Virus record (IMG/VR): IMGVR_UViG_3300008954_000090
Coordinates: 1-44,297 of that record
Source: a virus
Length of the DNA: 44,297 nucleotides
Direction: 5' to 3' (one strand)
How positions within the stretch are numbered: position 1 is the first letter of the stretch; each line of letters opens with the position of its first letter. Below the pieces are notes generated by a model. It did not search any database. It was not told the origin of the DNA and saw nothing but the letters and a program-made list of their open reading frames with translations. Shown one piece after another: positions 1 through 44,297 of the stretch. The position numbers and the translations under genes are program-made.

Positions 1-282
1 TAACCAGTAATCATCTAAATCCATAATAGATGGGATACCTAATTTTTTAATTCTTTCTATAGCTTTTAATGACCTTTGATAGTCAGGACATAAACTTCTA
101 TGGTAATGAATAATATCATATTTTTGTAAGAATTTGTCATTTTCCAAATCTGGAGAGTAATCAATATCTACCCAAAATTCATCTGGATACATTTTTTGAA
201 GACATAAGTGAGGGTCGACTGAACGAAATTTTGAAACTCCAGTTCTATCACTGGGTAACACGAGTACTTTAATTTTTGACAT
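1..282 (-). CDS. Glycosyltransferase-like protein, partial (N-terminal 94 residues)
   Basis: Open frame on the minus strand from the ATG at 282 that runs off the left edge of the window without a stop, so only the N-terminus is visible. It begins MSKIKVLVLPSDRTGVSKFR, a Rossmann-type first strand followed by a loop. Near residue 88 it carries an IMDLDDYW segment, like the acidic D-x-D-D-x-W stretch seen at the end of the N-terminal domain of GT4/GT1-type glycosyltransferases found in phages. The probable role is sugar transfer to DNA bases, virion or host surface, but the acceptor cannot be judged. It lies downstream of the 2854-333 minus operon and has its own promoter-like sequence (301-329). 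Family assignment is from pattern memory; the catalytic C-terminal half is outside the window. Confidence 0.6.
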   Translation of the reverse strand, partial: MSKIKVLVLPSDRTGVSKFRSVDPHLCLQKMYPDEFWVDIDYSPDLENDKFLQKYDIIHYHRSLCPDYQRSLKAIERIKKLGIPSIMDLDDYWL

Positions 283-300
283 ATAATTTAATTTTAGTAA

Positions 301-329
301 AACTTACCAAAATTTTGCAACTATGTCAA
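301..329 (-). promoter_or_regulatory. Putative sigma70/Bacteroidetes-type promoter for the glycosyltransferase gene
   Basis: On the minus strand TTGACA (329-324) is followed after exactly 17 nt by TAAGTTTTA (starting at 306). The gene start is at 282. The same layout, TTGACA-N17-TAnnTTTT, occurs before the DNA polymerase gene at 8755-8783, which is the main reason for believing it. Confidence 0.45.
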
Positions 330-332
330 TTG

Positions 333-1001
333 TTAACTTTTTAATGTTTTAACTTTTGATAATTTTCCACTAAAAACTTTATTACCTACTCTAAGGGTTA
401 AATTTTCTTTAATATTTGTAGACCCTAATAAAGCTTTATTGATTTTTGCTTCAATTAATTCATCCAAAGTCTCTGTAATAATAGCTTTTATTTCAGATTT
501 AAGTGATGAAGACTCAAGAGGTACTTGGGGTGGTGGTATTGGGGATGGTTGTGAATTATTTTCCTTAATAATATTGGATATGTTGGAATTGCTTTGTTGT
601 CTCATTCCATCTACACTATAGTCTTGATTGTTCATTTTTTGGGCTACTTCGTTCATAAATTGTGGGCTCAGATTAGCACCAGTATTTATATCTGGAATAG
701 GATTTTCAATCATAGCTTGTTTTACAGCTTCAGGTAAGTTAGAACCCATAATAGATTTTCGTGTAAGTTTAGAGTGTGGTTTTAAGTCCATCGGTTGTTG
801 TTGTGGAATACTTCCTGCTTGCATAGGTGGAGTATTATGAGGCATAGGATTTACAGGTTGTCTACTGCCCATAGATTGGGGAATAGAAGGGGTTTCGGGA
901 ATGACAGCTTTTTTTGATACAGTACTTTCAGTTTGTAATTTATCATGGTTCATAAAACGTGCTGCGTTTACCAATGACTGTTGTAATGTTGTTTCGTCCA
1001 T
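333..1001 (-). CDS. Hypothetical protein, proline/glutamine-rich with helical C-terminus
   Basis: A 222-residue protein with no recognised family. Roughly residues 25-75 are rich in P, Q and S and look disordered. Residues about 165-190 (SEIKAIITETLDELIEAKIN) form a likely amphipathic or coiled-coil helix, followed by a short basic beta-hairpin (VGNKVFSGKLSKVK) at the C-terminus. There is no signal peptide or membrane segment. It is the last gene of a tightly packed minus-strand operon: the upstream WYL-like gene stops 4 nt before its start. The company of other small, disordered, acidic proteins suggests a minor virion or assembly protein, but this is only inferred from context. Confidence 0.6.
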   Translation of the reverse strand: MDETTLQQSLVNAARFMNHDKLQTESTVSKKAVIPETPSIPQSMGSRQPVNPMPHNTPPMQAGSIPQQQPMDLKPHSKLTRKSIMGSNLPEAVKQAMIENPIPDINTGANLSPQFMNEVAQKMNNQDYSVDGMRQQSNSNISNIIKENNSQPSPIPPPQVPLESSSLKSEIKAIITETLDELIEAKINKALLGSTNIKENLTLRVGNKVFSGKLSKVKTLKS

Positions 1002-1005
1002 AGTT

Positions 1006-1395
1006 TTAAAATTTTGCTATACACCAAGGTGTATCATTATACATGCTTTTATCGCCTGTTGGATTAAAGTTAGGACGAGGTTGGTCAAAAGTATCTATTA
1101 AAGGGTCCCAATTTGATATTCTATCTAATCTAAAGAATTTCCATCCTGGAGTTTTTTCGGGTCTATCAGTCGCTCCTGCTGTTTGCCATGCACGTACAAC
1201 TGGATTACCTCGTTGGTTGCCCTTTAGTTTAGTTTCTCCTGCAGCTACAGGTTCAATTGTTCTATTCCCTGGATGTAGGGTCATATCTCCTGAATAATAA
1301 ATATTTACTACATTTCTGCCATCAATTGCACTACACACTTCTGCTCTATCTGCTGATTCTACAATTAATGTTTTTAATGTATTAAAAAGTTTCAT
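1006..1395 (-). CDS. WYL-like domain protein with putative capsid-targeting N-terminus
   Basis: A 129-residue protein. Residues about 20-100 follow the WYL-fold pattern: a beta-strand with VVNIYYSG, then R-x-IEP (GNRTIEPVA), then an alternating strand VVRAWQ, then PGWKFFRLDRI. This matches the usual order Y-x-x...R-x-I-x-P...V-R-A-[YWF]...F-R-L-D-R-I. WYL domains bind nucleic acid or nucleotide ligands and regulate transcription or defence systems. Here there is no HTH domain, so it is a stand-alone sensor-like module. The N-terminus MKLFNTLKTLIVES is a short amphipathic helix ending in I-V-E, like the tags described for the 23-27 kb island. It lies mid-operon, 13 nt downstream of the preceding gene. 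The WYL call is by pattern, not by search. Confidence 0.6.
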   Translation of the reverse strand: MKLFNTLKTLIVESADRAEVCSAIDGRNVVNIYYSGDMTLHPGNRTIEPVAAGETKLKGNQRGNPVVRAWQTAGATDRPEKTPGWKFFRLDRISNWDPLIDTFDQPRPNFNPTGDKSMYNDTPWCIAKF

Positions 1396-1408
1396 TACTT
1401 AGTAATTC

Positions 1409-1732
1409 TTAAGGAGTTAAATTAATTGTGTCGGTAGCGTCATCATTTGGAGAGGTAGTATAGTAACGATTTTTGGAATTATATTGATTTGTTACTATTA
1501 AACTTTTTCTCTCTAACTGGTCTGTCCTAGTTCCTGCATCTGTAGAACTCCAATTAGTTGCAGTTCCTCTACCTTTTTCATCTCCATCAGATGAAGCGTT
1601 AGGGTGGTTAACAGAATATCCAGCCTCTTCTGCTGCTGGATTATAACCATTACGTGCAAAAGCTTTTTTTCTTTCTGCTGCAGCGGTATCACTTAATTGT
1701 TGTCCTGCGGTTGGTTCGTTAGTATTTGCCAT
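1409..1732 (-). CDS. Hypothetical disordered protein
   Basis: A 107-residue protein rich in N, T, A, S, D and G, with almost no long hydrophobic segment. It is probably intrinsically disordered, with a short ordered stretch around ERKSLIVTNQYNSKNRYYTT near residues 75-94. No family is recognised. It is third in the minus-strand operon, with 12 nt between the upstream gene's stop and its start. The composition would suit a minor virion decoration or core protein, but that is speculative. Confidence 0.55.
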   Translation of the reverse strand: MANTNEPTAGQQLSDTAAAERKKAFARNGYNPAAEEAGYSVNHPNASSDGDEKGRGTATNWSSTDAGTRTDQLERKSLIVTNQYNSKNRYYTTSPNDDATDTINLTP

Positions 1733-1744
1733 TTTGTTTTATTT

Positions 1745-2197
1745 TTAATATAAGTTTATTAATTTATTTATTCTTTTAACTTCTTCTCGTAGTCCTTTTG
1801 CTTTGTCGGGTTCGGGAACATTGACATAGGTAGGGTTAGAGTTATGAGCATCTTTAGTATGTTCACTCTTATAAATATTAGATAATACATTTGATTTAAC
1901 TTTTCTTCCAGTTTCTTCACCATCTCTTACCTTGTCTTCTAAAATAGAAAAAAACTTTTTGCCATAATCCCCACCAGTTAATTTATAAGGCCATTTTTCT
2001 TCATCCGCATTTCTAAAAAAATTATTTATCTTTTTTAAAAGTGCAAGAGAAATAATTGGGTCACTAACTAAATTTTTAGCTCTTTCGTATCCTTCCGTTG
2101 TTCTTGGACCCTCGAAATCATTTAAAGCTAATTTAATTTTCTCTATGACTTTATCAGATACTTTAAATTTTTTATCTCTTAAAGAAATGTCAGACAT
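1745..2197 (-). CDS. Hypothetical helical charged protein
   Basis: A 150-residue, lysine- and glutamate-rich, probably all-helical protein with no recognised domain. The C-terminus LREEVKRINKLINLY is an amphipathic helix resembling, in reverse position, the short N-terminal helices found in other proteins of this window (compare MLNEQIKRIKNLM at 24854). No signal peptide or membrane helix. It starts 3 nt after the stop of the upstream gene, so the two are likely translationally coupled. Confidence 0.6.
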   Translation of the reverse strand: MSDISLRDKKFKVSDKVIEKIKLALNDFEGPRTTEGYERAKNLVSDPIISLALLKKINNFFRNADEEKWPYKLTGGDYGKKFFSILEDKVRDGEETGRKVKSNVLSNIYKSEHTKDAHNSNPTYVNVPEPDKAKGLREEVKRINKLINLY

Positions 2198-2200
2198 TTG

Positions 2201-2854
2201 TTATAGTTGTTTTTTTATAAATTCCTTCCAGTCAATACCGTTATCAGTAAATGCTTTTTTTAGATTATCCCATTTTCTTTGTAAGGTTTTATTGAGTCCT
2301 CCATCGTGCAATTCTTGTTCTTTATCCCCCAAATCATTATCTCCATTCTTATCACTTAAAAGTTTCTCTACTATTTTTTTAACTTTATCTTTCTCAGTAA
2401 TTCTCATTTTTTTAGACTTTAACTGTTTTTTTGACCCATTTACAATCTTTCCATTTTCTAACGCTTTCTCGACAGCCTTATCATAAGTTAAACCATAACC
2501 ATCGTCATCATCCATAAACATATCAATTGTCTCATCTCCCGCCATTAAATCAATCTCTTCATTATCTCCGAGACCAGCTCCTTGATAGGACTCCGCCCAA
2601 TAACGTCTAAAATAGAACCCTCTTGGTTTTTGATGACTAACCGCTTCTACATCGTCACTAGTACTTCTACTTACTTTGGTCGCTTTATTATAGTTTAGTG
2701 GAATCTTAGAACTCATAATGGACCCATCATAGTCCACTAACTCTTCTAATTCTTCTTCACCAGAATCTTCAGATTCTATTTCTGCCAACCAATCCTCGTG
2801 TTCTTGGTCAGGGTGGATTTCACCACAATTATGTTTTTTTGTTTCTTTATTCAT
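2201..2854 (-). CDS. Hypothetical acidic protein, first gene of minus-strand operon
   Basis: A 217-residue, strongly acidic protein. The N-terminal ~45 residues include a His/Cys-containing start (KHNCGEIHPDQEHEDW) and a D/E-rich run. Residues about 75-115 contain FYFRRYWAESYQGAGLGDNEEIDLMAG and a run of aspartates. The C-terminal third is basic and helical. No family is recognised. It heads the operon reading 2854 to 333, with a putative late promoter (TATAAATAT on the plus strand at 2870-2878) 15 nt upstream of its start and divergent from the 2907 gene. Confidence 0.6.
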   Translation of the reverse strand: MNKETKKHNCGEIHPDQEHEDWLAEIESEDSGEEELEELVDYDGSIMSSKIPLNYNKATKVSRSTSDDVEAVSHQKPRGFYFRRYWAESYQGAGLGDNEEIDLMAGDETIDMFMDDDDGYGLTYDKAVEKALENGKIVNGSKKQLKSKKMRITEKDKVKKIVEKLLSDKNGDNDLGDKEQELHDGGLNKTLQRKWDNLKKAFTDNGIDWKEFIKKQL

Positions 2855-2869
2855 AGTATATACTTTTAT

Positions 2870-2878
2870 TATAAATAT
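2870..2878 (-). promoter_or_regulatory. Putative phage late promoter motif (ATATTTATA) for the 2854 operon
   Basis: Minus-strand ATATTTATA in the divergent intergenic gap, 15 nt upstream of the ATG at 2854. The same 9-mer recurs upstream of many structural genes in this window. A degenerate plus-strand copy (GTATTTATG, 2894-2902) lies just before the 2907 gene. Confidence 0.4.
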
Positions 2879-2906
2879 TAAGTAATCAAAGAAGTATTTA
2901 TGAATA

Positions 2907-5900
2907 ATGGGACCACAAAATTTAAATAACTATTATTTTAACAGATTAGACGCACATATTGACTATAGTTCGTACTATGACTTCTTTCTTGCATCTGACG
3001 AGAAAGACTATAATAAGGAAGTAATCTATTCAAAATACCCTATAGGGGCGTGGGGGAATGAAACAGACATCGAAAACGGTGTAGCTTTTCCTTCTAATAC
3101 TTTGGTCGCGTGGTTTGATTTAAGTAAAACCGCAACCACCCAATACACTAATTTGGTATGTAATGAATATCATGCAGATAATACACTTTTAAGTCTAAGT
3201 TATTGGCAAAAATCCCAACCAGACGCTCACGATGCTGATTGTGTTTGTCACACATGTTATGCAAGTATCTATACTGGTGACGGTAGATATGTTACTTCGA
3301 TATGTGATGTGGGACTAACTGGAATTGATAATAGTTTAGTTTATTATATGAGTGGTAATACAAACGAATGTGATTTTTGTTTATCTGCTTTTACCGCCAC
3401 TACAGTATTTGAGGGGTATGTAACAGGAAGTACAATTGCAGGAACTACCGATTTTTCTGTGGACACTTGGACAGTGGGGACGCCAACCGCTGTAAGTAGT
3501 TTAACAACGGGAACTTTCCCTAACACAGGAGGAGTATTAACGAGTACAGCAACAAGTATAAGTGATAATTTTTTATCTTATAATGATTGTTCTTTATATT
3601 ATTATGATAGTTGTTGTGAATTTAGAACTCCTGGGGAACAAGTATATAAATTAAGGTTAAGTGATGCTGAATATTTGGGTACACCGGGAAGTGGAGCTAC
3701 TGCAACCACAGCTTCTATGGTTATGACAATGAGGGCATCAGGAGTTGATGACTACGCTATTTTATCTTTAACTGATACTGTGGGGACAACCAAACTCTAT
3801 TGGATAAACGGAAGTGTAACCTATTCATCGATAGGAACAGGAGGACAATCTGGTACCAGTACCTACCCTCTTGGATTTCATGATGAAGTAACCGTAGGGG
3901 GGTCAATACCTCCAGCAGGTACAACAAGTTCAGTAGTAACATTTGCACAGTGTTACGGATTAAATGGAATTAATGCAGCAATACAAATAAAAAATGCGGT
4001 AGAAGGAGCAAATGGTCATAATGGAACTATTACTGTGACGTTAGACGGAGTGGGAGGAATAACCTTCACCCAATCAGTAGCGGGTGTGGGAGGTAATAAA
4101 ACTACAAAAATAGTTGGTACTTTTGGTCGAGGACTTCAACGAGTTTTTAATAGTGGATATGACCCTTCACCAACATATGCAGCGGGTGGGGGACCTACTG
4201 AATACCAATACGCAAACTTTATAGGAGGTACGGGATTTGTGGGAAGTACTACTTTTGTAGCAAAAACAGATATACAAGTAGGATACATACAGACACCATG
4301 TAAATTGGAGACGTTAAAATTATGGGAAACTCTACCTACCGAATATAGGCACGACCCACTCCATTACGATAGAAGACTTAAATTAAAACAAATAACTGGT
4401 TATACTCAAAACGCTTATGACTATAACATTGTGAGTAGTGCAGATACATGTGCAGGAAACTACGAACAATTATATGGCGGATTTTATCAAGGATTTTTTA
4501 AATTAGAAGACCAACCATATCAAGTTTTACCAACTCGTGCAGAATGTGGGTGGACAGTAGAATGTTTACTTAAAGTAAGACAAAATGCTGAAATTTGTCC
4601 AGCGTATTCTAACACCCTAAATCACAAATATCCAAATAATGCAGGATTCTTTTATTATATGGGTACAAGAGCAGAAAATAAATTTTGGGACCCTTATAGT
4701 GGGGAAACAGGTAAAAGAACATGTAAAGAATCTGTATATGGATGTACGGGAGATACAATGCCACTTCAACAATCAGCGTGTACCGAAACTCGTGATGTGT
4801 GTGGTAATAAACATTTAAGTTGTATTAGTGCAACTACGTATGATAATAGAATTGATGTGGGTAGTAATTCTTTTGGGTTGAGGTTAACTCCAGATTATAG
4901 ATTAGGATTTAGGGCCATATATTATACTGGAACTTGTGTAATGACTGGTTCTTGTATGACTGGGCTTACTTATACTACCGCGTTTACTATGACTGAGGAA
5001 TACACGACTGACCCTATATGTAATTTAACAGGTTCTACACAAATAGGTAATGAACCGTGGTTATTAATAAGTGCAAGGTTTGAAAGGGACTATTGTTGGT
5101 ATGGGTGTGATTTAGAGAATGAAGGGGGAGTTAATGATTTAATAAAAATAATACCTCCAGGTCTGGACGCTATAACATCAAATCCTATTCCAGAACAAGA
5201 AATAGAATTTACTAGAAAGTGGGTAGACGAATTGGCGTATAGAAGAGGAACTTTAACGCTTTTTGTAAATGGAAGGCCAGTGTTAGAAATACCAGATTTT
5301 GAAGAAGTAATACCTAGAAGATTAAACACCAAACCTGAATTACAGGTGGGGGTCCCATACAATATTTCTTGGGGTGGTGGGTCACAAGGACTTTTGGAGA
5401 CGATGACATTTAATGGTAATAATAGTTGTAGGCCTTACCAACGAGACTATAAAGATTTAGGCTTACTAATAGAAAAGAATTTTGCGGGAACCTTTGATGG
5501 TGGGATATCACAAATGAGATATTATATTGAGCCTTTAGGTAATGACGAAATAATACATAACTATTTAGTAAATAAGGATAGGTACCAATTAGTGGATTGT
5601 GCATGTCAAGGAACTGTTTGTCACCCAGGTAGAATATTGTACTTAACTGAAGGTGATTCGGTAGATTTAGATATTGAATTTGTTGCAACATGTGTAGAGA
5701 CAGGTATAACTGGGGATACTTGCACCAACCCATTAGGTATAATCTTAAGTGGGTATACCGCAGCACAGTCGGGAAGTATAACTACTTCTGTTGACAAACT
5801 ATCCTCTTATATAGGAAATAATGACTATACGGGAATTAGATTTAATAGTGTTATAACCGATAATATTAGTAGTTATCAGTTCTATATTGTACCAGATTTG

Positions 5901-6032
5901 GGTACGGGAACAGAAGAAATTGTGAATTTACCGTTCTGCGCGGGGCCAAAGGACGTAATCAAAATAATTATATATAAAATAAACTATAGTTTACCATCAA
6001 ATATGTTGGTATACGGTAATCTTTACAGATAA
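2907..6032 (+). CDS. Large cysteine-rich virion structural protein with LamG/ConA-like region
   Basis: A 1041-residue protein, G/T/Y-rich and unusually rich in cysteine (for example CVCHTCY near residue 110 and CACQGTVCHPG near 905). Residues about 770-890 look like a concanavalin/LamG-type jelly roll: a strand with GTLTLFVNGRPVLEI, then FAGTFDGGISQMRYYIEPL and NDEIIHNY, the usual end of such domains. The probable role is a baseplate-periphery or adhesin protein binding cell-surface glycans. The start chosen is ATG 2907; an ATG at 2900 is in another frame and closes after nine codons. Its stop overlaps the next start (TAATG at 6030-6034), so the two genes are coupled. No enzyme motif was seen. 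Confidence 0.7.
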   Translation: MGPQNLNNYYFNRLDAHIDYSSYYDFFLASDEKDYNKEVIYSKYPIGAWGNETDIENGVAFPSNTLVAWFDLSKTATTQYTNLVCNEYHADNTLLSLSYWQKSQPDAHDADCVCHTCYASIYTGDGRYVTSICDVGLTGIDNSLVYYMSGNTNECDFCLSAFTATTVFEGYVTGSTIAGTTDFSVDTWTVGTPTAVSSLTTGTFPNTGGVLTSTATSISDNFLSYNDCSLYYYDSCCEFRTPGEQVYKLRLSDAEYLGTPGSGATATTASMVMTMRASGVDDYAILSLTDTVGTTKLYWINGSVTYSSIGTGGQSGTSTYPLGFHDEVTVGGSIPPAGTTSSVVTFAQCYGLNGINAAIQIKNAVEGANGHNGTITVTLDGVGGITFTQSVAGVGGNKTTKIVGTFGRGLQRVFNSGYDPSPTYAAGGGPTEYQYANFIGGTGFVGSTTFVAKTDIQVGYIQTPCKLETLKLWETLPTEYRHDPLHYDRRLKLKQITGYTQNAYDYNIVSSADTCAGNYEQLYGGFYQGFFKLEDQPYQVLPTRAECGWTVECLLKVRQNAEICPAYSNTLNHKYPNNAGFFYYMGTRAENKFWDPYSGETGKRTCKESVYGCTGDTMPLQQSACTETRDVCGNKHLSCISATTYDNRIDVGSNSFGLRLTPDYRLGFRAIYYTGTCVMTGSCMTGLTYTTAFTMTEEYTTDPICNLTGSTQIGNEPWLLISARFERDYCWYGCDLENEGGVNDLIKIIPPGLDAITSNPIPEQEIEFTRKWVDELAYRRGTLTLFVNGRPVLEIPDFEEVIPRRLNTKPELQVGVPYNISWGGGSQGLLETMTFNGNNSCRPYQRDYKDLGLLIEKNFAGTFDGGISQMRYYIEPLGNDEIIHNYLVNKDRYQLVDCACQGTVCHPGRILYLTEGDSVDLDIEFVATCVETGITGDTCTNPLGIILSGYTAAQSGSITTSVDKLSSYIGNNDYTGIRFNSVITDNISSYQFYIVPDLGTGTEEIVNLPFCAGPKDVIKIIIYKINYSLPSNMLVYGNLYR

Positions 6033-6361
6033 TGAGTTGTAAATGCAAAAATATAATAGAGAATTGGCAAGGGGGAACAGTACCTTTGGGTACCACTTTC
6101 TTGAATTGGGTTAATTTTAGTGGACAAACTCAGTTTGCAGGTGACGTTTTATTAGTCAATATGTGTCAAACAGAGAATGGGACTAAAAAATTGAGGGATA
6201 TGTTAACACGTGGAGCACACCCATCCCCTGTAGATTCAAACGATATTTATTGTATATATACAAACCACCAAGTTATTCATGCAGATGAATGGATAATAGA
6301 TGGTATAATAAATTTAGACGGAGAAGCGGTAATTTTAGGTACCGATTTAATATTAAGTTAA
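6032..6361 (+). CDS. Small virion-associated hypothetical protein
   Basis: A 109-residue protein starting MSCKCKNIIENW, with a cysteine pair (C-x-C) at the extreme N-terminus and a beta-rich body (TTFLNWVNFSGQTQFAGDVLLVNM). Its TAATG start overlap with the large upstream structural gene implies translational coupling and a shared virion role, for example a connector or fibre attachment subunit. No family is recognised. Confidence 0.55.
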   Translation: MSCKCKNIIENWQGGTVPLGTTFLNWVNFSGQTQFAGDVLLVNMCQTENGTKKLRDMLTRGAHPSPVDSNDIYCIYTNHQVIHADEWIIDGIINLDGEAVILGTDLILS

Positions 6362-6390
6362 AAAATAAATAAAAATAAATATAAAAGAAC

Positions 6391-7584
6391 ATGTCAGCAA
6401 AACTTAGGATAAAAGTAGAAAATACATCAATAATAGGAGCACCACCGTCAGGATATATTTCTTTATTTACTGGTGCAGATACACCAGCTACCACAGGGTA
6501 CACATTTAATCATTTAAGTGTTATAACTCCAGGTAATGAACTTTTTAGAGTTCCTTATCTAGAAGAAGATTTAACAACAGATAGGGGGTTAGCTTTTGGA
6601 GGTAGTGTGGATATAACAGGAACTAGAATAAGAGTTTCGGGGGACACTTACTTAGGAAACAATTGTTCGACGGATGAACTACACGTGAATTCAACATCGT
6701 TCTTCTATTGTAATACTAATTTTATAGGTCCAACAACATTCCAAAGTTCTACATTTAGTGGTGACACAACTGTAGATGGTAATTTAGAGGTAACCAAAAA
6801 TGTTTATATTACAGGTGATACTACTATATGTGGTCACTTAAATTTATGTAATTGTAATGCAGCTGACGGTGTTACAGGTACAACATCAGGATACTCACAA
6901 ACTTTAACAGTTAACACTATTACAGGATGTTCTGATTCTACAATTGTAATTGGACCAGAAGTAAAAATTGGGAATAGAAACACACCAGTAGACTTAGTTA
7001 AAACTAACTTAACACAAGGACTTAGAGTTAATTCTACTAGATTAGTAGATTTCCCAATAACTTTTAGTGGGTATAGTAATCCAGCGGTTTTCACTCCAGA
7101 AAATAGATATGCATTCAAAGAGTTAGATATTGTTGGTGATGGTGGTAAATTTGTTCTACAGAGTGGTTACACTTACGATGTCGAACTTAGAGCTATAGCA
7201 GTAACTCCAACTGGAGAAACGGCTGTATTTAATTTTGAAGAATTTGGAGTAGGTGGATTTGAAAACACAGCAAGATTTATAGCAAGAAATTTAGATGGTG
7301 TTACAGCAATATCTTATCCAATTACTACTAAGTACGCATATAGTCAAGAGCAATTTGCAACTTCACAGGGAGGTTTGAGTGTTGGTTTACCTGAGTCTTA
7401 TAGTTACCCAGGAACATTAATTGCCACTAATACAACTACAGCGTCTACGTTAAATACTGCGGTATTAGGTATCACACATAATTCCTTGAACCAAACATTA
7501 GGTGTGGTTGTAAGTGGACTTACAGATAACACCGATGTGACGTGGAACGTAACTTTAGATTATAAATCTATTAAATTTAATTAA
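6391..7584 (+). CDS. Tail fibre-like protein
   Basis: A 397-residue protein. Residues about 85-160 are short repeating beta-strand units (for example TFSGDTTVDGNLEV, VYITGDTTICGHLNL), typical of trimeric beta-helical fibre shafts. The C-terminal ~165 residues (from about FVLQSGYTYDVEL to the end) form a globular tip domain that is repeated, diverged, at the C-terminus of the next gene (7595-8362). The probable function is receptor binding or fibre scaffolding at the baseplate. An A-rich leader (6362-6390) precedes the ATG and there is no Shine-Dalgarno. No S74 chaperone motif is present here; one is found in the separate gene at 11549-12436. Confidence 0.65.
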   Translation: MSAKLRIKVENTSIIGAPPSGYISLFTGADTPATTGYTFNHLSVITPGNELFRVPYLEEDLTTDRGLAFGGSVDITGTRIRVSGDTYLGNNCSTDELHVNSTSFFYCNTNFIGPTTFQSSTFSGDTTVDGNLEVTKNVYITGDTTICGHLNLCNCNAADGVTGTTSGYSQTLTVNTITGCSDSTIVIGPEVKIGNRNTPVDLVKTNLTQGLRVNSTRLVDFPITFSGYSNPAVFTPENRYAFKELDIVGDGGKFVLQSGYTYDVELRAIAVTPTGETAVFNFEEFGVGGFENTARFIARNLDGVTAISYPITTKYAYSQEQFATSQGGLSVGLPESYSYPGTLIATNTTTASTLNTAVLGITHNSLNQTLGVVVSGLTDNTDVTWNVTLDYKSIKFN

Positions 7585-7594
7585 AATTTAAAAT

Positions 7595-8362
7595 ATGTCT
7601 GACTGCACTCAAGATAGTAGGATAGCTAGTAAAGGATATGTGTCCTGTAACTATACCCCTTTGGGGGATACGTTTTGGAGTGCGGCAACACCAACAAACA
7701 GTATTTATCACGCACCACGAGGAGGTGGAGATGGTGTAGTAGGTATAAACACTAAAACTCCAAATAAAGCTTTAACTGTAGTTGGGGATATTTCTGGAAC
7801 AACCAATATAACTGTTGGGGATAGTTTAACCAATAATAGGGTTCTTAGTGATTTAACAAAAGGTGGTCTATATAGTAACTCTATTTACCCAACCATTTTC
7901 CCACTTGAATATGTGGGTGCGACTATCAATCCAGGTCTGGTATCTCCACCAATGACTGAGTTATTTATTGATGGTAATGCGGGAAGTAGATTTATAGCAC
8001 AAAGTGGTTATACGTATAGTGTAAAAATAAAAAGGGCTCTCGCCGCTAACCCAACAGGAGGAACTGCAGTTTGGGATAGTAATTATTCATCCACTTCTCA
8101 AGGATTAGTTGGACAATTAGTAAATAGAGATGGTGCACTTCAGTGGGACCACGACACAACTGATTGGCCCGCTTTTGCAGTGAATGAAGCACCAGCGTGG
8201 TCACCTACTTTTGTAACTACAGGAAATACTTTAAACGTTTGTAGAATTAGGTTAGAACCAACTAATCATTCCCAGTCGTTGAAGTTGACAGTAAGTGGAT
8301 TAACCGACACAACAGCCATCAACTGGAGAATATGGTTAAGTTATGAATCTTTTAAATATTAA
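7595..8362 (+). CDS. Tail fibre-like protein, paralogue of the preceding gene's C-terminus
   Basis: A 255-residue protein. Residues about 45-85 contain VVGINTKTPNKALTVVGDIS, very like the IGT..P...L.V.G.I.. repeats of phage fibre proteins. From about FIAQSGYTYSVKI to the end it matches the C-terminal tip domain of the upstream fibre gene in order and key residues (SGYTY, PTG.TAV, L.VSGLTD.T...W). This indicates duplication of a receptor-binding or trimerisation tip onto a different, shorter stalk. It follows the upstream gene by 10 nt in the same transcription unit. Confidence 0.65.
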   Translation: MSDCTQDSRIASKGYVSCNYTPLGDTFWSAATPTNSIYHAPRGGGDGVVGINTKTPNKALTVVGDISGTTNITVGDSLTNNRVLSDLTKGGLYSNSIYPTIFPLEYVGATINPGLVSPPMTELFIDGNAGSRFIAQSGYTYSVKIKRALAANPTGGTAVWDSNYSSTSQGLVGQLVNRDGALQWDHDTTDWPAFAVNEAPAWSPTFVTTGNTLNVCRIRLEPTNHSQSLKLTVSGLTDTTAINWRIWLSYESFKY

Positions 8363-8367
8363 TTGTT

Positions 8368-8754
8368 ATGGAATTTTTTGTTAGACAACATTCAAACGAA
8401 CCAATACTAAAGATGCAACTCATTCAAGATGGAAGAAATGATTTTGAGAGTTTTTATCAAAAGTTGGTTAATTCTGCAATTACATTTTCAATGAAAGACA
8501 CTAAGAATGGTGCTTTTGTAATATTAAATAGAGCTGCTGGAGTTGTAGCAAAAACCAGAATAGACCCATCGATGCCTGTAGAATATTACATATATTATAG
8601 ATGGCAAACTGGAGATGTAAGTGAGGTGGGGAGATACCAAGGGCAATTTAATATAACTTTAGTGGAAGAATGTAGTGAATTAATTGTTCCAGTCCGAGAA
8701 GATTTGTATATTAATGTTACAGAAAGTTTCGTCAATAGTTCTTGCGATTGTTAA
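8368..8754 (+). CDS. BppU-N-like Ig-fold baseplate/fibre protein
   Basis: A 128-residue beta-rich protein. The pattern LIQDGRNDFESFYQ...ITFSMKDTKNG...YYIYYRWQTGDVSEVGRYQGQFNITL resembles the N-terminal domain of phage baseplate upper proteins (BppU), in which a G-x-Y-x-G/A-x-F strand follows a diverging loop. The C-terminus ends CDC, echoing other cysteine pairs in this module. It follows the fibre gene by 5 nt and is the last gene before the polymerase promoter, so it closes the adhesion module. BppU assignment is by pattern only. Confidence 0.55.
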   Translation: MEFFVRQHSNEPILKMQLIQDGRNDFESFYQKLVNSAITFSMKDTKNGAFVILNRAAGVVAKTRIDPSMPVEYYIYYRWQTGDVSEVGRYQGQFNITLVEECSELIVPVREDLYINVTESFVNSSCDC

Positions 8755-8783
8755 TTGACAACCTGAATTAAAATTCATATATT
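8755..8783 (+). promoter_or_regulatory. Putative promoter of the DNA polymerase gene
   Basis: TTGACA (8755-8760), exactly 17 nt, then TATATT (8778-8783) continuing as TATATTTTAG. It starts at the base after the preceding stop codon. The -10 also approximates the Bacteroidetes TAnnTTTG element with one mismatch. It gives the polymerase its own promoter inside a structural gene cluster. Confidence 0.55.
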
Positions 8784-8803
8784 TTAGTAAATGTTAAGTA
8801 AAA

Positions 8804-8820
8804 TTCGTGACAGTCACGAA
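8804..8820 (+). promoter_or_regulatory. Perfect inverted repeat between polymerase promoter and start codon
   Basis: TTCGTGACAGTCACGAA is a perfect 8-bp inverted repeat around a single central A. It lies about 20 nt after the putative -10 and 31 nt before the polymerase ATG. As DNA it would suit a dimeric repressor; as RNA it could fold into a 7-bp stem with a CAG loop. T4 polymerase represses its own translation through an RNA hairpin near its start, so an autoregulatory role is possible, though nothing here proves it. Confidence 0.5.
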
Positions 8821-8851
8821 GCTAATGTTACAAACGTAAAATTTAAAATAC

Positions 8852-11572
8852 ATGAAACTATCACAAACAGAAATCCAACAATTCTTAGAAGGAGAAGACC
8901 CAGAAAATTATATCGTAGCTGTAGAGTACGACTACAGAACAAGTTCAATTTATAAAATCAAAGAAGACCCAATCAAGGGAAAGATGATTCAGAAAGATAA
9001 ATTCATACCTTTTTGTTGGGTTGGTGATTTACGACAGAGAAATTTTTATAGAAATAATAAGGCAGCCCAAAAAGAGGCAATGTCTAAACATGGAATTCTT
9101 ATCCATTCTTTAGAAACACAAGAGAATGATAGGTTAGAGGAAGGATTACGGTACATGATAAAGACAACAAAAACATATAGGAATCTTATATCGTTTTTTA
9201 GAGAAGGAGGATTAGACCCATGGGCAAAAGAAAATAGGGAACTTATAATTGTATTAAGTCCCGTAGAACAATATCTCGTACAAACAGGTAAAAGATTATT
9301 TAAGGGGTTTGAGGAATATGATGACATTCATAGATTTGTTTTTGATATTGAAACAACGTCACTAAGGCCCCAAGATGGTCAGATGTTCTTAATTGGGATG
9401 TCCGATAATAGAGGAAATCAAAAAGTGTTATATGCTAATGATGAGGAGAGTGAAAGAAATCTCATAAGAGGATTTTTCGAATATATTGATGAATTAAAAC
9501 CCACCATTATCTGTGGTTATAACTCCGCTTTCTTTGATTGGGAGTGGATAATAACTAGAGCAGAAATATTAGGGTTAGAAATAAATTCTATAGCAAAAAC
9601 ATTAAACCCTAATGTAAATATAAGAAGAAGGGACTCAATGCTTAAGTTAGGGGCAGAAGTAGAAGATTATAAGTCTACGGTTATGTGGGGATATAATGTT
9701 GTTGATGTGGCTCACGCAGTTAGGAGAGCTCAAACAATTAATTCAGATATAAAATCGTGGGGTCTTAAATATATAACAGAATTTATTGGTGCAAATTCAC
9801 CGACGAGGGTATATGTACAAGGAGATAAAATTTCTCAAATATATGAAGATAATTTAGATTATTATTTTAATCCTAGGAATGGTAAATATAAATTATGTAG
9901 TGAAGAAGGTTTAGGTAATTTATTAGTTAGGTTCCCAAACACATATAAGAAAGTAACTGGAGAACACCTTATAGAGTTATATCTTAAAGACGATTTAAAT
10001 GAAACTATGGTTGTCGATGAACAATTTAGTCAAGCTTCTTTTTTATTATCCACAATGGTTCCAACCACATATGAAAGAGTTTCTACTATGGGGACCGCGA
10101 CATTATGGAAAACATTAATGTTAGCGTGGTCATATAAAAAGAATTTAGCGATACCAAAAAAGGACGAAAAAAGACCTTTCGTTGGTGGGCTTTCCAAATT
10201 GGTTAAGACTGGATATTCCCAAGATGTATTAAAATTAGATTTTAGTTCACTATACCCATCAATTCAATTAGTACATAAAGTATTTCCAGATTGTGATGTT
10301 ACTGGAGCTACCGAAGCAATGTTAAAATATTTTAGAGATACTCGTATTAAATATAAAAAATTATCTGGTGAATATTATGGGGTCGATAATAAAAAATCTG
10401 AGTCTTACGGAAGAAAACAACTACCCCTTAAAATTTTTATTAATTCTATGTTTGGTTCTTTGTCTGCTCCACAGGTTTTTCCGTGGGGAGAAATGGATAG
10501 TGGGGAAAGGGTTACTTGTACTGGTAGACAATATTTAAGACAAATGATAAAATGGTTTATGAAGAGAGGTTATGAACCTTTAGTATTAGATACTGATGGG
10601 GTTAACTTTTCTTGTCCTTCAGATTTAGATAAACATACATATGTTGGTTTAGGTAATAATGAATTAGTTGTTAAAGGAAAAGAATATACTGGTTCTGAAG
10701 CACATGTAGCAGAATACAATGATTTATTTATGGTGGATGAAATGGGTTTAGATACTGATGGACAATGGCCTTCATGTATTAATGTAGCAAGAAAAAATTA
10801 TGCACTTCTAACAGATAAAGGAAAAATAAAATTAACAGGTAATACAATAAAATCTAAGACCTTACAAGAATATGTGGTCGATTTTATAGATACAGGATTA
10901 AAATTTTTATTGAATGGAGAAGGTAAAGAATTTGTAGATTACTATTATGAGTATTTAGAAAAAATCTATAACAAAGAAATTCCATTATCTAAAATAGCAA
11001 ATAAATCTAGAGTTAAGTTAACTGTGGGTGAATATAAGGCAAGAGCTAAAAAGAAAAATAAAGCTGGACACCCAATGTCAAAAATGGCACACATGGAATT
11101 AATTCTAAAAGAAAATTTAAGTGTTAGTCTTGGGGATACAATTTATTATGTTAATAATGGTACAGCAATGTCTCACGGTGATGTTCAGAATAAAAAATTA
11201 AAAGATGGTACAACGGAAACTCTATTAAGGTGTTATAGGATAGACGAACAAGATATCCAAGGAAACCCTAATCTAACGGGAGAATACAATGTGGCAAGAT
11301 ATATTAATGTTTTTAATAAACGTGTAGAACCCCTATTAGTTGTATTTGATACTGAGGTACGAGATTCCTTATTAGTTAAGAATCCAGAAAAGAGAGAATT
11401 CTTCACCAAGAAACAATGTAAATTAATTAATGGAGTACCTAGAAGAGAAGGTGACCAGGATACGTTAGAGGAGATATTAACATTAAGTGATGAAGAAAAG
11501 TTTTTTTGGAATAAGATGGGTGAAGAACCAGAAGAGTTTTTAAATGACTTAGGAGTTCTTGAGTCCGTCTGA
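8852..11572 (+). CDS. 43: Family B DNA polymerase with 3'-5' exonuclease (T4 gp43-like)
   Basis: A 906-residue protein, close in length to T4 gp43. Exonuclease motif I is FDIETT (D165, E167) and Exo II is N-S-A-F-F-D (N224, D229). Polymerase motif A is DFSSLYPS (D463), motif B is K527-I-F-I-N531-S-M-F-G, and motif C is D580-T-D-G, in which the usual serine after DTD is glycine. All catalytic residues are present, so it should be an active replicative enzyme with proofreading. It lies alone between the adhesin module (same strand) and a convergent structural operon whose first-read end overlaps it by 24 bp (11549-11572). It has its own promoter (8755-8783) and inverted repeat (8804-8820). The start at 8852 is the first in-frame ATG after these elements. 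Confidence 0.95.
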   Translation: MKLSQTEIQQFLEGEDPENYIVAVEYDYRTSSIYKIKEDPIKGKMIQKDKFIPFCWVGDLRQRNFYRNNKAAQKEAMSKHGILIHSLETQENDRLEEGLRYMIKTTKTYRNLISFFREGGLDPWAKENRELIIVLSPVEQYLVQTGKRLFKGFEEYDDIHRFVFDIETTSLRPQDGQMFLIGMSDNRGNQKVLYANDEESERNLIRGFFEYIDELKPTIICGYNSAFFDWEWIITRAEILGLEINSIAKTLNPNVNIRRRDSMLKLGAEVEDYKSTVMWGYNVVDVAHAVRRAQTINSDIKSWGLKYITEFIGANSPTRVYVQGDKISQIYEDNLDYYFNPRNGKYKLCSEEGLGNLLVRFPNTYKKVTGEHLIELYLKDDLNETMVVDEQFSQASFLLSTMVPTTYERVSTMGTATLWKTLMLAWSYKKNLAIPKKDEKRPFVGGLSKLVKTGYSQDVLKLDFSSLYPSIQLVHKVFPDCDVTGATEAMLKYFRDTRIKYKKLSGEYYGVDNKKSESYGRKQLPLKIFINSMFGSLSAPQVFPWGEMDSGERVTCTGRQYLRQMIKWFMKRGYEPLVLDTDGVNFSCPSDLDKHTYVGLGNNELVVKGKEYTGSEAHVAEYNDLFMVDEMGLDTDGQWPSCINVARKNYALLTDKGKIKLTGNTIKSKTLQEYVVDFIDTGLKFLLNGEGKEFVDYYYEYLEKIYNKEIPLSKIANKSRVKLTVGEYKARAKKKNKAGHPMSKMAHMELILKENLSVSLGDTIYYVNNGTAMSHGDVQNKKLKDGTTETLLRCYRIDEQDIQGNPNLTGEYNVARYINVFNKRVEPLLVVFDTEVRDSLLVKNPEKREFFTKKQCKLINGVPRREGDQDTLEEILTLSDEEKFFWNKMGEEPEEFLNDLGVLESV

Positions 11573-12436
11573 CGATAAAACATACCAACAAGTACCCTCC
11601 CAAATTACTTCTACACTACTTTGTGGTCCCATAGATATTTCTTCCCACTCTTCATCTATTAAACCATAATGAGGTTTAATTGTAGTTGGTGACATTGCTT
11701 TAATATAATATCTATTATTTTTACTTGGGTCCAAAGTTAAAGTTATTGTATTATTTTTAGTTATAATATATCTAATATCTTCTGTTGTATAATCACTTGT
11801 AACTACTTTGATTTTTTCGTGTACTTCGTCTGAATAGAGACCTCCACCGACTTTTTGACTTCTATATAAATCTTTTATTAATTCTAACAACCCAGCGGTC
11901 AATTGTTTATATTTTAAACTCTCTACGTTTTCTAATCGGGGTGGACCATTATAAATTACAAATTCCTTTAATCCCGCTTGATGAAAGTCTTCCGCTATAA
12001 ACCCAACGTCTTGTTGATTGTTCATAACCCATTTAAATGTCCTTCCCCCCACATTTAAAAGTTTTTTAATTTGGTCTAAAGATAAAGGAGCAACATCATA
12101 TTTGTATTTTTTAGAAGAAGCTACTCTTAAAACGTTTCCTGTGGGTAAATCTATTTCTAAATCATTTCCTGTGCCAACAGTTAGTGTGTTAGCTTTTATT
12201 TGAAGAGCCGAACCCCAATGATGAGGAGATTGGTTGATGGCAACAACAACAGTACTTGCACTAGTAGCTGAAACACTAAAATTATAAGTGTCACCAGACC
12301 CACAATAATTAACTCTGAGATTATCTCCCCAATCCGAAGAACCAGATAAAGTTGCAGTTGTTTCACATCTTTGATAAATCTGTCTTGTTAAATCAGCTCT
12401 TGTACGAAAGCCAGTACCAGTATACGGATATCCCAT
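11549..12436 (-). CDS. S74 (intramolecular chaperone of endosialidase) fibre-type protein
   Basis: A 295-residue protein. Residues 1-106 are a short beta-rich fibre stub. From residue 107 it follows the peptidase S74 pattern: S107-SKKY-K112 (the Ser/Lys self-cleavage pair at the family's five-residue spacing), then FKWVMNNQQDVGFIAED and LKYKQLTAGLLELIKDL. S74 domains help fibres trimerise and are then cut off. Unusually, about 95 further residues follow the chaperone (from ~SDEVHEKIKVV), predicted beta-rich, so the chaperone is internal rather than C-terminal. It follows gp13 on the same strand by 1 nt, away from the other fibre genes. Confidence 0.8.
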   Translation of the reverse strand: MGYPYTGTGFRTRADLTRQIYQRCETTATLSGSSDWGDNLRVNYCGSGDTYNFSVSATSASTVVVAINQSPHHWGSALQIKANTLTVGTGNDLEIDLPTGNVLRVASSKKYKYDVAPLSLDQIKKLLNVGGRTFKWVMNNQQDVGFIAEDFHQAGLKEFVIYNGPPRLENVESLKYKQLTAGLLELIKDLYRSQKVGGGLYSDEVHEKIKVVTSDYTTEDIRYIITKNNTITLTLDPSKNNRYYIKAMSPTTIKPHYGLIDEEWEEISMGPQSSVEVIWEGTCWYVLSSDGLKNS

Positions 12437-12437
12437 T

Positions 12438-13562
12438 TTAAATTACGTTATAAGGGTCCTGAAAAGGACGGTATTGTAATGACTTATTTAGATTTTCTGC
12501 TTCCATAGCTTTTCTTTCCATCATTTTATCTTGTCTAAGTCTTTCTAATCTTGTGGTCAATTCTTCTATAAGTTTTGCTTTTTCGTCGACACCTTCAGTT
12601 TGAAGACTACTGTAGTCCATAGTTAATTCTGCATCAGGAACTTTTAAAGCTCCACTATATTTTCCTCTAACCCTACCTAAAGTTTCTTTTGCAAGAGCTG
12701 TAAAGTATCTTCTTACCCATGCACGTGCAGGAGGATTTAGTTTGACCCATGTAATTTCATCTAAAGGAACATCAGATGGAAGTAAAATTATGTCTGGATT
12801 TTCTTCTAGACAAGTGTCTCTATTATCAGGATTAGTATCGTAATACCAATACCAACACCTAGAATCGTTTATTTCTTGACTTCCAAAATCAAATTTTCCA
12901 CCAGGTACATTATAAAGGTGTAAAAATTTTGTACCGTTTGGTCCTGCTGTTACTCTATAGGTAAGTTCCGAACCAATTAATCTGTTTTTAATATTTCTAT
13001 CGGCCATTCGTAGAAGTAAGTCATTTGCTGGCATCATATAATAAGACCCAACTATACCCATTTGAGCCCAACCTCCAAGACCACCACCCATTCCTATACC
13101 ACCTAAACCACCAAACCCACCTAAAAATGGGTCAACTAACATTTCGTTTAGTTCAGGTCTAGTATACCACATTATTTCGTTAATTTCTCTATTTGCTGGA
13201 ATCTGGTATATTTGTTGGTTTTTAACTAGAGTTACATAATCTTTTTTTAATTGCCAAGGACCACCAGCTTGTAGACCTACAATTTTTGAGTAGGCGTATG
13301 TAAAAGATGTTTCCCAATCTAAACTTCTAGTCATAAACGACCTAGTTAAATCAGCTTCATCTACATTAATGTCATATAAGGATGACCATTGATTTTCAAT
13401 CAACCAGTCCTGTACGTACATTCCATAATCTAGAATTGCTAATTCAAGAAGTGTATCCAACATCTCGTCTTCCAACTCAACCCCCACTATTGGAGCTCCT
13501 AGTTGGTGTCGTACTTGGGTAAATAATTTGGTTCTTTCGTTATTGGTTATATTTGTTGCCAT
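12438..13562 (-). CDS. 13: Neck protein, T4 gp13-like (head completion)
   Basis: A 374-residue protein. The N-terminus, VRHQLGAPIVGVELEDEMLDTLLELAILDYGMY (residues ~17-49), follows the signature of T4-type gp13 neck proteins (RLGAP[IV]..[VI]E[LV]t...[IL]...I..AL..Y..Y). gp13 closes the portal after packaging and docks the tail. A glycine-rich loop (residues ~147-165, FLGGFGGLGGIGMGGGLGGW) is inserted in the middle and makes it longer than T4 gp13 (309). The C-terminal ~45 residues form a charged coiled-coil (DEKAKLIEELTTRLERLRQDK). It is preceded by two minus-strand ATATTTAT motifs (13569-13577, 13591-13600). Confidence 0.8.
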   Translation of the reverse strand: MATNITNNERTKLFTQVRHQLGAPIVGVELEDEMLDTLLELAILDYGMYVQDWLIENQWSSLYDINVDEADLTRSFMTRSLDWETSFTYAYSKIVGLQAGGPWQLKKDYVTLVKNQQIYQIPANREINEIMWYTRPELNEMLVDPFLGGFGGLGGIGMGGGLGGWAQMGIVGSYYMMPANDLLLRMADRNIKNRLIGSELTYRVTAGPNGTKFLHLYNVPGGKFDFGSQEINDSRCWYWYYDTNPDNRDTCLEENPDIILLPSDVPLDEITWVKLNPPARAWVRRYFTALAKETLGRVRGKYSGALKVPDAELTMDYSSLQTEGVDEKAKLIEELTTRLERLRQDKMMERKAMEAENLNKSLQYRPFQDPYNVI

Positions 13563-13568
13563 ATTAAC

Positions 13569-13577
13569 TATAAATAT
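13569..13577 (-). promoter_or_regulatory. Putative late promoter motif for gp13
   Basis: Minus-strand ATATTTATA 6 nt upstream of the gp13 ATG. A second copy, GATATTTATT (13600-13591), lies just upstream next to the helicase stop codon. Short spacing makes the upstream copy the likelier promoter if only one is used. Confidence 0.35.
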
Positions 13578-13599
13578 TTAGTTTTATAATAATAAATAT

Positions 13600-15357
13600 C
13601 TATAACCTTCCCAACTCACTCAGTATTTCTCCGAGTATATCTTCTTCTGAAATATTATCCCCCATTACTGTGTCAATAATATTCTTTTTTCGTTGTAATA
13701 GATTATAAACTATTTGTTCTATACTATTTTCATAAAGTGGATAAAAGACTGAAACATTTTTTTGTTGACCTATTCTAAATGCTCTGTCTTCTGCTTGAGT
13801 GTGGTCAGACGGGACAAAACTTAAATCATTCATAATAACTACTTCTGCCGCGGTAAGAGTTATTCCCACACCACCCGCTTTTAAGTTAGATATAAATATT
13901 TTTATTTTATCGTTATTTTGGAAATCATCTACACTTTTTTGTCTTTCTTCTTTTTTCATTCTACCATGAAGAAGAACACATTTATCCTTATATCTCTCAG
14001 CTAACTCCATAAGAGGAGCTGTAAAGTTAGTGAAAACAATTACTTTCTTCTCTTGTTCTAATGCTTGGTCTATTAGTTCACTAGTACTATTTAATTTTTC
14101 GTTAGCAATAATTTGACGAACTTTCATAAGTTTAGCTAAGTGGATGGCAAGATTTTGTTGGGTGTCCTTATTGGACCAGTCCAAATACTCACCCATCTCT
14201 TCTTCATATTCTTTAGATTTCATTTCTAAATAAACTGGAGTAATAATTTTATCTGGTAAATCAACCACTTCTTCTTTTAATCTTCTTAGAACTTTGTTTT
14301 TGGTCCTCTCTCTTAATTCATCTAGATTTGACGCTCCACTAACATTCCATATTTTCCTACCACCAGGCCCAGGAAATTGTCTACCATCACAATAACGAGT
14401 AACATAACCCACCCAATTATGACTTACCCTACTTTCAACTAGTTTTAATAAGTTATAATAATTCATTGGTCGAGACGTCATAGGTGTTCCCGATAATAAC
14501 CATACCCGTTCTATTTTTTTACAAATTTCATTAACTATTTTTGTTCTTTGGGCTTTTGGGTTTGAGATGTAGTGGGCTTCGTCCGCAATAACTAAATCAA
14601 AATTAGACTCTAATATCGTTCTTATTTCTTTGGTTTTAAGAGAGTGGAAGTTTTTGAGTATGTCGTAATTTATTATAACGTATTTCCCATCCCCCCATTT
14701 CTTACCTTCTACAATACTCACTTCACTATTATCATAGTTATGTATTTCCCGTTTCCAATTTATCTTTAATGATGCAGGACATATAATTAAAACTTTTTTA
14801 GAATTACTGAGTAAAGAAGCCATTACTGCTGATGTAGTCTTTCCTAATCCCATATCATCAGCTAATATAAATTTATCATTTAATAATAATTGCTTTACCG
14901 CGGTCTCTTGGTGTGGTAGAGGAGGTCGGGTGGAGAACTGTGAGAAGTCCACCTCAATAGTTTTATTGTTCGTGGGAACTATTTGAGACTTAGGTATCCA
15001 GAATTGGTATAAAGGTTCGGCATCTACAACCTTACCCCAAATATGAAAAGACTTGTCCTTCTCAATTAGAATTTTTTCAACCCATATTTTTTTAGGTTTT
15101 GTGGGCAACAATTTATTTTCTTGAAGTTGTGAAGAATAGTATTCGTCCACATCAACCCATTTTCTCGCTATCTTTGGAGTTGTGTCTTTATATTTGAGAA
15201 TATACTCTGCTTGATTACGACTGAGTTTATAATACTTACTTTTAACCTTTTCTTTTAACTCTAGAATATAGTTATTTGCACCAGAATATGATTCTAGTAC
15301 TATAGCAGCTTCTCTTTCTGGAATGTTAACTTCTACCATATAAAATTTTATAACCAA
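13600..15357 (-). CDS. SNF2-family DNA helicase/translocase
   Basis: A 585-residue protein. Helicase motifs in order: PHQ (148-150, Q-motif-like), Walker A DDMGLGKT (167-174), DEAH (259-262), LLSGTPM (287-293), and in the C-terminal lobe GGVGITLTAAEVVIMNDLSF and QAEDRAFRIGQ (the SNF2-type motif VI with the arginine finger). The DDMGLGKT and RIGQ variants mark SNF2/SMARCAL1-like enzymes, which translocate on dsDNA and reanneal or remodel forks. T4 uses UvsW for similar work. The N-terminal ~140 residues are beta-rich, probably a substrate-binding domain. The start may be the ATG at 15339 (MVEVNIPEREA), six codons in, which is preceded by the better A/T-rich leader. It is divergent from the 15398 gene. 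Confidence 0.9.
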   Translation of the reverse strand: MVIKFYMVEVNIPEREAAIVLESYSGANNYILELKEKVKSKYYKLSRNQAEYILKYKDTTPKIARKWVDVDEYYSSQLQENKLLPTKPKKIWVEKILIEKDKSFHIWGKVVDAEPLYQFWIPKSQIVPTNNKTIEVDFSQFSTRPPLPHQETAVKQLLLNDKFILADDMGLGKTTSAVMASLLSNSKKVLIICPASLKINWKREIHNYDNSEVSIVEGKKWGDGKYVIINYDILKNFHSLKTKEIRTILESNFDLVIADEAHYISNPKAQRTKIVNEICKKIERVWLLSGTPMTSRPMNYYNLLKLVESRVSHNWVGYVTRYCDGRQFPGPGGRKIWNVSGASNLDELRERTKNKVLRRLKEEVVDLPDKIITPVYLEMKSKEYEEEMGEYLDWSNKDTQQNLAIHLAKLMKVRQIIANEKLNSTSELIDQALEQEKKVIVFTNFTAPLMELAERYKDKCVLLHGRMKKEERQKSVDDFQNNDKIKIFISNLKAGGVGITLTAAEVVIMNDLSFVPSDHTQAEDRAFRIGQQKNVSVFYPLYENSIEQIVYNLLQRKKNIIDTVMGDNISEEDILGEILSELGRL

Positions 15358-15374
15358 AGATAAGGCTTTAATAG

Positions 15375-15383
15375 ATATTTATA
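15375..15383 (+). promoter_or_regulatory. Putative late promoter motif for gp14-like gene (near-palindromic, possibly bidirectional)
   Basis: GATATTTATAAATAAAA in the gap between the divergent helicase and gp14-like genes. ATATTTATA ends 14 nt before the ATG at 15398. The overlapping TATAAATAA reads as a near copy on the minus strand and could serve the helicase gene. Confidence 0.4.
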
Positions 15384-15397
15384 AATAAAAACCCTTT

Positions 15398-15913
15398 ATG
15401 AGTGATAAAAAAATTCCAATAACAAGAGTTAATAAATTTTTTGCGGAAGAGGATTTCGGACTTCAACAAAAAATGGGTATGGAATATCTGCATGGATGGC
15501 TAAATTTTACTTTAGTTTTATATAGTGTAGATAGGTCTAAAACTAATGTGGATGACGTATATGGTGAAGCCGCGTCCGAGGAAATAAGATATTATCCTCC
15601 AGTGGAGTTTAAGGGGTTGGTCAAAATAGAGGCACCCACCAACAGTTCCTACGCAAGTGGGTTGGTTAGATATGATGAACCGGGTAATTTAACCATCAGT
15701 GTCTATAAAAAACATTTAGACGAATTAAACATCAATCCTATGTATGGAGATTATATTGGTTATCCTGAAGCAGAAAATAGGGTTAGGTACTATACTATCG
15801 CAGATGCAGGTAAAGTTACTTCAGATAATGCTCATACGATAGTTGGGTTTAAGTCTTTTTATAGGACAATAATATGTACGCCGGTACAAGATAATGAGTT
15901 TAACGGAATTTAA
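15398..15913 (+). CDS. T4 gp14-like neck/head-tail connector protein (tentative)
   Basis: A 171-residue protein. Its beta-strand order and spaced residues resemble the core of T4 gp14: an early strand (LNFTLVLYSVDRSKTNVDDVYGEA) like gp14's ...YYVPRE...D.IFGED, then NLTISVYKKHLDELNINPMYGDYIGYPE like gp14's EVTLSINPNLFKH...EGDLIYFP, then VRYYTIADAG. gp14 sits with gp13 in the neck between head and tail. It lies directly upstream of the gp15-like gene (4 nt), as expected for neck genes, but gp13 itself is on the opposite strand across the helicase gene. Confidence 0.55.
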   Translation: MSDKKIPITRVNKFFAEEDFGLQQKMGMEYLHGWLNFTLVLYSVDRSKTNVDDVYGEAASEEIRYYPPVEFKGLVKIEAPTNSSYASGLVRYDEPGNLTISVYKKHLDELNINPMYGDYIGYPEAENRVRYYTIADAGKVTSDNAHTIVGFKSFYRTIICTPVQDNEFNGI

Positions 15914-15916
15914 TAA

Positions 15917-17080
15917 ATGGCAATACCTAAAAAAATAAAAAAGACCTTAGATATGTATCCTGTAGTAAGGGACCAAGGATATTACCCTTCTGGATATAAT
16001 GGATATGCCACACCTAAGAGAAGAAAACAATTAGCTGAGTTTATAACGGAGGATGGTACTTTCTTACCTAAGAGTGTTTTACACGCAGACTTAGATTTGG
16101 GGATGTTAGATTTTGTGTCTCAAGAATTACAAATTTCTTTACAGGGAAAAAAAGTACCTGTTTTAGACCAAATACTAACCATACAAAGGTGGGGAGAATT
16201 TACTAATACATGGTCTTTTGTGGACCAAGATGAAAACGTTAAGTTACCATTTGTATGTGTGGTAAGACAGCCAGATGTTCAGTTTGGGACAAACCCTTCT
16301 TTACAATACACCATACCAGATAGGAAAACTTTTCACTACGCAAAGGTACCTACTTGGGACGGGCAGAGAAAAGGAATGGATTTATATAAAATTCCCCAGC
16401 CTGTACCTGTAGATATTATGTATGATGTTAGGTTAGTGTGTAATAGGATGAGAGACTTAAATCAATTTAATAGGGTAGTACTCCAAAAATTTAGTTCAAG
16501 ACAAGCATATACCTTTGTTAAAGGTCATTATATTCCTATAATTCTAGAAACTATAAGTGATGAAAGCCAAATCTCTGATTTAGAGAAAAGAAGATTTTAT
16601 ATGCAAAACTACAGGTTCCAACTACAAGGATTCTTGATTGATGAAGAAGAGTTTGAGGTTACACCAGCTATATCACGTTCAATATTGGTCTTTGAGACCG
16701 AAACTAAATACAAAAAAAAGAAACTTAAAGCACAGAACGATAACCCAAATAAATTCTGTGATGTGTGGAATTTTTATAGTGGGTGTACTAGTAACGGATT
16801 AACTGGAAGTACATGTACGGATACCGCTGGTTCTTCTGTGACAGGATTTACCATTACCACATCTCAATTCATTCAAAAAACATATGAGGCAGACATCGAT
16901 TTACAGTTTAGTAGTAAGTACAATATAGGAAGTTACATCCCATATATTGGGTCTAGTTCATTAGGCACTAATTTCAGTGGGATTATTCAGCTTAAAACTA
17001 ACGACCAATTTACTTTATGGGTCACTCCTACCGACCCAACTCAACCATCGTCAATTGAGTTTTGTGGAAAATTACTTTAA
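15917..17080 (+). CDS. 15: Tail completion/sheath terminator protein, T4 gp15-like
   Basis: A 387-residue protein. Residues about 175-275 follow the gp15 pattern: PVDIMYDVRLVCNRMRDLNQFNRVVLQKF, then HYIPIILETISDE, then EKRRFYMQNYRFQLQGFLIDEEEF, matching gp15's P[IV].M.YE[LV].......D..Q...Q.L..F, the DE..., and RR...W...F...G..Y. gp15 caps the tail tube and sheath and joins them to the neck. The C-terminal ~110 residues, G/T/S-rich with four cysteines, are extra compared with T4 gp15 (272 residues). It is in an operon with the gp14-like gene, and its 3' end overlaps a small convergent gene by 9 bp (17072-17080). Confidence 0.7.
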   Translation: MAIPKKIKKTLDMYPVVRDQGYYPSGYNGYATPKRRKQLAEFITEDGTFLPKSVLHADLDLGMLDFVSQELQISLQGKKVPVLDQILTIQRWGEFTNTWSFVDQDENVKLPFVCVVRQPDVQFGTNPSLQYTIPDRKTFHYAKVPTWDGQRKGMDLYKIPQPVPVDIMYDVRLVCNRMRDLNQFNRVVLQKFSSRQAYTFVKGHYIPIILETISDESQISDLEKRRFYMQNYRFQLQGFLIDEEEFEVTPAISRSILVFETETKYKKKKLKAQNDNPNKFCDVWNFYSGCTSNGLTGSTCTDTAGSSVTGFTITTSQFIQKTYEADIDLQFSSKYNIGSYIPYIGSSSLGTNFSGIIQLKTNDQFTLWVTPTDPTQPSSIEFCGKLL

Positions 17081-17236
17081 TTCACCGTAAACGTCTCTTT
17101 CGGGCTTGCATTTCTCTATTATAAGTTTTTCTACGAATGCAAACATCTTAAGACCATTTTTTTGACAATAGGTTTTTAAAACTCGGTGAGCTTCAGGATT
17201 AATTTTCAAGTTTTTAATTAATTTTTTACTTTTCAT
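17072..17236 (-). CDS. Small ribbon-helix-helix-like protein (54 residues)
   Basis: A minus-strand ORF from ATG 17236 to TAA 17072, 54 residues, starting MKSKKLIKNLKINPEAHRVL. A short basic strand (LKINPEAHRVLKTYC) is followed by two helices (QKNGLKMFAFVEKLIIEKC), the pattern of short ribbon-helix-helix DNA-binding proteins of the type 'I.pEAH..LK.yc...g.km..FvekLI'. Probable role: a dimeric transcriptional regulator or antitoxin-like repressor. It overlaps the 3' end of the gp15-like gene by 9 bp, convergently, and is the only minus-strand gene in the 15.4-22.4 kb plus cluster. Real coding is supported by the family-like pattern and by filling an otherwise empty gap. 17237-17370 upstream holds no further gene. 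Confidence 0.65.
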   Translation of the reverse strand: MKSKKLIKNLKINPEAHRVLKTYCQKNGLKMFAFVEKLIIEKCKPERDVYGELK

Positions 17237-17321
17237 GTTCTATAGTGAGAAATTTGTCATACTTTATTCATACCTAATAATAAATAGGTGGTTTTATAGA
17301 CTTCTTTTCGATAAGACATTC

Positions 17322-17330
17322 ATATTTATT
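17322..17330 (+). promoter_or_regulatory. Putative late promoter motif for tail sheath gene
   Basis: ATATTTATT ends 40 nt before the sheath ATG at 17371, within a 134-nt gene-free stretch (17237-17370). The A-rich leader after it (AAGAAATAAAAGAATAAAC) is the usual translation leader style here. Confidence 0.4.
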
Positions 17331-17370
17331 AAGAAATAAAAGAATAAACATTTTAATAAAATAACAACAG

Positions 17371-20300
17371 ATGGCTAACAATTCAAACAGAGTTTTTGTT
17401 TCTCCTGGTGTTTACACGTCAGAAAAGGATTTAAGTTTTGTATCTCAGAGTGTTGGGGTAACTACTTTAGGTCTTGCTGGTGAAACTTTAAGAGGACCAG
17501 CTTTTGAACCTATTTTTATAAGTTCATATGGTGATTTCACTACTTATTTTGGTGGTGTAAGTGCAGAGAAATATACAGACTCACAAATTCCTAAATATGA
17601 ATTATCGTATATCGCGAAATCTTATTTACAACAATCGAATCAATTATTTGTAACAAGAGTATTAGGGTACTCGGGTTATGACGCTGGACCATCATGGTCT
17701 ATAGTAACGGTGGGTGATTTAGATTGTGCAACCCTAGAACACGTATGTAATTTTCCAGGTTTATCTGGTCGTTCAACTTGTTGTGGTGGAGCAACAGGAG
17801 CAACTGAATCGTGTGACGTTAGTGTTACAGCTTACATTAACATAACAGGTAGTACAACTCATTATATGGGTAGAGGAGGAGATAGTGTTTTCGCTGTATT
17901 CTCAGGATATAGTTGGGTGGCTCAACATTTAGACAGACCTATAGAATTATATAATGGTAGTTCAACAACACTAAGAACAGATTTAAAACTAATGTATTCA
18001 CAACTTACTTCATACTTAAGTGTTTGTGACCACCCAAGTTTAGATGAAACTGGAGCCCCTACTTCGTTACCATCAAGTTCGTTATCGGGTACCTCATCAG
18101 GTAACCCACTTTCTGGTACAGGGATAGCTTATTCTTATGGATGTCATCAATGGACTAGTCTTGATAGTGGTTGTTCTGGAAGTACTGTTAGTACAGCTCA
18201 AACATTAAATTACCCAATACACCTTACTCCAAGTTCTACGTTTATTCCTTATTCAGCAGCGTCCAGAACTAGTAATAGTAACGCTTTAGGTTTATATAAT
18301 AGATTAGGTTCAGATTGTGATTATAGATGTAACGATAAAAATGATAGTTGGACTTATAATTTCTTTGATTATAATGATACAACACAAAGATATGTAGGAC
18401 GTTCAGTATTAGCCACTGTAGGTTCTTACGAGGGAGGCCAATCACACATCGCTACTGACTTATCGACTTCAGCAGAAACTTGTCTTTATAGTGCGGTTAC
18501 TTCAATCTCAACTTGTCAACTTACAGGTAAAACATTCTGTGATTACCATGATGTGGTTGTAGCAACTTTCCGTTCAAGAGGATTGAGTACTTTATCGTCG
18601 GGTGGACCTGAATATGAAATAACAGGAACAACACATGTAGAATTTGTATGTAGTGGAAGTACATGGCAACAAGTATTAAACGACCCATTCAGTAGTTTCG
18701 GTATGAGAACTAGAAACAAAGACGCTGAAGTAAGATGGTTTGATGTTTCAATGAATGAAACAAGTAAAAATTATATTAAGAGAGTATTCGGTGTAGGTAA
18801 TTTTGATAGAAATAGAAGACAAGTACCTATATTTGTTGAGGAGTCGTATCCAAAAATGTTAACCTATTTCTGGAAACAAGGTTATATTAGAGGTTTGAGA
18901 TGTGATTTATTAGACTTACCTTCATTTAGAGCAGCTAACAATACAGACACAATTGCGTTCTATCAAGAAAAATGGCAAACACCAGTTACACCATATATTG
19001 TTTCTGAATTACGTGGTTTCAAAGTATTCCAATTATTTAGATTCATAACTATACCAGATGGAAACGCAGCTAATAGGGCAGTTAAATTCTCAATAATCAA
19101 TATTTCATTCGAGAGAAAAGAATTTGATATTATAGTGAGAGACTTTAACGATACCGATGCAAACCCTATAATCTTAGAGAAATACACAAGATGTAGTTTA
19201 AACCCAACACTTAACACTTACGTTGGTAAAAAGATAGGAACTAGTGATGGACAATACGAATTAAATAGTAGATACGTAATGTTAGAAATTAATCCAGATG
19301 TTGAGGTTGATGATACATTATGGGACGCTCTACCTTGTGGATTCGAAGGATACCAATTTAGAAAGTACGATTCAAGAAGAGGACCAACGGTTATTTATAA
19401 GGCAAAATATGACTCACCAGGTGAAGTTATATTTGACCCACCATTTGGAGTGGCTACAGGAAATAACCAGATAATTAGTGCGGGAGATAAAGTAAGAAAA
19501 GTTTACTTAGGTATTTCAGACACTAGAGGAATTGACCCTGACTTCTTTGAGTATAAAGGAAAACAAGCACCAACAGATAAATGTGCAGATGGTACGGGTG
19601 AAGACTGGCCTTGTTTAACACAAGGATTCCACATGGACAAAGATGCAACATGTGCTTACACACAAGGAGAACTTTGTAAAATTATAAATTGTGGTACCGA
19701 GTGTTTTGTAGGTTCTTCAGGAACTACAGACCAGTTTGTTGTGGGAGACGCTACATTTAGAGCTGAGCCTACTTTGAATACTGACCCATATTATAGATTA
19801 AATTCTAGAAAATTCACCGTATTACCATATGGTGGTTTCGATGGATGGGACATTTATAGAAAAACAAGAAGTAATTCTGACGCTTATAGAAGAGGACAAA
19901 GTGGTTATTTGGCAGGAGCTTGTATAACTACAGAATATCCAAACGCGACTGGAGACGGTTCATTCAAACCAATTGGTACTTTAGATGCAAGTACAGATTA
20001 TTATCCATACTTAGACGCGATACAAACATTCGCTAATCCTGAAGCAGTTAACATTAACGTGTTCGCTACACCAGGTATTGATTATGTTAATAACAGTAAC
20101 TTGGTAGAGGAGTCGATAGAAATGGTAGAGGATGATAGAGCAGATTCACTTTATGTGACTACTACACCTGATTATAACATGTTTGTAGCGACACCTAGTG
20201 ATATAGATAGTATAATTTCACCAGTTGAAGCAGTAGATAATTTGGAGAATGTAGGTATAGATTCTAACTATACAGCTACGTATTATCCTTGGGTATTAAA

Positions 20301-20883
20301 CAACGACACTGAAAATAATGTTAGAATTTATTTACCACCAACATATGAGGTGATGAGAAATATAGCATTAACAGATAATATTTCGTTCCCTTGGTTCGCA
20401 TCAGCGGGTTACACTCGTGGTATTGTGAACGCGGTTAAAGCTAGAAAGAAACTTACATTAGATGAAAGGGATACTTTATATCAAGGAAGAATAAATCCAA
20501 TCGCAACTTATTCAGATGTTGGTACGGTGATTTGGGGTAACAAAACTTTACAAGTTGCACAATCAGCGTTAGATAGAATAAATGTAAGAAGATTACTTCT
20601 ACAAGCAAGAAAACTGATATCAGCTGTGGCTGTTAGATTACTGTTCGAACAAAATGACGAACAAGTAAGAAATGAATTCTTAGACTTAGTAAACCCAATT
20701 TTAGATTCAATTAGAAGAGAAAGAGGACTTACAGACTTTAGAGTTGTATTATCTGACGACCCACAATTAATAGACCAAAACACATTAGAAGGTAAGATTT
20801 ACATTAAACCTACTAGGTCATTAGAATTCATTAGTGTTGAATTCCTAATAACTCCAACAGGAGCTTCGTTTGAAAACGTTTAA
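17371..20883 (+). CDS. 18: Contractile tail sheath protein, T4 gp18-like, with very large insertion
   Basis: A 1170-residue protein. The N-terminus (FVSPGVYTSEKDLSF...GLAGETLRGPAFEPIFISSYGDFTTYFGG, residues ~9-60) is diagnostic of phage sheath proteins. The C-terminal ~150 residues carry the conserved sheath end (INPIATYSDVGTVIWGNKTL, then ALDRINVRRLLLQARKLI, then LVNPILDSIRRERGLTDFRVV and the final SLEFISVEFLITPTG strand). T4 gp18 is 659 residues. The extra length lies mainly between about residues 115 and 470, a S/T/G/C-rich surface region with clusters such as CCGG. These insertions probably decorate the outside of the sheath. It is followed after 12 nt by an acidic protein gene. Confidence 0.92.
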   Translation: MANNSNRVFVSPGVYTSEKDLSFVSQSVGVTTLGLAGETLRGPAFEPIFISSYGDFTTYFGGVSAEKYTDSQIPKYELSYIAKSYLQQSNQLFVTRVLGYSGYDAGPSWSIVTVGDLDCATLEHVCNFPGLSGRSTCCGGATGATESCDVSVTAYINITGSTTHYMGRGGDSVFAVFSGYSWVAQHLDRPIELYNGSSTTLRTDLKLMYSQLTSYLSVCDHPSLDETGAPTSLPSSSLSGTSSGNPLSGTGIAYSYGCHQWTSLDSGCSGSTVSTAQTLNYPIHLTPSSTFIPYSAASRTSNSNALGLYNRLGSDCDYRCNDKNDSWTYNFFDYNDTTQRYVGRSVLATVGSYEGGQSHIATDLSTSAETCLYSAVTSISTCQLTGKTFCDYHDVVVATFRSRGLSTLSSGGPEYEITGTTHVEFVCSGSTWQQVLNDPFSSFGMRTRNKDAEVRWFDVSMNETSKNYIKRVFGVGNFDRNRRQVPIFVEESYPKMLTYFWKQGYIRGLRCDLLDLPSFRAANNTDTIAFYQEKWQTPVTPYIVSELRGFKVFQLFRFITIPDGNAANRAVKFSIINISFERKEFDIIVRDFNDTDANPIILEKYTRCSLNPTLNTYVGKKIGTSDGQYELNSRYVMLEINPDVEVDDTLWDALPCGFEGYQFRKYDSRRGPTVIYKAKYDSPGEVIFDPPFGVATGNNQIISAGDKVRKVYLGISDTRGIDPDFFEYKGKQAPTDKCADGTGEDWPCLTQGFHMDKDATCAYTQGELCKIINCGTECFVGSSGTTDQFVVGDATFRAEPTLNTDPYYRLNSRKFTVLPYGGFDGWDIYRKTRSNSDAYRRGQSGYLAGACITTEYPNATGDGSFKPIGTLDASTDYYPYLDAIQTFANPEAVNINVFATPGIDYVNNSNLVEESIEMVEDDRADSLYVTTTPDYNMFVATPSDIDSIISPVEAVDNLENVGIDSNYTATYYPWVLNNDTENNVRIYLPPTYEVMRNIALTDNISFPWFASAGYTRGIVNAVKARKKLTLDERDTLYQGRINPIATYSDVGTVIWGNKTLQVAQSALDRINVRRLLLQARKLISAVAVRLLFEQNDEQVRNEFLDLVNPILDSIRRERGLTDFRVVLSDDPQLIDQNTLEGKIYIKPTRSLEFISVEFLITPTGASFENV

Positions 20884-20895
20884 AAACAATAGAAA

Positions 20896-22287
20896 ATGAG
20901 TAGACATATTTTTAAAAAATCACAAGTAGAAAAAGAGTTAGGTCTTAAGTCTGCATTATATGAAACCTACGGGAAGAAATCACAAGAGATAGTTGTTAGT
21001 GAAGAACAGCTTGGTAGGTTATTAGAGAAGTGTGGTGACCCTCAAGAGGAACAATTAGTTCCACCAGCAAATACAAATGTAGAAGATTCAGAGGATTTGA
21101 CTATAGCAATACTCGATGAGGTTGAGGATGAATTAGACTTAGATGAAACTTTTGACGATTATGAGTCTATAGACCATTCAGATAGAGACGAGTTCGACGG
21201 AAGAAAGTCTAGGGTGGTTGGTGTTTATAGAAATGATTCAGACCCAGACCAAAATTTTGAGGAGAGTTTTGACTATGAGAAAGGAGAATTTAATCCTGGT
21301 GATGGGGCTAATGATGAATCTTATGATGGGCATCATTTCAAACATGACGTTATAGGAGCATATGATGATGATTTAACAGGTAAATCTCGTAGAGGTGAAG
21401 TTTATGAAGATTCTGAAGGTGAAGAAACTTATAACTATGGAGAGGACGAAGGAAGAGATGAGTATAGACTAAAACATAGTGATATGAGTAGAAGTCATAG
21501 ACATAATCTTGAAAAAGATATGGATTATGATGAAGACCATGAATTTAGACATGAAAGAGGTACTCATTTTTATGAATCAGTAGAAAATTTGTTATGGAAA
21601 AAAGATTTAGCGAAAGTTCATTTTTTAGTCGCGGAAACTTACGAATCTATTAGAAAAAGTATTTTAAAGGAAAGAGTAAGAGAATTAGATAGAAGAGATT
21701 ACACTCTAAAACCTGGAATGTTAAGTGAAGCACAAGATGAATGGAGAGGACACAATCCAGGAGCTTCAGCAGCTGCAGGAATTGAGAATATAATCGACAA
21801 CATTAAAAAAGCTTGGCATTTCTTAAAAGACGGAAAAACTAGAAAACAAATTGAGAATACTTTGGTGAAGTTAGATAATTTCATGTCTTACACTGCAGAA
21901 TTAGTTGGTTCTGGGAGAGACCAGAGAGCGTCGAGAGGTTATGACCAAGTTACAAGACCACTACCTCATCCAGAAGTAGACGAGCCTGAAGAATTAGAGG
22001 ATATTGATGATGAAATATCTATAAATGAAAGTTGGACGAAAGCTTTAAGATTAGAAGAAGCAACACTTAGTGAAGAACAGTGGATGCAAAAAGCTGATGA
22101 TGATATAGAAAGAAGAGGTACTGAAGGTGTTTTTCACAGATATTGTGTAGATAAGGGATATAAAAATGGTTGTTCAAAAGGATGTTGGGAACATGCAGAA
22201 GATGCAATTGCTGACGGATACTTAGATGGTAGTTTATGGGGTAGAAGAGTCGGTTTAGCGAAAGCATATTGTGAGTCCCGCAGATAA
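20896..22287 (+). CDS. Acidic hypothetical protein with conserved-looking C-terminal Cys/Trp module
   Basis: A 463-residue protein. Residues ~65-225 are extremely D/E-rich with H, Y and R (DNA-mimic-like or calcium-binding-like composition). Residues ~230-345 look helical (LLWKKDLAKVHFLVAETYESIRKSI). The final ~70 residues (WMQKADDDIERRGTEGVFHRYC...GCSKGCWEHAEDAIADGYLDG) form a compact module with C-x8-C-x3-C spacing that could bind metal. No family is recognised. It directly follows the sheath gene and precedes the microprotein gene and terminator, so it is probably late-expressed and virion- or assembly-related. Confidence 0.6.
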   Translation: MSRHIFKKSQVEKELGLKSALYETYGKKSQEIVVSEEQLGRLLEKCGDPQEEQLVPPANTNVEDSEDLTIAILDEVEDELDLDETFDDYESIDHSDRDEFDGRKSRVVGVYRNDSDPDQNFEESFDYEKGEFNPGDGANDESYDGHHFKHDVIGAYDDDLTGKSRRGEVYEDSEGEETYNYGEDEGRDEYRLKHSDMSRSHRHNLEKDMDYDEDHEFRHERGTHFYESVENLLWKKDLAKVHFLVAETYESIRKSILKERVRELDRRDYTLKPGMLSEAQDEWRGHNPGASAAAGIENIIDNIKKAWHFLKDGKTRKQIENTLVKLDNFMSYTAELVGSGRDQRASRGYDQVTRPLPHPEVDEPEELEDIDDEISINESWTKALRLEEATLSEEQWMQKADDDIERRGTEGVFHRYCVDKGYKNGCSKGCWEHAEDAIADGYLDGSLWGRRVGLAKAYCESRR

Positions 22288-22311
22288 ACTAAAATTAAAA
22301 AATAAATAATT

Positions 22312-22374
22312 ATGTGTGATTGTCAGGTATGTAAATGTGGAACAAGTTGTGAATGTACTTGTTGTACGTGTTAA
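22312..22374 (+). CDS. 20-residue cysteine-rich, metallothionein-like microprotein
   Basis: ATG 22312 to TAA 22374 encodes MCDCQVCKCGTSCECTCCTC: nine cysteines in twenty residues, arranged as C-x-C and C-C-x-C units with K, D and E between them. This is the composition and spacing of a one-domain metallothionein, able in principle to bind Zn, Cu or Cd. The ATG is preceded by an A/T-rich leader (AAAATTAAAAAATAAATAATT) of the same type as other genes here, and the ORF sits alone between the 20896 gene and a strong terminator. No long alternative ORF explains the stretch. It is too short for ordinary gene callers. Chance cannot be excluded, but nine in-frame TGT codons in 19 positions are hard to get at random. 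Confidence 0.6.
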   Translation: MCDCQVCKCGTSCECTCCTC

Positions 22375-22393
22375 AAATTAAAAATAATATTAT

Positions 22394-22423
22394 AAAAAAA
22401 ACCCTCCGAAGAGGGTTTTTTTA
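22394..22423. terminator. Intrinsic terminator, bidirectional
   Basis: CCCTC (22402-22406), loop CGAA, GAGGG (22411-22415), flanked by an A-run on the left and a T-run on the right, so it can act in both directions. It ends the sheath/acidic/microprotein unit and also the convergent small membrane protein gene (stop at 22421). Confidence 0.85.
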
Positions 22424-22657
22424 TTTTATAAGCTTTCCACCGTTTCCTAAGATTAATAAGAATATCATTGGAAATAAAAACGGGGCTTTAAGTATATGAG
22501 TAAAAATGTAAAAATTATACCATATATTAGACGGAGAACCATCACGGTCTTCCTCCAGTTTCAGATAATTCTTTTGTAATTGTTTTTCGTTTACAAAAAT
22601 AAATAGTATCATTGCTAGTATGGAAAGGATTAGGTAGGTTAGGATATAAGTCATCAT
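22421..22657 (-). CDS. Small two-helix membrane protein
   Basis: A 78-residue protein with two hydrophobic helices, residues ~3-22 (TYILTYLILSILAMILFIFV) and ~52-70 (THILKAPFLFPMIFLLIL), joined by a polar loop (EKQLQKNYLKLEEDRDGSPSN). The layout would fit a holin-like or other inner-membrane phage protein, but there is no specific family evidence. Upstream on the minus strand (22730-22723) is TATTTTTG, matching the Bacteroidetes -7 element TAnnTTTG. It ends inside the shared bidirectional terminator. Confidence 0.6.
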   Translation of the reverse strand: MMTYILTYLILSILAMILFIFVNEKQLQKNYLKLEEDRDGSPSNIWYNFYIFTHILKAPFLFPMIFLLILGNGGKLIK

Positions 22658-22778
22658 TTTCTTTTATTTTATAATTATTATCGTTTTCTATTATATTATA
22701 CTCTAAAGTTAATAAAATGTTTCAAAAATACCAAATTAATTTACCTATATTTTATATGGTTTATCCCAAAAGTTTTCG

Positions 22779-22786
22779 TATCTTTG
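22779..22786 (+). promoter_or_regulatory. Putative Bacteroidetes-type -7 element (TAnnTTTG) for HAD gene
   Basis: TATCTTTG, an exact match to the Bacteroidetes primary sigma -7 consensus, 22 nt before the ATG at 22809. No clear TTG -33 element is seen at the expected distance, so the call rests on the -7 motif alone. Suggests early, host-polymerase transcription. Confidence 0.45.
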
Positions 22787-22808
22787 TATATAATTTAAAA
22801 ACAACTAT

Positions 22809-23249
22809 ATGAAATTATCATTATTTGACTTCGACAATACCTTAGTCGAAACACCCTACGAAGACAGTCCTTATCTGGACACACCTGAAAGTTTAGACCC
22901 AAACATATGGAACTTCAAATTTAACAAAGAAACAATTAAAGAATATTTTAATGAATCGTCTAACAATTCTACTATTACAGTGTTACTAACAAATAGAATA
23001 GATAGTGTGGAAGAAAACGTTTTAGATATTCTAGATAATGAAAAAGTTATATTTGATGAAAAAATGTTTATAGAGGGAAAGGAAGGAGATAGGTCCAAAG
23101 GAAAGAGATTGGAGAAACTCTTAGAAAAGTACCCCGAAACTACGGAGATAGAGTATTGGGAAGATAAGGACAAACACATTAAGGATGTGGTGAGTACTTG
23201 TGAAAAATACCCAAACATAAAACTTAACATCAATAAAATAATTACTTAA
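22809..23249 (+). CDS. HAD-superfamily protein, RNA-repair (SAK)-like
   Basis: A 146-residue protein starting MKLSLFDFDNTLVETP: HAD motif I with D7 and D9, then T11. Motif II is VLLTNR and the acidic motif IV is YWEDKDKH. The segment ETPYEDSPYLDTPESLDPNIWNF resembles HAD_SAK_1 proteins (DTP..P...W), which are linked to RNA-repair gene clusters. It should be a phosphatase or phosphotransferase. It has its own host-type promoter element (22779-22786) and overlaps the 3' end of the convergent kinase gene by 8 bp (23242-23249). The substrate is unknown; nucleic-acid 3'-end healing is a reasonable guess given the kinase neighbour. Confidence 0.7.
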   Translation: MKLSLFDFDNTLVETPYEDSPYLDTPESLDPNIWNFKFNKETIKEYFNESSNNSTITVLLTNRIDSVEENVLDILDNEKVIFDEKMFIEGKEGDRSKGKRLEKLLEKYPETTEIEYWEDKDKHIKDVVSTCEKYPNIKLNINKIIT

Positions 23250-23895
23250 TTTTTTCTATATTTTCTGATGGCCTATCAGATAAATCTATTAATTCTTTAT
23301 TGTCTACAGTCCATACATTATCAAAGATAGGAATCATATTTCTCATATTATCTTTAACTTTTTGGTGGTATTGTGCTACCATTTCAGGTGGTAAACTTCT
23401 AGGTCTTTCACTATTTCTTAATTGAGCCAATTCTAGAGGTGTCCTCACATATACTAGTGTTGTATTAAATCCGTTTTCTTTTGCAAGAGACCATACGTCT
23501 TTCATAACTTGTTCCTGACCCCCGCCTGCATCATACACCACATTTACTGATTGGTCTCTTTCTTGTTCTAGGAATTGTTTTAGGAATTTAACGGTTAGGT
23601 TTCTAGGGTCAGAGGTAGTGTAGGTTTTGTCGAGTATTTCCTGATACCCTTCAGGTGTGGATATTTTTTCCTCCCACTCATCACCCCATAATTTTTTAGC
23701 TGTCATTACACGGACTTGGTCTACATTAAATTCCTTCACATTATCTAAATTAATTAGATTTTTAGTTATAAAACTTTTTCCCGCACCGGGACCACCAGCA
23801 ATAACTACAAAGTTATTGGTTGGATTAGCAAACCCCACCACTTTTTCTTCTTTTAAGAATTCTTCTCGTAATATTTTTTTAATTAAGTTTCTCAT
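23242..23895 (-). CDS. P-loop kinase, polynucleotide 5'-kinase/zeta-toxin-like, with putative capsid-targeting N-terminus
   Basis: A 217-residue protein. Walker A is GGPGAGKS (34-41). After it comes N-V-D59-Q-V-R62, matching in spacing the D and R of the T4 Pnkp kinase NRDDYR motif. A later ELAQLRNSERPRSLPPEMV (~155-173) parallels T4 Pnkp ELVKRNSKR....P..V. These point to a 5'-OH polynucleotide kinase, with zeta-toxin-like kinases as the alternative. The N-terminus MRNLIKKILREEFLKEE precedes the kinase fold by ~27 residues and looks like an added tag (I-L-R-E). The start overlaps the upstream stop as ATGA, so it is coupled to the 23892-24473 gene. It carries no phosphatase domain; HAD phosphatases are encoded separately nearby. 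Confidence 0.75.
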   Translation of the reverse strand: MRNLIKKILREEFLKEEKVVGFANPTNNFVVIAGGPGAGKSFITKNLINLDNVKEFNVDQVRVMTAKKLWGDEWEEKISTPEGYQEILDKTYTTSDPRNLTVKFLKQFLEQERDQSVNVVYDAGGGQEQVMKDVWSLAKENGFNTTLVYVRTPLELAQLRNSERPRSLPPEMVAQYHQKVKDNMRNMIPIFDNVWTVDNKELIDLSDRPSENIEKIK

Positions 23896-24473
23896 CTTAG
23901 CCCTATCCAGTTTCTCTTAAAAACAATATTTTCTTCCTTGGTTACTTCAAAATTATCTACCTCTACTAGGTCCCCATAATCAGAATCATTATGTTCACTA
24001 TCTTCTATCCAGTCTGTCGGGGAAGACTCTACTATCTCTAAAGCCTCCTCTTTTGTTCGAACACCTACCATGGTACCCCACCCAGTTCTAGATTCAAATA
24101 CTTCTTCAACATAGTCCATTGATATTTCAAATTTAGGTATTTCCACTAATTTGATAGGTCCTACACTAAAGTCTCTAGAATATGACCCGTTACTTATAAA
24201 GGCTTCTACAAACCAGTATATCATATCAAAAGTGTACCGTTGTAGCTCCGTTGGGTCTGCACCCATTAATTTTAGTATTCCAATAAGGTGTTCTGAAAGG
24301 TTTGGGTTGTGCACTGGTTTATGTTCTACTTGAATCGTACTAAGAAATTTATCCCAACCATCTAGCTGTTGCATCTTAGTGAAAACTATTCTAAGTCTCT
24401 TCTCAACATCTTGTGGAGCCCATGTTGGTGATTGTGTTTCTTCTATTAGTATCTCCTTAATTTTATTTCCCAT
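23892..24473 (-). CDS. Hypothetical protein with putative capsid-targeting N-terminus
   Basis: A 193-residue protein of unknown family. It starts MGNKIKEILIEETQSP, a short amphipathic helix ending I-L-I-E, like its neighbours. The body is mixed alpha/beta with FEISMDYVEEVFESRTGWGTMVGVRTKEEALEIVESS in the C-terminal half, then an acidic stretch and a final FKRNWIGLR. No catalytic motif is obvious. It is the middle gene of a three-gene minus operon (24817 to 23242) with 1-4 nt overlaps on both sides, so it is expressed together with the kinase. Confidence 0.65.
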   Translation of the reverse strand: MGNKIKEILIEETQSPTWAPQDVEKRLRIVFTKMQQLDGWDKFLSTIQVEHKPVHNPNLSEHLIGILKLMGADPTELQRYTFDMIYWFVEAFISNGSYSRDFSVGPIKLVEIPKFEISMDYVEEVFESRTGWGTMVGVRTKEEALEIVESSPTDWIEDSEHNDSDYGDLVEVDNFEVTKEENIVFKRNWIGLR

Positions 24474-24817
24474 TACTTATTTTCAATTAATAGTTCACCT
24501 AGGACCTCAATCTTACCCATAATTTCTTGAAATTCAATTTGTTTCATATCCATATTTTCGTTGGTTGATTGATATAACCTATCTAAAAGTTTTTTATATT
24601 CAGTTAATGATTTATCTTTATCAAACTTACCTTCAGATGCTTTTTCATAATAAGGTAATTTTACTTTAAAGTGGTGATAAGTTAACATGGAATTACCACC
24701 TTTCTTTTTTGCACTATCAGTTATCTTTTCTGCTCCTTTTCCTCTTCCTTCCGCAAAGTCCTCCATCTCTTCCTCTGAAATAGCTTCTCTTAATATGTTT
24801 TTAATAAGATTTTTCAT
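24473..24817 (-). CDS. Small hypothetical protein with putative capsid-targeting N-terminus
   Basis: A 114-residue, charged, largely helical protein. It starts MKNLIKNILREAISEEE, almost identical to the first 11 residues of the kinase two genes downstream (MRNLIKKILRE) although the rest is unrelated. Residues ~95-112 (IEFQEIMGKIEVLGELLIEN) form a hydrophobic helix. First gene of the minus operon. Its stop overlaps the next start by one base (TAATG). A putative late promoter motif lies immediately upstream (24822-24830). Function unknown; size and composition would suit a T4-style internal head protein. Confidence 0.65.
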   Translation of the reverse strand: MKNLIKNILREAISEEEMEDFAEGRGKGAEKITDSAKKKGGNSMLTYHHFKVKLPYYEKASEGKFDKDKSLTEYKKLLDRLYQSTNENMDMKQIEFQEIMGKIEVLGELLIENK

Positions 24818-24821
24818 ATAT

Positions 24822-24837
24822 TATAAATATATTTATA
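24822..24837. promoter_or_regulatory. Back-to-back putative late promoter motifs (divergent)
   Basis: TATAAATATATTTATA contains ATATTTATA on the plus strand (24829-24837, 16 nt before the ATG at 24854) and on the minus strand (24830-24822, 4 nt before the ATG at 24817). The overlap makes a 16-bp palindrome in the shared gap of the two tagged operons. Confidence 0.45.
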
Positions 24838-24853
24838 AACAAACAATTACTAG

Positions 24854-25666
24854 ATGTTAAACGAACAAATAAAAAGAATTAAGAATTTAATGTTATTAAA
24901 AGAACAGGATGAGGATAGTTTATCCCGTTATATGGATTCCACATATTTAAAAACACCTGAACAAGCGGGAGTGGATGAGTCTGAAAGTGATAGAATAGTG
25001 TTCGATACAATAAACGACGCTATAGAGCACAAGATGAAGTTGGTTATGTTAAGACCAGAATATGTGTCTGCAGCACGATACCTTATTGATAAAAAAGGTT
25101 ATACGGGTTACATATTAGTTGGTACCGTAATAGGTTTTCCAGGTGGTGATAGTGAACATGGAGTTAAAATGGACGAAGCTCTAGAAGCAATTCAAAATGG
25201 GGCTGACGAACTAGACTTTGTAGTAGATTATAAAGCTTTTAAGAACGGCAATCTAGATAAAGTAATGAAAGAAGTGGCTGAAGGAACCGCTATAGGGATA
25301 GATAAAGGAAAAGTGGTTAAGTGGATTATAGAATCTGCAGCTTTAACCGATGATGAGGTCGCACAACTTACAGGTTTAATTAGAGATATTGTAATAGAGG
25401 CTGTTGGTAATGAAAAAGCAAGAAATGTTTTTGTAAAAACCTCTACAGGATTCTTTAGTCCAGAGGGTGGGGGACCAGGAGGTGCAACACCAGAAGCTGT
25501 TAATATTATGAAGTCCAATTCAGGTCCACTACAAGTTAAAGCGTCGGGTGGTATTTATAGTAAAGAAGACGCTGAAAGAATGATAGATGCTGGAGCTACA
25601 CGACTAGGTACTTCTGCAGCGGTAGACATTATTAAAGGAAATAAAATAGAAAATTCAGATTACTAA
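24854..25666 (+). CDS. deoC: Deoxyribose-phosphate aldolase (DeoC) with N-terminal tag
   Basis: A 270-residue class I aldolase that splits 2-deoxyribose-5-phosphate into acetaldehyde and glyceraldehyde-3-phosphate. Diagnostic segments: VGTVIGFPGG (89-98), GADELDFVVD with D121, FVKTSTGF with the Schiff-base lysine K195, GGATPEAVNIM, and VKASGGI with K229. All expected catalytic residues are present. An extra ~18 residues at the N-terminus (MLNEQIKRIKNLMLLKEQ) precede the fold and resemble the helix-plus-L-x-E tags of the adjoining genes. The stop overlaps the next start (TAATG, 25664-25668), coupling it to the deoxyribosyltransferase-like gene, which is a sensible pathway partner. Confidence 0.92.
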   Translation: MLNEQIKRIKNLMLLKEQDEDSLSRYMDSTYLKTPEQAGVDESESDRIVFDTINDAIEHKMKLVMLRPEYVSAARYLIDKKGYTGYILVGTVIGFPGGDSEHGVKMDEALEAIQNGADELDFVVDYKAFKNGNLDKVMKEVAEGTAIGIDKGKVVKWIIESAALTDDEVAQLTGLIRDIVIEAVGNEKARNVFVKTSTGFFSPEGGGPGGATPEAVNIMKSNSGPLQVKASGGIYSKEDAERMIDAGATRLGTSAAVDIIKGNKIENSDY

Positions 25667-26556
25667 TGAACACAAGAAAAATTTTAAAAGAGTTTGTCGA
25701 AGACAAAACAACAATCAATGATGAAATAGCTTATTTGTCCAGAGACCAAAGAGCAGAATTAAAAAAAGGATTAATTAGTGCTTTAAATAATACAACAGAA
25801 GAAACAGAGTCTGTTGAAGATTTAGCAGAAATTTCATATGGGGGTATCCCTGAATTAAAAGCGGATGGTTTATTTTCTGGACTAAAAAAATGGTTCAAAA
25901 GATTTTTAACCGACAAAGCCTCTAATTTTTTAGTAGATGCAAGTGCATCTGAAATGGAAGACACTATTAAATTAATAGATGCGTTAGACCCTTACGACTT
26001 AAATGGAATATTCACTCCTAGAGCTATTTATTTGGGTGGGGGGATAGATTTTGCTGAGGACGCTACTTCTTGGAGGAGTAAGGTGGAAGACTTTTTTGGT
26101 CCAGACCATGTGGTTAAAGATGATAGACTTTTAAGGTTGGTAACCACAGGACAAATGGATTTTAAGGGTTTAGAGACTCCAGCTATTTTAAATCCTATGA
26201 GAGCGGAAACAGTTAGAGAAGATGATTTAGAATTCCAAGACCTATTCAAACAATGGAAAAGTAATGAATTAAGTAATGAAAACTTTGAACAATTTAGAGA
26301 AAAAATTAGAGAACAGATAGTTGTTCAAGACCTTTATATGTTAAAAGTTTGTGACACTAATTTAATTTGTTTTGACGGTACAGCTGGAGCTGGGACCTTT
26401 GGTGAAGCACAGTTTAGTGCACTTAAAAATTCACAAGTCTTTATTTGGTTAACGAACGGAATGAAATTATCTAATGTATCACCATGGATGATGCCCTCAA
26501 TAACCAAAGTGTTAGTGGGTGACGAACTATGGCCATTCCTACAAAATTTTAAATAA
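25666..26556 (+). CDS. Nucleoside 2-deoxyribosyltransferase-like protein with N-terminal tag
   Basis: A 296-residue protein. The C-terminal ~175 residues have the NDT pattern: IYLGGGID (121-128), WR (136-137), then D...L...D segments around 222-230 and GTAGAGTFGEAQFS (238-251), where E247 would be the nucleophile glutamate in the usual G-T-x-x-E context. NDT enzymes move or hydrolyse deoxyribose between bases; relatives also cleave nucleotide-derived molecules. The N-terminus MNTRKILKEFVED is a short tag (I-L-K-E). Residues 15-115 are helical and unrecognised. It is coupled by TAATG to deoC. Substrate specificity cannot be read from sequence. Confidence 0.7.
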   Translation: MNTRKILKEFVEDKTTINDEIAYLSRDQRAELKKGLISALNNTTEETESVEDLAEISYGGIPELKADGLFSGLKKWFKRFLTDKASNFLVDASASEMEDTIKLIDALDPYDLNGIFTPRAIYLGGGIDFAEDATSWRSKVEDFFGPDHVVKDDRLLRLVTTGQMDFKGLETPAILNPMRAETVREDDLEFQDLFKQWKSNELSNENFEQFREKIREQIVVQDLYMLKVCDTNLICFDGTAGAGTFGEAQFSALKNSQVFIWLTNGMKLSNVSPWMMPSITKVLVGDELWPFLQNFK

Positions 26557-26557
26557 C

Positions 26558-27208
26558 ATGATTCATCAAAGAATTCAAAAATCTTTACTAGTGGAACTAG
26601 CTAATGTTAATAAGTTAGTATTATTAGACTTAGACGACACTTTGGTTGAACCTGCTGAGATTTATATCTATAGACAGTTTCCTGGTGAGGAGGAGGTCGC
26701 TTTAACACCAATGGAGTATGCACAGGAAAAAGTAACACCAGAAAACCAACAATATTACGACTACAGAGACTTTATGGACCCTAATACGGTAGAACTATCA
26801 ATAAAGACCGGGGAACCCATAGTTGCAAATTTAGAGGTAATGGACGACTTTATAAATAGGGGTTATAGTGTTGGTATTTTAACCGCAAGGTCAGAAGAAG
26901 ATACCATTCATAGTACACTTAAGGATTGGTTGATGTATAGGAATAAAGATGGGGAACTGGTTCCTTTAGGAAATAGGTTGTCTAGAGAGTTAGTTTTTGC
27001 GGTTAATGACCCTAAAACCAGTTCACAATTAAGGTCTAACTCGGACTACACTAAGAAAGCAGAAGTAATAGATATGTTGTTAGATGAGTTCGATGAGATT
27101 ATATTTTTAGATGACGATAATAAGAATCTAAAAGCTATAAGGCAATTAAAAGCTAATTTAGAAAGAAGCAAAGCAAATAAATTATTTATAATGAAAGCTA
27201 AGATTTAA
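26558..27208 (+). CDS. HAD phosphatase, polynucleotide 3'-phosphatase-like, with N-terminal tag
   Basis: A 216-residue protein. Motif I is LLDLDDTLVEP (D24, D26, T28), motif II is GILTARSEED (T109), then KK at 166-167 and motif IV FLDDDNKN (D185-D187). Order and context (GYSVGILTAR...; KKAEVIDMLL; IIFLDDDNKNLKAIR) parallel the phosphatase domain of T4 Pnkp, which lies after its kinase domain; here it is a separate gene. The start chosen is 26558, 1 nt after the preceding stop. The upstream ATG at 26519 would overlap the previous gene by 38 nt and bury the tag MIHQRIQKSLLVELAN. That tag ends L-V-E, like the other island genes. Confidence 0.75.
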   Translation: MIHQRIQKSLLVELANVNKLVLLDLDDTLVEPAEIYIYRQFPGEEEVALTPMEYAQEKVTPENQQYYDYRDFMDPNTVELSIKTGEPIVANLEVMDDFINRGYSVGILTARSEEDTIHSTLKDWLMYRNKDGELVPLGNRLSRELVFAVNDPKTSSQLRSNSDYTKKAEVIDMLLDEFDEIIFLDDDNKNLKAIRQLKANLERSKANKLFIMKAKI

Positions 27209-27262
27209 AGCGGCTATATTATATATAACAATAATTATTTAAGCAAGTCAATAGATAATATC

Positions 27263-27291
27263 GGAAATTTCCAAACTTCTTTATATTTATA
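27263..27291 (+). promoter_or_regulatory. Putative late promoter motif with adjacent palindrome, upstream of tail tube gene
   Basis: ATATTTATA (27283-27291) ends 34 nt before the tube ATG. Just upstream is the perfect palindrome GGAAATTTCC (27263-27272). The 117-nt gap 27209-27325 holds no gene. Confidence 0.35.
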
Positions 27292-27325
27292 GTAAAATAA
27301 TAAGATTATAAAAAACTAAAATAAC

Positions 27326-27814
27326 ATGGCTGATTTATTAATGAAAATGCCCATCCCTTATGAACCGAAGAAAAAGAATCGGTTTATACTACGTTTCCCA
27401 TCATCACTAGGGATTAACGAATGGTATGTGGAAAGTACTTCTAGACCTAACATCAGTATAGGTTCTGTAGAAATACCGTTTTTAAATACATCTACTTATG
27501 TAGCTGGTAGATTTGTTTGGAACACAATAAACGTTACATTCAGAGACCCAATCGGTCCTTCTGCTGCTCAAGCTTTAATGGAGTGGACGAGACTACACGC
27601 GGAATCAGTAACTGGAAGAATGGGATACGCTGCGGGGTACAAAAAAGATGTTGACTTAGAGATGTTAGACCCTACAGGTGTTGTTGTAGAGAAGTGGATT
27701 CTTCAAGGATGTTTCTTAACGGACGTTAACTTTAATGATTTAGGATATAGTGATGAAGGAATAGCTAATATTTCAGCTACCTTAAGACCTGATAGATGTA
27801 TATTAGTTTATTAA
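27326..27814 (+). CDS. 19: Tail tube protein, T4 gp19-like
   Basis: A 162-residue protein, practically the length of T4 gp19 (163). The pattern is typical: an early strand NRFILRFP, then WYVESTSRPNISIGSVEIPFLNTSTYVAGRFVWNTINVTFRDPIGPSAAQALMEW, then GYAAGYKKDVDLEMLDPTGVVVEKWILQGCFLTDVNFNDLGYSDEGIANISATLRPD. It polymerises into the inner tube inside the sheath. It is monocistronic, ended by the hairpin terminator at 27839-27863, and separated from the sheath gene by the accessory island rather than adjacent as in T4. Confidence 0.9.
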   Translation: MADLLMKMPIPYEPKKKNRFILRFPSSLGINEWYVESTSRPNISIGSVEIPFLNTSTYVAGRFVWNTINVTFRDPIGPSAAQALMEWTRLHAESVTGRMGYAAGYKKDVDLEMLDPTGVVVEKWILQGCFLTDVNFNDLGYSDEGIANISATLRPDRCILVY

Positions 27815-27833
27815 GAACCAATTAAAAATTATA

Positions 27834-28472
27834 TTAAGAATCCTCCTTTTTGGAGGATTTTTTATTTAAAGGAGCTTTATTCTTCGTTTTAGGGTAGGAT
27901 TCCTTAGACCAATTACACTTTAGTGTTTTATCTACTATAATAAGATATCTGTGTTTACGAGTACGAGGTCTCCATTCCCCAGCTTTTCCTTTAACAGGTC
28001 CCCTTTGATGTTTTTTAAATTCCCCATCACCCAAATCAAACCAAAAGTCTTTTTTCTTAGATGTTAAACCATAATAACCAAAGTTAGTAGCTTGATATAT
28101 GTAACCCGTATGTAGACTAGAATCTGCATAAGATAGAATTGCTCTCACATCAGTATCTTTTTTAAGGTGTCGTATGCAAGAAGAAACAAACCAAGATAAG
28201 AAATTTTTTTCATGAATTGTTGGTACTACACATAAACGACCTAATTCTAAAATACCAGTTTGATTTTTGGGGGATAAACCAAAACAACCCTTAACTGTTT
28301 CAGGTACTGAAGGTGAATGAAAAATACATAGGGAGATTAGTTTATCTCCGTCGAACGCTCCATAATTAAATCCACACCTAAAACCACTCTTTTCTTTATG
28401 GAGATAGTGATTATATTTTAATAGAGGATTGCATTCCTCTTTTTTTATTCTTTTTATGATATATTTTTTCAT
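27834..28472 (-). CDS. Mom-like DNA-modification protein (GNAT fold)
   Basis: A 212-residue protein. Residues 75-135 carry the Mom/GNAT signature: LELGRLCVVP (75-84), then FLSWFVSSCIRHL, then AILSYADSSLHTG (111-123) and YIYQATNFGYYG (124-135). The S-Y-A-D...H-x-G-x-[IV]-Y-Q-A-x-N-[FW]-x-Y-x-G series is what I know from the phage Mu Mom family, which carbamoylmethylates adenine in DNA to block restriction. The C-terminus is very basic (KKSSKKED), suited to DNA binding. It is antisense within the tail gene cluster, with its last codons forming the terminator of the tube gene. Some family members are of uncertain chemistry, so the exact modification is inferred. Confidence 0.75.
   Translation of the reverse strand: MKKYIIKRIKKEECNPLLKYNHYLHKEKSGFRCGFNYGAFDGDKLISLCIFHSPSVPETVKGCFGLSPKNQTGILELGRLCVVPTIHEKNFLSWFVSSCIRHLKKDTDVRAILSYADSSLHTGYIYQATNFGYYGLTSKKKDFWFDLGDGEFKKHQRGPVKGKAGEWRPRTRKHRYLIIVDKTLKCNWSKESYPKTKNKAPLNKKSSKKEDS
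27839..27863 (+). terminator. Intrinsic terminator after tail tube gene, overlapping Mom-like gene end
   Basis: AATCCTCC (27839-27846), TTTTT loop, GGAGGATT (27852-27859), then further T's. On the plus strand it ends tail tube transcription. On the minus strand the same bases encode the last codons of the Mom-like protein. Confidence 0.8.
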
Positions 28473-28489
28473 TTAGTATACTTATGCTA

Positions 28490-28518
28490 TTGAAATGTTT
28501 ACATATTAGAAATATATA
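28490..28518 (+). promoter_or_regulatory. Putative promoter upstream of gp26-like gene
   Basis: TTGAAA (28490-28495), 17 nt, TATATA (28513-28518), 25 nt before the ATG at 28543. No ATATTTATA motif is seen in this gap, so this gene may use a different promoter class. Confidence 0.35.
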
Positions 28519-28542
28519 AGAACTTTTAATAAATAAAAGACT

Positions 28543-29310
28543 ATGGAACCAACAAAAGCACAAGCACAATCAGAATTAAATATGGGAGTACCATATGATG
28601 TGATTGAATTACCGTCTCAAGGTAGATTCTATCATAGTAAAAAATCTAATATAAAAGTAACTTACTTAACAGCATCTGATGAAAACGTTTTAATGTCTCA
28701 AAATCTTGTACAATCGGGTGACATGGTGGACGTACTACTTAGAAGAAAAATATTAGAACCAGATGTAAATATAGACGAGTTATTAGAATGTGATAAAGAA
28801 GCAGTTCTGATATTCTTAAGGAATACTGCTTACGGACCAACATATAAAATCACATTGATAGACCCATCAGACAAGAAGTCATTCGAACATACAGTAGACC
28901 TCTCATCGGTTAGTACAAAAGATTTTACTTTAACACCAGATAAAAACGGAGAATTTGATTTTGCTCTACCAGTTTCTAAAAAATCTATTAAATTTAAATT
29001 TTTAACAGGTTTAGAAGAAAAAGAATTAGAGGCTATCACTACGGAGTATGATGGGTTACAAGTAGCACCAGTTGTCACTAAACGTTTAGAAAAACATATA
29101 ACTGAAATTGATGGTGAAAGAGACAAGGGTGTAATCGCACAAAGAATACAGTCAATGCCTATTAGAGATTCACAAGAACTGAGAAAATACATCGCAACGA
29201 ATAAACCAGGTTTAGATTTAGATTTAACCGTTAATGCGCCGTCAGGCAACCAAGTGAGCACAAGACTTTCATTTGGGGTTGCCTTTTTTCGTCCTTTCTT
29301 CGGAATATAG
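28543..29310 (+). CDS. Baseplate hub assembly protein, T4 gp26 family
   Basis: A 255-residue protein. The N-terminal half follows the T4 baseplate gp26-type family: VIELPSQGRFYHSKKSNIKVTYLTASDENVLMS (residues 20-52), then VDVLLRRKIL, then IDELLECDKEAVLIFLRNTAYGPTYKITLID. Proteins of this type help assemble the baseplate hub around the tape measure. They stand just upstream of the tape measure gene in many myoviruses, as here. The C-terminal half is helical (QELRKYIA) followed by a short hydrophobic tail. The next small gene starts 7 nt after its stop. Confidence 0.7.
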   Translation: MEPTKAQAQSELNMGVPYDVIELPSQGRFYHSKKSNIKVTYLTASDENVLMSQNLVQSGDMVDVLLRRKILEPDVNIDELLECDKEAVLIFLRNTAYGPTYKITLIDPSDKKSFEHTVDLSSVSTKDFTLTPDKNGEFDFALPVSKKSIKFKFLTGLEEKELEAITTEYDGLQVAPVVTKRLEKHITEIDGERDKGVIAQRIQSMPIRDSQELRKYIATNKPGLDLDLTVNAPSGNQVSTRLSFGVAFFRPFFGI

Positions 29311-29317
29311 GGTAGGT

Positions 29318-29482
29318 ATGCTCGATGAGCTCTATTATCTTATAAAACACGCTAATTTTTCCTATACGGACGTACTAAAAATGCCTGTATATGAAAGAAA
29401 ATATTTCATAGATAAAATGGTTAAAGAATTCGAGACCAGAAAAGAAGCGATAGAAACAGCAAAATCTAAAAGAAACACCTAA
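29318..29482 (+). CDS. Small tail-assembly chaperone-like protein
   Basis: A 54-residue protein starting MLDELYYLIKHANFSYTDVL. The pattern FSYTDVLKMPVYERKYFIDKMVKEFE (L.MP..ER.......) is typical of small ORFs between the gp26-like and tape measure genes in myoviruses, thought to act as assembly chaperones. The start at 29318 is preferred over the in-frame ATG at 29273, which would overlap the gp26-like gene by 38 nt and add a hydrophobic non-conserved prefix. Its stop is 26 nt before the tape measure start. Confidence 0.6.
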   Translation: MLDELYYLIKHANFSYTDVLKMPVYERKYFIDKMVKEFETRKEAIETAKSKRNT

Positions 29483-29486
29483 TCTA

Positions 29487-29495
29487 ATATTTATA
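29487..29495 (+). promoter_or_regulatory. Putative late promoter motif for tape measure gene
   Basis: TAATATTTATA with the ATATTTATA core ending 13 nt before the ATG at 29509. Confidence 0.4.
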
Positions 29496-29508
29496 TTTAA
29501 ACACCAGT

Positions 29509-31815
29509 ATGTTTAAATTAAAACTTCAGTTATTAATAGAAAGAATCTTATCGGGGGCAAAACCTTATATTGCGTCCCATCCTGAGTTAGGTGTACCCCT
29601 AGGTATATTCAACTACAAAGACGAACCCGACTATAATTCTAGAGTAAATTCCATTTTAAAATACGGAACCAAAGGTAATCCCCTTTCTAATAAATTAGCT
29701 AAATTTTTCGGAATAGAACTACCAATACCTTCTTATGTGGAAGGGGAAGATGATAAGATTGATATGGACAAGATTAATGAGGTTCTCACAGGAAAAAGAA
29801 AATCGTATGAACTTACCAAAAAAGAAAGAGTAGAATACGAAAGAATCCTCAAGAACACCAAAGCAATTGAGAAAAGTACAGAAAGCACTAGTAATCTTAC
29901 CGCTTTACAAAATGTAGCTTTAGGTAAATCTGCAGAGTTTTACAAAGATATACAACAACTAATAACATCGGGTACTGATAGTCAAGCAAAAATGGAGGCT
30001 CTCTTAAGTTTGACTAATAGAGCTTTAGAAAAAGAAGGTACAATCCGAAAAGACGTTGTTAAGAACCTTGGACTCCAAGGACAAATGCAAAAGACATTTC
30101 AAGAGAATATTGCAGACGCTGCTATATTAGCTGCGGACGCAGGAATTAATTTTGAAGAAACCTTAAAGGCGGTGGTAACTTTAAGTGAGGTAATTGGTAG
30201 GAATCTATCTATTTCTGATGATACAATGTCACGATTAGCTATGTTTGGTAAAGCTACAGAATTAGGAGCTGATGGAACAGCAAGAATAGTACAAGGATTT
30301 GACAAAATGGGTCTAGGAGTAGACGCTGCACTAGATAAAGGAATGGAAATGAGAGACGTGGCGGTTGGAATGGGACTTAATGTTGGTAAATTTATGAGAA
30401 CTGTTGCGGATAACATGAATACCATCAACGCTTACAACTTTAAAGACGGTGTCCAAGGGTTTACACGAATGGCAGCTCAAGCACAACGACTTGGTTTCGG
30501 AATAGATAAAGTTAAAAATTTAATGGATAAAGTTATAGACCCAGAAGGGGCTATAGGTTTAGCTGCGAATTTACAAGTAATTGGTGGGGCAGTTGGAGAT
30601 TTAGCCGACCCATTTAAATTAATGTATATGGCTACTTCCGATTTAGAAGGGTTACAAGATGCGATGATTAGAGCAGGAGAATCAGCTATTATGTTTAATG
30701 AGGAGACTGGAGAAATGGGAATCTCTCCAACAGAAATGAGAAGAATGAGAGCAATGGCGGAACAATTAGGGGTTAGTTATGAGGACTATGTTACTTCAGT
30801 CAAAATGGCCAAACAGGAGACTATCGCGATGTCTCAGATGAATCTAGCTGCGTTTGCAGGGTCTGAAGACGCAGAACAACTACAACAATTTGCCGCAAGT
30901 ATGTCTCAATTTAAAGACGGTAAATATCAAATAGAATTAGAACCAGGGAAATTTACAGCGTTAGAAGACTTACAATCAGGACAAATAGAATTATTAAGAC
31001 AATCAATGAAAAAAGATGACGACAAAGATGCAGCTATGTCGGCAGTTGAGGAAAAAGAAATTTTATTTAGGTCGATGACCGCTATGGAGGCAATCCAGAA
31101 AGAAGGTCTTAAAGCACAACTTGCAACAGAATTAACATTTGCAAAAGAAGTTGGTCCTGAATTGTCGGAAGCTATTATTAGAGGATTTGAGGCAAGTGAT
31201 TTTGTAGGTACTTTTGGTAAATTAATGGGTACAGGTTTAAAAGAAGGTTTAACGGAAATTATAAGTGGAACTGGTGATATGGCGGCAATTGAATCGTCCG
31301 CGGCAATGTTTGGGGACGAACTTATTGGGGCGTTAGGTGGTATATTTGGAGAGGACGCGAGTAGTTATTTTAGAGCAGGATTAGAGTTCTTTAATCTTGC
31401 AAATGCAGAAGGGGACGCGGCCATAGTAGAGGACTATTTCACAAAAGGAACAACTACTATATCAAACGAATTTGGAAAAGTAAGAACCTCCCCTAATGAT
31501 ATAATAGCCGCATTTGATGAAACCCAAATTAATAAATCATTACCAGCGGGTGCAATTGCAGGGTCCAACCTAACTATAGAGGACTTACTTCCACAAACAG
31601 AAGGTGGTGGAGGAGGAACAGACAAAATGTCGGTAGATGTTAATTTGTCAGGAAATGCTAATATCTTATCTCCTAATATGAATATAGACGTTAAAAACTT
31701 ATTAGATAATAATTTAGTACTTATGTGGCTAAAAGATAAACTAGACCAAACTAATCTTACAGGTAAACCAACACCTAAACAAGAACAACAAACTGGTGGT
31801 CCAGCTTTTGGGTAG
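29509..31815 (+). CDS. Tail tape measure protein
   Basis: A 768-residue, mostly helical protein. Residues ~180-440 are alanine/methionine-rich amphipathic helices with hydrophobic stretches (for example ADAAILAADAGINFEETLKAVVTLSEVIG, LQVIGGAVGDLADPFKLM). The C-terminus has a glycine linker (EGGGGGTDK) followed by SVDVNLSGNANILSPNMNIDV and a final helix. The segment SPNDIIAAFDE...LPAGAIAG resembles the conserved C-terminal region of many tape measures. Position between the gp26-like/chaperone genes and the giant baseplate genes agrees. It sets tail length and is probably ejected with the DNA. T4 gp29 is 590 residues. Its N-terminus (MFKLKLQLLIERILSG) also has an L-I-E helix but runs on directly into the protein body. 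Confidence 0.75.
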   Translation: MFKLKLQLLIERILSGAKPYIASHPELGVPLGIFNYKDEPDYNSRVNSILKYGTKGNPLSNKLAKFFGIELPIPSYVEGEDDKIDMDKINEVLTGKRKSYELTKKERVEYERILKNTKAIEKSTESTSNLTALQNVALGKSAEFYKDIQQLITSGTDSQAKMEALLSLTNRALEKEGTIRKDVVKNLGLQGQMQKTFQENIADAAILAADAGINFEETLKAVVTLSEVIGRNLSISDDTMSRLAMFGKATELGADGTARIVQGFDKMGLGVDAALDKGMEMRDVAVGMGLNVGKFMRTVADNMNTINAYNFKDGVQGFTRMAAQAQRLGFGIDKVKNLMDKVIDPEGAIGLAANLQVIGGAVGDLADPFKLMYMATSDLEGLQDAMIRAGESAIMFNEETGEMGISPTEMRRMRAMAEQLGVSYEDYVTSVKMAKQETIAMSQMNLAAFAGSEDAEQLQQFAASMSQFKDGKYQIELEPGKFTALEDLQSGQIELLRQSMKKDDDKDAAMSAVEEKEILFRSMTAMEAIQKEGLKAQLATELTFAKEVGPELSEAIIRGFEASDFVGTFGKLMGTGLKEGLTEIISGTGDMAAIESSAAMFGDELIGALGGIFGEDASSYFRAGLEFFNLANAEGDAAIVEDYFTKGTTTISNEFGKVRTSPNDIIAAFDETQINKSLPAGAIAGSNLTIEDLLPQTEGGGGGTDKMSVDVNLSGNANILSPNMNIDVKNLLDNNLVLMWLKDKLDQTNLTGKPTPKQEQQTGGPAFG

Positions 31816-31835
31816 GATAAGAAAGAAGAATTAAA

Positions 31836-31844
31836 ATATTTATT
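31836..31844 (+). promoter_or_regulatory. Putative late promoter motif for 1674-residue baseplate gene
   Basis: AAATATTTATTATAAAA; the ATATTTATT core ends 11 nt before the ATG at 31856. Confidence 0.4.
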
Positions 31845-31855
31845 ATAAAAAAAGA

Positions 31856-34800
31856 ATGGCAAGTGAGTTAACATTTAAAGCAACTGAAAACCTAAGAAAA
31901 CAAATTCTAAGTAGAAATTTGGATGGGAACGCATTAGGCTTAGTCGACCCCAACCATACCCCAACGGGAACACTTCTTACAAATGGAGGTGGTACTGAGT
32001 TTCCGGGTCAAATCACCATAAGTTCATTTAGAGATTTTGGTGTTGTGGATTTACCTACAGCGCTAGACATTGGAGAATTCTTTTTAGACCAACTCTACCT
32101 TGCAAACAAATACGGACCAGTAGGTGGCTTTGATGATTTAACAGAAATTAATACCATAATATTAAGTACAACTAATTTAGGGTTATACACAGATAGTTTT
32201 ACTCCACCAGGTGGTAATGGAATAACGAGCCACAATAGTATAGCTAAATGTTATTCACCAGGACAAATATTATTAGGGGTAACAGCAGAAGGATTGTTGT
32301 CTGACCCCGCACTTATAGATGACAGTCTATTACAACAGGTAGGGGCTATACAACTAAAGAAAGAATTTGAATATAGAATAGGGCAAGAGTTAGAACAACA
32401 AACAATAGGAAGATTAAACTTTTTAGAAGGATTTAAAGACCCATTCCAAGCAGCGGACATATTATCTGGGAGAGATTCTTTAATTGAGAGAGATTTTCAT
32501 ATAACAATGCCTAAATCATTAGTAGGTAAAGGACTAGATTTTGTTTCGAGATTAACTGGGGTTTATTTACCTTTTTCCTATATCCCTGGAGATTATTTTG
32601 AAATAGAAGAACCAAGAGGTTTAGGTACGGTAGGGAAAATAGTTTCAGACATAACTGGAATATTGGGAAGTTTAATAGGTATACCACGAAGAAGACAGTC
32701 ACCATCTGATAGGTTTTTAGAATACACTGGTGGTGGACAAAAGTCACAATTATTTAAAGCGATAAGATATAATAAATATGGTCCACAATATGGTGAAGGG
32801 GCACAAGCACAAACCGCTATTGGTGCTGTGTTTGGAGAAGTGATAGATTTTGTTGGTGGAGGAATATTAGGAGTGGGGAATTACCCACCTAATCCACCCC
32901 AATACGTTGGTAGCAATAGAAGTAAGATTGTAGATATGACAAGTCCACCCGATAACACATACGCTGGTGAGAATTATGTTCCTGTATATGGTCCTGATGA
33001 AGTGGCTAAAGATTTTGATGATACCGATTATAGATTTGGTCTTAATGGTAAAGCATATGCGAATAAAGGAACAGTACCTGGAGGATTTTCATGGTTTGGA
33101 ACCAAAGGAGACCAACTTCCAGGGACATCACAAGGACCGGGAGGAAGTACAGATGGTACTACTGTATATACCGACCAAGAAATCCCACCACAATTTAACG
33201 ATACTAAATCCACAACTTATGGAATGCGTGAAGGCTCAATCTTAGAAGTCACCCAACAAATTGTGGAATCAGTACCTAAATCCGCTAAACGACTAAAACA
33301 TGTGGGACACGCTATAAGTCAAGTAAGTAAGGTTTTTAATGACGGATATAAAGAATTAACTAAGGGTTCGAGAGTTAGAAGATTTGAAAACACCGACCCA
33401 ACAGATGGAAACGGAGTAGAGATAGGAAAAGAATATTGTAGAGTATGGACAAAAGATGTACCTTATTGGACATATGGTAGACTCCAAAAGACTGAGATGA
33501 ATATTAGAAAAGAAACCTATTCGGTCTTAGATAGTCCATTTAACCTTAATATAGCTCCTTGGAGAACTGACGAGAGTGGTACAGGTTCAAGTAATATAGT
33601 GAATGGAAAAGTTAAAAAATATATGTTTTCTTTAGAAAATCTTGCTTGGAGAACTAGTAGAGAAAAAGGTTTAACTTATGACGATTTACCAGCTTGTGAG
33701 AAAGGAGCTAATGGAGGAAGAGTAATGTGGTTCCCACCTTACGACCTACAAGTGGATGAAGCAAGTAACGCTAACTGGACAACCAATAACTTTATTGGAA
33801 GACCAGAACCAATATATAGTTACAATAACACGGATAGAACAGGTACTTTAAGATTTAAGGTTGTGGTTGACCACCCAAGTATTCTTAATATGTTAGTGAG
33901 AAAAGAATTAAACAAGTTAACAGATGAGGAGGTTAATGCAATTGTAGATTCCTTTTTTGCGGGGTGTAAGAAATATGACATATATGATTTAGCACGTAAA
34001 TGGAATATACGAGCAGATGTTATAACCGAAATAGAGACTATTTTAAATAGTCCAACACCACCAACCGAAGAAGATGTACAAGAAATTGTAACTACCACTA
34101 ATGATGAAGTTCCACAGGAAGAAACTACAGAATATGATATAGGTTTGTTAACAGCTTACGAATCTCCACAATTACAATTTTTCTTTGAGAATGATTATCC
34201 AGACCCAGATACAACTAGAACCACATCCACATCCCCATTTAATATATTGGCAGACACCTACTATTCGACTACAACCCAAGGAATATACCAAGCACAACAA
34301 CCAAACGAAACACAAAAAGGTAGATTAAATGTATTTTTTGACGAAGCAACAAACAATTGTTGTGGTGAAGGCACCCGTTTTCACGATTTTATGGTTGAAC
34401 TTAATAACGCGGTTAAAGATGGTAAAAACATAGTAAAATTAAGTTTTATAGGTGGTGCTAGTAATTTAGCTCCAGCAGCTTATAATATTAATCTCTCCCA
34501 AAGGAGATTAGACTCGGTTAAACAAATGATGAAAAATTATTCTATAGCGGGGGAAACACCTTTTGGTGATTATATAGATAGTGGAGATATAATACTACCA
34601 GCAGGAAGTGCGTTAGGAGAAGGACTGTGTCCTGATGATGTTCCAGACACCACATCCAACGTAAACTCAATCTATAACGCGTCTGCTTGTGATTGTAGAT
34701 ATGTAGCAATTTCAGGAATCGATGTTGAAGCAAAAGCACCTGATGAAACAGAACCCGTATACGTTCCTCCTGTTGTTGATACTTTTGTTAGGGTAGACAG

Positions 34801-36880
34801 GCCTGACCCAACACCAGTAACCTTAAAGAAACCAACCAAAATAACAAACACAAGAAGAGAAATAGCTATTAATCTTCTTCAAAATATGGTAACAGAATGT
34901 GATTATTTTGATATTCTGAAAAAAGACAATCCATTTATCTATGATAGTCTTAAAGATAAATTTAAATACTTCCAACCCGCATTTCACGCGATAACACCCG
35001 AAGGATTAAATAGTAGACTTACTTTTTTAAATCAATGTGTAAGACCAGGAGCAACCATACCAACTAAATTACCTACTGGAGAATTAGATACAAATACAGA
35101 CGCAAAGAACACATCCTTTGGAGCTCCACCAGTTTGTGTATTAAGAATAGGGGATTTTTACCACACTAAAATTGTAATTCAACAATTAAGTATAAGTTAT
35201 GACGAGAATTTATTTGATATGAATCCAGAAGGCATAGGGGTACAACCTATGATAGCAAGTATAAATTTAACTTTTAATTACATTGGTGGACAAGGATTAA
35301 AAGGTCCTGTTGAAAGATTACAAAATGCTCTATCATTCAACTATTATGCTAATACGGAAATATATGATAAACGTGCAGTATTCACAGTAACCGATGATGA
35401 CCCAGATGAACAAGCATGGTTAGAAGCCAACCAAGACCTAATAGGTCAAATAGGTGAGGATTTAGATGATGTGGCTGCTGATGAAGAAAACACAGATACT
35501 TCTTCACAAGATGGACAAACCATTGGTGATAGAATAGACGTAACCCAAACCGCTTCAGGAGAAACTGGATTCATCAAATATCAACAAGTGTTTAATGAGT
35601 ATGCAATTAAATCAGCTGATTATCTTCAGGCAACAAGTCGTGAGTTAGAAGCTGTAATGACAACACGAAATTATGGACTTTTACAAGTTTTGATGGCAGA
35701 AAGGAAATTCACTACAGGTACATATACTATTTCTACAGGAACGGGGGCGTCCACAGACCAAGGAGGTACTTTACTAGGCCAACCAAACTTAGTGGCGGAC
35801 AAAATTAATACAATGTTCGATGATTATGAAACTCAAGTAAAAGCCCATAACACTTATATACAAAGAAAACACGAACTTATATTCCCAACTAACGGTAGAA
35901 AAAGAAAACTTAAAAACTTATTATTAGATAAATTAGACGAAGCACGGTATCAAGTACTAACAGAAATTGATGGTGCGGGGATTAATTTAGCAGATATACA
36001 AATAGGATTAACCCCATATATTAGTAAATTAAATGTTGTAAATACTCAAGGATGTGATGGATATATAGAAAATGGAAAAATAACCACACTTTCTCTATCT
36101 GGATTAGTAACCACTCACAGTTCTTCGGTAGTCCCTCAACAAATAGTCCAACCTACGGAAACCATGCAAGAATTAGGTAACGATTACAAATATCTTATAA
36201 ATGTAATGGAATATTATGTGGGAGCATTAAATGGTACAAACGGGGTTACCTGTTCTATTAATGAGTTACCGTGTGAAAACGCATCCTCATCCTTACACCC
36301 AGAAGAATCAGGAGACCTTACAAAAACAGGAAAATATGTATCACCAACCCAATTTGAGGTAGCACCTAATGGAGGAACTTTAATCGCGGAAGATATGGCT
36401 ATGGAGTATCTAATCTTCTCTAATGAAATAATAACTAAAGACGTTATAGACACTCAGTCTACCGAAAATTTCTATTACTACCAAGATGTGTTCGGGTTGG
36501 ACCAAGGGAAAAACGGTTCTTTATGGGATGAAATATATGATAAATTAGGGATGGCCTATGATGAAGAATGGTTTATAAATGCTCGTAAAGACTTAACTTT
36601 AGCTTTTGTAAAGAACGAAGATTATTATCTGAAAAATTTACAAGCAATAAAAGAACAAATAGTTAATAGATTTGTTACTGATTCAGGCACCATAACTGAT
36701 GGATTAAATACCACAACTGATTCACTAGAGACTTCATTTGTATCTGAAGATAAAGAAAGAAAAATGTATTACGTTAAAGATATACCTGGTGTTGGTGCTT
36801 GTGAGACTAACTTACAAAAATTAAGTAGTGAAGTTAATACCCCAGACGACACATTTAATTTTAAATTTAATAGAATATAG
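31856..36880 (+). CDS. Giant baseplate protein with internal OmpA-like peptidoglycan-binding domain
   Basis: A 1674-residue protein. Residues ~820-905 look like an OmpA_C domain: LNVFFDEATN, then IVKLSFIGGASNLAPAAYNINLSQRRLDSVKQMM, matching the family's v.f....G.as.......N..LS..R...V.... pattern that binds diaminopimelate in peptidoglycan. Residues ~1085-1190 (VLRIGDFYHTKIVIQQLSISYD...MIASINLTFNYIGGQGLKGPVERLQNALSFNYY) resemble a beta-domain common to myovirus baseplate or tube-initiator proteins. Other regions are unrecognised. It is followed after 2 nt by the gp53-like gene and then the hub. Likely a large central baseplate component that also docks on the cell wall during injection. Confidence 0.65.
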   Translation: MASELTFKATENLRKQILSRNLDGNALGLVDPNHTPTGTLLTNGGGTEFPGQITISSFRDFGVVDLPTALDIGEFFLDQLYLANKYGPVGGFDDLTEINTIILSTTNLGLYTDSFTPPGGNGITSHNSIAKCYSPGQILLGVTAEGLLSDPALIDDSLLQQVGAIQLKKEFEYRIGQELEQQTIGRLNFLEGFKDPFQAADILSGRDSLIERDFHITMPKSLVGKGLDFVSRLTGVYLPFSYIPGDYFEIEEPRGLGTVGKIVSDITGILGSLIGIPRRRQSPSDRFLEYTGGGQKSQLFKAIRYNKYGPQYGEGAQAQTAIGAVFGEVIDFVGGGILGVGNYPPNPPQYVGSNRSKIVDMTSPPDNTYAGENYVPVYGPDEVAKDFDDTDYRFGLNGKAYANKGTVPGGFSWFGTKGDQLPGTSQGPGGSTDGTTVYTDQEIPPQFNDTKSTTYGMREGSILEVTQQIVESVPKSAKRLKHVGHAISQVSKVFNDGYKELTKGSRVRRFENTDPTDGNGVEIGKEYCRVWTKDVPYWTYGRLQKTEMNIRKETYSVLDSPFNLNIAPWRTDESGTGSSNIVNGKVKKYMFSLENLAWRTSREKGLTYDDLPACEKGANGGRVMWFPPYDLQVDEASNANWTTNNFIGRPEPIYSYNNTDRTGTLRFKVVVDHPSILNMLVRKELNKLTDEEVNAIVDSFFAGCKKYDIYDLARKWNIRADVITEIETILNSPTPPTEEDVQEIVTTTNDEVPQEETTEYDIGLLTAYESPQLQFFFENDYPDPDTTRTTSTSPFNILADTYYSTTTQGIYQAQQPNETQKGRLNVFFDEATNNCCGEGTRFHDFMVELNNAVKDGKNIVKLSFIGGASNLAPAAYNINLSQRRLDSVKQMMKNYSIAGETPFGDYIDSGDIILPAGSALGEGLCPDDVPDTTSNVNSIYNASACDCRYVAISGIDVEAKAPDETEPVYVPPVVDTFVRVDRPDPTPVTLKKPTKITNTRREIAINLLQNMVTECDYFDILKKDNPFIYDSLKDKFKYFQPAFHAITPEGLNSRLTFLNQCVRPGATIPTKLPTGELDTNTDAKNTSFGAPPVCVLRIGDFYHTKIVIQQLSISYDENLFDMNPEGIGVQPMIASINLTFNYIGGQGLKGPVERLQNALSFNYYANTEIYDKRAVFTVTDDDPDEQAWLEANQDLIGQIGEDLDDVAADEENTDTSSQDGQTIGDRIDVTQTASGETGFIKYQQVFNEYAIKSADYLQATSRELEAVMTTRNYGLLQVLMAERKFTTGTYTISTGTGASTDQGGTLLGQPNLVADKINTMFDDYETQVKAHNTYIQRKHELIFPTNGRKRKLKNLLLDKLDEARYQVLTEIDGAGINLADIQIGLTPYISKLNVVNTQGCDGYIENGKITTLSLSGLVTTHSSSVVPQQIVQPTETMQELGNDYKYLINVMEYYVGALNGTNGVTCSINELPCENASSSLHPEESGDLTKTGKYVSPTQFEVAPNGGTLIAEDMAMEYLIFSNEIITKDVIDTQSTENFYYYQDVFGLDQGKNGSLWDEIYDKLGMAYDEEWFINARKDLTLAFVKNEDYYLKNLQAIKEQIVNRFVTDSGTITDGLNTTTDSLETSFVSEDKERKMYYVKDIPGVGACETNLQKLSSEVNTPDDTFNFKFNRI

Positions 36881-36882
36881 TT

Positions 36883-37203
36883 ATGGCACAATATTATAAT
36901 AGATATAAAGATTTTGTTATCAACGGTGAGAATATTACAGTACCCTACTTAGGGATACCATCCAAACCCACTGACAAAAAAGTTGTTTATAAAACAGGAA
37001 AGTCCAGATTAGATAAAATAAGTCAAACATATTATGACTCACCTTATTTTGGGTGGTTAATTTTAGAGGCAAACCCACAAATGGGAGGTATAGAATGGAA
37101 CATTCCTGATGGTAGAGTATTGACTGTTCCTTTTCCTTTAGTAGCTTCACTACAAGATTATAAACAACGAGTGGATAACCATTTCTTCTATTATGGCAAA
37201 TGA
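36883..37203 (+). CDS. 53: LysM-like baseplate wedge protein, T4 gp53-like
   Basis: A 106-residue protein. KVVYKTGKSRLDKISQTYYDSPYFGWLILEANPQMGGIEWNIPDGRVLTVPFP (residues ~35-87) follows the LysM-type pattern of gp53 and tail protein X: G..rld.is...Y.s...W.il.aN......i..G..l.iP. It links wedges and hub in the baseplate. Start is 2 nt after the upstream stop, and the next gene begins 11 bp inside its 3' end (37193-37203), so the three are coupled. Confidence 0.7.
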   Translation: MAQYYNRYKDFVINGENITVPYLGIPSKPTDKKVVYKTGKSRLDKISQTYYDSPYFGWLILEANPQMGGIEWNIPDGRVLTVPFPLVASLQDYKQRVDNHFFYYGK

Positions 37204-40200
37204 GATAACTAATACAGAAAATATTTTAGTTGAATTCGCGGAACAAAACGTAGTACTTGTAGACCCGAATCAAATACTTGTGGACGGCGCACCTCAAAAA
37301 AGGTTAGTTAAACACGAAGAACTAGTAATATACCTTAATTTACAAGCTAGAGTTGTACCTAGAAGTAAGGTTATTAGTGGTGCTGGTGTAGAAACTGAGG
37401 CTTTAGTAGATATTTTTGAAGGTAATATTAATTTTCTTAAACCTGGAGATAAAGATTATTTAACCACCGATTGGGCAGATGTCTTTACGGGTGGTGGCGA
37501 TGAAGGTGGAACATTTAATCAAAAACAATATACGGATAAAAGAGACCCATTAACCGGTAAAGACTACACAAAAGAAACCATAACTAATAAAAGAGACCCC
37601 GAATCTTTTGGGATAGAGAATGTACAAATTTCTTTAAACTCTGCTTACATACCTACCGTTACTATTAATTTTGTAGATGTGAGAGGTAAGACCCTTTTTG
37701 AACAAGGTCAGAATTCTCCTTACGCAGCATTTTTTCAACTACCGTACCCAATGTTCTTATTAACAGTTAAAGGATTTTATGGTAAAGCCGTTCAATATCA
37801 TTTAATGATGCATAAATTTAATGCTAGCTTTGACCCATCTAGTGGAAATTATAACGTCCAATGTAATTTTATTGGGAGAGTATCTGCACTTCTTGCTGAT
37901 ATCACTATGCAAGAAGTCTTAAATGCTCCTTACATGTACCCACGACAATATGAAAAAAATAGTGAGGAAGAGGGGGTTCAAAAAATAACAACAACTAGGG
38001 GAGCACAAGTACAACATGAAGTTTATAACATTTATAGGAGAAAAGGTTTAGTGGATGAAAATTTTCCCGACATGACACTCAAAGAGCTCGTTCTTAAAGT
38101 TAAAACATTAGAAACCTCTATTGAAAATTCTTTAACTAATTATAATCTTGACTCTCTTAATGATATAGAATCTTATGGAAAGATAGTAGACCAATACACC
38201 ACTAGAGTTTTAGGTGATGGGGGATGGCGCCAAAGATTTCTCGACACGAGTCAAACAGGGATATATGTAGATTACGCTACTGATTTAATATATTATACCT
38301 GGAAAAAAGAAATAGGGGAAGATATTGAAAAAAGACAACAAGCGGTAGACACTATTAAAAAATATATAAAAGAGGGAAATGAAGGACTACTTGCTAATCC
38401 TACATTTGGTACCGATAAAGAAGAATTCATCCCAGTAGATATTAAATATGAGGATTTTGTGGGTCAAAAAGTAGTTGGAATGCCCGAAGGACCAACAGAG
38501 TGGTTTATTTTTAGAGGGACCCCAAATACCTTTGAAAGTAAGATAGGTGTAATTCAAACTGCCTACAATCAGAAAAAATCTAAAATAGAAGCTAAACTTT
38601 CAGACATCATAAATAGAGTTGTTAGGGGTAATGAAGGTATAGGTTTTAACCCCACCATTAGAAATTTATTTGCTGTCGTAATTGCAGGAGCGGATACATT
38701 CTTAAGATTAATGAATGAAACCCATTTAAAAGCGATGGACCTAAGGGATAATAGTGATAGACTTAATGCTTTAAAAGGGTCGGGAGCACCTAACTCACAA
38801 TTACAAAAAGACGAATTTGTGTATCCATGGCCCGCTTATTATGTTCGAGAAGACAATGACTCTGGAGGTCAAAACTTTATTTCTACTTATCCTGGGGCAA
38901 CACCAGTACTAAGTCAGACCAAAGCGTATATTCCTGAAACATGGCCAGAAGTGCAGTTTGTGGAAGAGTACCTAAGGTCAATGACAGTGAGAGACCGTTT
39001 TCCTTTAATTGGTGGTGAAAATTCCAGTGTGGGTGAAAATTGGATTCCTATTAGTGCAGCTGATTTTATGAATAGTATGTTGTACGCCGATACAAGTTAC
39101 CCTCCTTTTTATTATGAAGTATGGGATAGGTCAGTTCTTCACACATTTTATTCAGGAATATATAGTAGATTATTGAATAATAAATCGTACCCCACACTCC
39201 AAGCAATGGCCATCCTAGAGTCCATTGACATGAAAACAAAAACATTAGGTTCTTTTGACCTACAAGAACAATTAAAAAATCAGAGTCTTGATTATAATAC
39301 CTTCTCAACCAATGGGTATAGTGGAAGCACTAATAGTTTCTTACAAGACTTAGCACCATTAACGAAATGGCAATTATTGATTAGAGACGAAATAAATACA
39401 GAATATATTAGAGATATGATTAATAAAGCACGATATGAGATATATCCCTTTATTGACCTAACTCAAACCAACTATGGTAATGAAGAGGAAGAAACTGAAA
39501 CTTCTTTAACTACAATTAAAGAATATTTGAACATCCCTAAAGAAGAGACAAATAAAATAAGTTTTGATACTTTTCCTTTTATGGATTTAACACATAGTGT
39601 GGGGATAGACGGCCAATCACTTCCATGGGTAAGAAGAAATCTTGCAAACGGAAGAAATATAGGTTCCTATCAGGATTTATATAGTATATCCACTAGTTTA
39701 ATAGTTTCCGAAAATTTAAGATTATTCACTTCACAAATTAAAAGTGATAAAGAACTTGCAAGTTTTGGTGGGGCACCTTTTTATTCAGACCCTAAATTTT
39801 TATTAGACAGTTCAGTTCATGATTATGATGATATTGTTATAAAGAGGTCTCAAATAATTTTAGACGCTAAATCATCTTGGACTGGTTTTTATTCGACTGT
39901 TTCAGAGGAACAATCACAAATACTAAATAATAATGATTTATTATTAACTGAAAGTGATATGAGTTGTGGGCCTAAGTATGGGAATTTAACACCTGGTAAG
40001 AAACAAATTGTATCATTATTAAATACACCTTATTTTACTAATGCGTTTAGAGAAGGTACCTTAAATGATATCGCAACACAACCTAATCCATATGTAAGTG
40101 CTGCTTATCTATTCTTAAATTCTTTACCTTTAGCTTCATTAAGAGAAAAAGCATTAGTTGATGTAGATAGTGGAGTCGCGGTTCATGGTGATTATATATT

Positions 40201-43200
40201 TGCAACCCTAAATCAAGTCTCTGCAGTACACCCATTACCTTATGCGTGGATTCTGAAATATGGAAGTATTTGGCACCGATATAAAAAACATTTAGACACA
40301 GGTGTCGATATCCTATCCAACTGCTGGACTAACTATAATGCCCCTCAAGGATTTAGTCCGTCAACCAATAGTTTAAGTACGTTATATAATTTAGATGTGG
40401 GTACCGATAACACTACAATAAGTTTTGGGGGTGAAAATTATGTTGGAGGAAATTTTACTCAGATTAATCTTGGATTTTATCCAGAATTAATTAATTTAAC
40501 CCATTGGTTTGTTACAGGAGACTTACTTTATAATAATACCACTATAACAGGTATACCAGTTACGAGTCAAGATATTAATATTTTTATTCAAGGTAAGGCA
40601 TTAAATGTTAAGAGAAATAGTGACATCGCCATAACACCTCCACAAATTCCAGGAACTGGAGGACAAGACCTAAGTGTTAATTTCTGGAACGCATATTACG
40701 ACACGAGACACGATGTACTTACATCAGGATACACCGAACCAATCTATATCCTATACCCAAGTAGTGGAGGACTAAACAAATCTCAACTCCAATTTGAAGT
40801 AAATACAGACGAATATATTGGAAATACTGACACACATAATGGAGCAGTAAGATTTTTATGGCCAATGGCACCATACGGTTATTTCTCACATACAGGTACC
40901 ACTAAACCACAACCATGGGAGTATATGAAGAAGGTGGACGATGATAGGGTGATGCAGAGTCCATTTAAAATTAGTGATGTTGGGGATTATAACTCCATAG
41001 AAGAGTTGTTCGACGTATTCTCACCAGATATTTTAAATAAATTTGAAGAGTATTTTTTAAATTTCTGTGAGAACGAACAGAATTATAACTCAGGACTGGA
41101 AGGGTTAGAGTTTTTTAGTGACAACAATAGTTTTGAAACGTTAAATTCATCTAACTTGGAGACAACTAACGGCATGACTTTCCAATCTATCCTAAGAGAA
41201 TTACTGGTGGTTTCACAATATAATGTAGAAGGAGCGAATAATGATAGTGAATTTGGGTTTAATATAGCAAAGGCACAAAATCAAAAAATAACAACCACAC
41301 TTAATACTTTTTTAAATAAGAGAGTAAGTTTCAAATTTTACAACCAAAACGATTTAGACATTAAAGTTTTAAAATCATTTGTAGGTCACGCAAATCATTA
41401 TGATTTCGGTACCTATCAATCAAATTTGCCCCCTAATGTATCGTTAGCCGTGTCGGAAGCTAATTATCCCGCGGAATGGAACGCTTTAAGACAACAAGTA
41501 GGGTTTTTTACTGACCCAGAATTACCAACACTTCATTACAAAGATGTGGGGTCTGAAATAACTGACTTTTTTATTGATATGGACGTGGAGTTCACAGTAC
41601 CAAACATTAAAAATCTCAGAAAAATTATTAGGATGTATGTTACCGAAAGAATAAAACAACAACCTATGTCCTCAACCCTAACGTCTGCTGTTTTAGTGAC
41701 GGCAAACTTAGCCTCACCAAACCCAGCACCAAGTGGATTTGCACAAGCTTTTAAATCTAAAATAGTAGATTTAATAATTGAATTAGATGATTCTCATGCA
41801 ATCCATGTTAATGAGATATTCTCTAATTCTAAGAGAATTTTTGATGATGTTCCTACTAGGTCACAAATAGATGATATAGACCCTATATTTAAAACAGATG
41901 TACAAAAACTAGAACTATATCAAACATTTAAGACGATGAATGATAAGTGGGTAGCTGGTGAAGAATTTGGGGAAAGAACACTATTTGAAGATTTTTTATT
42001 TTTCGATAGAGCAAATAGAGATATTGGGGATAAAGCAATTTTAGATGTGGACCCATTCAAGTTAATAGATTCGGACGCAAATGCTAATACAACATTATTA
42101 GGTTTTATAGGAGCTATCCTTAAGGATAATAATTTTTATTTCCTACCATTACCTAGTTATATCAATTTTTATGGGGTTACATCTGTAGACGGGGAACAAG
42201 TTTCTAAATTTAATACAAGTGAGGAGGCCAATTCACTCTTTGGAACTCACTTAGAAGTGGATTACTTAGATTCTAAACCTAAATTCTTGTGTATGTATGT
42301 TGGAGAACCATCACAACATATTGATGTACAATCAGACATTTATAGATACGATACTGATTCGTTTTTATTAGGAAGAACTTCAGACAATCCACTATTTTCT
42401 AATTGTTCGGACCCACAAAAATGTAATAAGGTGGTAGCTTTTAATGTTGATTTTGGAACCGAAAACCAAGGAGTATTTAAAGGGATATCGTTAGACCAAA
42501 ATGAATTCAGGAATACTGCAGAAAGTTTTAGACTAACTCAAAGTCTTGCCGATTCATCTAATGATAAAACAATATCGACCCAAGGGCTTAATTTATTTAA
42601 TATTTATAGAAGTAGGTCCTACACCGCAAAAGTTACATCAATGGGGAATGCGTGTATCCAACCCACTATGTATTTTAATCTAAGACATGTACCTATGTTT
42701 ACTGGACCTTACTTAATTACAGACGTTGAACATAATATTAGTCCTAATAATATGGAAACATCGTTTACAGGTATAAGGTCACCGTTCTTTGATTTACCAG
42801 ACATTAATGATATTGTAGCTAAAGTTAATAAATCTTTCCTTGAAAGAGTTAAAGGAAAAGTAGAGAACGACGTACAAGTAGGTGGGTTCTCAGCTGAAGG
42901 AAGTGAAAAAGATAGAGGGGAACACCCACCAGCTTTACCAATGGGTGGTAAAATCACTAGATTAATTGTACATTCTACAGGTAGTGTAGATTTAGGAGAT
43001 AACCCTGTTTCTGCTATTAATTTTACACATAAAGAAATGGGATACGCTGGTATCGGTTTTCATTATCTTATTGATAGAGACAGTCAAGCGACAGTATTAA
43101 CAGCGCGGCCGTCTTCATATGAAGGAGCTCATACCATGGATGCTAATAATAATTCATTAGGGATTGCAGTCATATCCAATTGTGCAGGACTTAAAACGTA

Positions 43201-43726
43201 CCAAGCCTCTGGAGGTGAATTAGCCACTTCTGCTCAGAAGAGTACTTTAGAGAAATTTCTTTTATACCAACTATTCAAACAAGCGATTTTTAGGGTAGTA
43301 AAGAATGACGATAATACTATTATATTAAAAATATTTGGACCTGCAGGAACTACCTCATGGCCAACAGATGTTGAATCCCCTTTGAATGGTGTGTCAGGAA
43401 ATGTTTATAAGGAAATAATTTTTGGTCATAATGATTTTAATACCAATAAGATGTGCCCATGTTTTAAAGTCAGAAATGCTTTAGATGGGAAACTGAAAGA
43501 TAAAATAAACGGTTATCTTAAAACGGTATGGAATAGTATTTTAACAGAGGCTACTAATAATATAGGTGAAGTGGTAGCGTGGAGGTTAGAAGACGGTGTA
43601 AGTTACTTAAAACCAGAGATGATAACAGATATTATTGGTAAAAAACTAGGTATCGTAATCCAACCGACAGTTCTTCCAGATGATAATTTTACAGGCAAAC
43701 CACAATCTTATAACTCAGGAGGGTAA
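37193..43726 (+). CDS. Giant baseplate hub protein with C-terminal T7-lysozyme-like amidase
   Basis: A 2177-residue protein. Residues ~140-235 (VQISLNSAYIPTVTINFVDVRGKTLFE...FYGKAVQYHLMMHKFNASFDP) resemble an N-terminal hub domain. Residues ~1745-1870 (SYTAKVTSMGNACIQPTMYFNLRHVPMFTGPYLITDVEH) resemble gpD/VgrG-type hub segments. From ~1915 there is an Amidase_2/PGRP domain: H1927 in LIVHST, Y1958 in FHYLIDRD, and H2079...K2086-M-C2088 in GHNDFNTNKMCPCF. These match T7 lysozyme zinc ligands H17, H122, C130 and catalytic Y46, K128 in order and near spacing. So it is an N-acetylmuramoyl-L-alanine amidase used to cut the host wall at injection. Hub and lysin fused in one polypeptide. Confidence 0.8.
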   Translation: MANEITNTENILVEFAEQNVVLVDPNQILVDGAPQKRLVKHEELVIYLNLQARVVPRSKVISGAGVETEALVDIFEGNINFLKPGDKDYLTTDWADVFTGGGDEGGTFNQKQYTDKRDPLTGKDYTKETITNKRDPESFGIENVQISLNSAYIPTVTINFVDVRGKTLFEQGQNSPYAAFFQLPYPMFLLTVKGFYGKAVQYHLMMHKFNASFDPSSGNYNVQCNFIGRVSALLADITMQEVLNAPYMYPRQYEKNSEEEGVQKITTTRGAQVQHEVYNIYRRKGLVDENFPDMTLKELVLKVKTLETSIENSLTNYNLDSLNDIESYGKIVDQYTTRVLGDGGWRQRFLDTSQTGIYVDYATDLIYYTWKKEIGEDIEKRQQAVDTIKKYIKEGNEGLLANPTFGTDKEEFIPVDIKYEDFVGQKVVGMPEGPTEWFIFRGTPNTFESKIGVIQTAYNQKKSKIEAKLSDIINRVVRGNEGIGFNPTIRNLFAVVIAGADTFLRLMNETHLKAMDLRDNSDRLNALKGSGAPNSQLQKDEFVYPWPAYYVREDNDSGGQNFISTYPGATPVLSQTKAYIPETWPEVQFVEEYLRSMTVRDRFPLIGGENSSVGENWIPISAADFMNSMLYADTSYPPFYYEVWDRSVLHTFYSGIYSRLLNNKSYPTLQAMAILESIDMKTKTLGSFDLQEQLKNQSLDYNTFSTNGYSGSTNSFLQDLAPLTKWQLLIRDEINTEYIRDMINKARYEIYPFIDLTQTNYGNEEEETETSLTTIKEYLNIPKEETNKISFDTFPFMDLTHSVGIDGQSLPWVRRNLANGRNIGSYQDLYSISTSLIVSENLRLFTSQIKSDKELASFGGAPFYSDPKFLLDSSVHDYDDIVIKRSQIILDAKSSWTGFYSTVSEEQSQILNNNDLLLTESDMSCGPKYGNLTPGKKQIVSLLNTPYFTNAFREGTLNDIATQPNPYVSAAYLFLNSLPLASLREKALVDVDSGVAVHGDYIFATLNQVSAVHPLPYAWILKYGSIWHRYKKHLDTGVDILSNCWTNYNAPQGFSPSTNSLSTLYNLDVGTDNTTISFGGENYVGGNFTQINLGFYPELINLTHWFVTGDLLYNNTTITGIPVTSQDINIFIQGKALNVKRNSDIAITPPQIPGTGGQDLSVNFWNAYYDTRHDVLTSGYTEPIYILYPSSGGLNKSQLQFEVNTDEYIGNTDTHNGAVRFLWPMAPYGYFSHTGTTKPQPWEYMKKVDDDRVMQSPFKISDVGDYNSIEELFDVFSPDILNKFEEYFLNFCENEQNYNSGLEGLEFFSDNNSFETLNSSNLETTNGMTFQSILRELLVVSQYNVEGANNDSEFGFNIAKAQNQKITTTLNTFLNKRVSFKFYNQNDLDIKVLKSFVGHANHYDFGTYQSNLPPNVSLAVSEANYPAEWNALRQQVGFFTDPELPTLHYKDVGSEITDFFIDMDVEFTVPNIKNLRKIIRMYVTERIKQQPMSSTLTSAVLVTANLASPNPAPSGFAQAFKSKIVDLIIELDDSHAIHVNEIFSNSKRIFDDVPTRSQIDDIDPIFKTDVQKLELYQTFKTMNDKWVAGEEFGERTLFEDFLFFDRANRDIGDKAILDVDPFKLIDSDANANTTLLGFIGAILKDNNFYFLPLPSYINFYGVTSVDGEQVSKFNTSEEANSLFGTHLEVDYLDSKPKFLCMYVGEPSQHIDVQSDIYRYDTDSFLLGRTSDNPLFSNCSDPQKCNKVVAFNVDFGTENQGVFKGISLDQNEFRNTAESFRLTQSLADSSNDKTISTQGLNLFNIYRSRSYTAKVTSMGNACIQPTMYFNLRHVPMFTGPYLITDVEHNISPNNMETSFTGIRSPFFDLPDINDIVAKVNKSFLERVKGKVENDVQVGGFSAEGSEKDRGEHPPALPMGGKITRLIVHSTGSVDLGDNPVSAINFTHKEMGYAGIGFHYLIDRDSQATVLTARPSSYEGAHTMDANNNSLGIAVISNCAGLKTYQASGGELATSAQKSTLEKFLLYQLFKQAIFRVVKNDDNTIILKIFGPAGTTSWPTDVESPLNGVSGNVYKEIIFGHNDFNTNKMCPCFKVRNALDGKLKDKINGYLKTVWNSILTEATNNIGEVVAWRLEDGVSYLKPEMITDIIGKKLGIVIQPTVLPDDNFTGKPQSYNSGG

Positions 43727-43742
43727 TTTTACTTAATAGTAG

Positions 43743-43751
43743 ATATTTATC
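43743..43751 (+). promoter_or_regulatory. Putative late promoter motif for the 43767 operon
   Basis: TAGATATTTATCTATAAAA; the core ATATTTATC ends 15 nt before the ATG at 43767. Confidence 0.4.
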
Positions 43752-43766
43752 TATAAAACATATACT

Positions 43767-43976
43767 ATGGACAATCTAGAAAAAAAATTAAATAATTACT
43801 TAGGTGTAGAAAAAACCAAAGATATACAAACTGAAGACGAATCAAAAGTTGAGGAGGAAGAGATTTGTGATTTAAAAACTGGGGAATGTTATACTTTAAG
43901 AAGTAGAGACGGATTAGTAGAGAAGGTTAATAAAACTATGATGACCGAAGATGGTCGCACATTACTAAATGGATAA
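43767..43976 (+). CDS. Small acidic hypothetical protein
   Basis: A 69-residue protein with an acidic, helical N-terminal half (MDNLEKKLNNYLGVEKTKDI...ESKVEEEE) and a beta-rich C-terminal half (ICDLKTGECYTLRSRDGLVEKVNKTMMTEDGRTLL) containing a C-x6-C pair. No family is recognised. Size and acidity recall T4 prohead core protein gp67, which would fit the acidic next gene, but this is only suggestive. Its stop overlaps the next start as TAATG. Confidence 0.6.
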   Translation: MDNLEKKLNNYLGVEKTKDIQTEDESKVEEEEICDLKTGECYTLRSRDGLVEKVNKTMMTEDGRTLLNG

Positions 43977-44297
43977 TGAACTTAGATAGAATTTTAGAAG
44001 AAGAACTCAAACGATTTAACCAAATAGGTAACTATGTTGGTACTTTACATGAACAATCCGCTGTTGGGATTGGAACTGGCTCAGGATTTGTAAATCCACA
44101 GGGTGGTTCTGTAGTGGAACAAGAAGACCCAGAAGGAGACGCACCTGAAGACGAAGGAGAAGATGTAGGAGTCGAAGGTGGTGAAGAAGTAGAAGACTTT
44201 GGAGCGGAGATTGAAGGAGAAATTGAAGGTGAAGATGAAGGTGAAGGTGAAATTGAAGGTGAAATTGAAGGAGAAATTGAAGGAGACATAGAAGGGG
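43976..44297 (+). CDS. Acidic low-complexity protein, partial, with tag-like N-terminus
   Basis: ATG at 43976, overlapping the preceding stop by one base, open to the right edge (107 codons visible). It starts MNLDRILEEELKRFNQIG, an I-L-E/L-E-E helix like the tags in the island. After ~40 residues it becomes almost entirely D, E and G (runs of GEIEGE). Candidates are a prohead core/scaffold component or an internal head protein; the C-terminus beyond the window would decide. Confidence 0.65.
   Translation, partial: MNLDRILEEELKRFNQIGNYVGTLHEQSAVGIGTGSGFVNPQGGSVVEQEDPEGDAPEDEGEDVGVEGGEEVEDFGAEIEGEIEGEDEGEGEIEGEIEGEIEGDIEG
44206..44297 (+). repeat. 12-bp tandem repeat within coding sequence
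   Basis: Imperfect repeats of GAAATTGAAGGT/A, in frame, encoding the GEIE units of the partial acidic protein; they continue past the window edge. Such arrays are prone to length change. Confidence 0.8.

Follow-up and report, generated by a model that had tools for sequence, protein, structure and literature searches.

A nine-cysteine microORF downstream of viral tail genes

Can a reading frame of 20 codons, close to half of them specifying cysteine, be a gene and, if it is, what might its product do? The question is raised by a locus in a 44-kb virus fragment, of which the whole 44,297-nt stretch that was analysed is referred to here as the window. At positions 22312–22374 of the plus strand, stop included, lies a microORF that encodes the 20-aa metallothionein-like peptide MCDCQVCKCGTSCECTCCTC. 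The original prediction had placed a metallothionein-like microgene at these coordinates, and both the frame and its C-x-C and C-C-x-C spacing were borne out. The nine cysteines (45% of the residues, nine thiolates within 19 residues) are arranged as C-x-C-x2-C-x-C-x3-C-x-C-x-CC-x-C, such that C-x-C occurs three times and C-C-x-C stands at the end. When the window was simulated 200 times with a first-order Markov model, no surrogate gave a comparable nine-Cys frame and one gave seven Cys; the microORF is not a chance product.

The microORF has the flanks that had been predicted. An A-rich leader without a Shine-Dalgarno sequence (22288–22311, plus strand) precedes it, and is a Bacteroidota-type translation start like those of the rest of the family described below. 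An intrinsic terminator (about 22402–22422; CCCTC-CGAA-GAGGG followed by T7) starts ~27 nt past the stop, the 66 nt 3' of the stop having a folding z of -4.0, and close relatives carry hairpins of different sequence at the same place. The terminator is probably shared with a convergent gene lying beyond it on the minus strand (22421–22657), which encodes a probable membrane protein of 78 aa. In three loci of the window's own group (L122, L146 and L164) the microORF likewise stands between a gene of unassigned function and this convergent gene, which is immediately 3' and whose product is 53% identical.

The tail sheath gene (17371–20883, plus strand; 1170 aa, 24 Cys; phrog_23 tail sheath, E 7.7e-52) lies two genes upstream, and the microORF is not directly behind it, as had been proposed, since a plus-strand gene for a 463-aa protein of unassigned function (20896–22287) intervenes and ends 24 nt before the microORF ATG. 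The tail-gene setting makes a late-operon placement plausible. The 463-aa protein clusters with the genes upstream of the microORF in L122, L146, L164 and L038; its own search of phage and viral collections detected no relative. It is acidic and follows the sheath gene, which itself has a long region ahead of the conserved C-terminal sheath part.

The microORF belongs to a family widespread in viral contigs

The Cys pattern of the microORF was scanned through viral contigs, the resulting counts being lower bounds. Many of the at least 120 viral matches to the unanchored pattern were poly-Cys frames of repeats and were rejected. A stop-anchored scan, in which the first Cys had to be followed by RAN and a stop was also demanded, excludes such frames and returned at least 120 loci. 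Overall, short ORFs with the pattern number at least about 125 in viral contigs, and the pooled set of at least 178 loci reduces to 124 distinct cores at the DNA level and 115 at the peptide level, with CNCKxCNCGTSCDCSCCNC as the consensus. The peptides are 20–21 aa long and 43–45% Cys, with the consensus M-x(0-3)-C[ND]CxxCxCG[TK]SC[DE]C[ST]CC[ND]C-stop, in which the CxC and CC pattern is invariant apart from one change of Cys to His. An ATG stands 1–4 codons ahead of the first Cys and the stop right behind the last, a layout that was also found in all but one ORF of the unanchored scan once the poly-Cys frames had been removed. At the 2185 core positions of the 115 distinct peptides there are two His and not one Phe, Trp or Tyr. 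An extended form of 36 aa (MRNRQNCNCENCKCQKACNCMKCNCSKSCDCACCDC; L069, minus strand, ~795–905) carries an extra C-x-C-x2-C-x-C module, as if the unit can lengthen.

Searches of named phages, by tblastn with the 20-aa peptide and by blastn with the consensus, returned nothing convincing, although low-complexity filtering may mask true matches. The family may sit unnamed in catalogues of small phage genes such as the survey of Fremin et al.

Cysteine conservation in loci found through neighbouring genes

It should be emphasized that in a pattern-selected set the conservation of Cys is partly built in, and that only sets anchored on a neighbouring gene test it. Loci were fetched via the neighbouring gene and not via the Cys pattern, and the search bias is thus removed. 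Among 79 phage loci anchored on a 163-aa protein, cl10, the microORF was present in 29, mostly 12 nt before cl10, and 28 of these copies retained all nine Cys. In the remaining copy, MKCDCKECNCGTTCEHTCCNC (L426:2424 and L528, which are the same contig), Cys6 is replaced by His; this is the sole Cys change among neighbour-anchored copies, and the swap is ligand-preserving because His is itself a metal ligand. When C3, C5 and C6 were left free in the pattern, the matching family members kept all three, with the exception of the same His variant.

The other 50 cl10 loci contained no Cys-rich short ORF. Between otherwise matching phages the leader and ORF are cleanly present or absent: in L431–L434 the sequence runs directly from the upstream stop into the downstream leader, and in L435 and L439 only ‘aactgttaa' is left, matching the last two codons and the stop, which would most simply be a deletion scar. 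Of 76 loci anchored on an FAD-dependent oxidoreductase, 12 have an intact microORF and none a decayed one.

Selection acts on the protein and translation signals are of Bacteroidota type

In 55 disjoint closest pairs pS was 0.33 and pN 0.068 (dN/dS ~0.16), Cys positions being partly ascertained in this set. The anchored phage set gave pS 0.80 against pN 0.011 at Cys codons, and pS 0.31 against pN 0.25 at the nearly free non-Cys codons. In the anchored cellular set (16 sequences; see below) pN at Cys codons was 0 and third positions were saturated. Cys codons therefore vary at their third positions but almost never in the residue encoded, indicating that the Cys frame is what selection keeps. 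The microORF is a protein under purifying selection. The comparison of relatives that had been suggested as a check gave the same ORF in the same position with synonymous-biased changes; for the window's own copy and its closest relatives pS was 0.38–0.72 and pN 0.06–0.16.

Each of the 134 members for which sufficient sequence lies upstream starts with ATG. Their leaders are A-rich at -14 to -10; A occupies -3 in 117 and -6 in 102 of the 134. Bacteroidota are characterized by the lack of Shine-Dalgarno leaders, and A at -3 is a positive determinant of initiation (PMC6847099); the family leaders match Bacteroidota translation starts. Terminator-like hairpins occur within 150 nt 3' of the ORF in 32 of 136 members, compared with 6 of 680 random places. 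The nearest polymerase relatives of the window's phage are those of Salinibacter phages (~25% identity) and these, together with the leader type and the cellular relatives of the microORF, suggest that its host belongs to the Bacteroidota.

Chromosomal copies in marine flavobacteria

A scan of genome contigs identified at least 13 real members, all of them, among the matches listed, in Bacteroidota records; L284, which is among them, is a contig of phage origin within a MAG. Seven of the at least 13 share the gene order glutamine synthetase, Na/Ca-type antiporter, microORF, pirin and lipoprotein, in which pirin was named by Pfam and the antiporter and glutamine synthetase by eye. Matches were found in 5 of 397 sampled genomes of the flavobacterial family concerned, all 1.2–1.9 Mb in size, and in 14 of 25 genomes of the genus around G001. 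Using pirin as the anchor in this streamlined flavobacterial genus, the microORF was beside pirin in all 16 of the genomes with a contig long enough to include the site. All 16 copies keep nine Cys, and one lies on a 1.1-Mb contig. The microORF is thus a conserved gene of many aquatic phages and of some small-genome marine flavobacteria.

An example of the cellular homologues is MDCNCTQCNCNKSCECNCCDC. Residues 9–11 are mostly GTS in phage copies as against NKS or TKS in cellular copies, and these particular cells are therefore not obvious donors. In one genome (G408; L568 / L251) the nine-Cys frame is intact and ATA stands where relatives have ATG, which reflects either early loss or a sequencing error.

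Discussion

Currently metallothioneins are grouped operationally, as a superfamily of low mass and high Cys content with C-x-C or C-C, few or no aromatic residues and d10 metals bound in metal-thiolate clusters. The size, Cys content, motifs and lack of aromatics apply to the family described here, and the invariance of Cys together with the Cys-to-His variant lends indirect support to the putative binding of d10 metals. Apo-metallothioneins have no fold. No match up to E 10 was obtained for four members against PF00131 (Metallothio), for which a human metallothionein control gave E 2.8e-23; against Pfam and NCBIfam profiles including the SmtA/BmtA group, which we take to be PF02069, a test weakened by the very short queries; or, for one family member, against PDB chains. 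For this reason we call the peptide metallothionein-like, as one that probably works in the same manner, and do not suggest that it is homologous to any established family. To our knowledge metallothioneins of the SmtA, BmtA and MymT types occur mainly in cyanobacteria, pseudomonads and mycobacteria and not in Bacteroidota or phages. The openly licensed literature yielded no phage metallothionein, and none was noticed for Bacteroidota.

Comparison with known systems reveals partial likenesses. SmtA/BmtA and MymT are small, Cys-rich, cytosolic prokaryotic metal buffers, as the microORF product is predicted to be, but are two to three times its length, and SmtA, which binds about 4 Zn, contains a zinc-finger fold (PMC10612145). 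The copper metallothioneins of Neurospora crassa and Agaricus bisporus (Family 8; 26 aa, 7 Cys) are reported to be the shortest (PMC4755600). Like the microORF product, they consist of one very small Cys-rich domain in which C-x-C recurs; the microORF, in contrast, specifies 20–21 aa with nine Cys, is bacterial or phage-borne and is known from sequence alone, and its CxC-x2-CxC-x3-CxC-x-CC-x-C departs from the Family 8 spacing X2-CXC-X5-CXC-X3-CXC-X2-C-X3 (PMC4755600). The beta domain of animal metallothioneins (PF00131) forms an M3Cys9 cluster (PMC9093145); it shares with the microORF product its nine Cys (the M3Cys9 ligand number), its richness in CxC and its freedom from aromatics, but has ~30 residues and other spacing, the CC pair being the microORF's own. 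The M3Cys9 beta domain may be regarded as the nearest analogue in structure and the fungal copper metallothioneins as the nearest in size.

We consider it likely that the microORF is translated into a cytosolic peptide that buffers metal through its thiolates in the manner of a metallothionein, and that phages carry the gene as movable cargo. The metallothionein-like reading draws on the fixed Cys spacing, the lack of aromatics, the tolerance of His only and a cytosolic start without a signal peptide. Against it are the length, 20 residues being short even for a metallothionein, the failure to match any Pfam or NCBIfam profile or PDB chain when the human control does match PF00131, the fact that metal transporters, sensors or ATPases were not noticed as recurring neighbours in either phages or cells, and the ATA that replaces ATG in L568. 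Of the original prediction, a real gene, purifying selection at the protein level and the hallmarks of metallothioneins stand. Metal binding, the choice of metal and a benefit to the phage are what we infer, and the most economical role would be that of a metal buffer, both during infection and in cells that bear a copy.

In the mechanism that we propose, the nine Cys would wrap a small metal-thiolate cluster, probably of ~3 divalent ions (Zn/Cd) or ~4 Cu(I), much as in the beta domain of animal metallothioneins, which also has nine. The cargo unit would consist of the A-rich leader and the ORF, sometimes with its own terminator, slipped between other phage genes. During infection the peptide may buffer the zinc or copper of the host cell, either capturing metal freed by the breakdown of host protein and DNA or supplying phage zinc proteins, and the chromosomal version in streamlined marine flavobacteria would serve its own cell in the same way. 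If metal binding is true, this would be a very small natural metallothionein (20–21 aa and nine Cys, compared with 26 aa and 7 Cys in fungi), common to phages and streamlined marine flavobacteria and missed by the profile libraries searched. Metal buffering would then become a testable part of marine phage infection, and the peptide a minimal model for metal-thiolate clusters.

It could be argued that the cysteines serve instead in redox chemistry, as a sink for reductant or oxidant, and that the FAD-dependent pyridine-nucleotide oxidoreductase encoded downstream perhaps acts on them. Such an enzyme (Pyr_redox type) lies within ~500 nt of the microORF in at least 36 loci, typically ~118 nt away. 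We regard this thiol/redox role as unlikely, however, as the oxidoreductase usually occurs without the microORF (present, as noted, in 12 of the 76 anchored loci), a terminator-like hairpin often stands between the two genes, the cellular copies checked have no oxidoreductase neighbour, and the exact nine-Cys spacing with a lone change of Cys to His points to metal ligation.

The peptide might alternatively be a zinc chaperone for phage zinc proteins, such as the treble-clef cl10 or primase, or for Cys-rich tail proteins, the latter having been raised in the original prediction. In one phage group the microORF precedes, by 12 nt, the cl10 gene, whose product has an invariant, zinc-ribbon-like C-x2-C...C-x2-C set (A1) and gives a weak DUF4379 match, and in another group it lies a few genes ahead of primase. 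The chaperone reading is nevertheless improbable, in view of the 50 of 79 cl10 loci that lack the microORF, the absence of a zinc motif from most other neighbours examined and the occurrence of the microORF in bacteria. With respect to tail proteins, the window does encode many-Cys proteins, yet the family does not track tail genes: nothing ties the microORF to the protein of 33 Cys (2907–6032; 1041 aa) or to the sheath with its 24, and the family is found in numerous phage neighbourhoods that are unrelated to one another, which indicates that it behaves as cargo, and on chromosomes without nearby phage genes. Metallation of Cys-rich tail proteins thus finds no support in gene context and was rejected.

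It seems rather doubtful that the peptide actively strips proteins of the host, or those of anti-phage defence, of their zinc, copper or iron-sulfur metal and so helps host shutdown, the flavobacterial copies then being co-opted or protective. A disulfide-rich secreted or signalling peptide of phage or host, bacteriocin- or defensin-like, might be suggested by the small size and high Cys content, but is very unlikely given the absence of a signal or leader peptide (in 134 of 134 members the ATG and the first Cys are 1–4 codons apart), the odd number of Cys, the few hydrophobic and no aromatic residues, and the fact that no processing or export genes were noticed nearby. A conserved element of RNA or DNA, such as a hairpin linked to the terminator, in which the Cys-rich frame is incidental might be argued from the close terminator and the mild folding of the ORF RNA (z = -1.7), but is refuted at the codon level, with synonymous changes far above replacement, third positions of Cys codons free, terminator sequences that differ among relatives and a fixed ATG and stop, and can be given hardly any credence.

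Three minor observations remain alongside the metallothionein-like reading. In the window, 24854–25666 bears a by-eye resemblance to a deoxyribose-phosphate aldolase gene in phage. The oxidoreductase family (A2; for example L203:5273–6631) is a strongly conserved FAD/pyridine-nucleotide enzyme of 430–470 aa found in at least 560 viral-contig stretches. At phage loci with this oxidoreductase (for example L059, L135 and L183) a recurring hairpin, GTGGCCCAATCATTTGGATTGGGTCAC followed by T8, lies ~52 nt past the microORF stop, between the microORF and the oxidoreductase gene; it has sequence variants that keep the pairing, and is either a terminator or another RNA element.

Follow-up and report, generated by a model that had tools for sequence, protein, structure and literature searches.

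Phage T4 fills its head with the internal proteins IPI–III and Alt, which carry a short N-terminal propeptide with a gp21-type site for an S77 protease; the propeptides of its cargo comprise 10–19 aa, and the capsid-targeting sequence (CTS) is also sufficient for foreign enzymes (PMC9026906). N-terminal residues of DarB of phage P1 likewise suffice to take a foreign protein into the head (PMC9024508), though the Dar proteins share no common tag sequence, and the protease and capsid type of P1 differ from those of the phages analyzed here. Heads of phage SPN3US contain 53 protein types, and SPN3US and phiKZ resemble our phages in large heads, tens of packaged proteins (predicted in our case) and N-terminal propeptides that a prohead protease cuts off after E (PMC10052503), whereas their motif is AxE, their propeptides are mostly long and nine cleaved substrates were found. 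Finally, polyvalent proteins comprise several domains; their packaging and delivery together with the DNA has been predicted, and some of them are processed (Iyer et al. 2017, PMC5512222). Compared to T4, the clade described here shares the gp23-type capsid protein with LxE↓A and diverse putative cargo behind a putatively removable tag, but differs in displaying tens of tagged families instead of four known cargos, several unrelated tag types swapping between orthologs, many catalytic kinds of predicted cargo, and giant proteins punctuated by LxE. While packaging is demonstrated in T4 only, the tag system of the clade is best read as the internal-protein system of T4 in a greatly expanded form.

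The window, a fragment of 44,297 nt (IMGVR_UViG_3300008954_000090), harbors a cassette of enzymes for which an initial annotation had noted six similar N-termini and two more outside, in a WYL-like and an acidic gene. All eight were present in the sequence, and the tag also occurs outside the cassette (Table 1).

Table 1. Tags, candidate tags and untagged neighbors in the window (positions in nt; scores refer to the context model).
Feature	Gene	Strand	N-terminus or tag	Tag or region	Remarks
P-loop kinase, PNK/zeta-like	23242-23895	(-)	MRNLIKKILREE		
Kinase tag, 16 aa		(-)	MRNLIKKILREEFLKE	23848..23895	Predicted cut after E16, alternative E11; E16 invariant in 6-sequence alignment and in 19/19 distinct contexts
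Kinase core, predicted cargo		(-)		23242..23847	Pfam AAA_33, Zeta_toxin
Protein of unknown function and tag	23892-24473	(-)	MGNKIKEILIEE	24438..24473	Score 5.3
Protein of unknown function	24473-24817	(-)	MKNLIKNILREA		
Tag of the preceding protein		(-)	MKNLIKNILRE	24785..24817	Score 8.1
DeoC and tag	24854-25666	(+)	MLNEQIKRIKNLMLLKE	24854..24904	E17 invariant, 8/8 contexts
Nucleoside-deoxyribosyltransferase-like (NDT) protein	25666-26556	(+)	MNTRKILKEF		Family assignment weak
NDT-like tag		(+)	MNTRKILKE	25666..25692	7/7 contexts: E invariant, P3 I/L
HAD protein and tag	26558-27208	(+)	MIHQRIQKSLLVE	26558..26596	16/16 contexts E, 16/16 P3 I/L; longer open frame begins at GTG, 26519
WYL-like gene and tag	1006-1395	(-)	MKLFNTLKTLIVE	1357..1395	13/13 contexts E and P3 I; score 5.9
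Acidic gene, two-site N-terminal region	43976- (truncated by window end)	(+)	MNLDRILEEE	43976..44053	ILE at 8, LHE↓Q at 26
Protein with candidate tag	20896-22287	(+)		20896..21003	VSE at residue 36; score 7.7
768-aa protein, weak candidate	29509-31815	(+)	MFKLKLQLLIE	29509..29541	Score 3.8; possible false positive
HAD_SAK_1 gene of the block	22809-23249				Tag missing
Mom-like gene of the block	27834-28472				Tag missing

Residues 1–16 of the kinase form a low-confidence helix outside the core, whose top Foldseek match was polynucleotide kinase 4gp6 (E 3e-8), and the top PDB DeoC alignment of the DeoC protein begins at residue 23; on these grounds, we rejected the idea that the tag belongs to the enzyme fold in either of these two proteins. 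For the HAD (-0.3) and NDT-like (0.9) proteins the scores are weak taken alone, and support for these two tags comes from ortholog comparison; in the 16 contexts of the HAD tag, the residues other than E and P3 vary. A homolog search with the larger protein of unknown function gave none, while homologs of the smaller one are tagged as well in the related contig G004 (MKELIKKLLREE) and in the cultured Flavobacterium phage immuto (MRLLELLRE). Orthologs of the acidic gene keep both sites with differing tags (NLHEQ, PLNEQ, SLSEQ). The family of the protein at 20896-22287 is length-variable (204–649 aa) and tagged by score in four of six members, and the N-terminus of the 768-aa protein is retained only in the two nearest relatives.

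The window and ten related phage contigs were analyzed together (1822 proteins in 838 families). [IL]xE was found above chance at N-termini: [IL].E at residues 4–25 occurred in 40% of the N-termini (one protein per family), while internal windows taken from clade proteins gave 22–24% and Bacteroidota N-termini 16%. This rise is specific, since [VFYM].E drops and [IL].D stays flat; [IL].K is likewise up. Because raw [IL]xE counts by genome were just mildly elevated, we relied on tests at the level of families and orthologs. A context model built around [ILV]xE and cross-validated by family, with a score >=3 as cut-off, revealed basic residues upstream, I/L/V at P4 and Q/S/A/T/E at P1', and assigned tags to 16–19% of clade N-termini versus 0.4–2.5% of internal segments and 3–7% of bacterial N-termini. 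Model-positive N-termini were found in 24% of the clade families versus 5% in a control set of Bacteroidota proteins and three phages without S77 protease (P=8e-15), and comparison phages without S77 showed no enrichment. At the same cut-off, immuto (6.6%) and bacteria (6.8%) could not be told apart by the clade-trained model, whereas simple motifs distinguish them. In immuto (vB_FspM_immuto, host Flavobacterium sp. LMO8), which has an S77 protease, the tagged proteins include KNV73_gp082 and gp087, products of further genes at 102–119 kb and four proteins of the MENFDLKKF type. Gene starts were set with a home-made caller that learns upstream context, choosing the longest ATG; a Shine-Dalgarno-based gene caller was dropped, as its N-termini came out too short, and so was an unconstrained EM motif search, which had fixed on the start methionine.

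Chance combined with amino-acid bias in AT-rich phage N-termini, amplified by paralogy, would be in line with the increase of [IL].K and with a few evident false positives, e.g., a NUMOD3 protein, which is scored as tagged yet clearly non-cargo; the tag list does contain some of these. Chance is already disfavored by the specificity of the motif, the counts by family, the cross-validation, both negative controls and the constancy of the junction described below, and we rejected it as very improbable. By score, about 6–26% of the proteins per contig are tagged, so that the set first noted was too small, and its description as repair and nucleoside enzymes was too narrow, as peptidoglycan hydrolases and a superoxide dismutase are tagged as well. 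The highest number in a single contig, 81, is many next to the 53 protein types of SPN3US heads (PMC10052503) and counts against a packaging reading.

The junction itself was compared in orthologs of five cassette-type enzymes, comprising 63 distinct contexts. E was found at the junction in all 63 and I or L at P3 in 59, while the flanks vary; one DeoC ortholog carries E at P3 as an exception. The junction directly precedes the folded core, and the tag in front of it varies and is at times replaced entirely, with kinase orthologs displaying three mutually unrelated tag types; the existence of several types ruled out a single common tag. The cassette tags comprise 9–17 aa, compared to 7–19 aa as the propeptide range of T4 cargo, and the cores align behind them. 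Moreover, the same domain can occur standalone with a tag or embedded in a larger protein with LxE at its boundary.

The window itself, being a fragment, harbors neither an S77 protease gene nor a capsid gene. A search for the prohead protease was successful in its relatives, where an S77 (T4 gp21-type) protease gene was detected in six of 15 clade records at first and in two more later (G002, G004, G005, G006, G008, G010, G016, and G017). In six relatives, the major capsid protein revealed an invariant (H/F)LINE↓A ahead of the conserved shell sequence, at the position of the T4 gp23 cleavage site (FLTE↓A), and LxE sites are present in the scaffold proteins of relatives. Matching sites in the T4 record are, besides that of gp23, INELLRE↓S in gp24 and QLIAE↓A in gp22. 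Altogether, the T4-type interpretation given initially is supported in part: it agrees with the protease of the relatives, the [IL]xE sites in capsid and scaffold proteins, the exchange of tags in front of an invariant E, and the lack of enrichment in comparison phages without S77, but not in the set of proteins concerned. The tags are probably capsid-targeting.

Similar sites also occur in giant proteins of the clade, where L(N/Q/R)E↓Q stands ahead of every repeated module. [IL].E was found upstream of 20/20 polyprotein modules (strict form 17/20; chance 5.6%), and modules with only 24% identity all end in E, almost all of them in L(N/Q)E. In one genome, L172, a giant ends with the cassette kinase core as its final domain, and the junction there is of the same kind (LLRE↓EKVVGF). 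The giants combine unrelated domains (PAP2, PPK2, a weak HD, plus the kinase in L172), as is characteristic of polyvalent proteins, a membership we do not claim; polyvalent proteins are tied to their own peptidase domains, whereas the giants carry repeated prohead-protease-type sites between modules. No MPTase, ART, or ParB-type domains were detected by Pfam in four giants scanned (E<=0.001). A fold search with the repeated module gave no match with E<=0.001, and the module is at best a small beta-barrel (SH3/chromo-like).

These sites also bear on the possibility that the tags dock to another assembly or host partner, such as the replisome, a membrane or an infection compartment, with [IL]xE as the uncut end of a helix motif. 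Basic amphipathic helices are common interaction motifs, and several tag types could mean several partners; yet docking fails to explain why [IL]xE also marks the capsid pro-sequence boundary, recurs in scaffolds and separates polyprotein modules, nor does it fit an E that never changes and keeps its spacing to the core although the helix is swapped. In addition, the replicative and tail proteins checked carry no tag. We thus regard docking as unlikely.

Instead, we consider it likely that the tags are propeptides cut by the prohead protease, which would free the enzymes inside the head to leave with the DNA. A helix of some 9–25 residues, amphipathic and for the most part basic, would carry the protein into the growing prohead core, where the gp21-type S77 protease would cut after [IL]-x-E in head maturation and release the folded enzyme, which would then exit along with the DNA. 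One address system with interchangeable tags could serve many enzymes, and some enzymes may be supplied as giant polyproteins split at internal LxE↓Q sites. Virion location, targeting, cleavage, packaging and injection of the tagged proteins are what we infer from these patterns. The same protease might also cut the tags as core scaffolding only, with the enzymes aiding head building or getting trapped uninjected. T4 IPIII also influences head assembly (PMC9026906), and acidic tagged proteins look like core proteins, but catalytic cargo acting in the chemistry of nucleotides, nucleic acids, peptidoglycan and oxidative stress is ill suited to a scaffold role, making a function restricted to scaffolding quite improbable.

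Our analysis suggests a group of large ocean phages whose head is loaded with a ready enzyme toolkit entering the cell with the DNA. That large Bacteroidota phages in general use such a cargo code, with about one fifth of gene families tagged, protease-diced polyproteins and an injected toolkit, is a wider proposal to which we give even credence. If packaging holds, the delivered protein set could be read from sequence, because every such protein bears a cuttable label, and many "hypothetical" phage proteins would gain predicted roles. Heads would then deliver sets of catalytic proteins such as DeoC, polynucleotide kinase, deoxynucleotidase, superoxide dismutase, and cell-wall hydrolases, and natural exchangeable tags would join the very short list of head-loading signals (T4 IPs, P1 DarB). 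Regarding cultured relatives, a DNA polymerase search revealed Salinibacter phages as the closest, while Flavobacterium phage immuto, which makes the cargo-tag idea directly testable, was reached through tail-tube and capsid searches.

The window, an IMG/VR phage record of 44,297 bases, encodes, among others, tail and baseplate proteins, a DNA polymerase B and a helicase, and its A-rich start regions without Shine-Dalgarno sites resemble those of Bacteroidota, which suggests a host from this group. The closest cellular relatives found for a DnaK of a related contig were marine Marinoscillum/Flammeovirgaceae (about 64% identity), a hint at the host group. Family matches of the tail sheath (1170 aa) were confined to its C-terminal quarter, and the remaining part may represent a large insert or an extended region.

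All eight N-termini named in the initial annotation were recovered from the window sequence. Via the DNA polymerase, 32 related loci (52-79% identity) were found, and ten whole contigs of 63-309 kb, metagenomic and mostly fragments, were retrieved. Genes were predicted with a home-made caller taking the longest allowed ATG regardless of any tag; gene starts are predictions. Including the window, the clade set amounted to 1822 proteins; clustering, for which the first 30 residues of each were removed, gave 838 families.

Among the 116 families with at least three members, 34 had [IL]xE at residues 4-39 in all members, compared to 13, 15, 8, and 9 in later segments of equal length. Control motifs [IL]xD, [VFYM]xE, and [IL]xN revealed no comparable N-terminal excess in these families, while [IL]xQ did, though with lower counts. 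With one protein per family, [IL]xE at residues 4-25 occurred in 40% of clade proteins vs. 22-24% internally and 16% in Bacteroidota (a modest set of 207 proteins). The stricter [ILV][IL]xE[QASTE] reached 11.1% of clade N-termini vs. 0.7-2.5% internally and 1.0% in Bacteroidota. Upstream of the N-terminal sites, K/R were abundant, with I/L/V at P4 and Q at P1' (z = 11). In family-wise cross-validation, a context model gave scores of at least 3 to 16-19% of unseen N-termini, compared to 0.4-2.5% for internal segments and 3-7% for the N-termini of bacterial proteins. No enrichment was detected in three Cellulophaga phages lacking an S77 (T4 gp21-type) prohead protease ([IL]xE 23% N-terminal vs. 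26% internal; 2.6% at a model score of at least 3; the phage control set, 116 proteins, is likewise modest). Of the clade families, 154/636 were model-positive vs. 17/323 for S77-less phages and bacteria combined (P = 8e-15), with false positives among the scored proteins, e.g., a NUMOD3 protein.

Tags were carried by DeoC, a polynucleotide kinase (PNK)-like kinase, HAD, nucleoside-deoxyribosyltransferase (NDT)-like and WYL-like proteins, many unknowns, a superoxide dismutase-domain protein, and two peptidoglycan hydrolases, which, since they start with the tag, may be packaged in the head instead of acting in lysis. No tag was found on DNA polymerase, UvsW-like helicase, gp32-, UvsX-, DnaB-, and exonuclease-like proteins, ThyA, DnaK, terminase, portal, sheath, tube, or baseplate proteins, several of these names being based on sequence appearance and gene order instead of family searches. 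Clustering of tagged genes was found at P<=0.003 in G004, G005, and G006, three contigs among the six largest, and was weaker in G003. An untagged Mom-like DNA modification protein (PF25680, E 3e-27) lies in the late gene block.

Junctions of five window families (kinase, HAD, DeoC, NDT-like, WYL-like) were aligned ungapped to the core in 63 distinct contexts. P1 was E in all 63 and P3 was I or L in 59, while flanking tag positions varied. Kinase orthologs carried differing tags (↓, predicted cut), namely MRNLIKKILREEFLKE↓EKVVGF, MLLKEIEKIKRLMFVE↓SRVVGF, MLTEQINRMKKLMLVE↓AKMVTF, and ..MVTESQIEKILMTE↓AKVVGF, as did HAD orthologs (..FILKE↓LANLNRL, ..QPLNE↓LAKTNRL, ..NIISE↓SVNQNRL, ..TLLSE↓DNNTNKL); judged from these alignments, the tag is replaced between orthologs. 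AlphaFold2 predicted residues 1-16 of the window kinase as mostly helical at pLDDT <50, followed by a confident core resembling polynucleotide kinase (4gp6, E 3e-8) and zeta toxins, and the best PDB alignment of DeoC starts at residue 23. Further recurrent tag types on unrelated clade proteins were MKIIITExQ.., MKKIIKLTESDL..RV(I/L)xE, and MKNLFI(I/L)xEEEKxRILxLHE..LxEQ.

The prohead protease gene presupposed by the initial annotation was identified in relatives: Peptidase_S77 (PF03420) scored above cut-off in G002, G004, G005, G006, G008, G010, G016, and G017, in the cultured Flavobacterium phage vB_FspM_immuto, and in T4, with no match in the three Cellulophaga phages. In six relatives, the gene adjoins scaffold and capsid genes; (H/F)LINE↓A is invariant in their capsid proteins, where it occupies approximately residues 57-61, immediately upstream of the conserved shell sequence, and their scaffolds contain several LxE sites. 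The T4 record displays FLTE↓A at residue 65 of gp23, MAKINELLRE↓S in gp24, and MLKEQLIAE↓A in gp22. The gp23 propeptide comprises 65 residues, and T4 IP targeting propeptides 10-19, ten being enough for loading foreign enzymes (PMC9026906).

The highest [IL]xE[QS] excess was found in two giant proteins of 2007 and 3039 aa, followed by scaffolds. Both hold a repeated module, (N/S)PxLxxGDxI, with [IL]xE[QSEDA] at most 16 residues upstream in 17 of the 20 copies present in polyproteins (chance 5.6%) and LTEN, LQEH, and LQEH in the others. A conserved E, in nearly all cases as part of L(N/Q)E, closes each of fifteen modules with a mean identity of 24%; as the boundaries of these modules were placed at LxE sites, the upstream count is the independent evidence. 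Across four giants, repeated, possibly small-barrel modules with L(N/Q/R)E↓Q between them are accompanied by PAP2, PPK2, weak HD, and PNK-like domains; these proteins are suggestive of polyproteins cut up by the head protease. An open frame of at least 1545 aa in G016 has the kinase as its final domain, with LYERLLRE↓EKVVGF at the junction. A domain that in G004 occurs by itself with a tag (RVINES↓DLKVGTGKKP) recurs within the G001 giant, where the junction reads HLNES↓DPKKGTGKKP; another, standalone in G002 (NIISE↓YAISDTLGDLGA), forms part of larger proteins in G001 and G003, with TLLE↓T at its boundary. Overall, [ILV]xE marked the boundary in 30 of 58 standalone-vs.-internal matches, a count without a matched chance rate.

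Most high-scoring tags are probably prohead-protease propeptides of head cargo. In the most likely course, tagged proteins would be expressed late, the tag helix would bind the prohead core, and S77 would cut after [IL]xE at head maturation, leaving cargo inside the head to exit with the DNA. No description of such a tag system was found in the openly accessible (non-subscription) literature searched.

Locations of features in the window, related contigs, and phage immuto
Feature	Location	Remarks
Fe/Mn superoxide dismutase protein	L112:14360-16027 (G005)	Complete domains in N-terminal half; C-terminal half unknown; scored as tagged
Tagged peptidoglycan hydrolase	L065:15759-17123 (G001)	M23+PG-binding+SLT
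Tagged lysozyme	L064:8293-8910 (G001)	
Giant proteins	L157 (G001:177123-183146), L158 (G002:5366-14485), L159 (G002:19995-27368), L172:2-4636 (G016)	
Other tag types, clade examples	G004:62718-63074, G004:287929-291326, G006:214326-215144	
DnaK	G002:225736-227601	
Mom-like protein	Window 27834-28472	Untagged
Tail sheath	Window 17371-20883	
Tagged-gene cluster of immuto	NC_055915, 102-119 kb (L153-L156)	Directly upstream of terminase/head genes

Because the clade-trained model at a score of at least 3 placed immuto not above bacteria, the apparent reach of the tag system to this phage is based on inspection and on counts of simple motifs. Its head gene order is similar to that of the clade, and genes in its tagged cluster encode, among others, a 5'(3')-deoxyribonucleotidase (MKKVMGNLADLLLEES) as well as a protein homologous to window 24473-24817 (MRLLELLRE↓AKEAIEDFAKTRGEGAAKI), both tagged. 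Four immuto proteins share MENFDLKKFLVEN-type tags.
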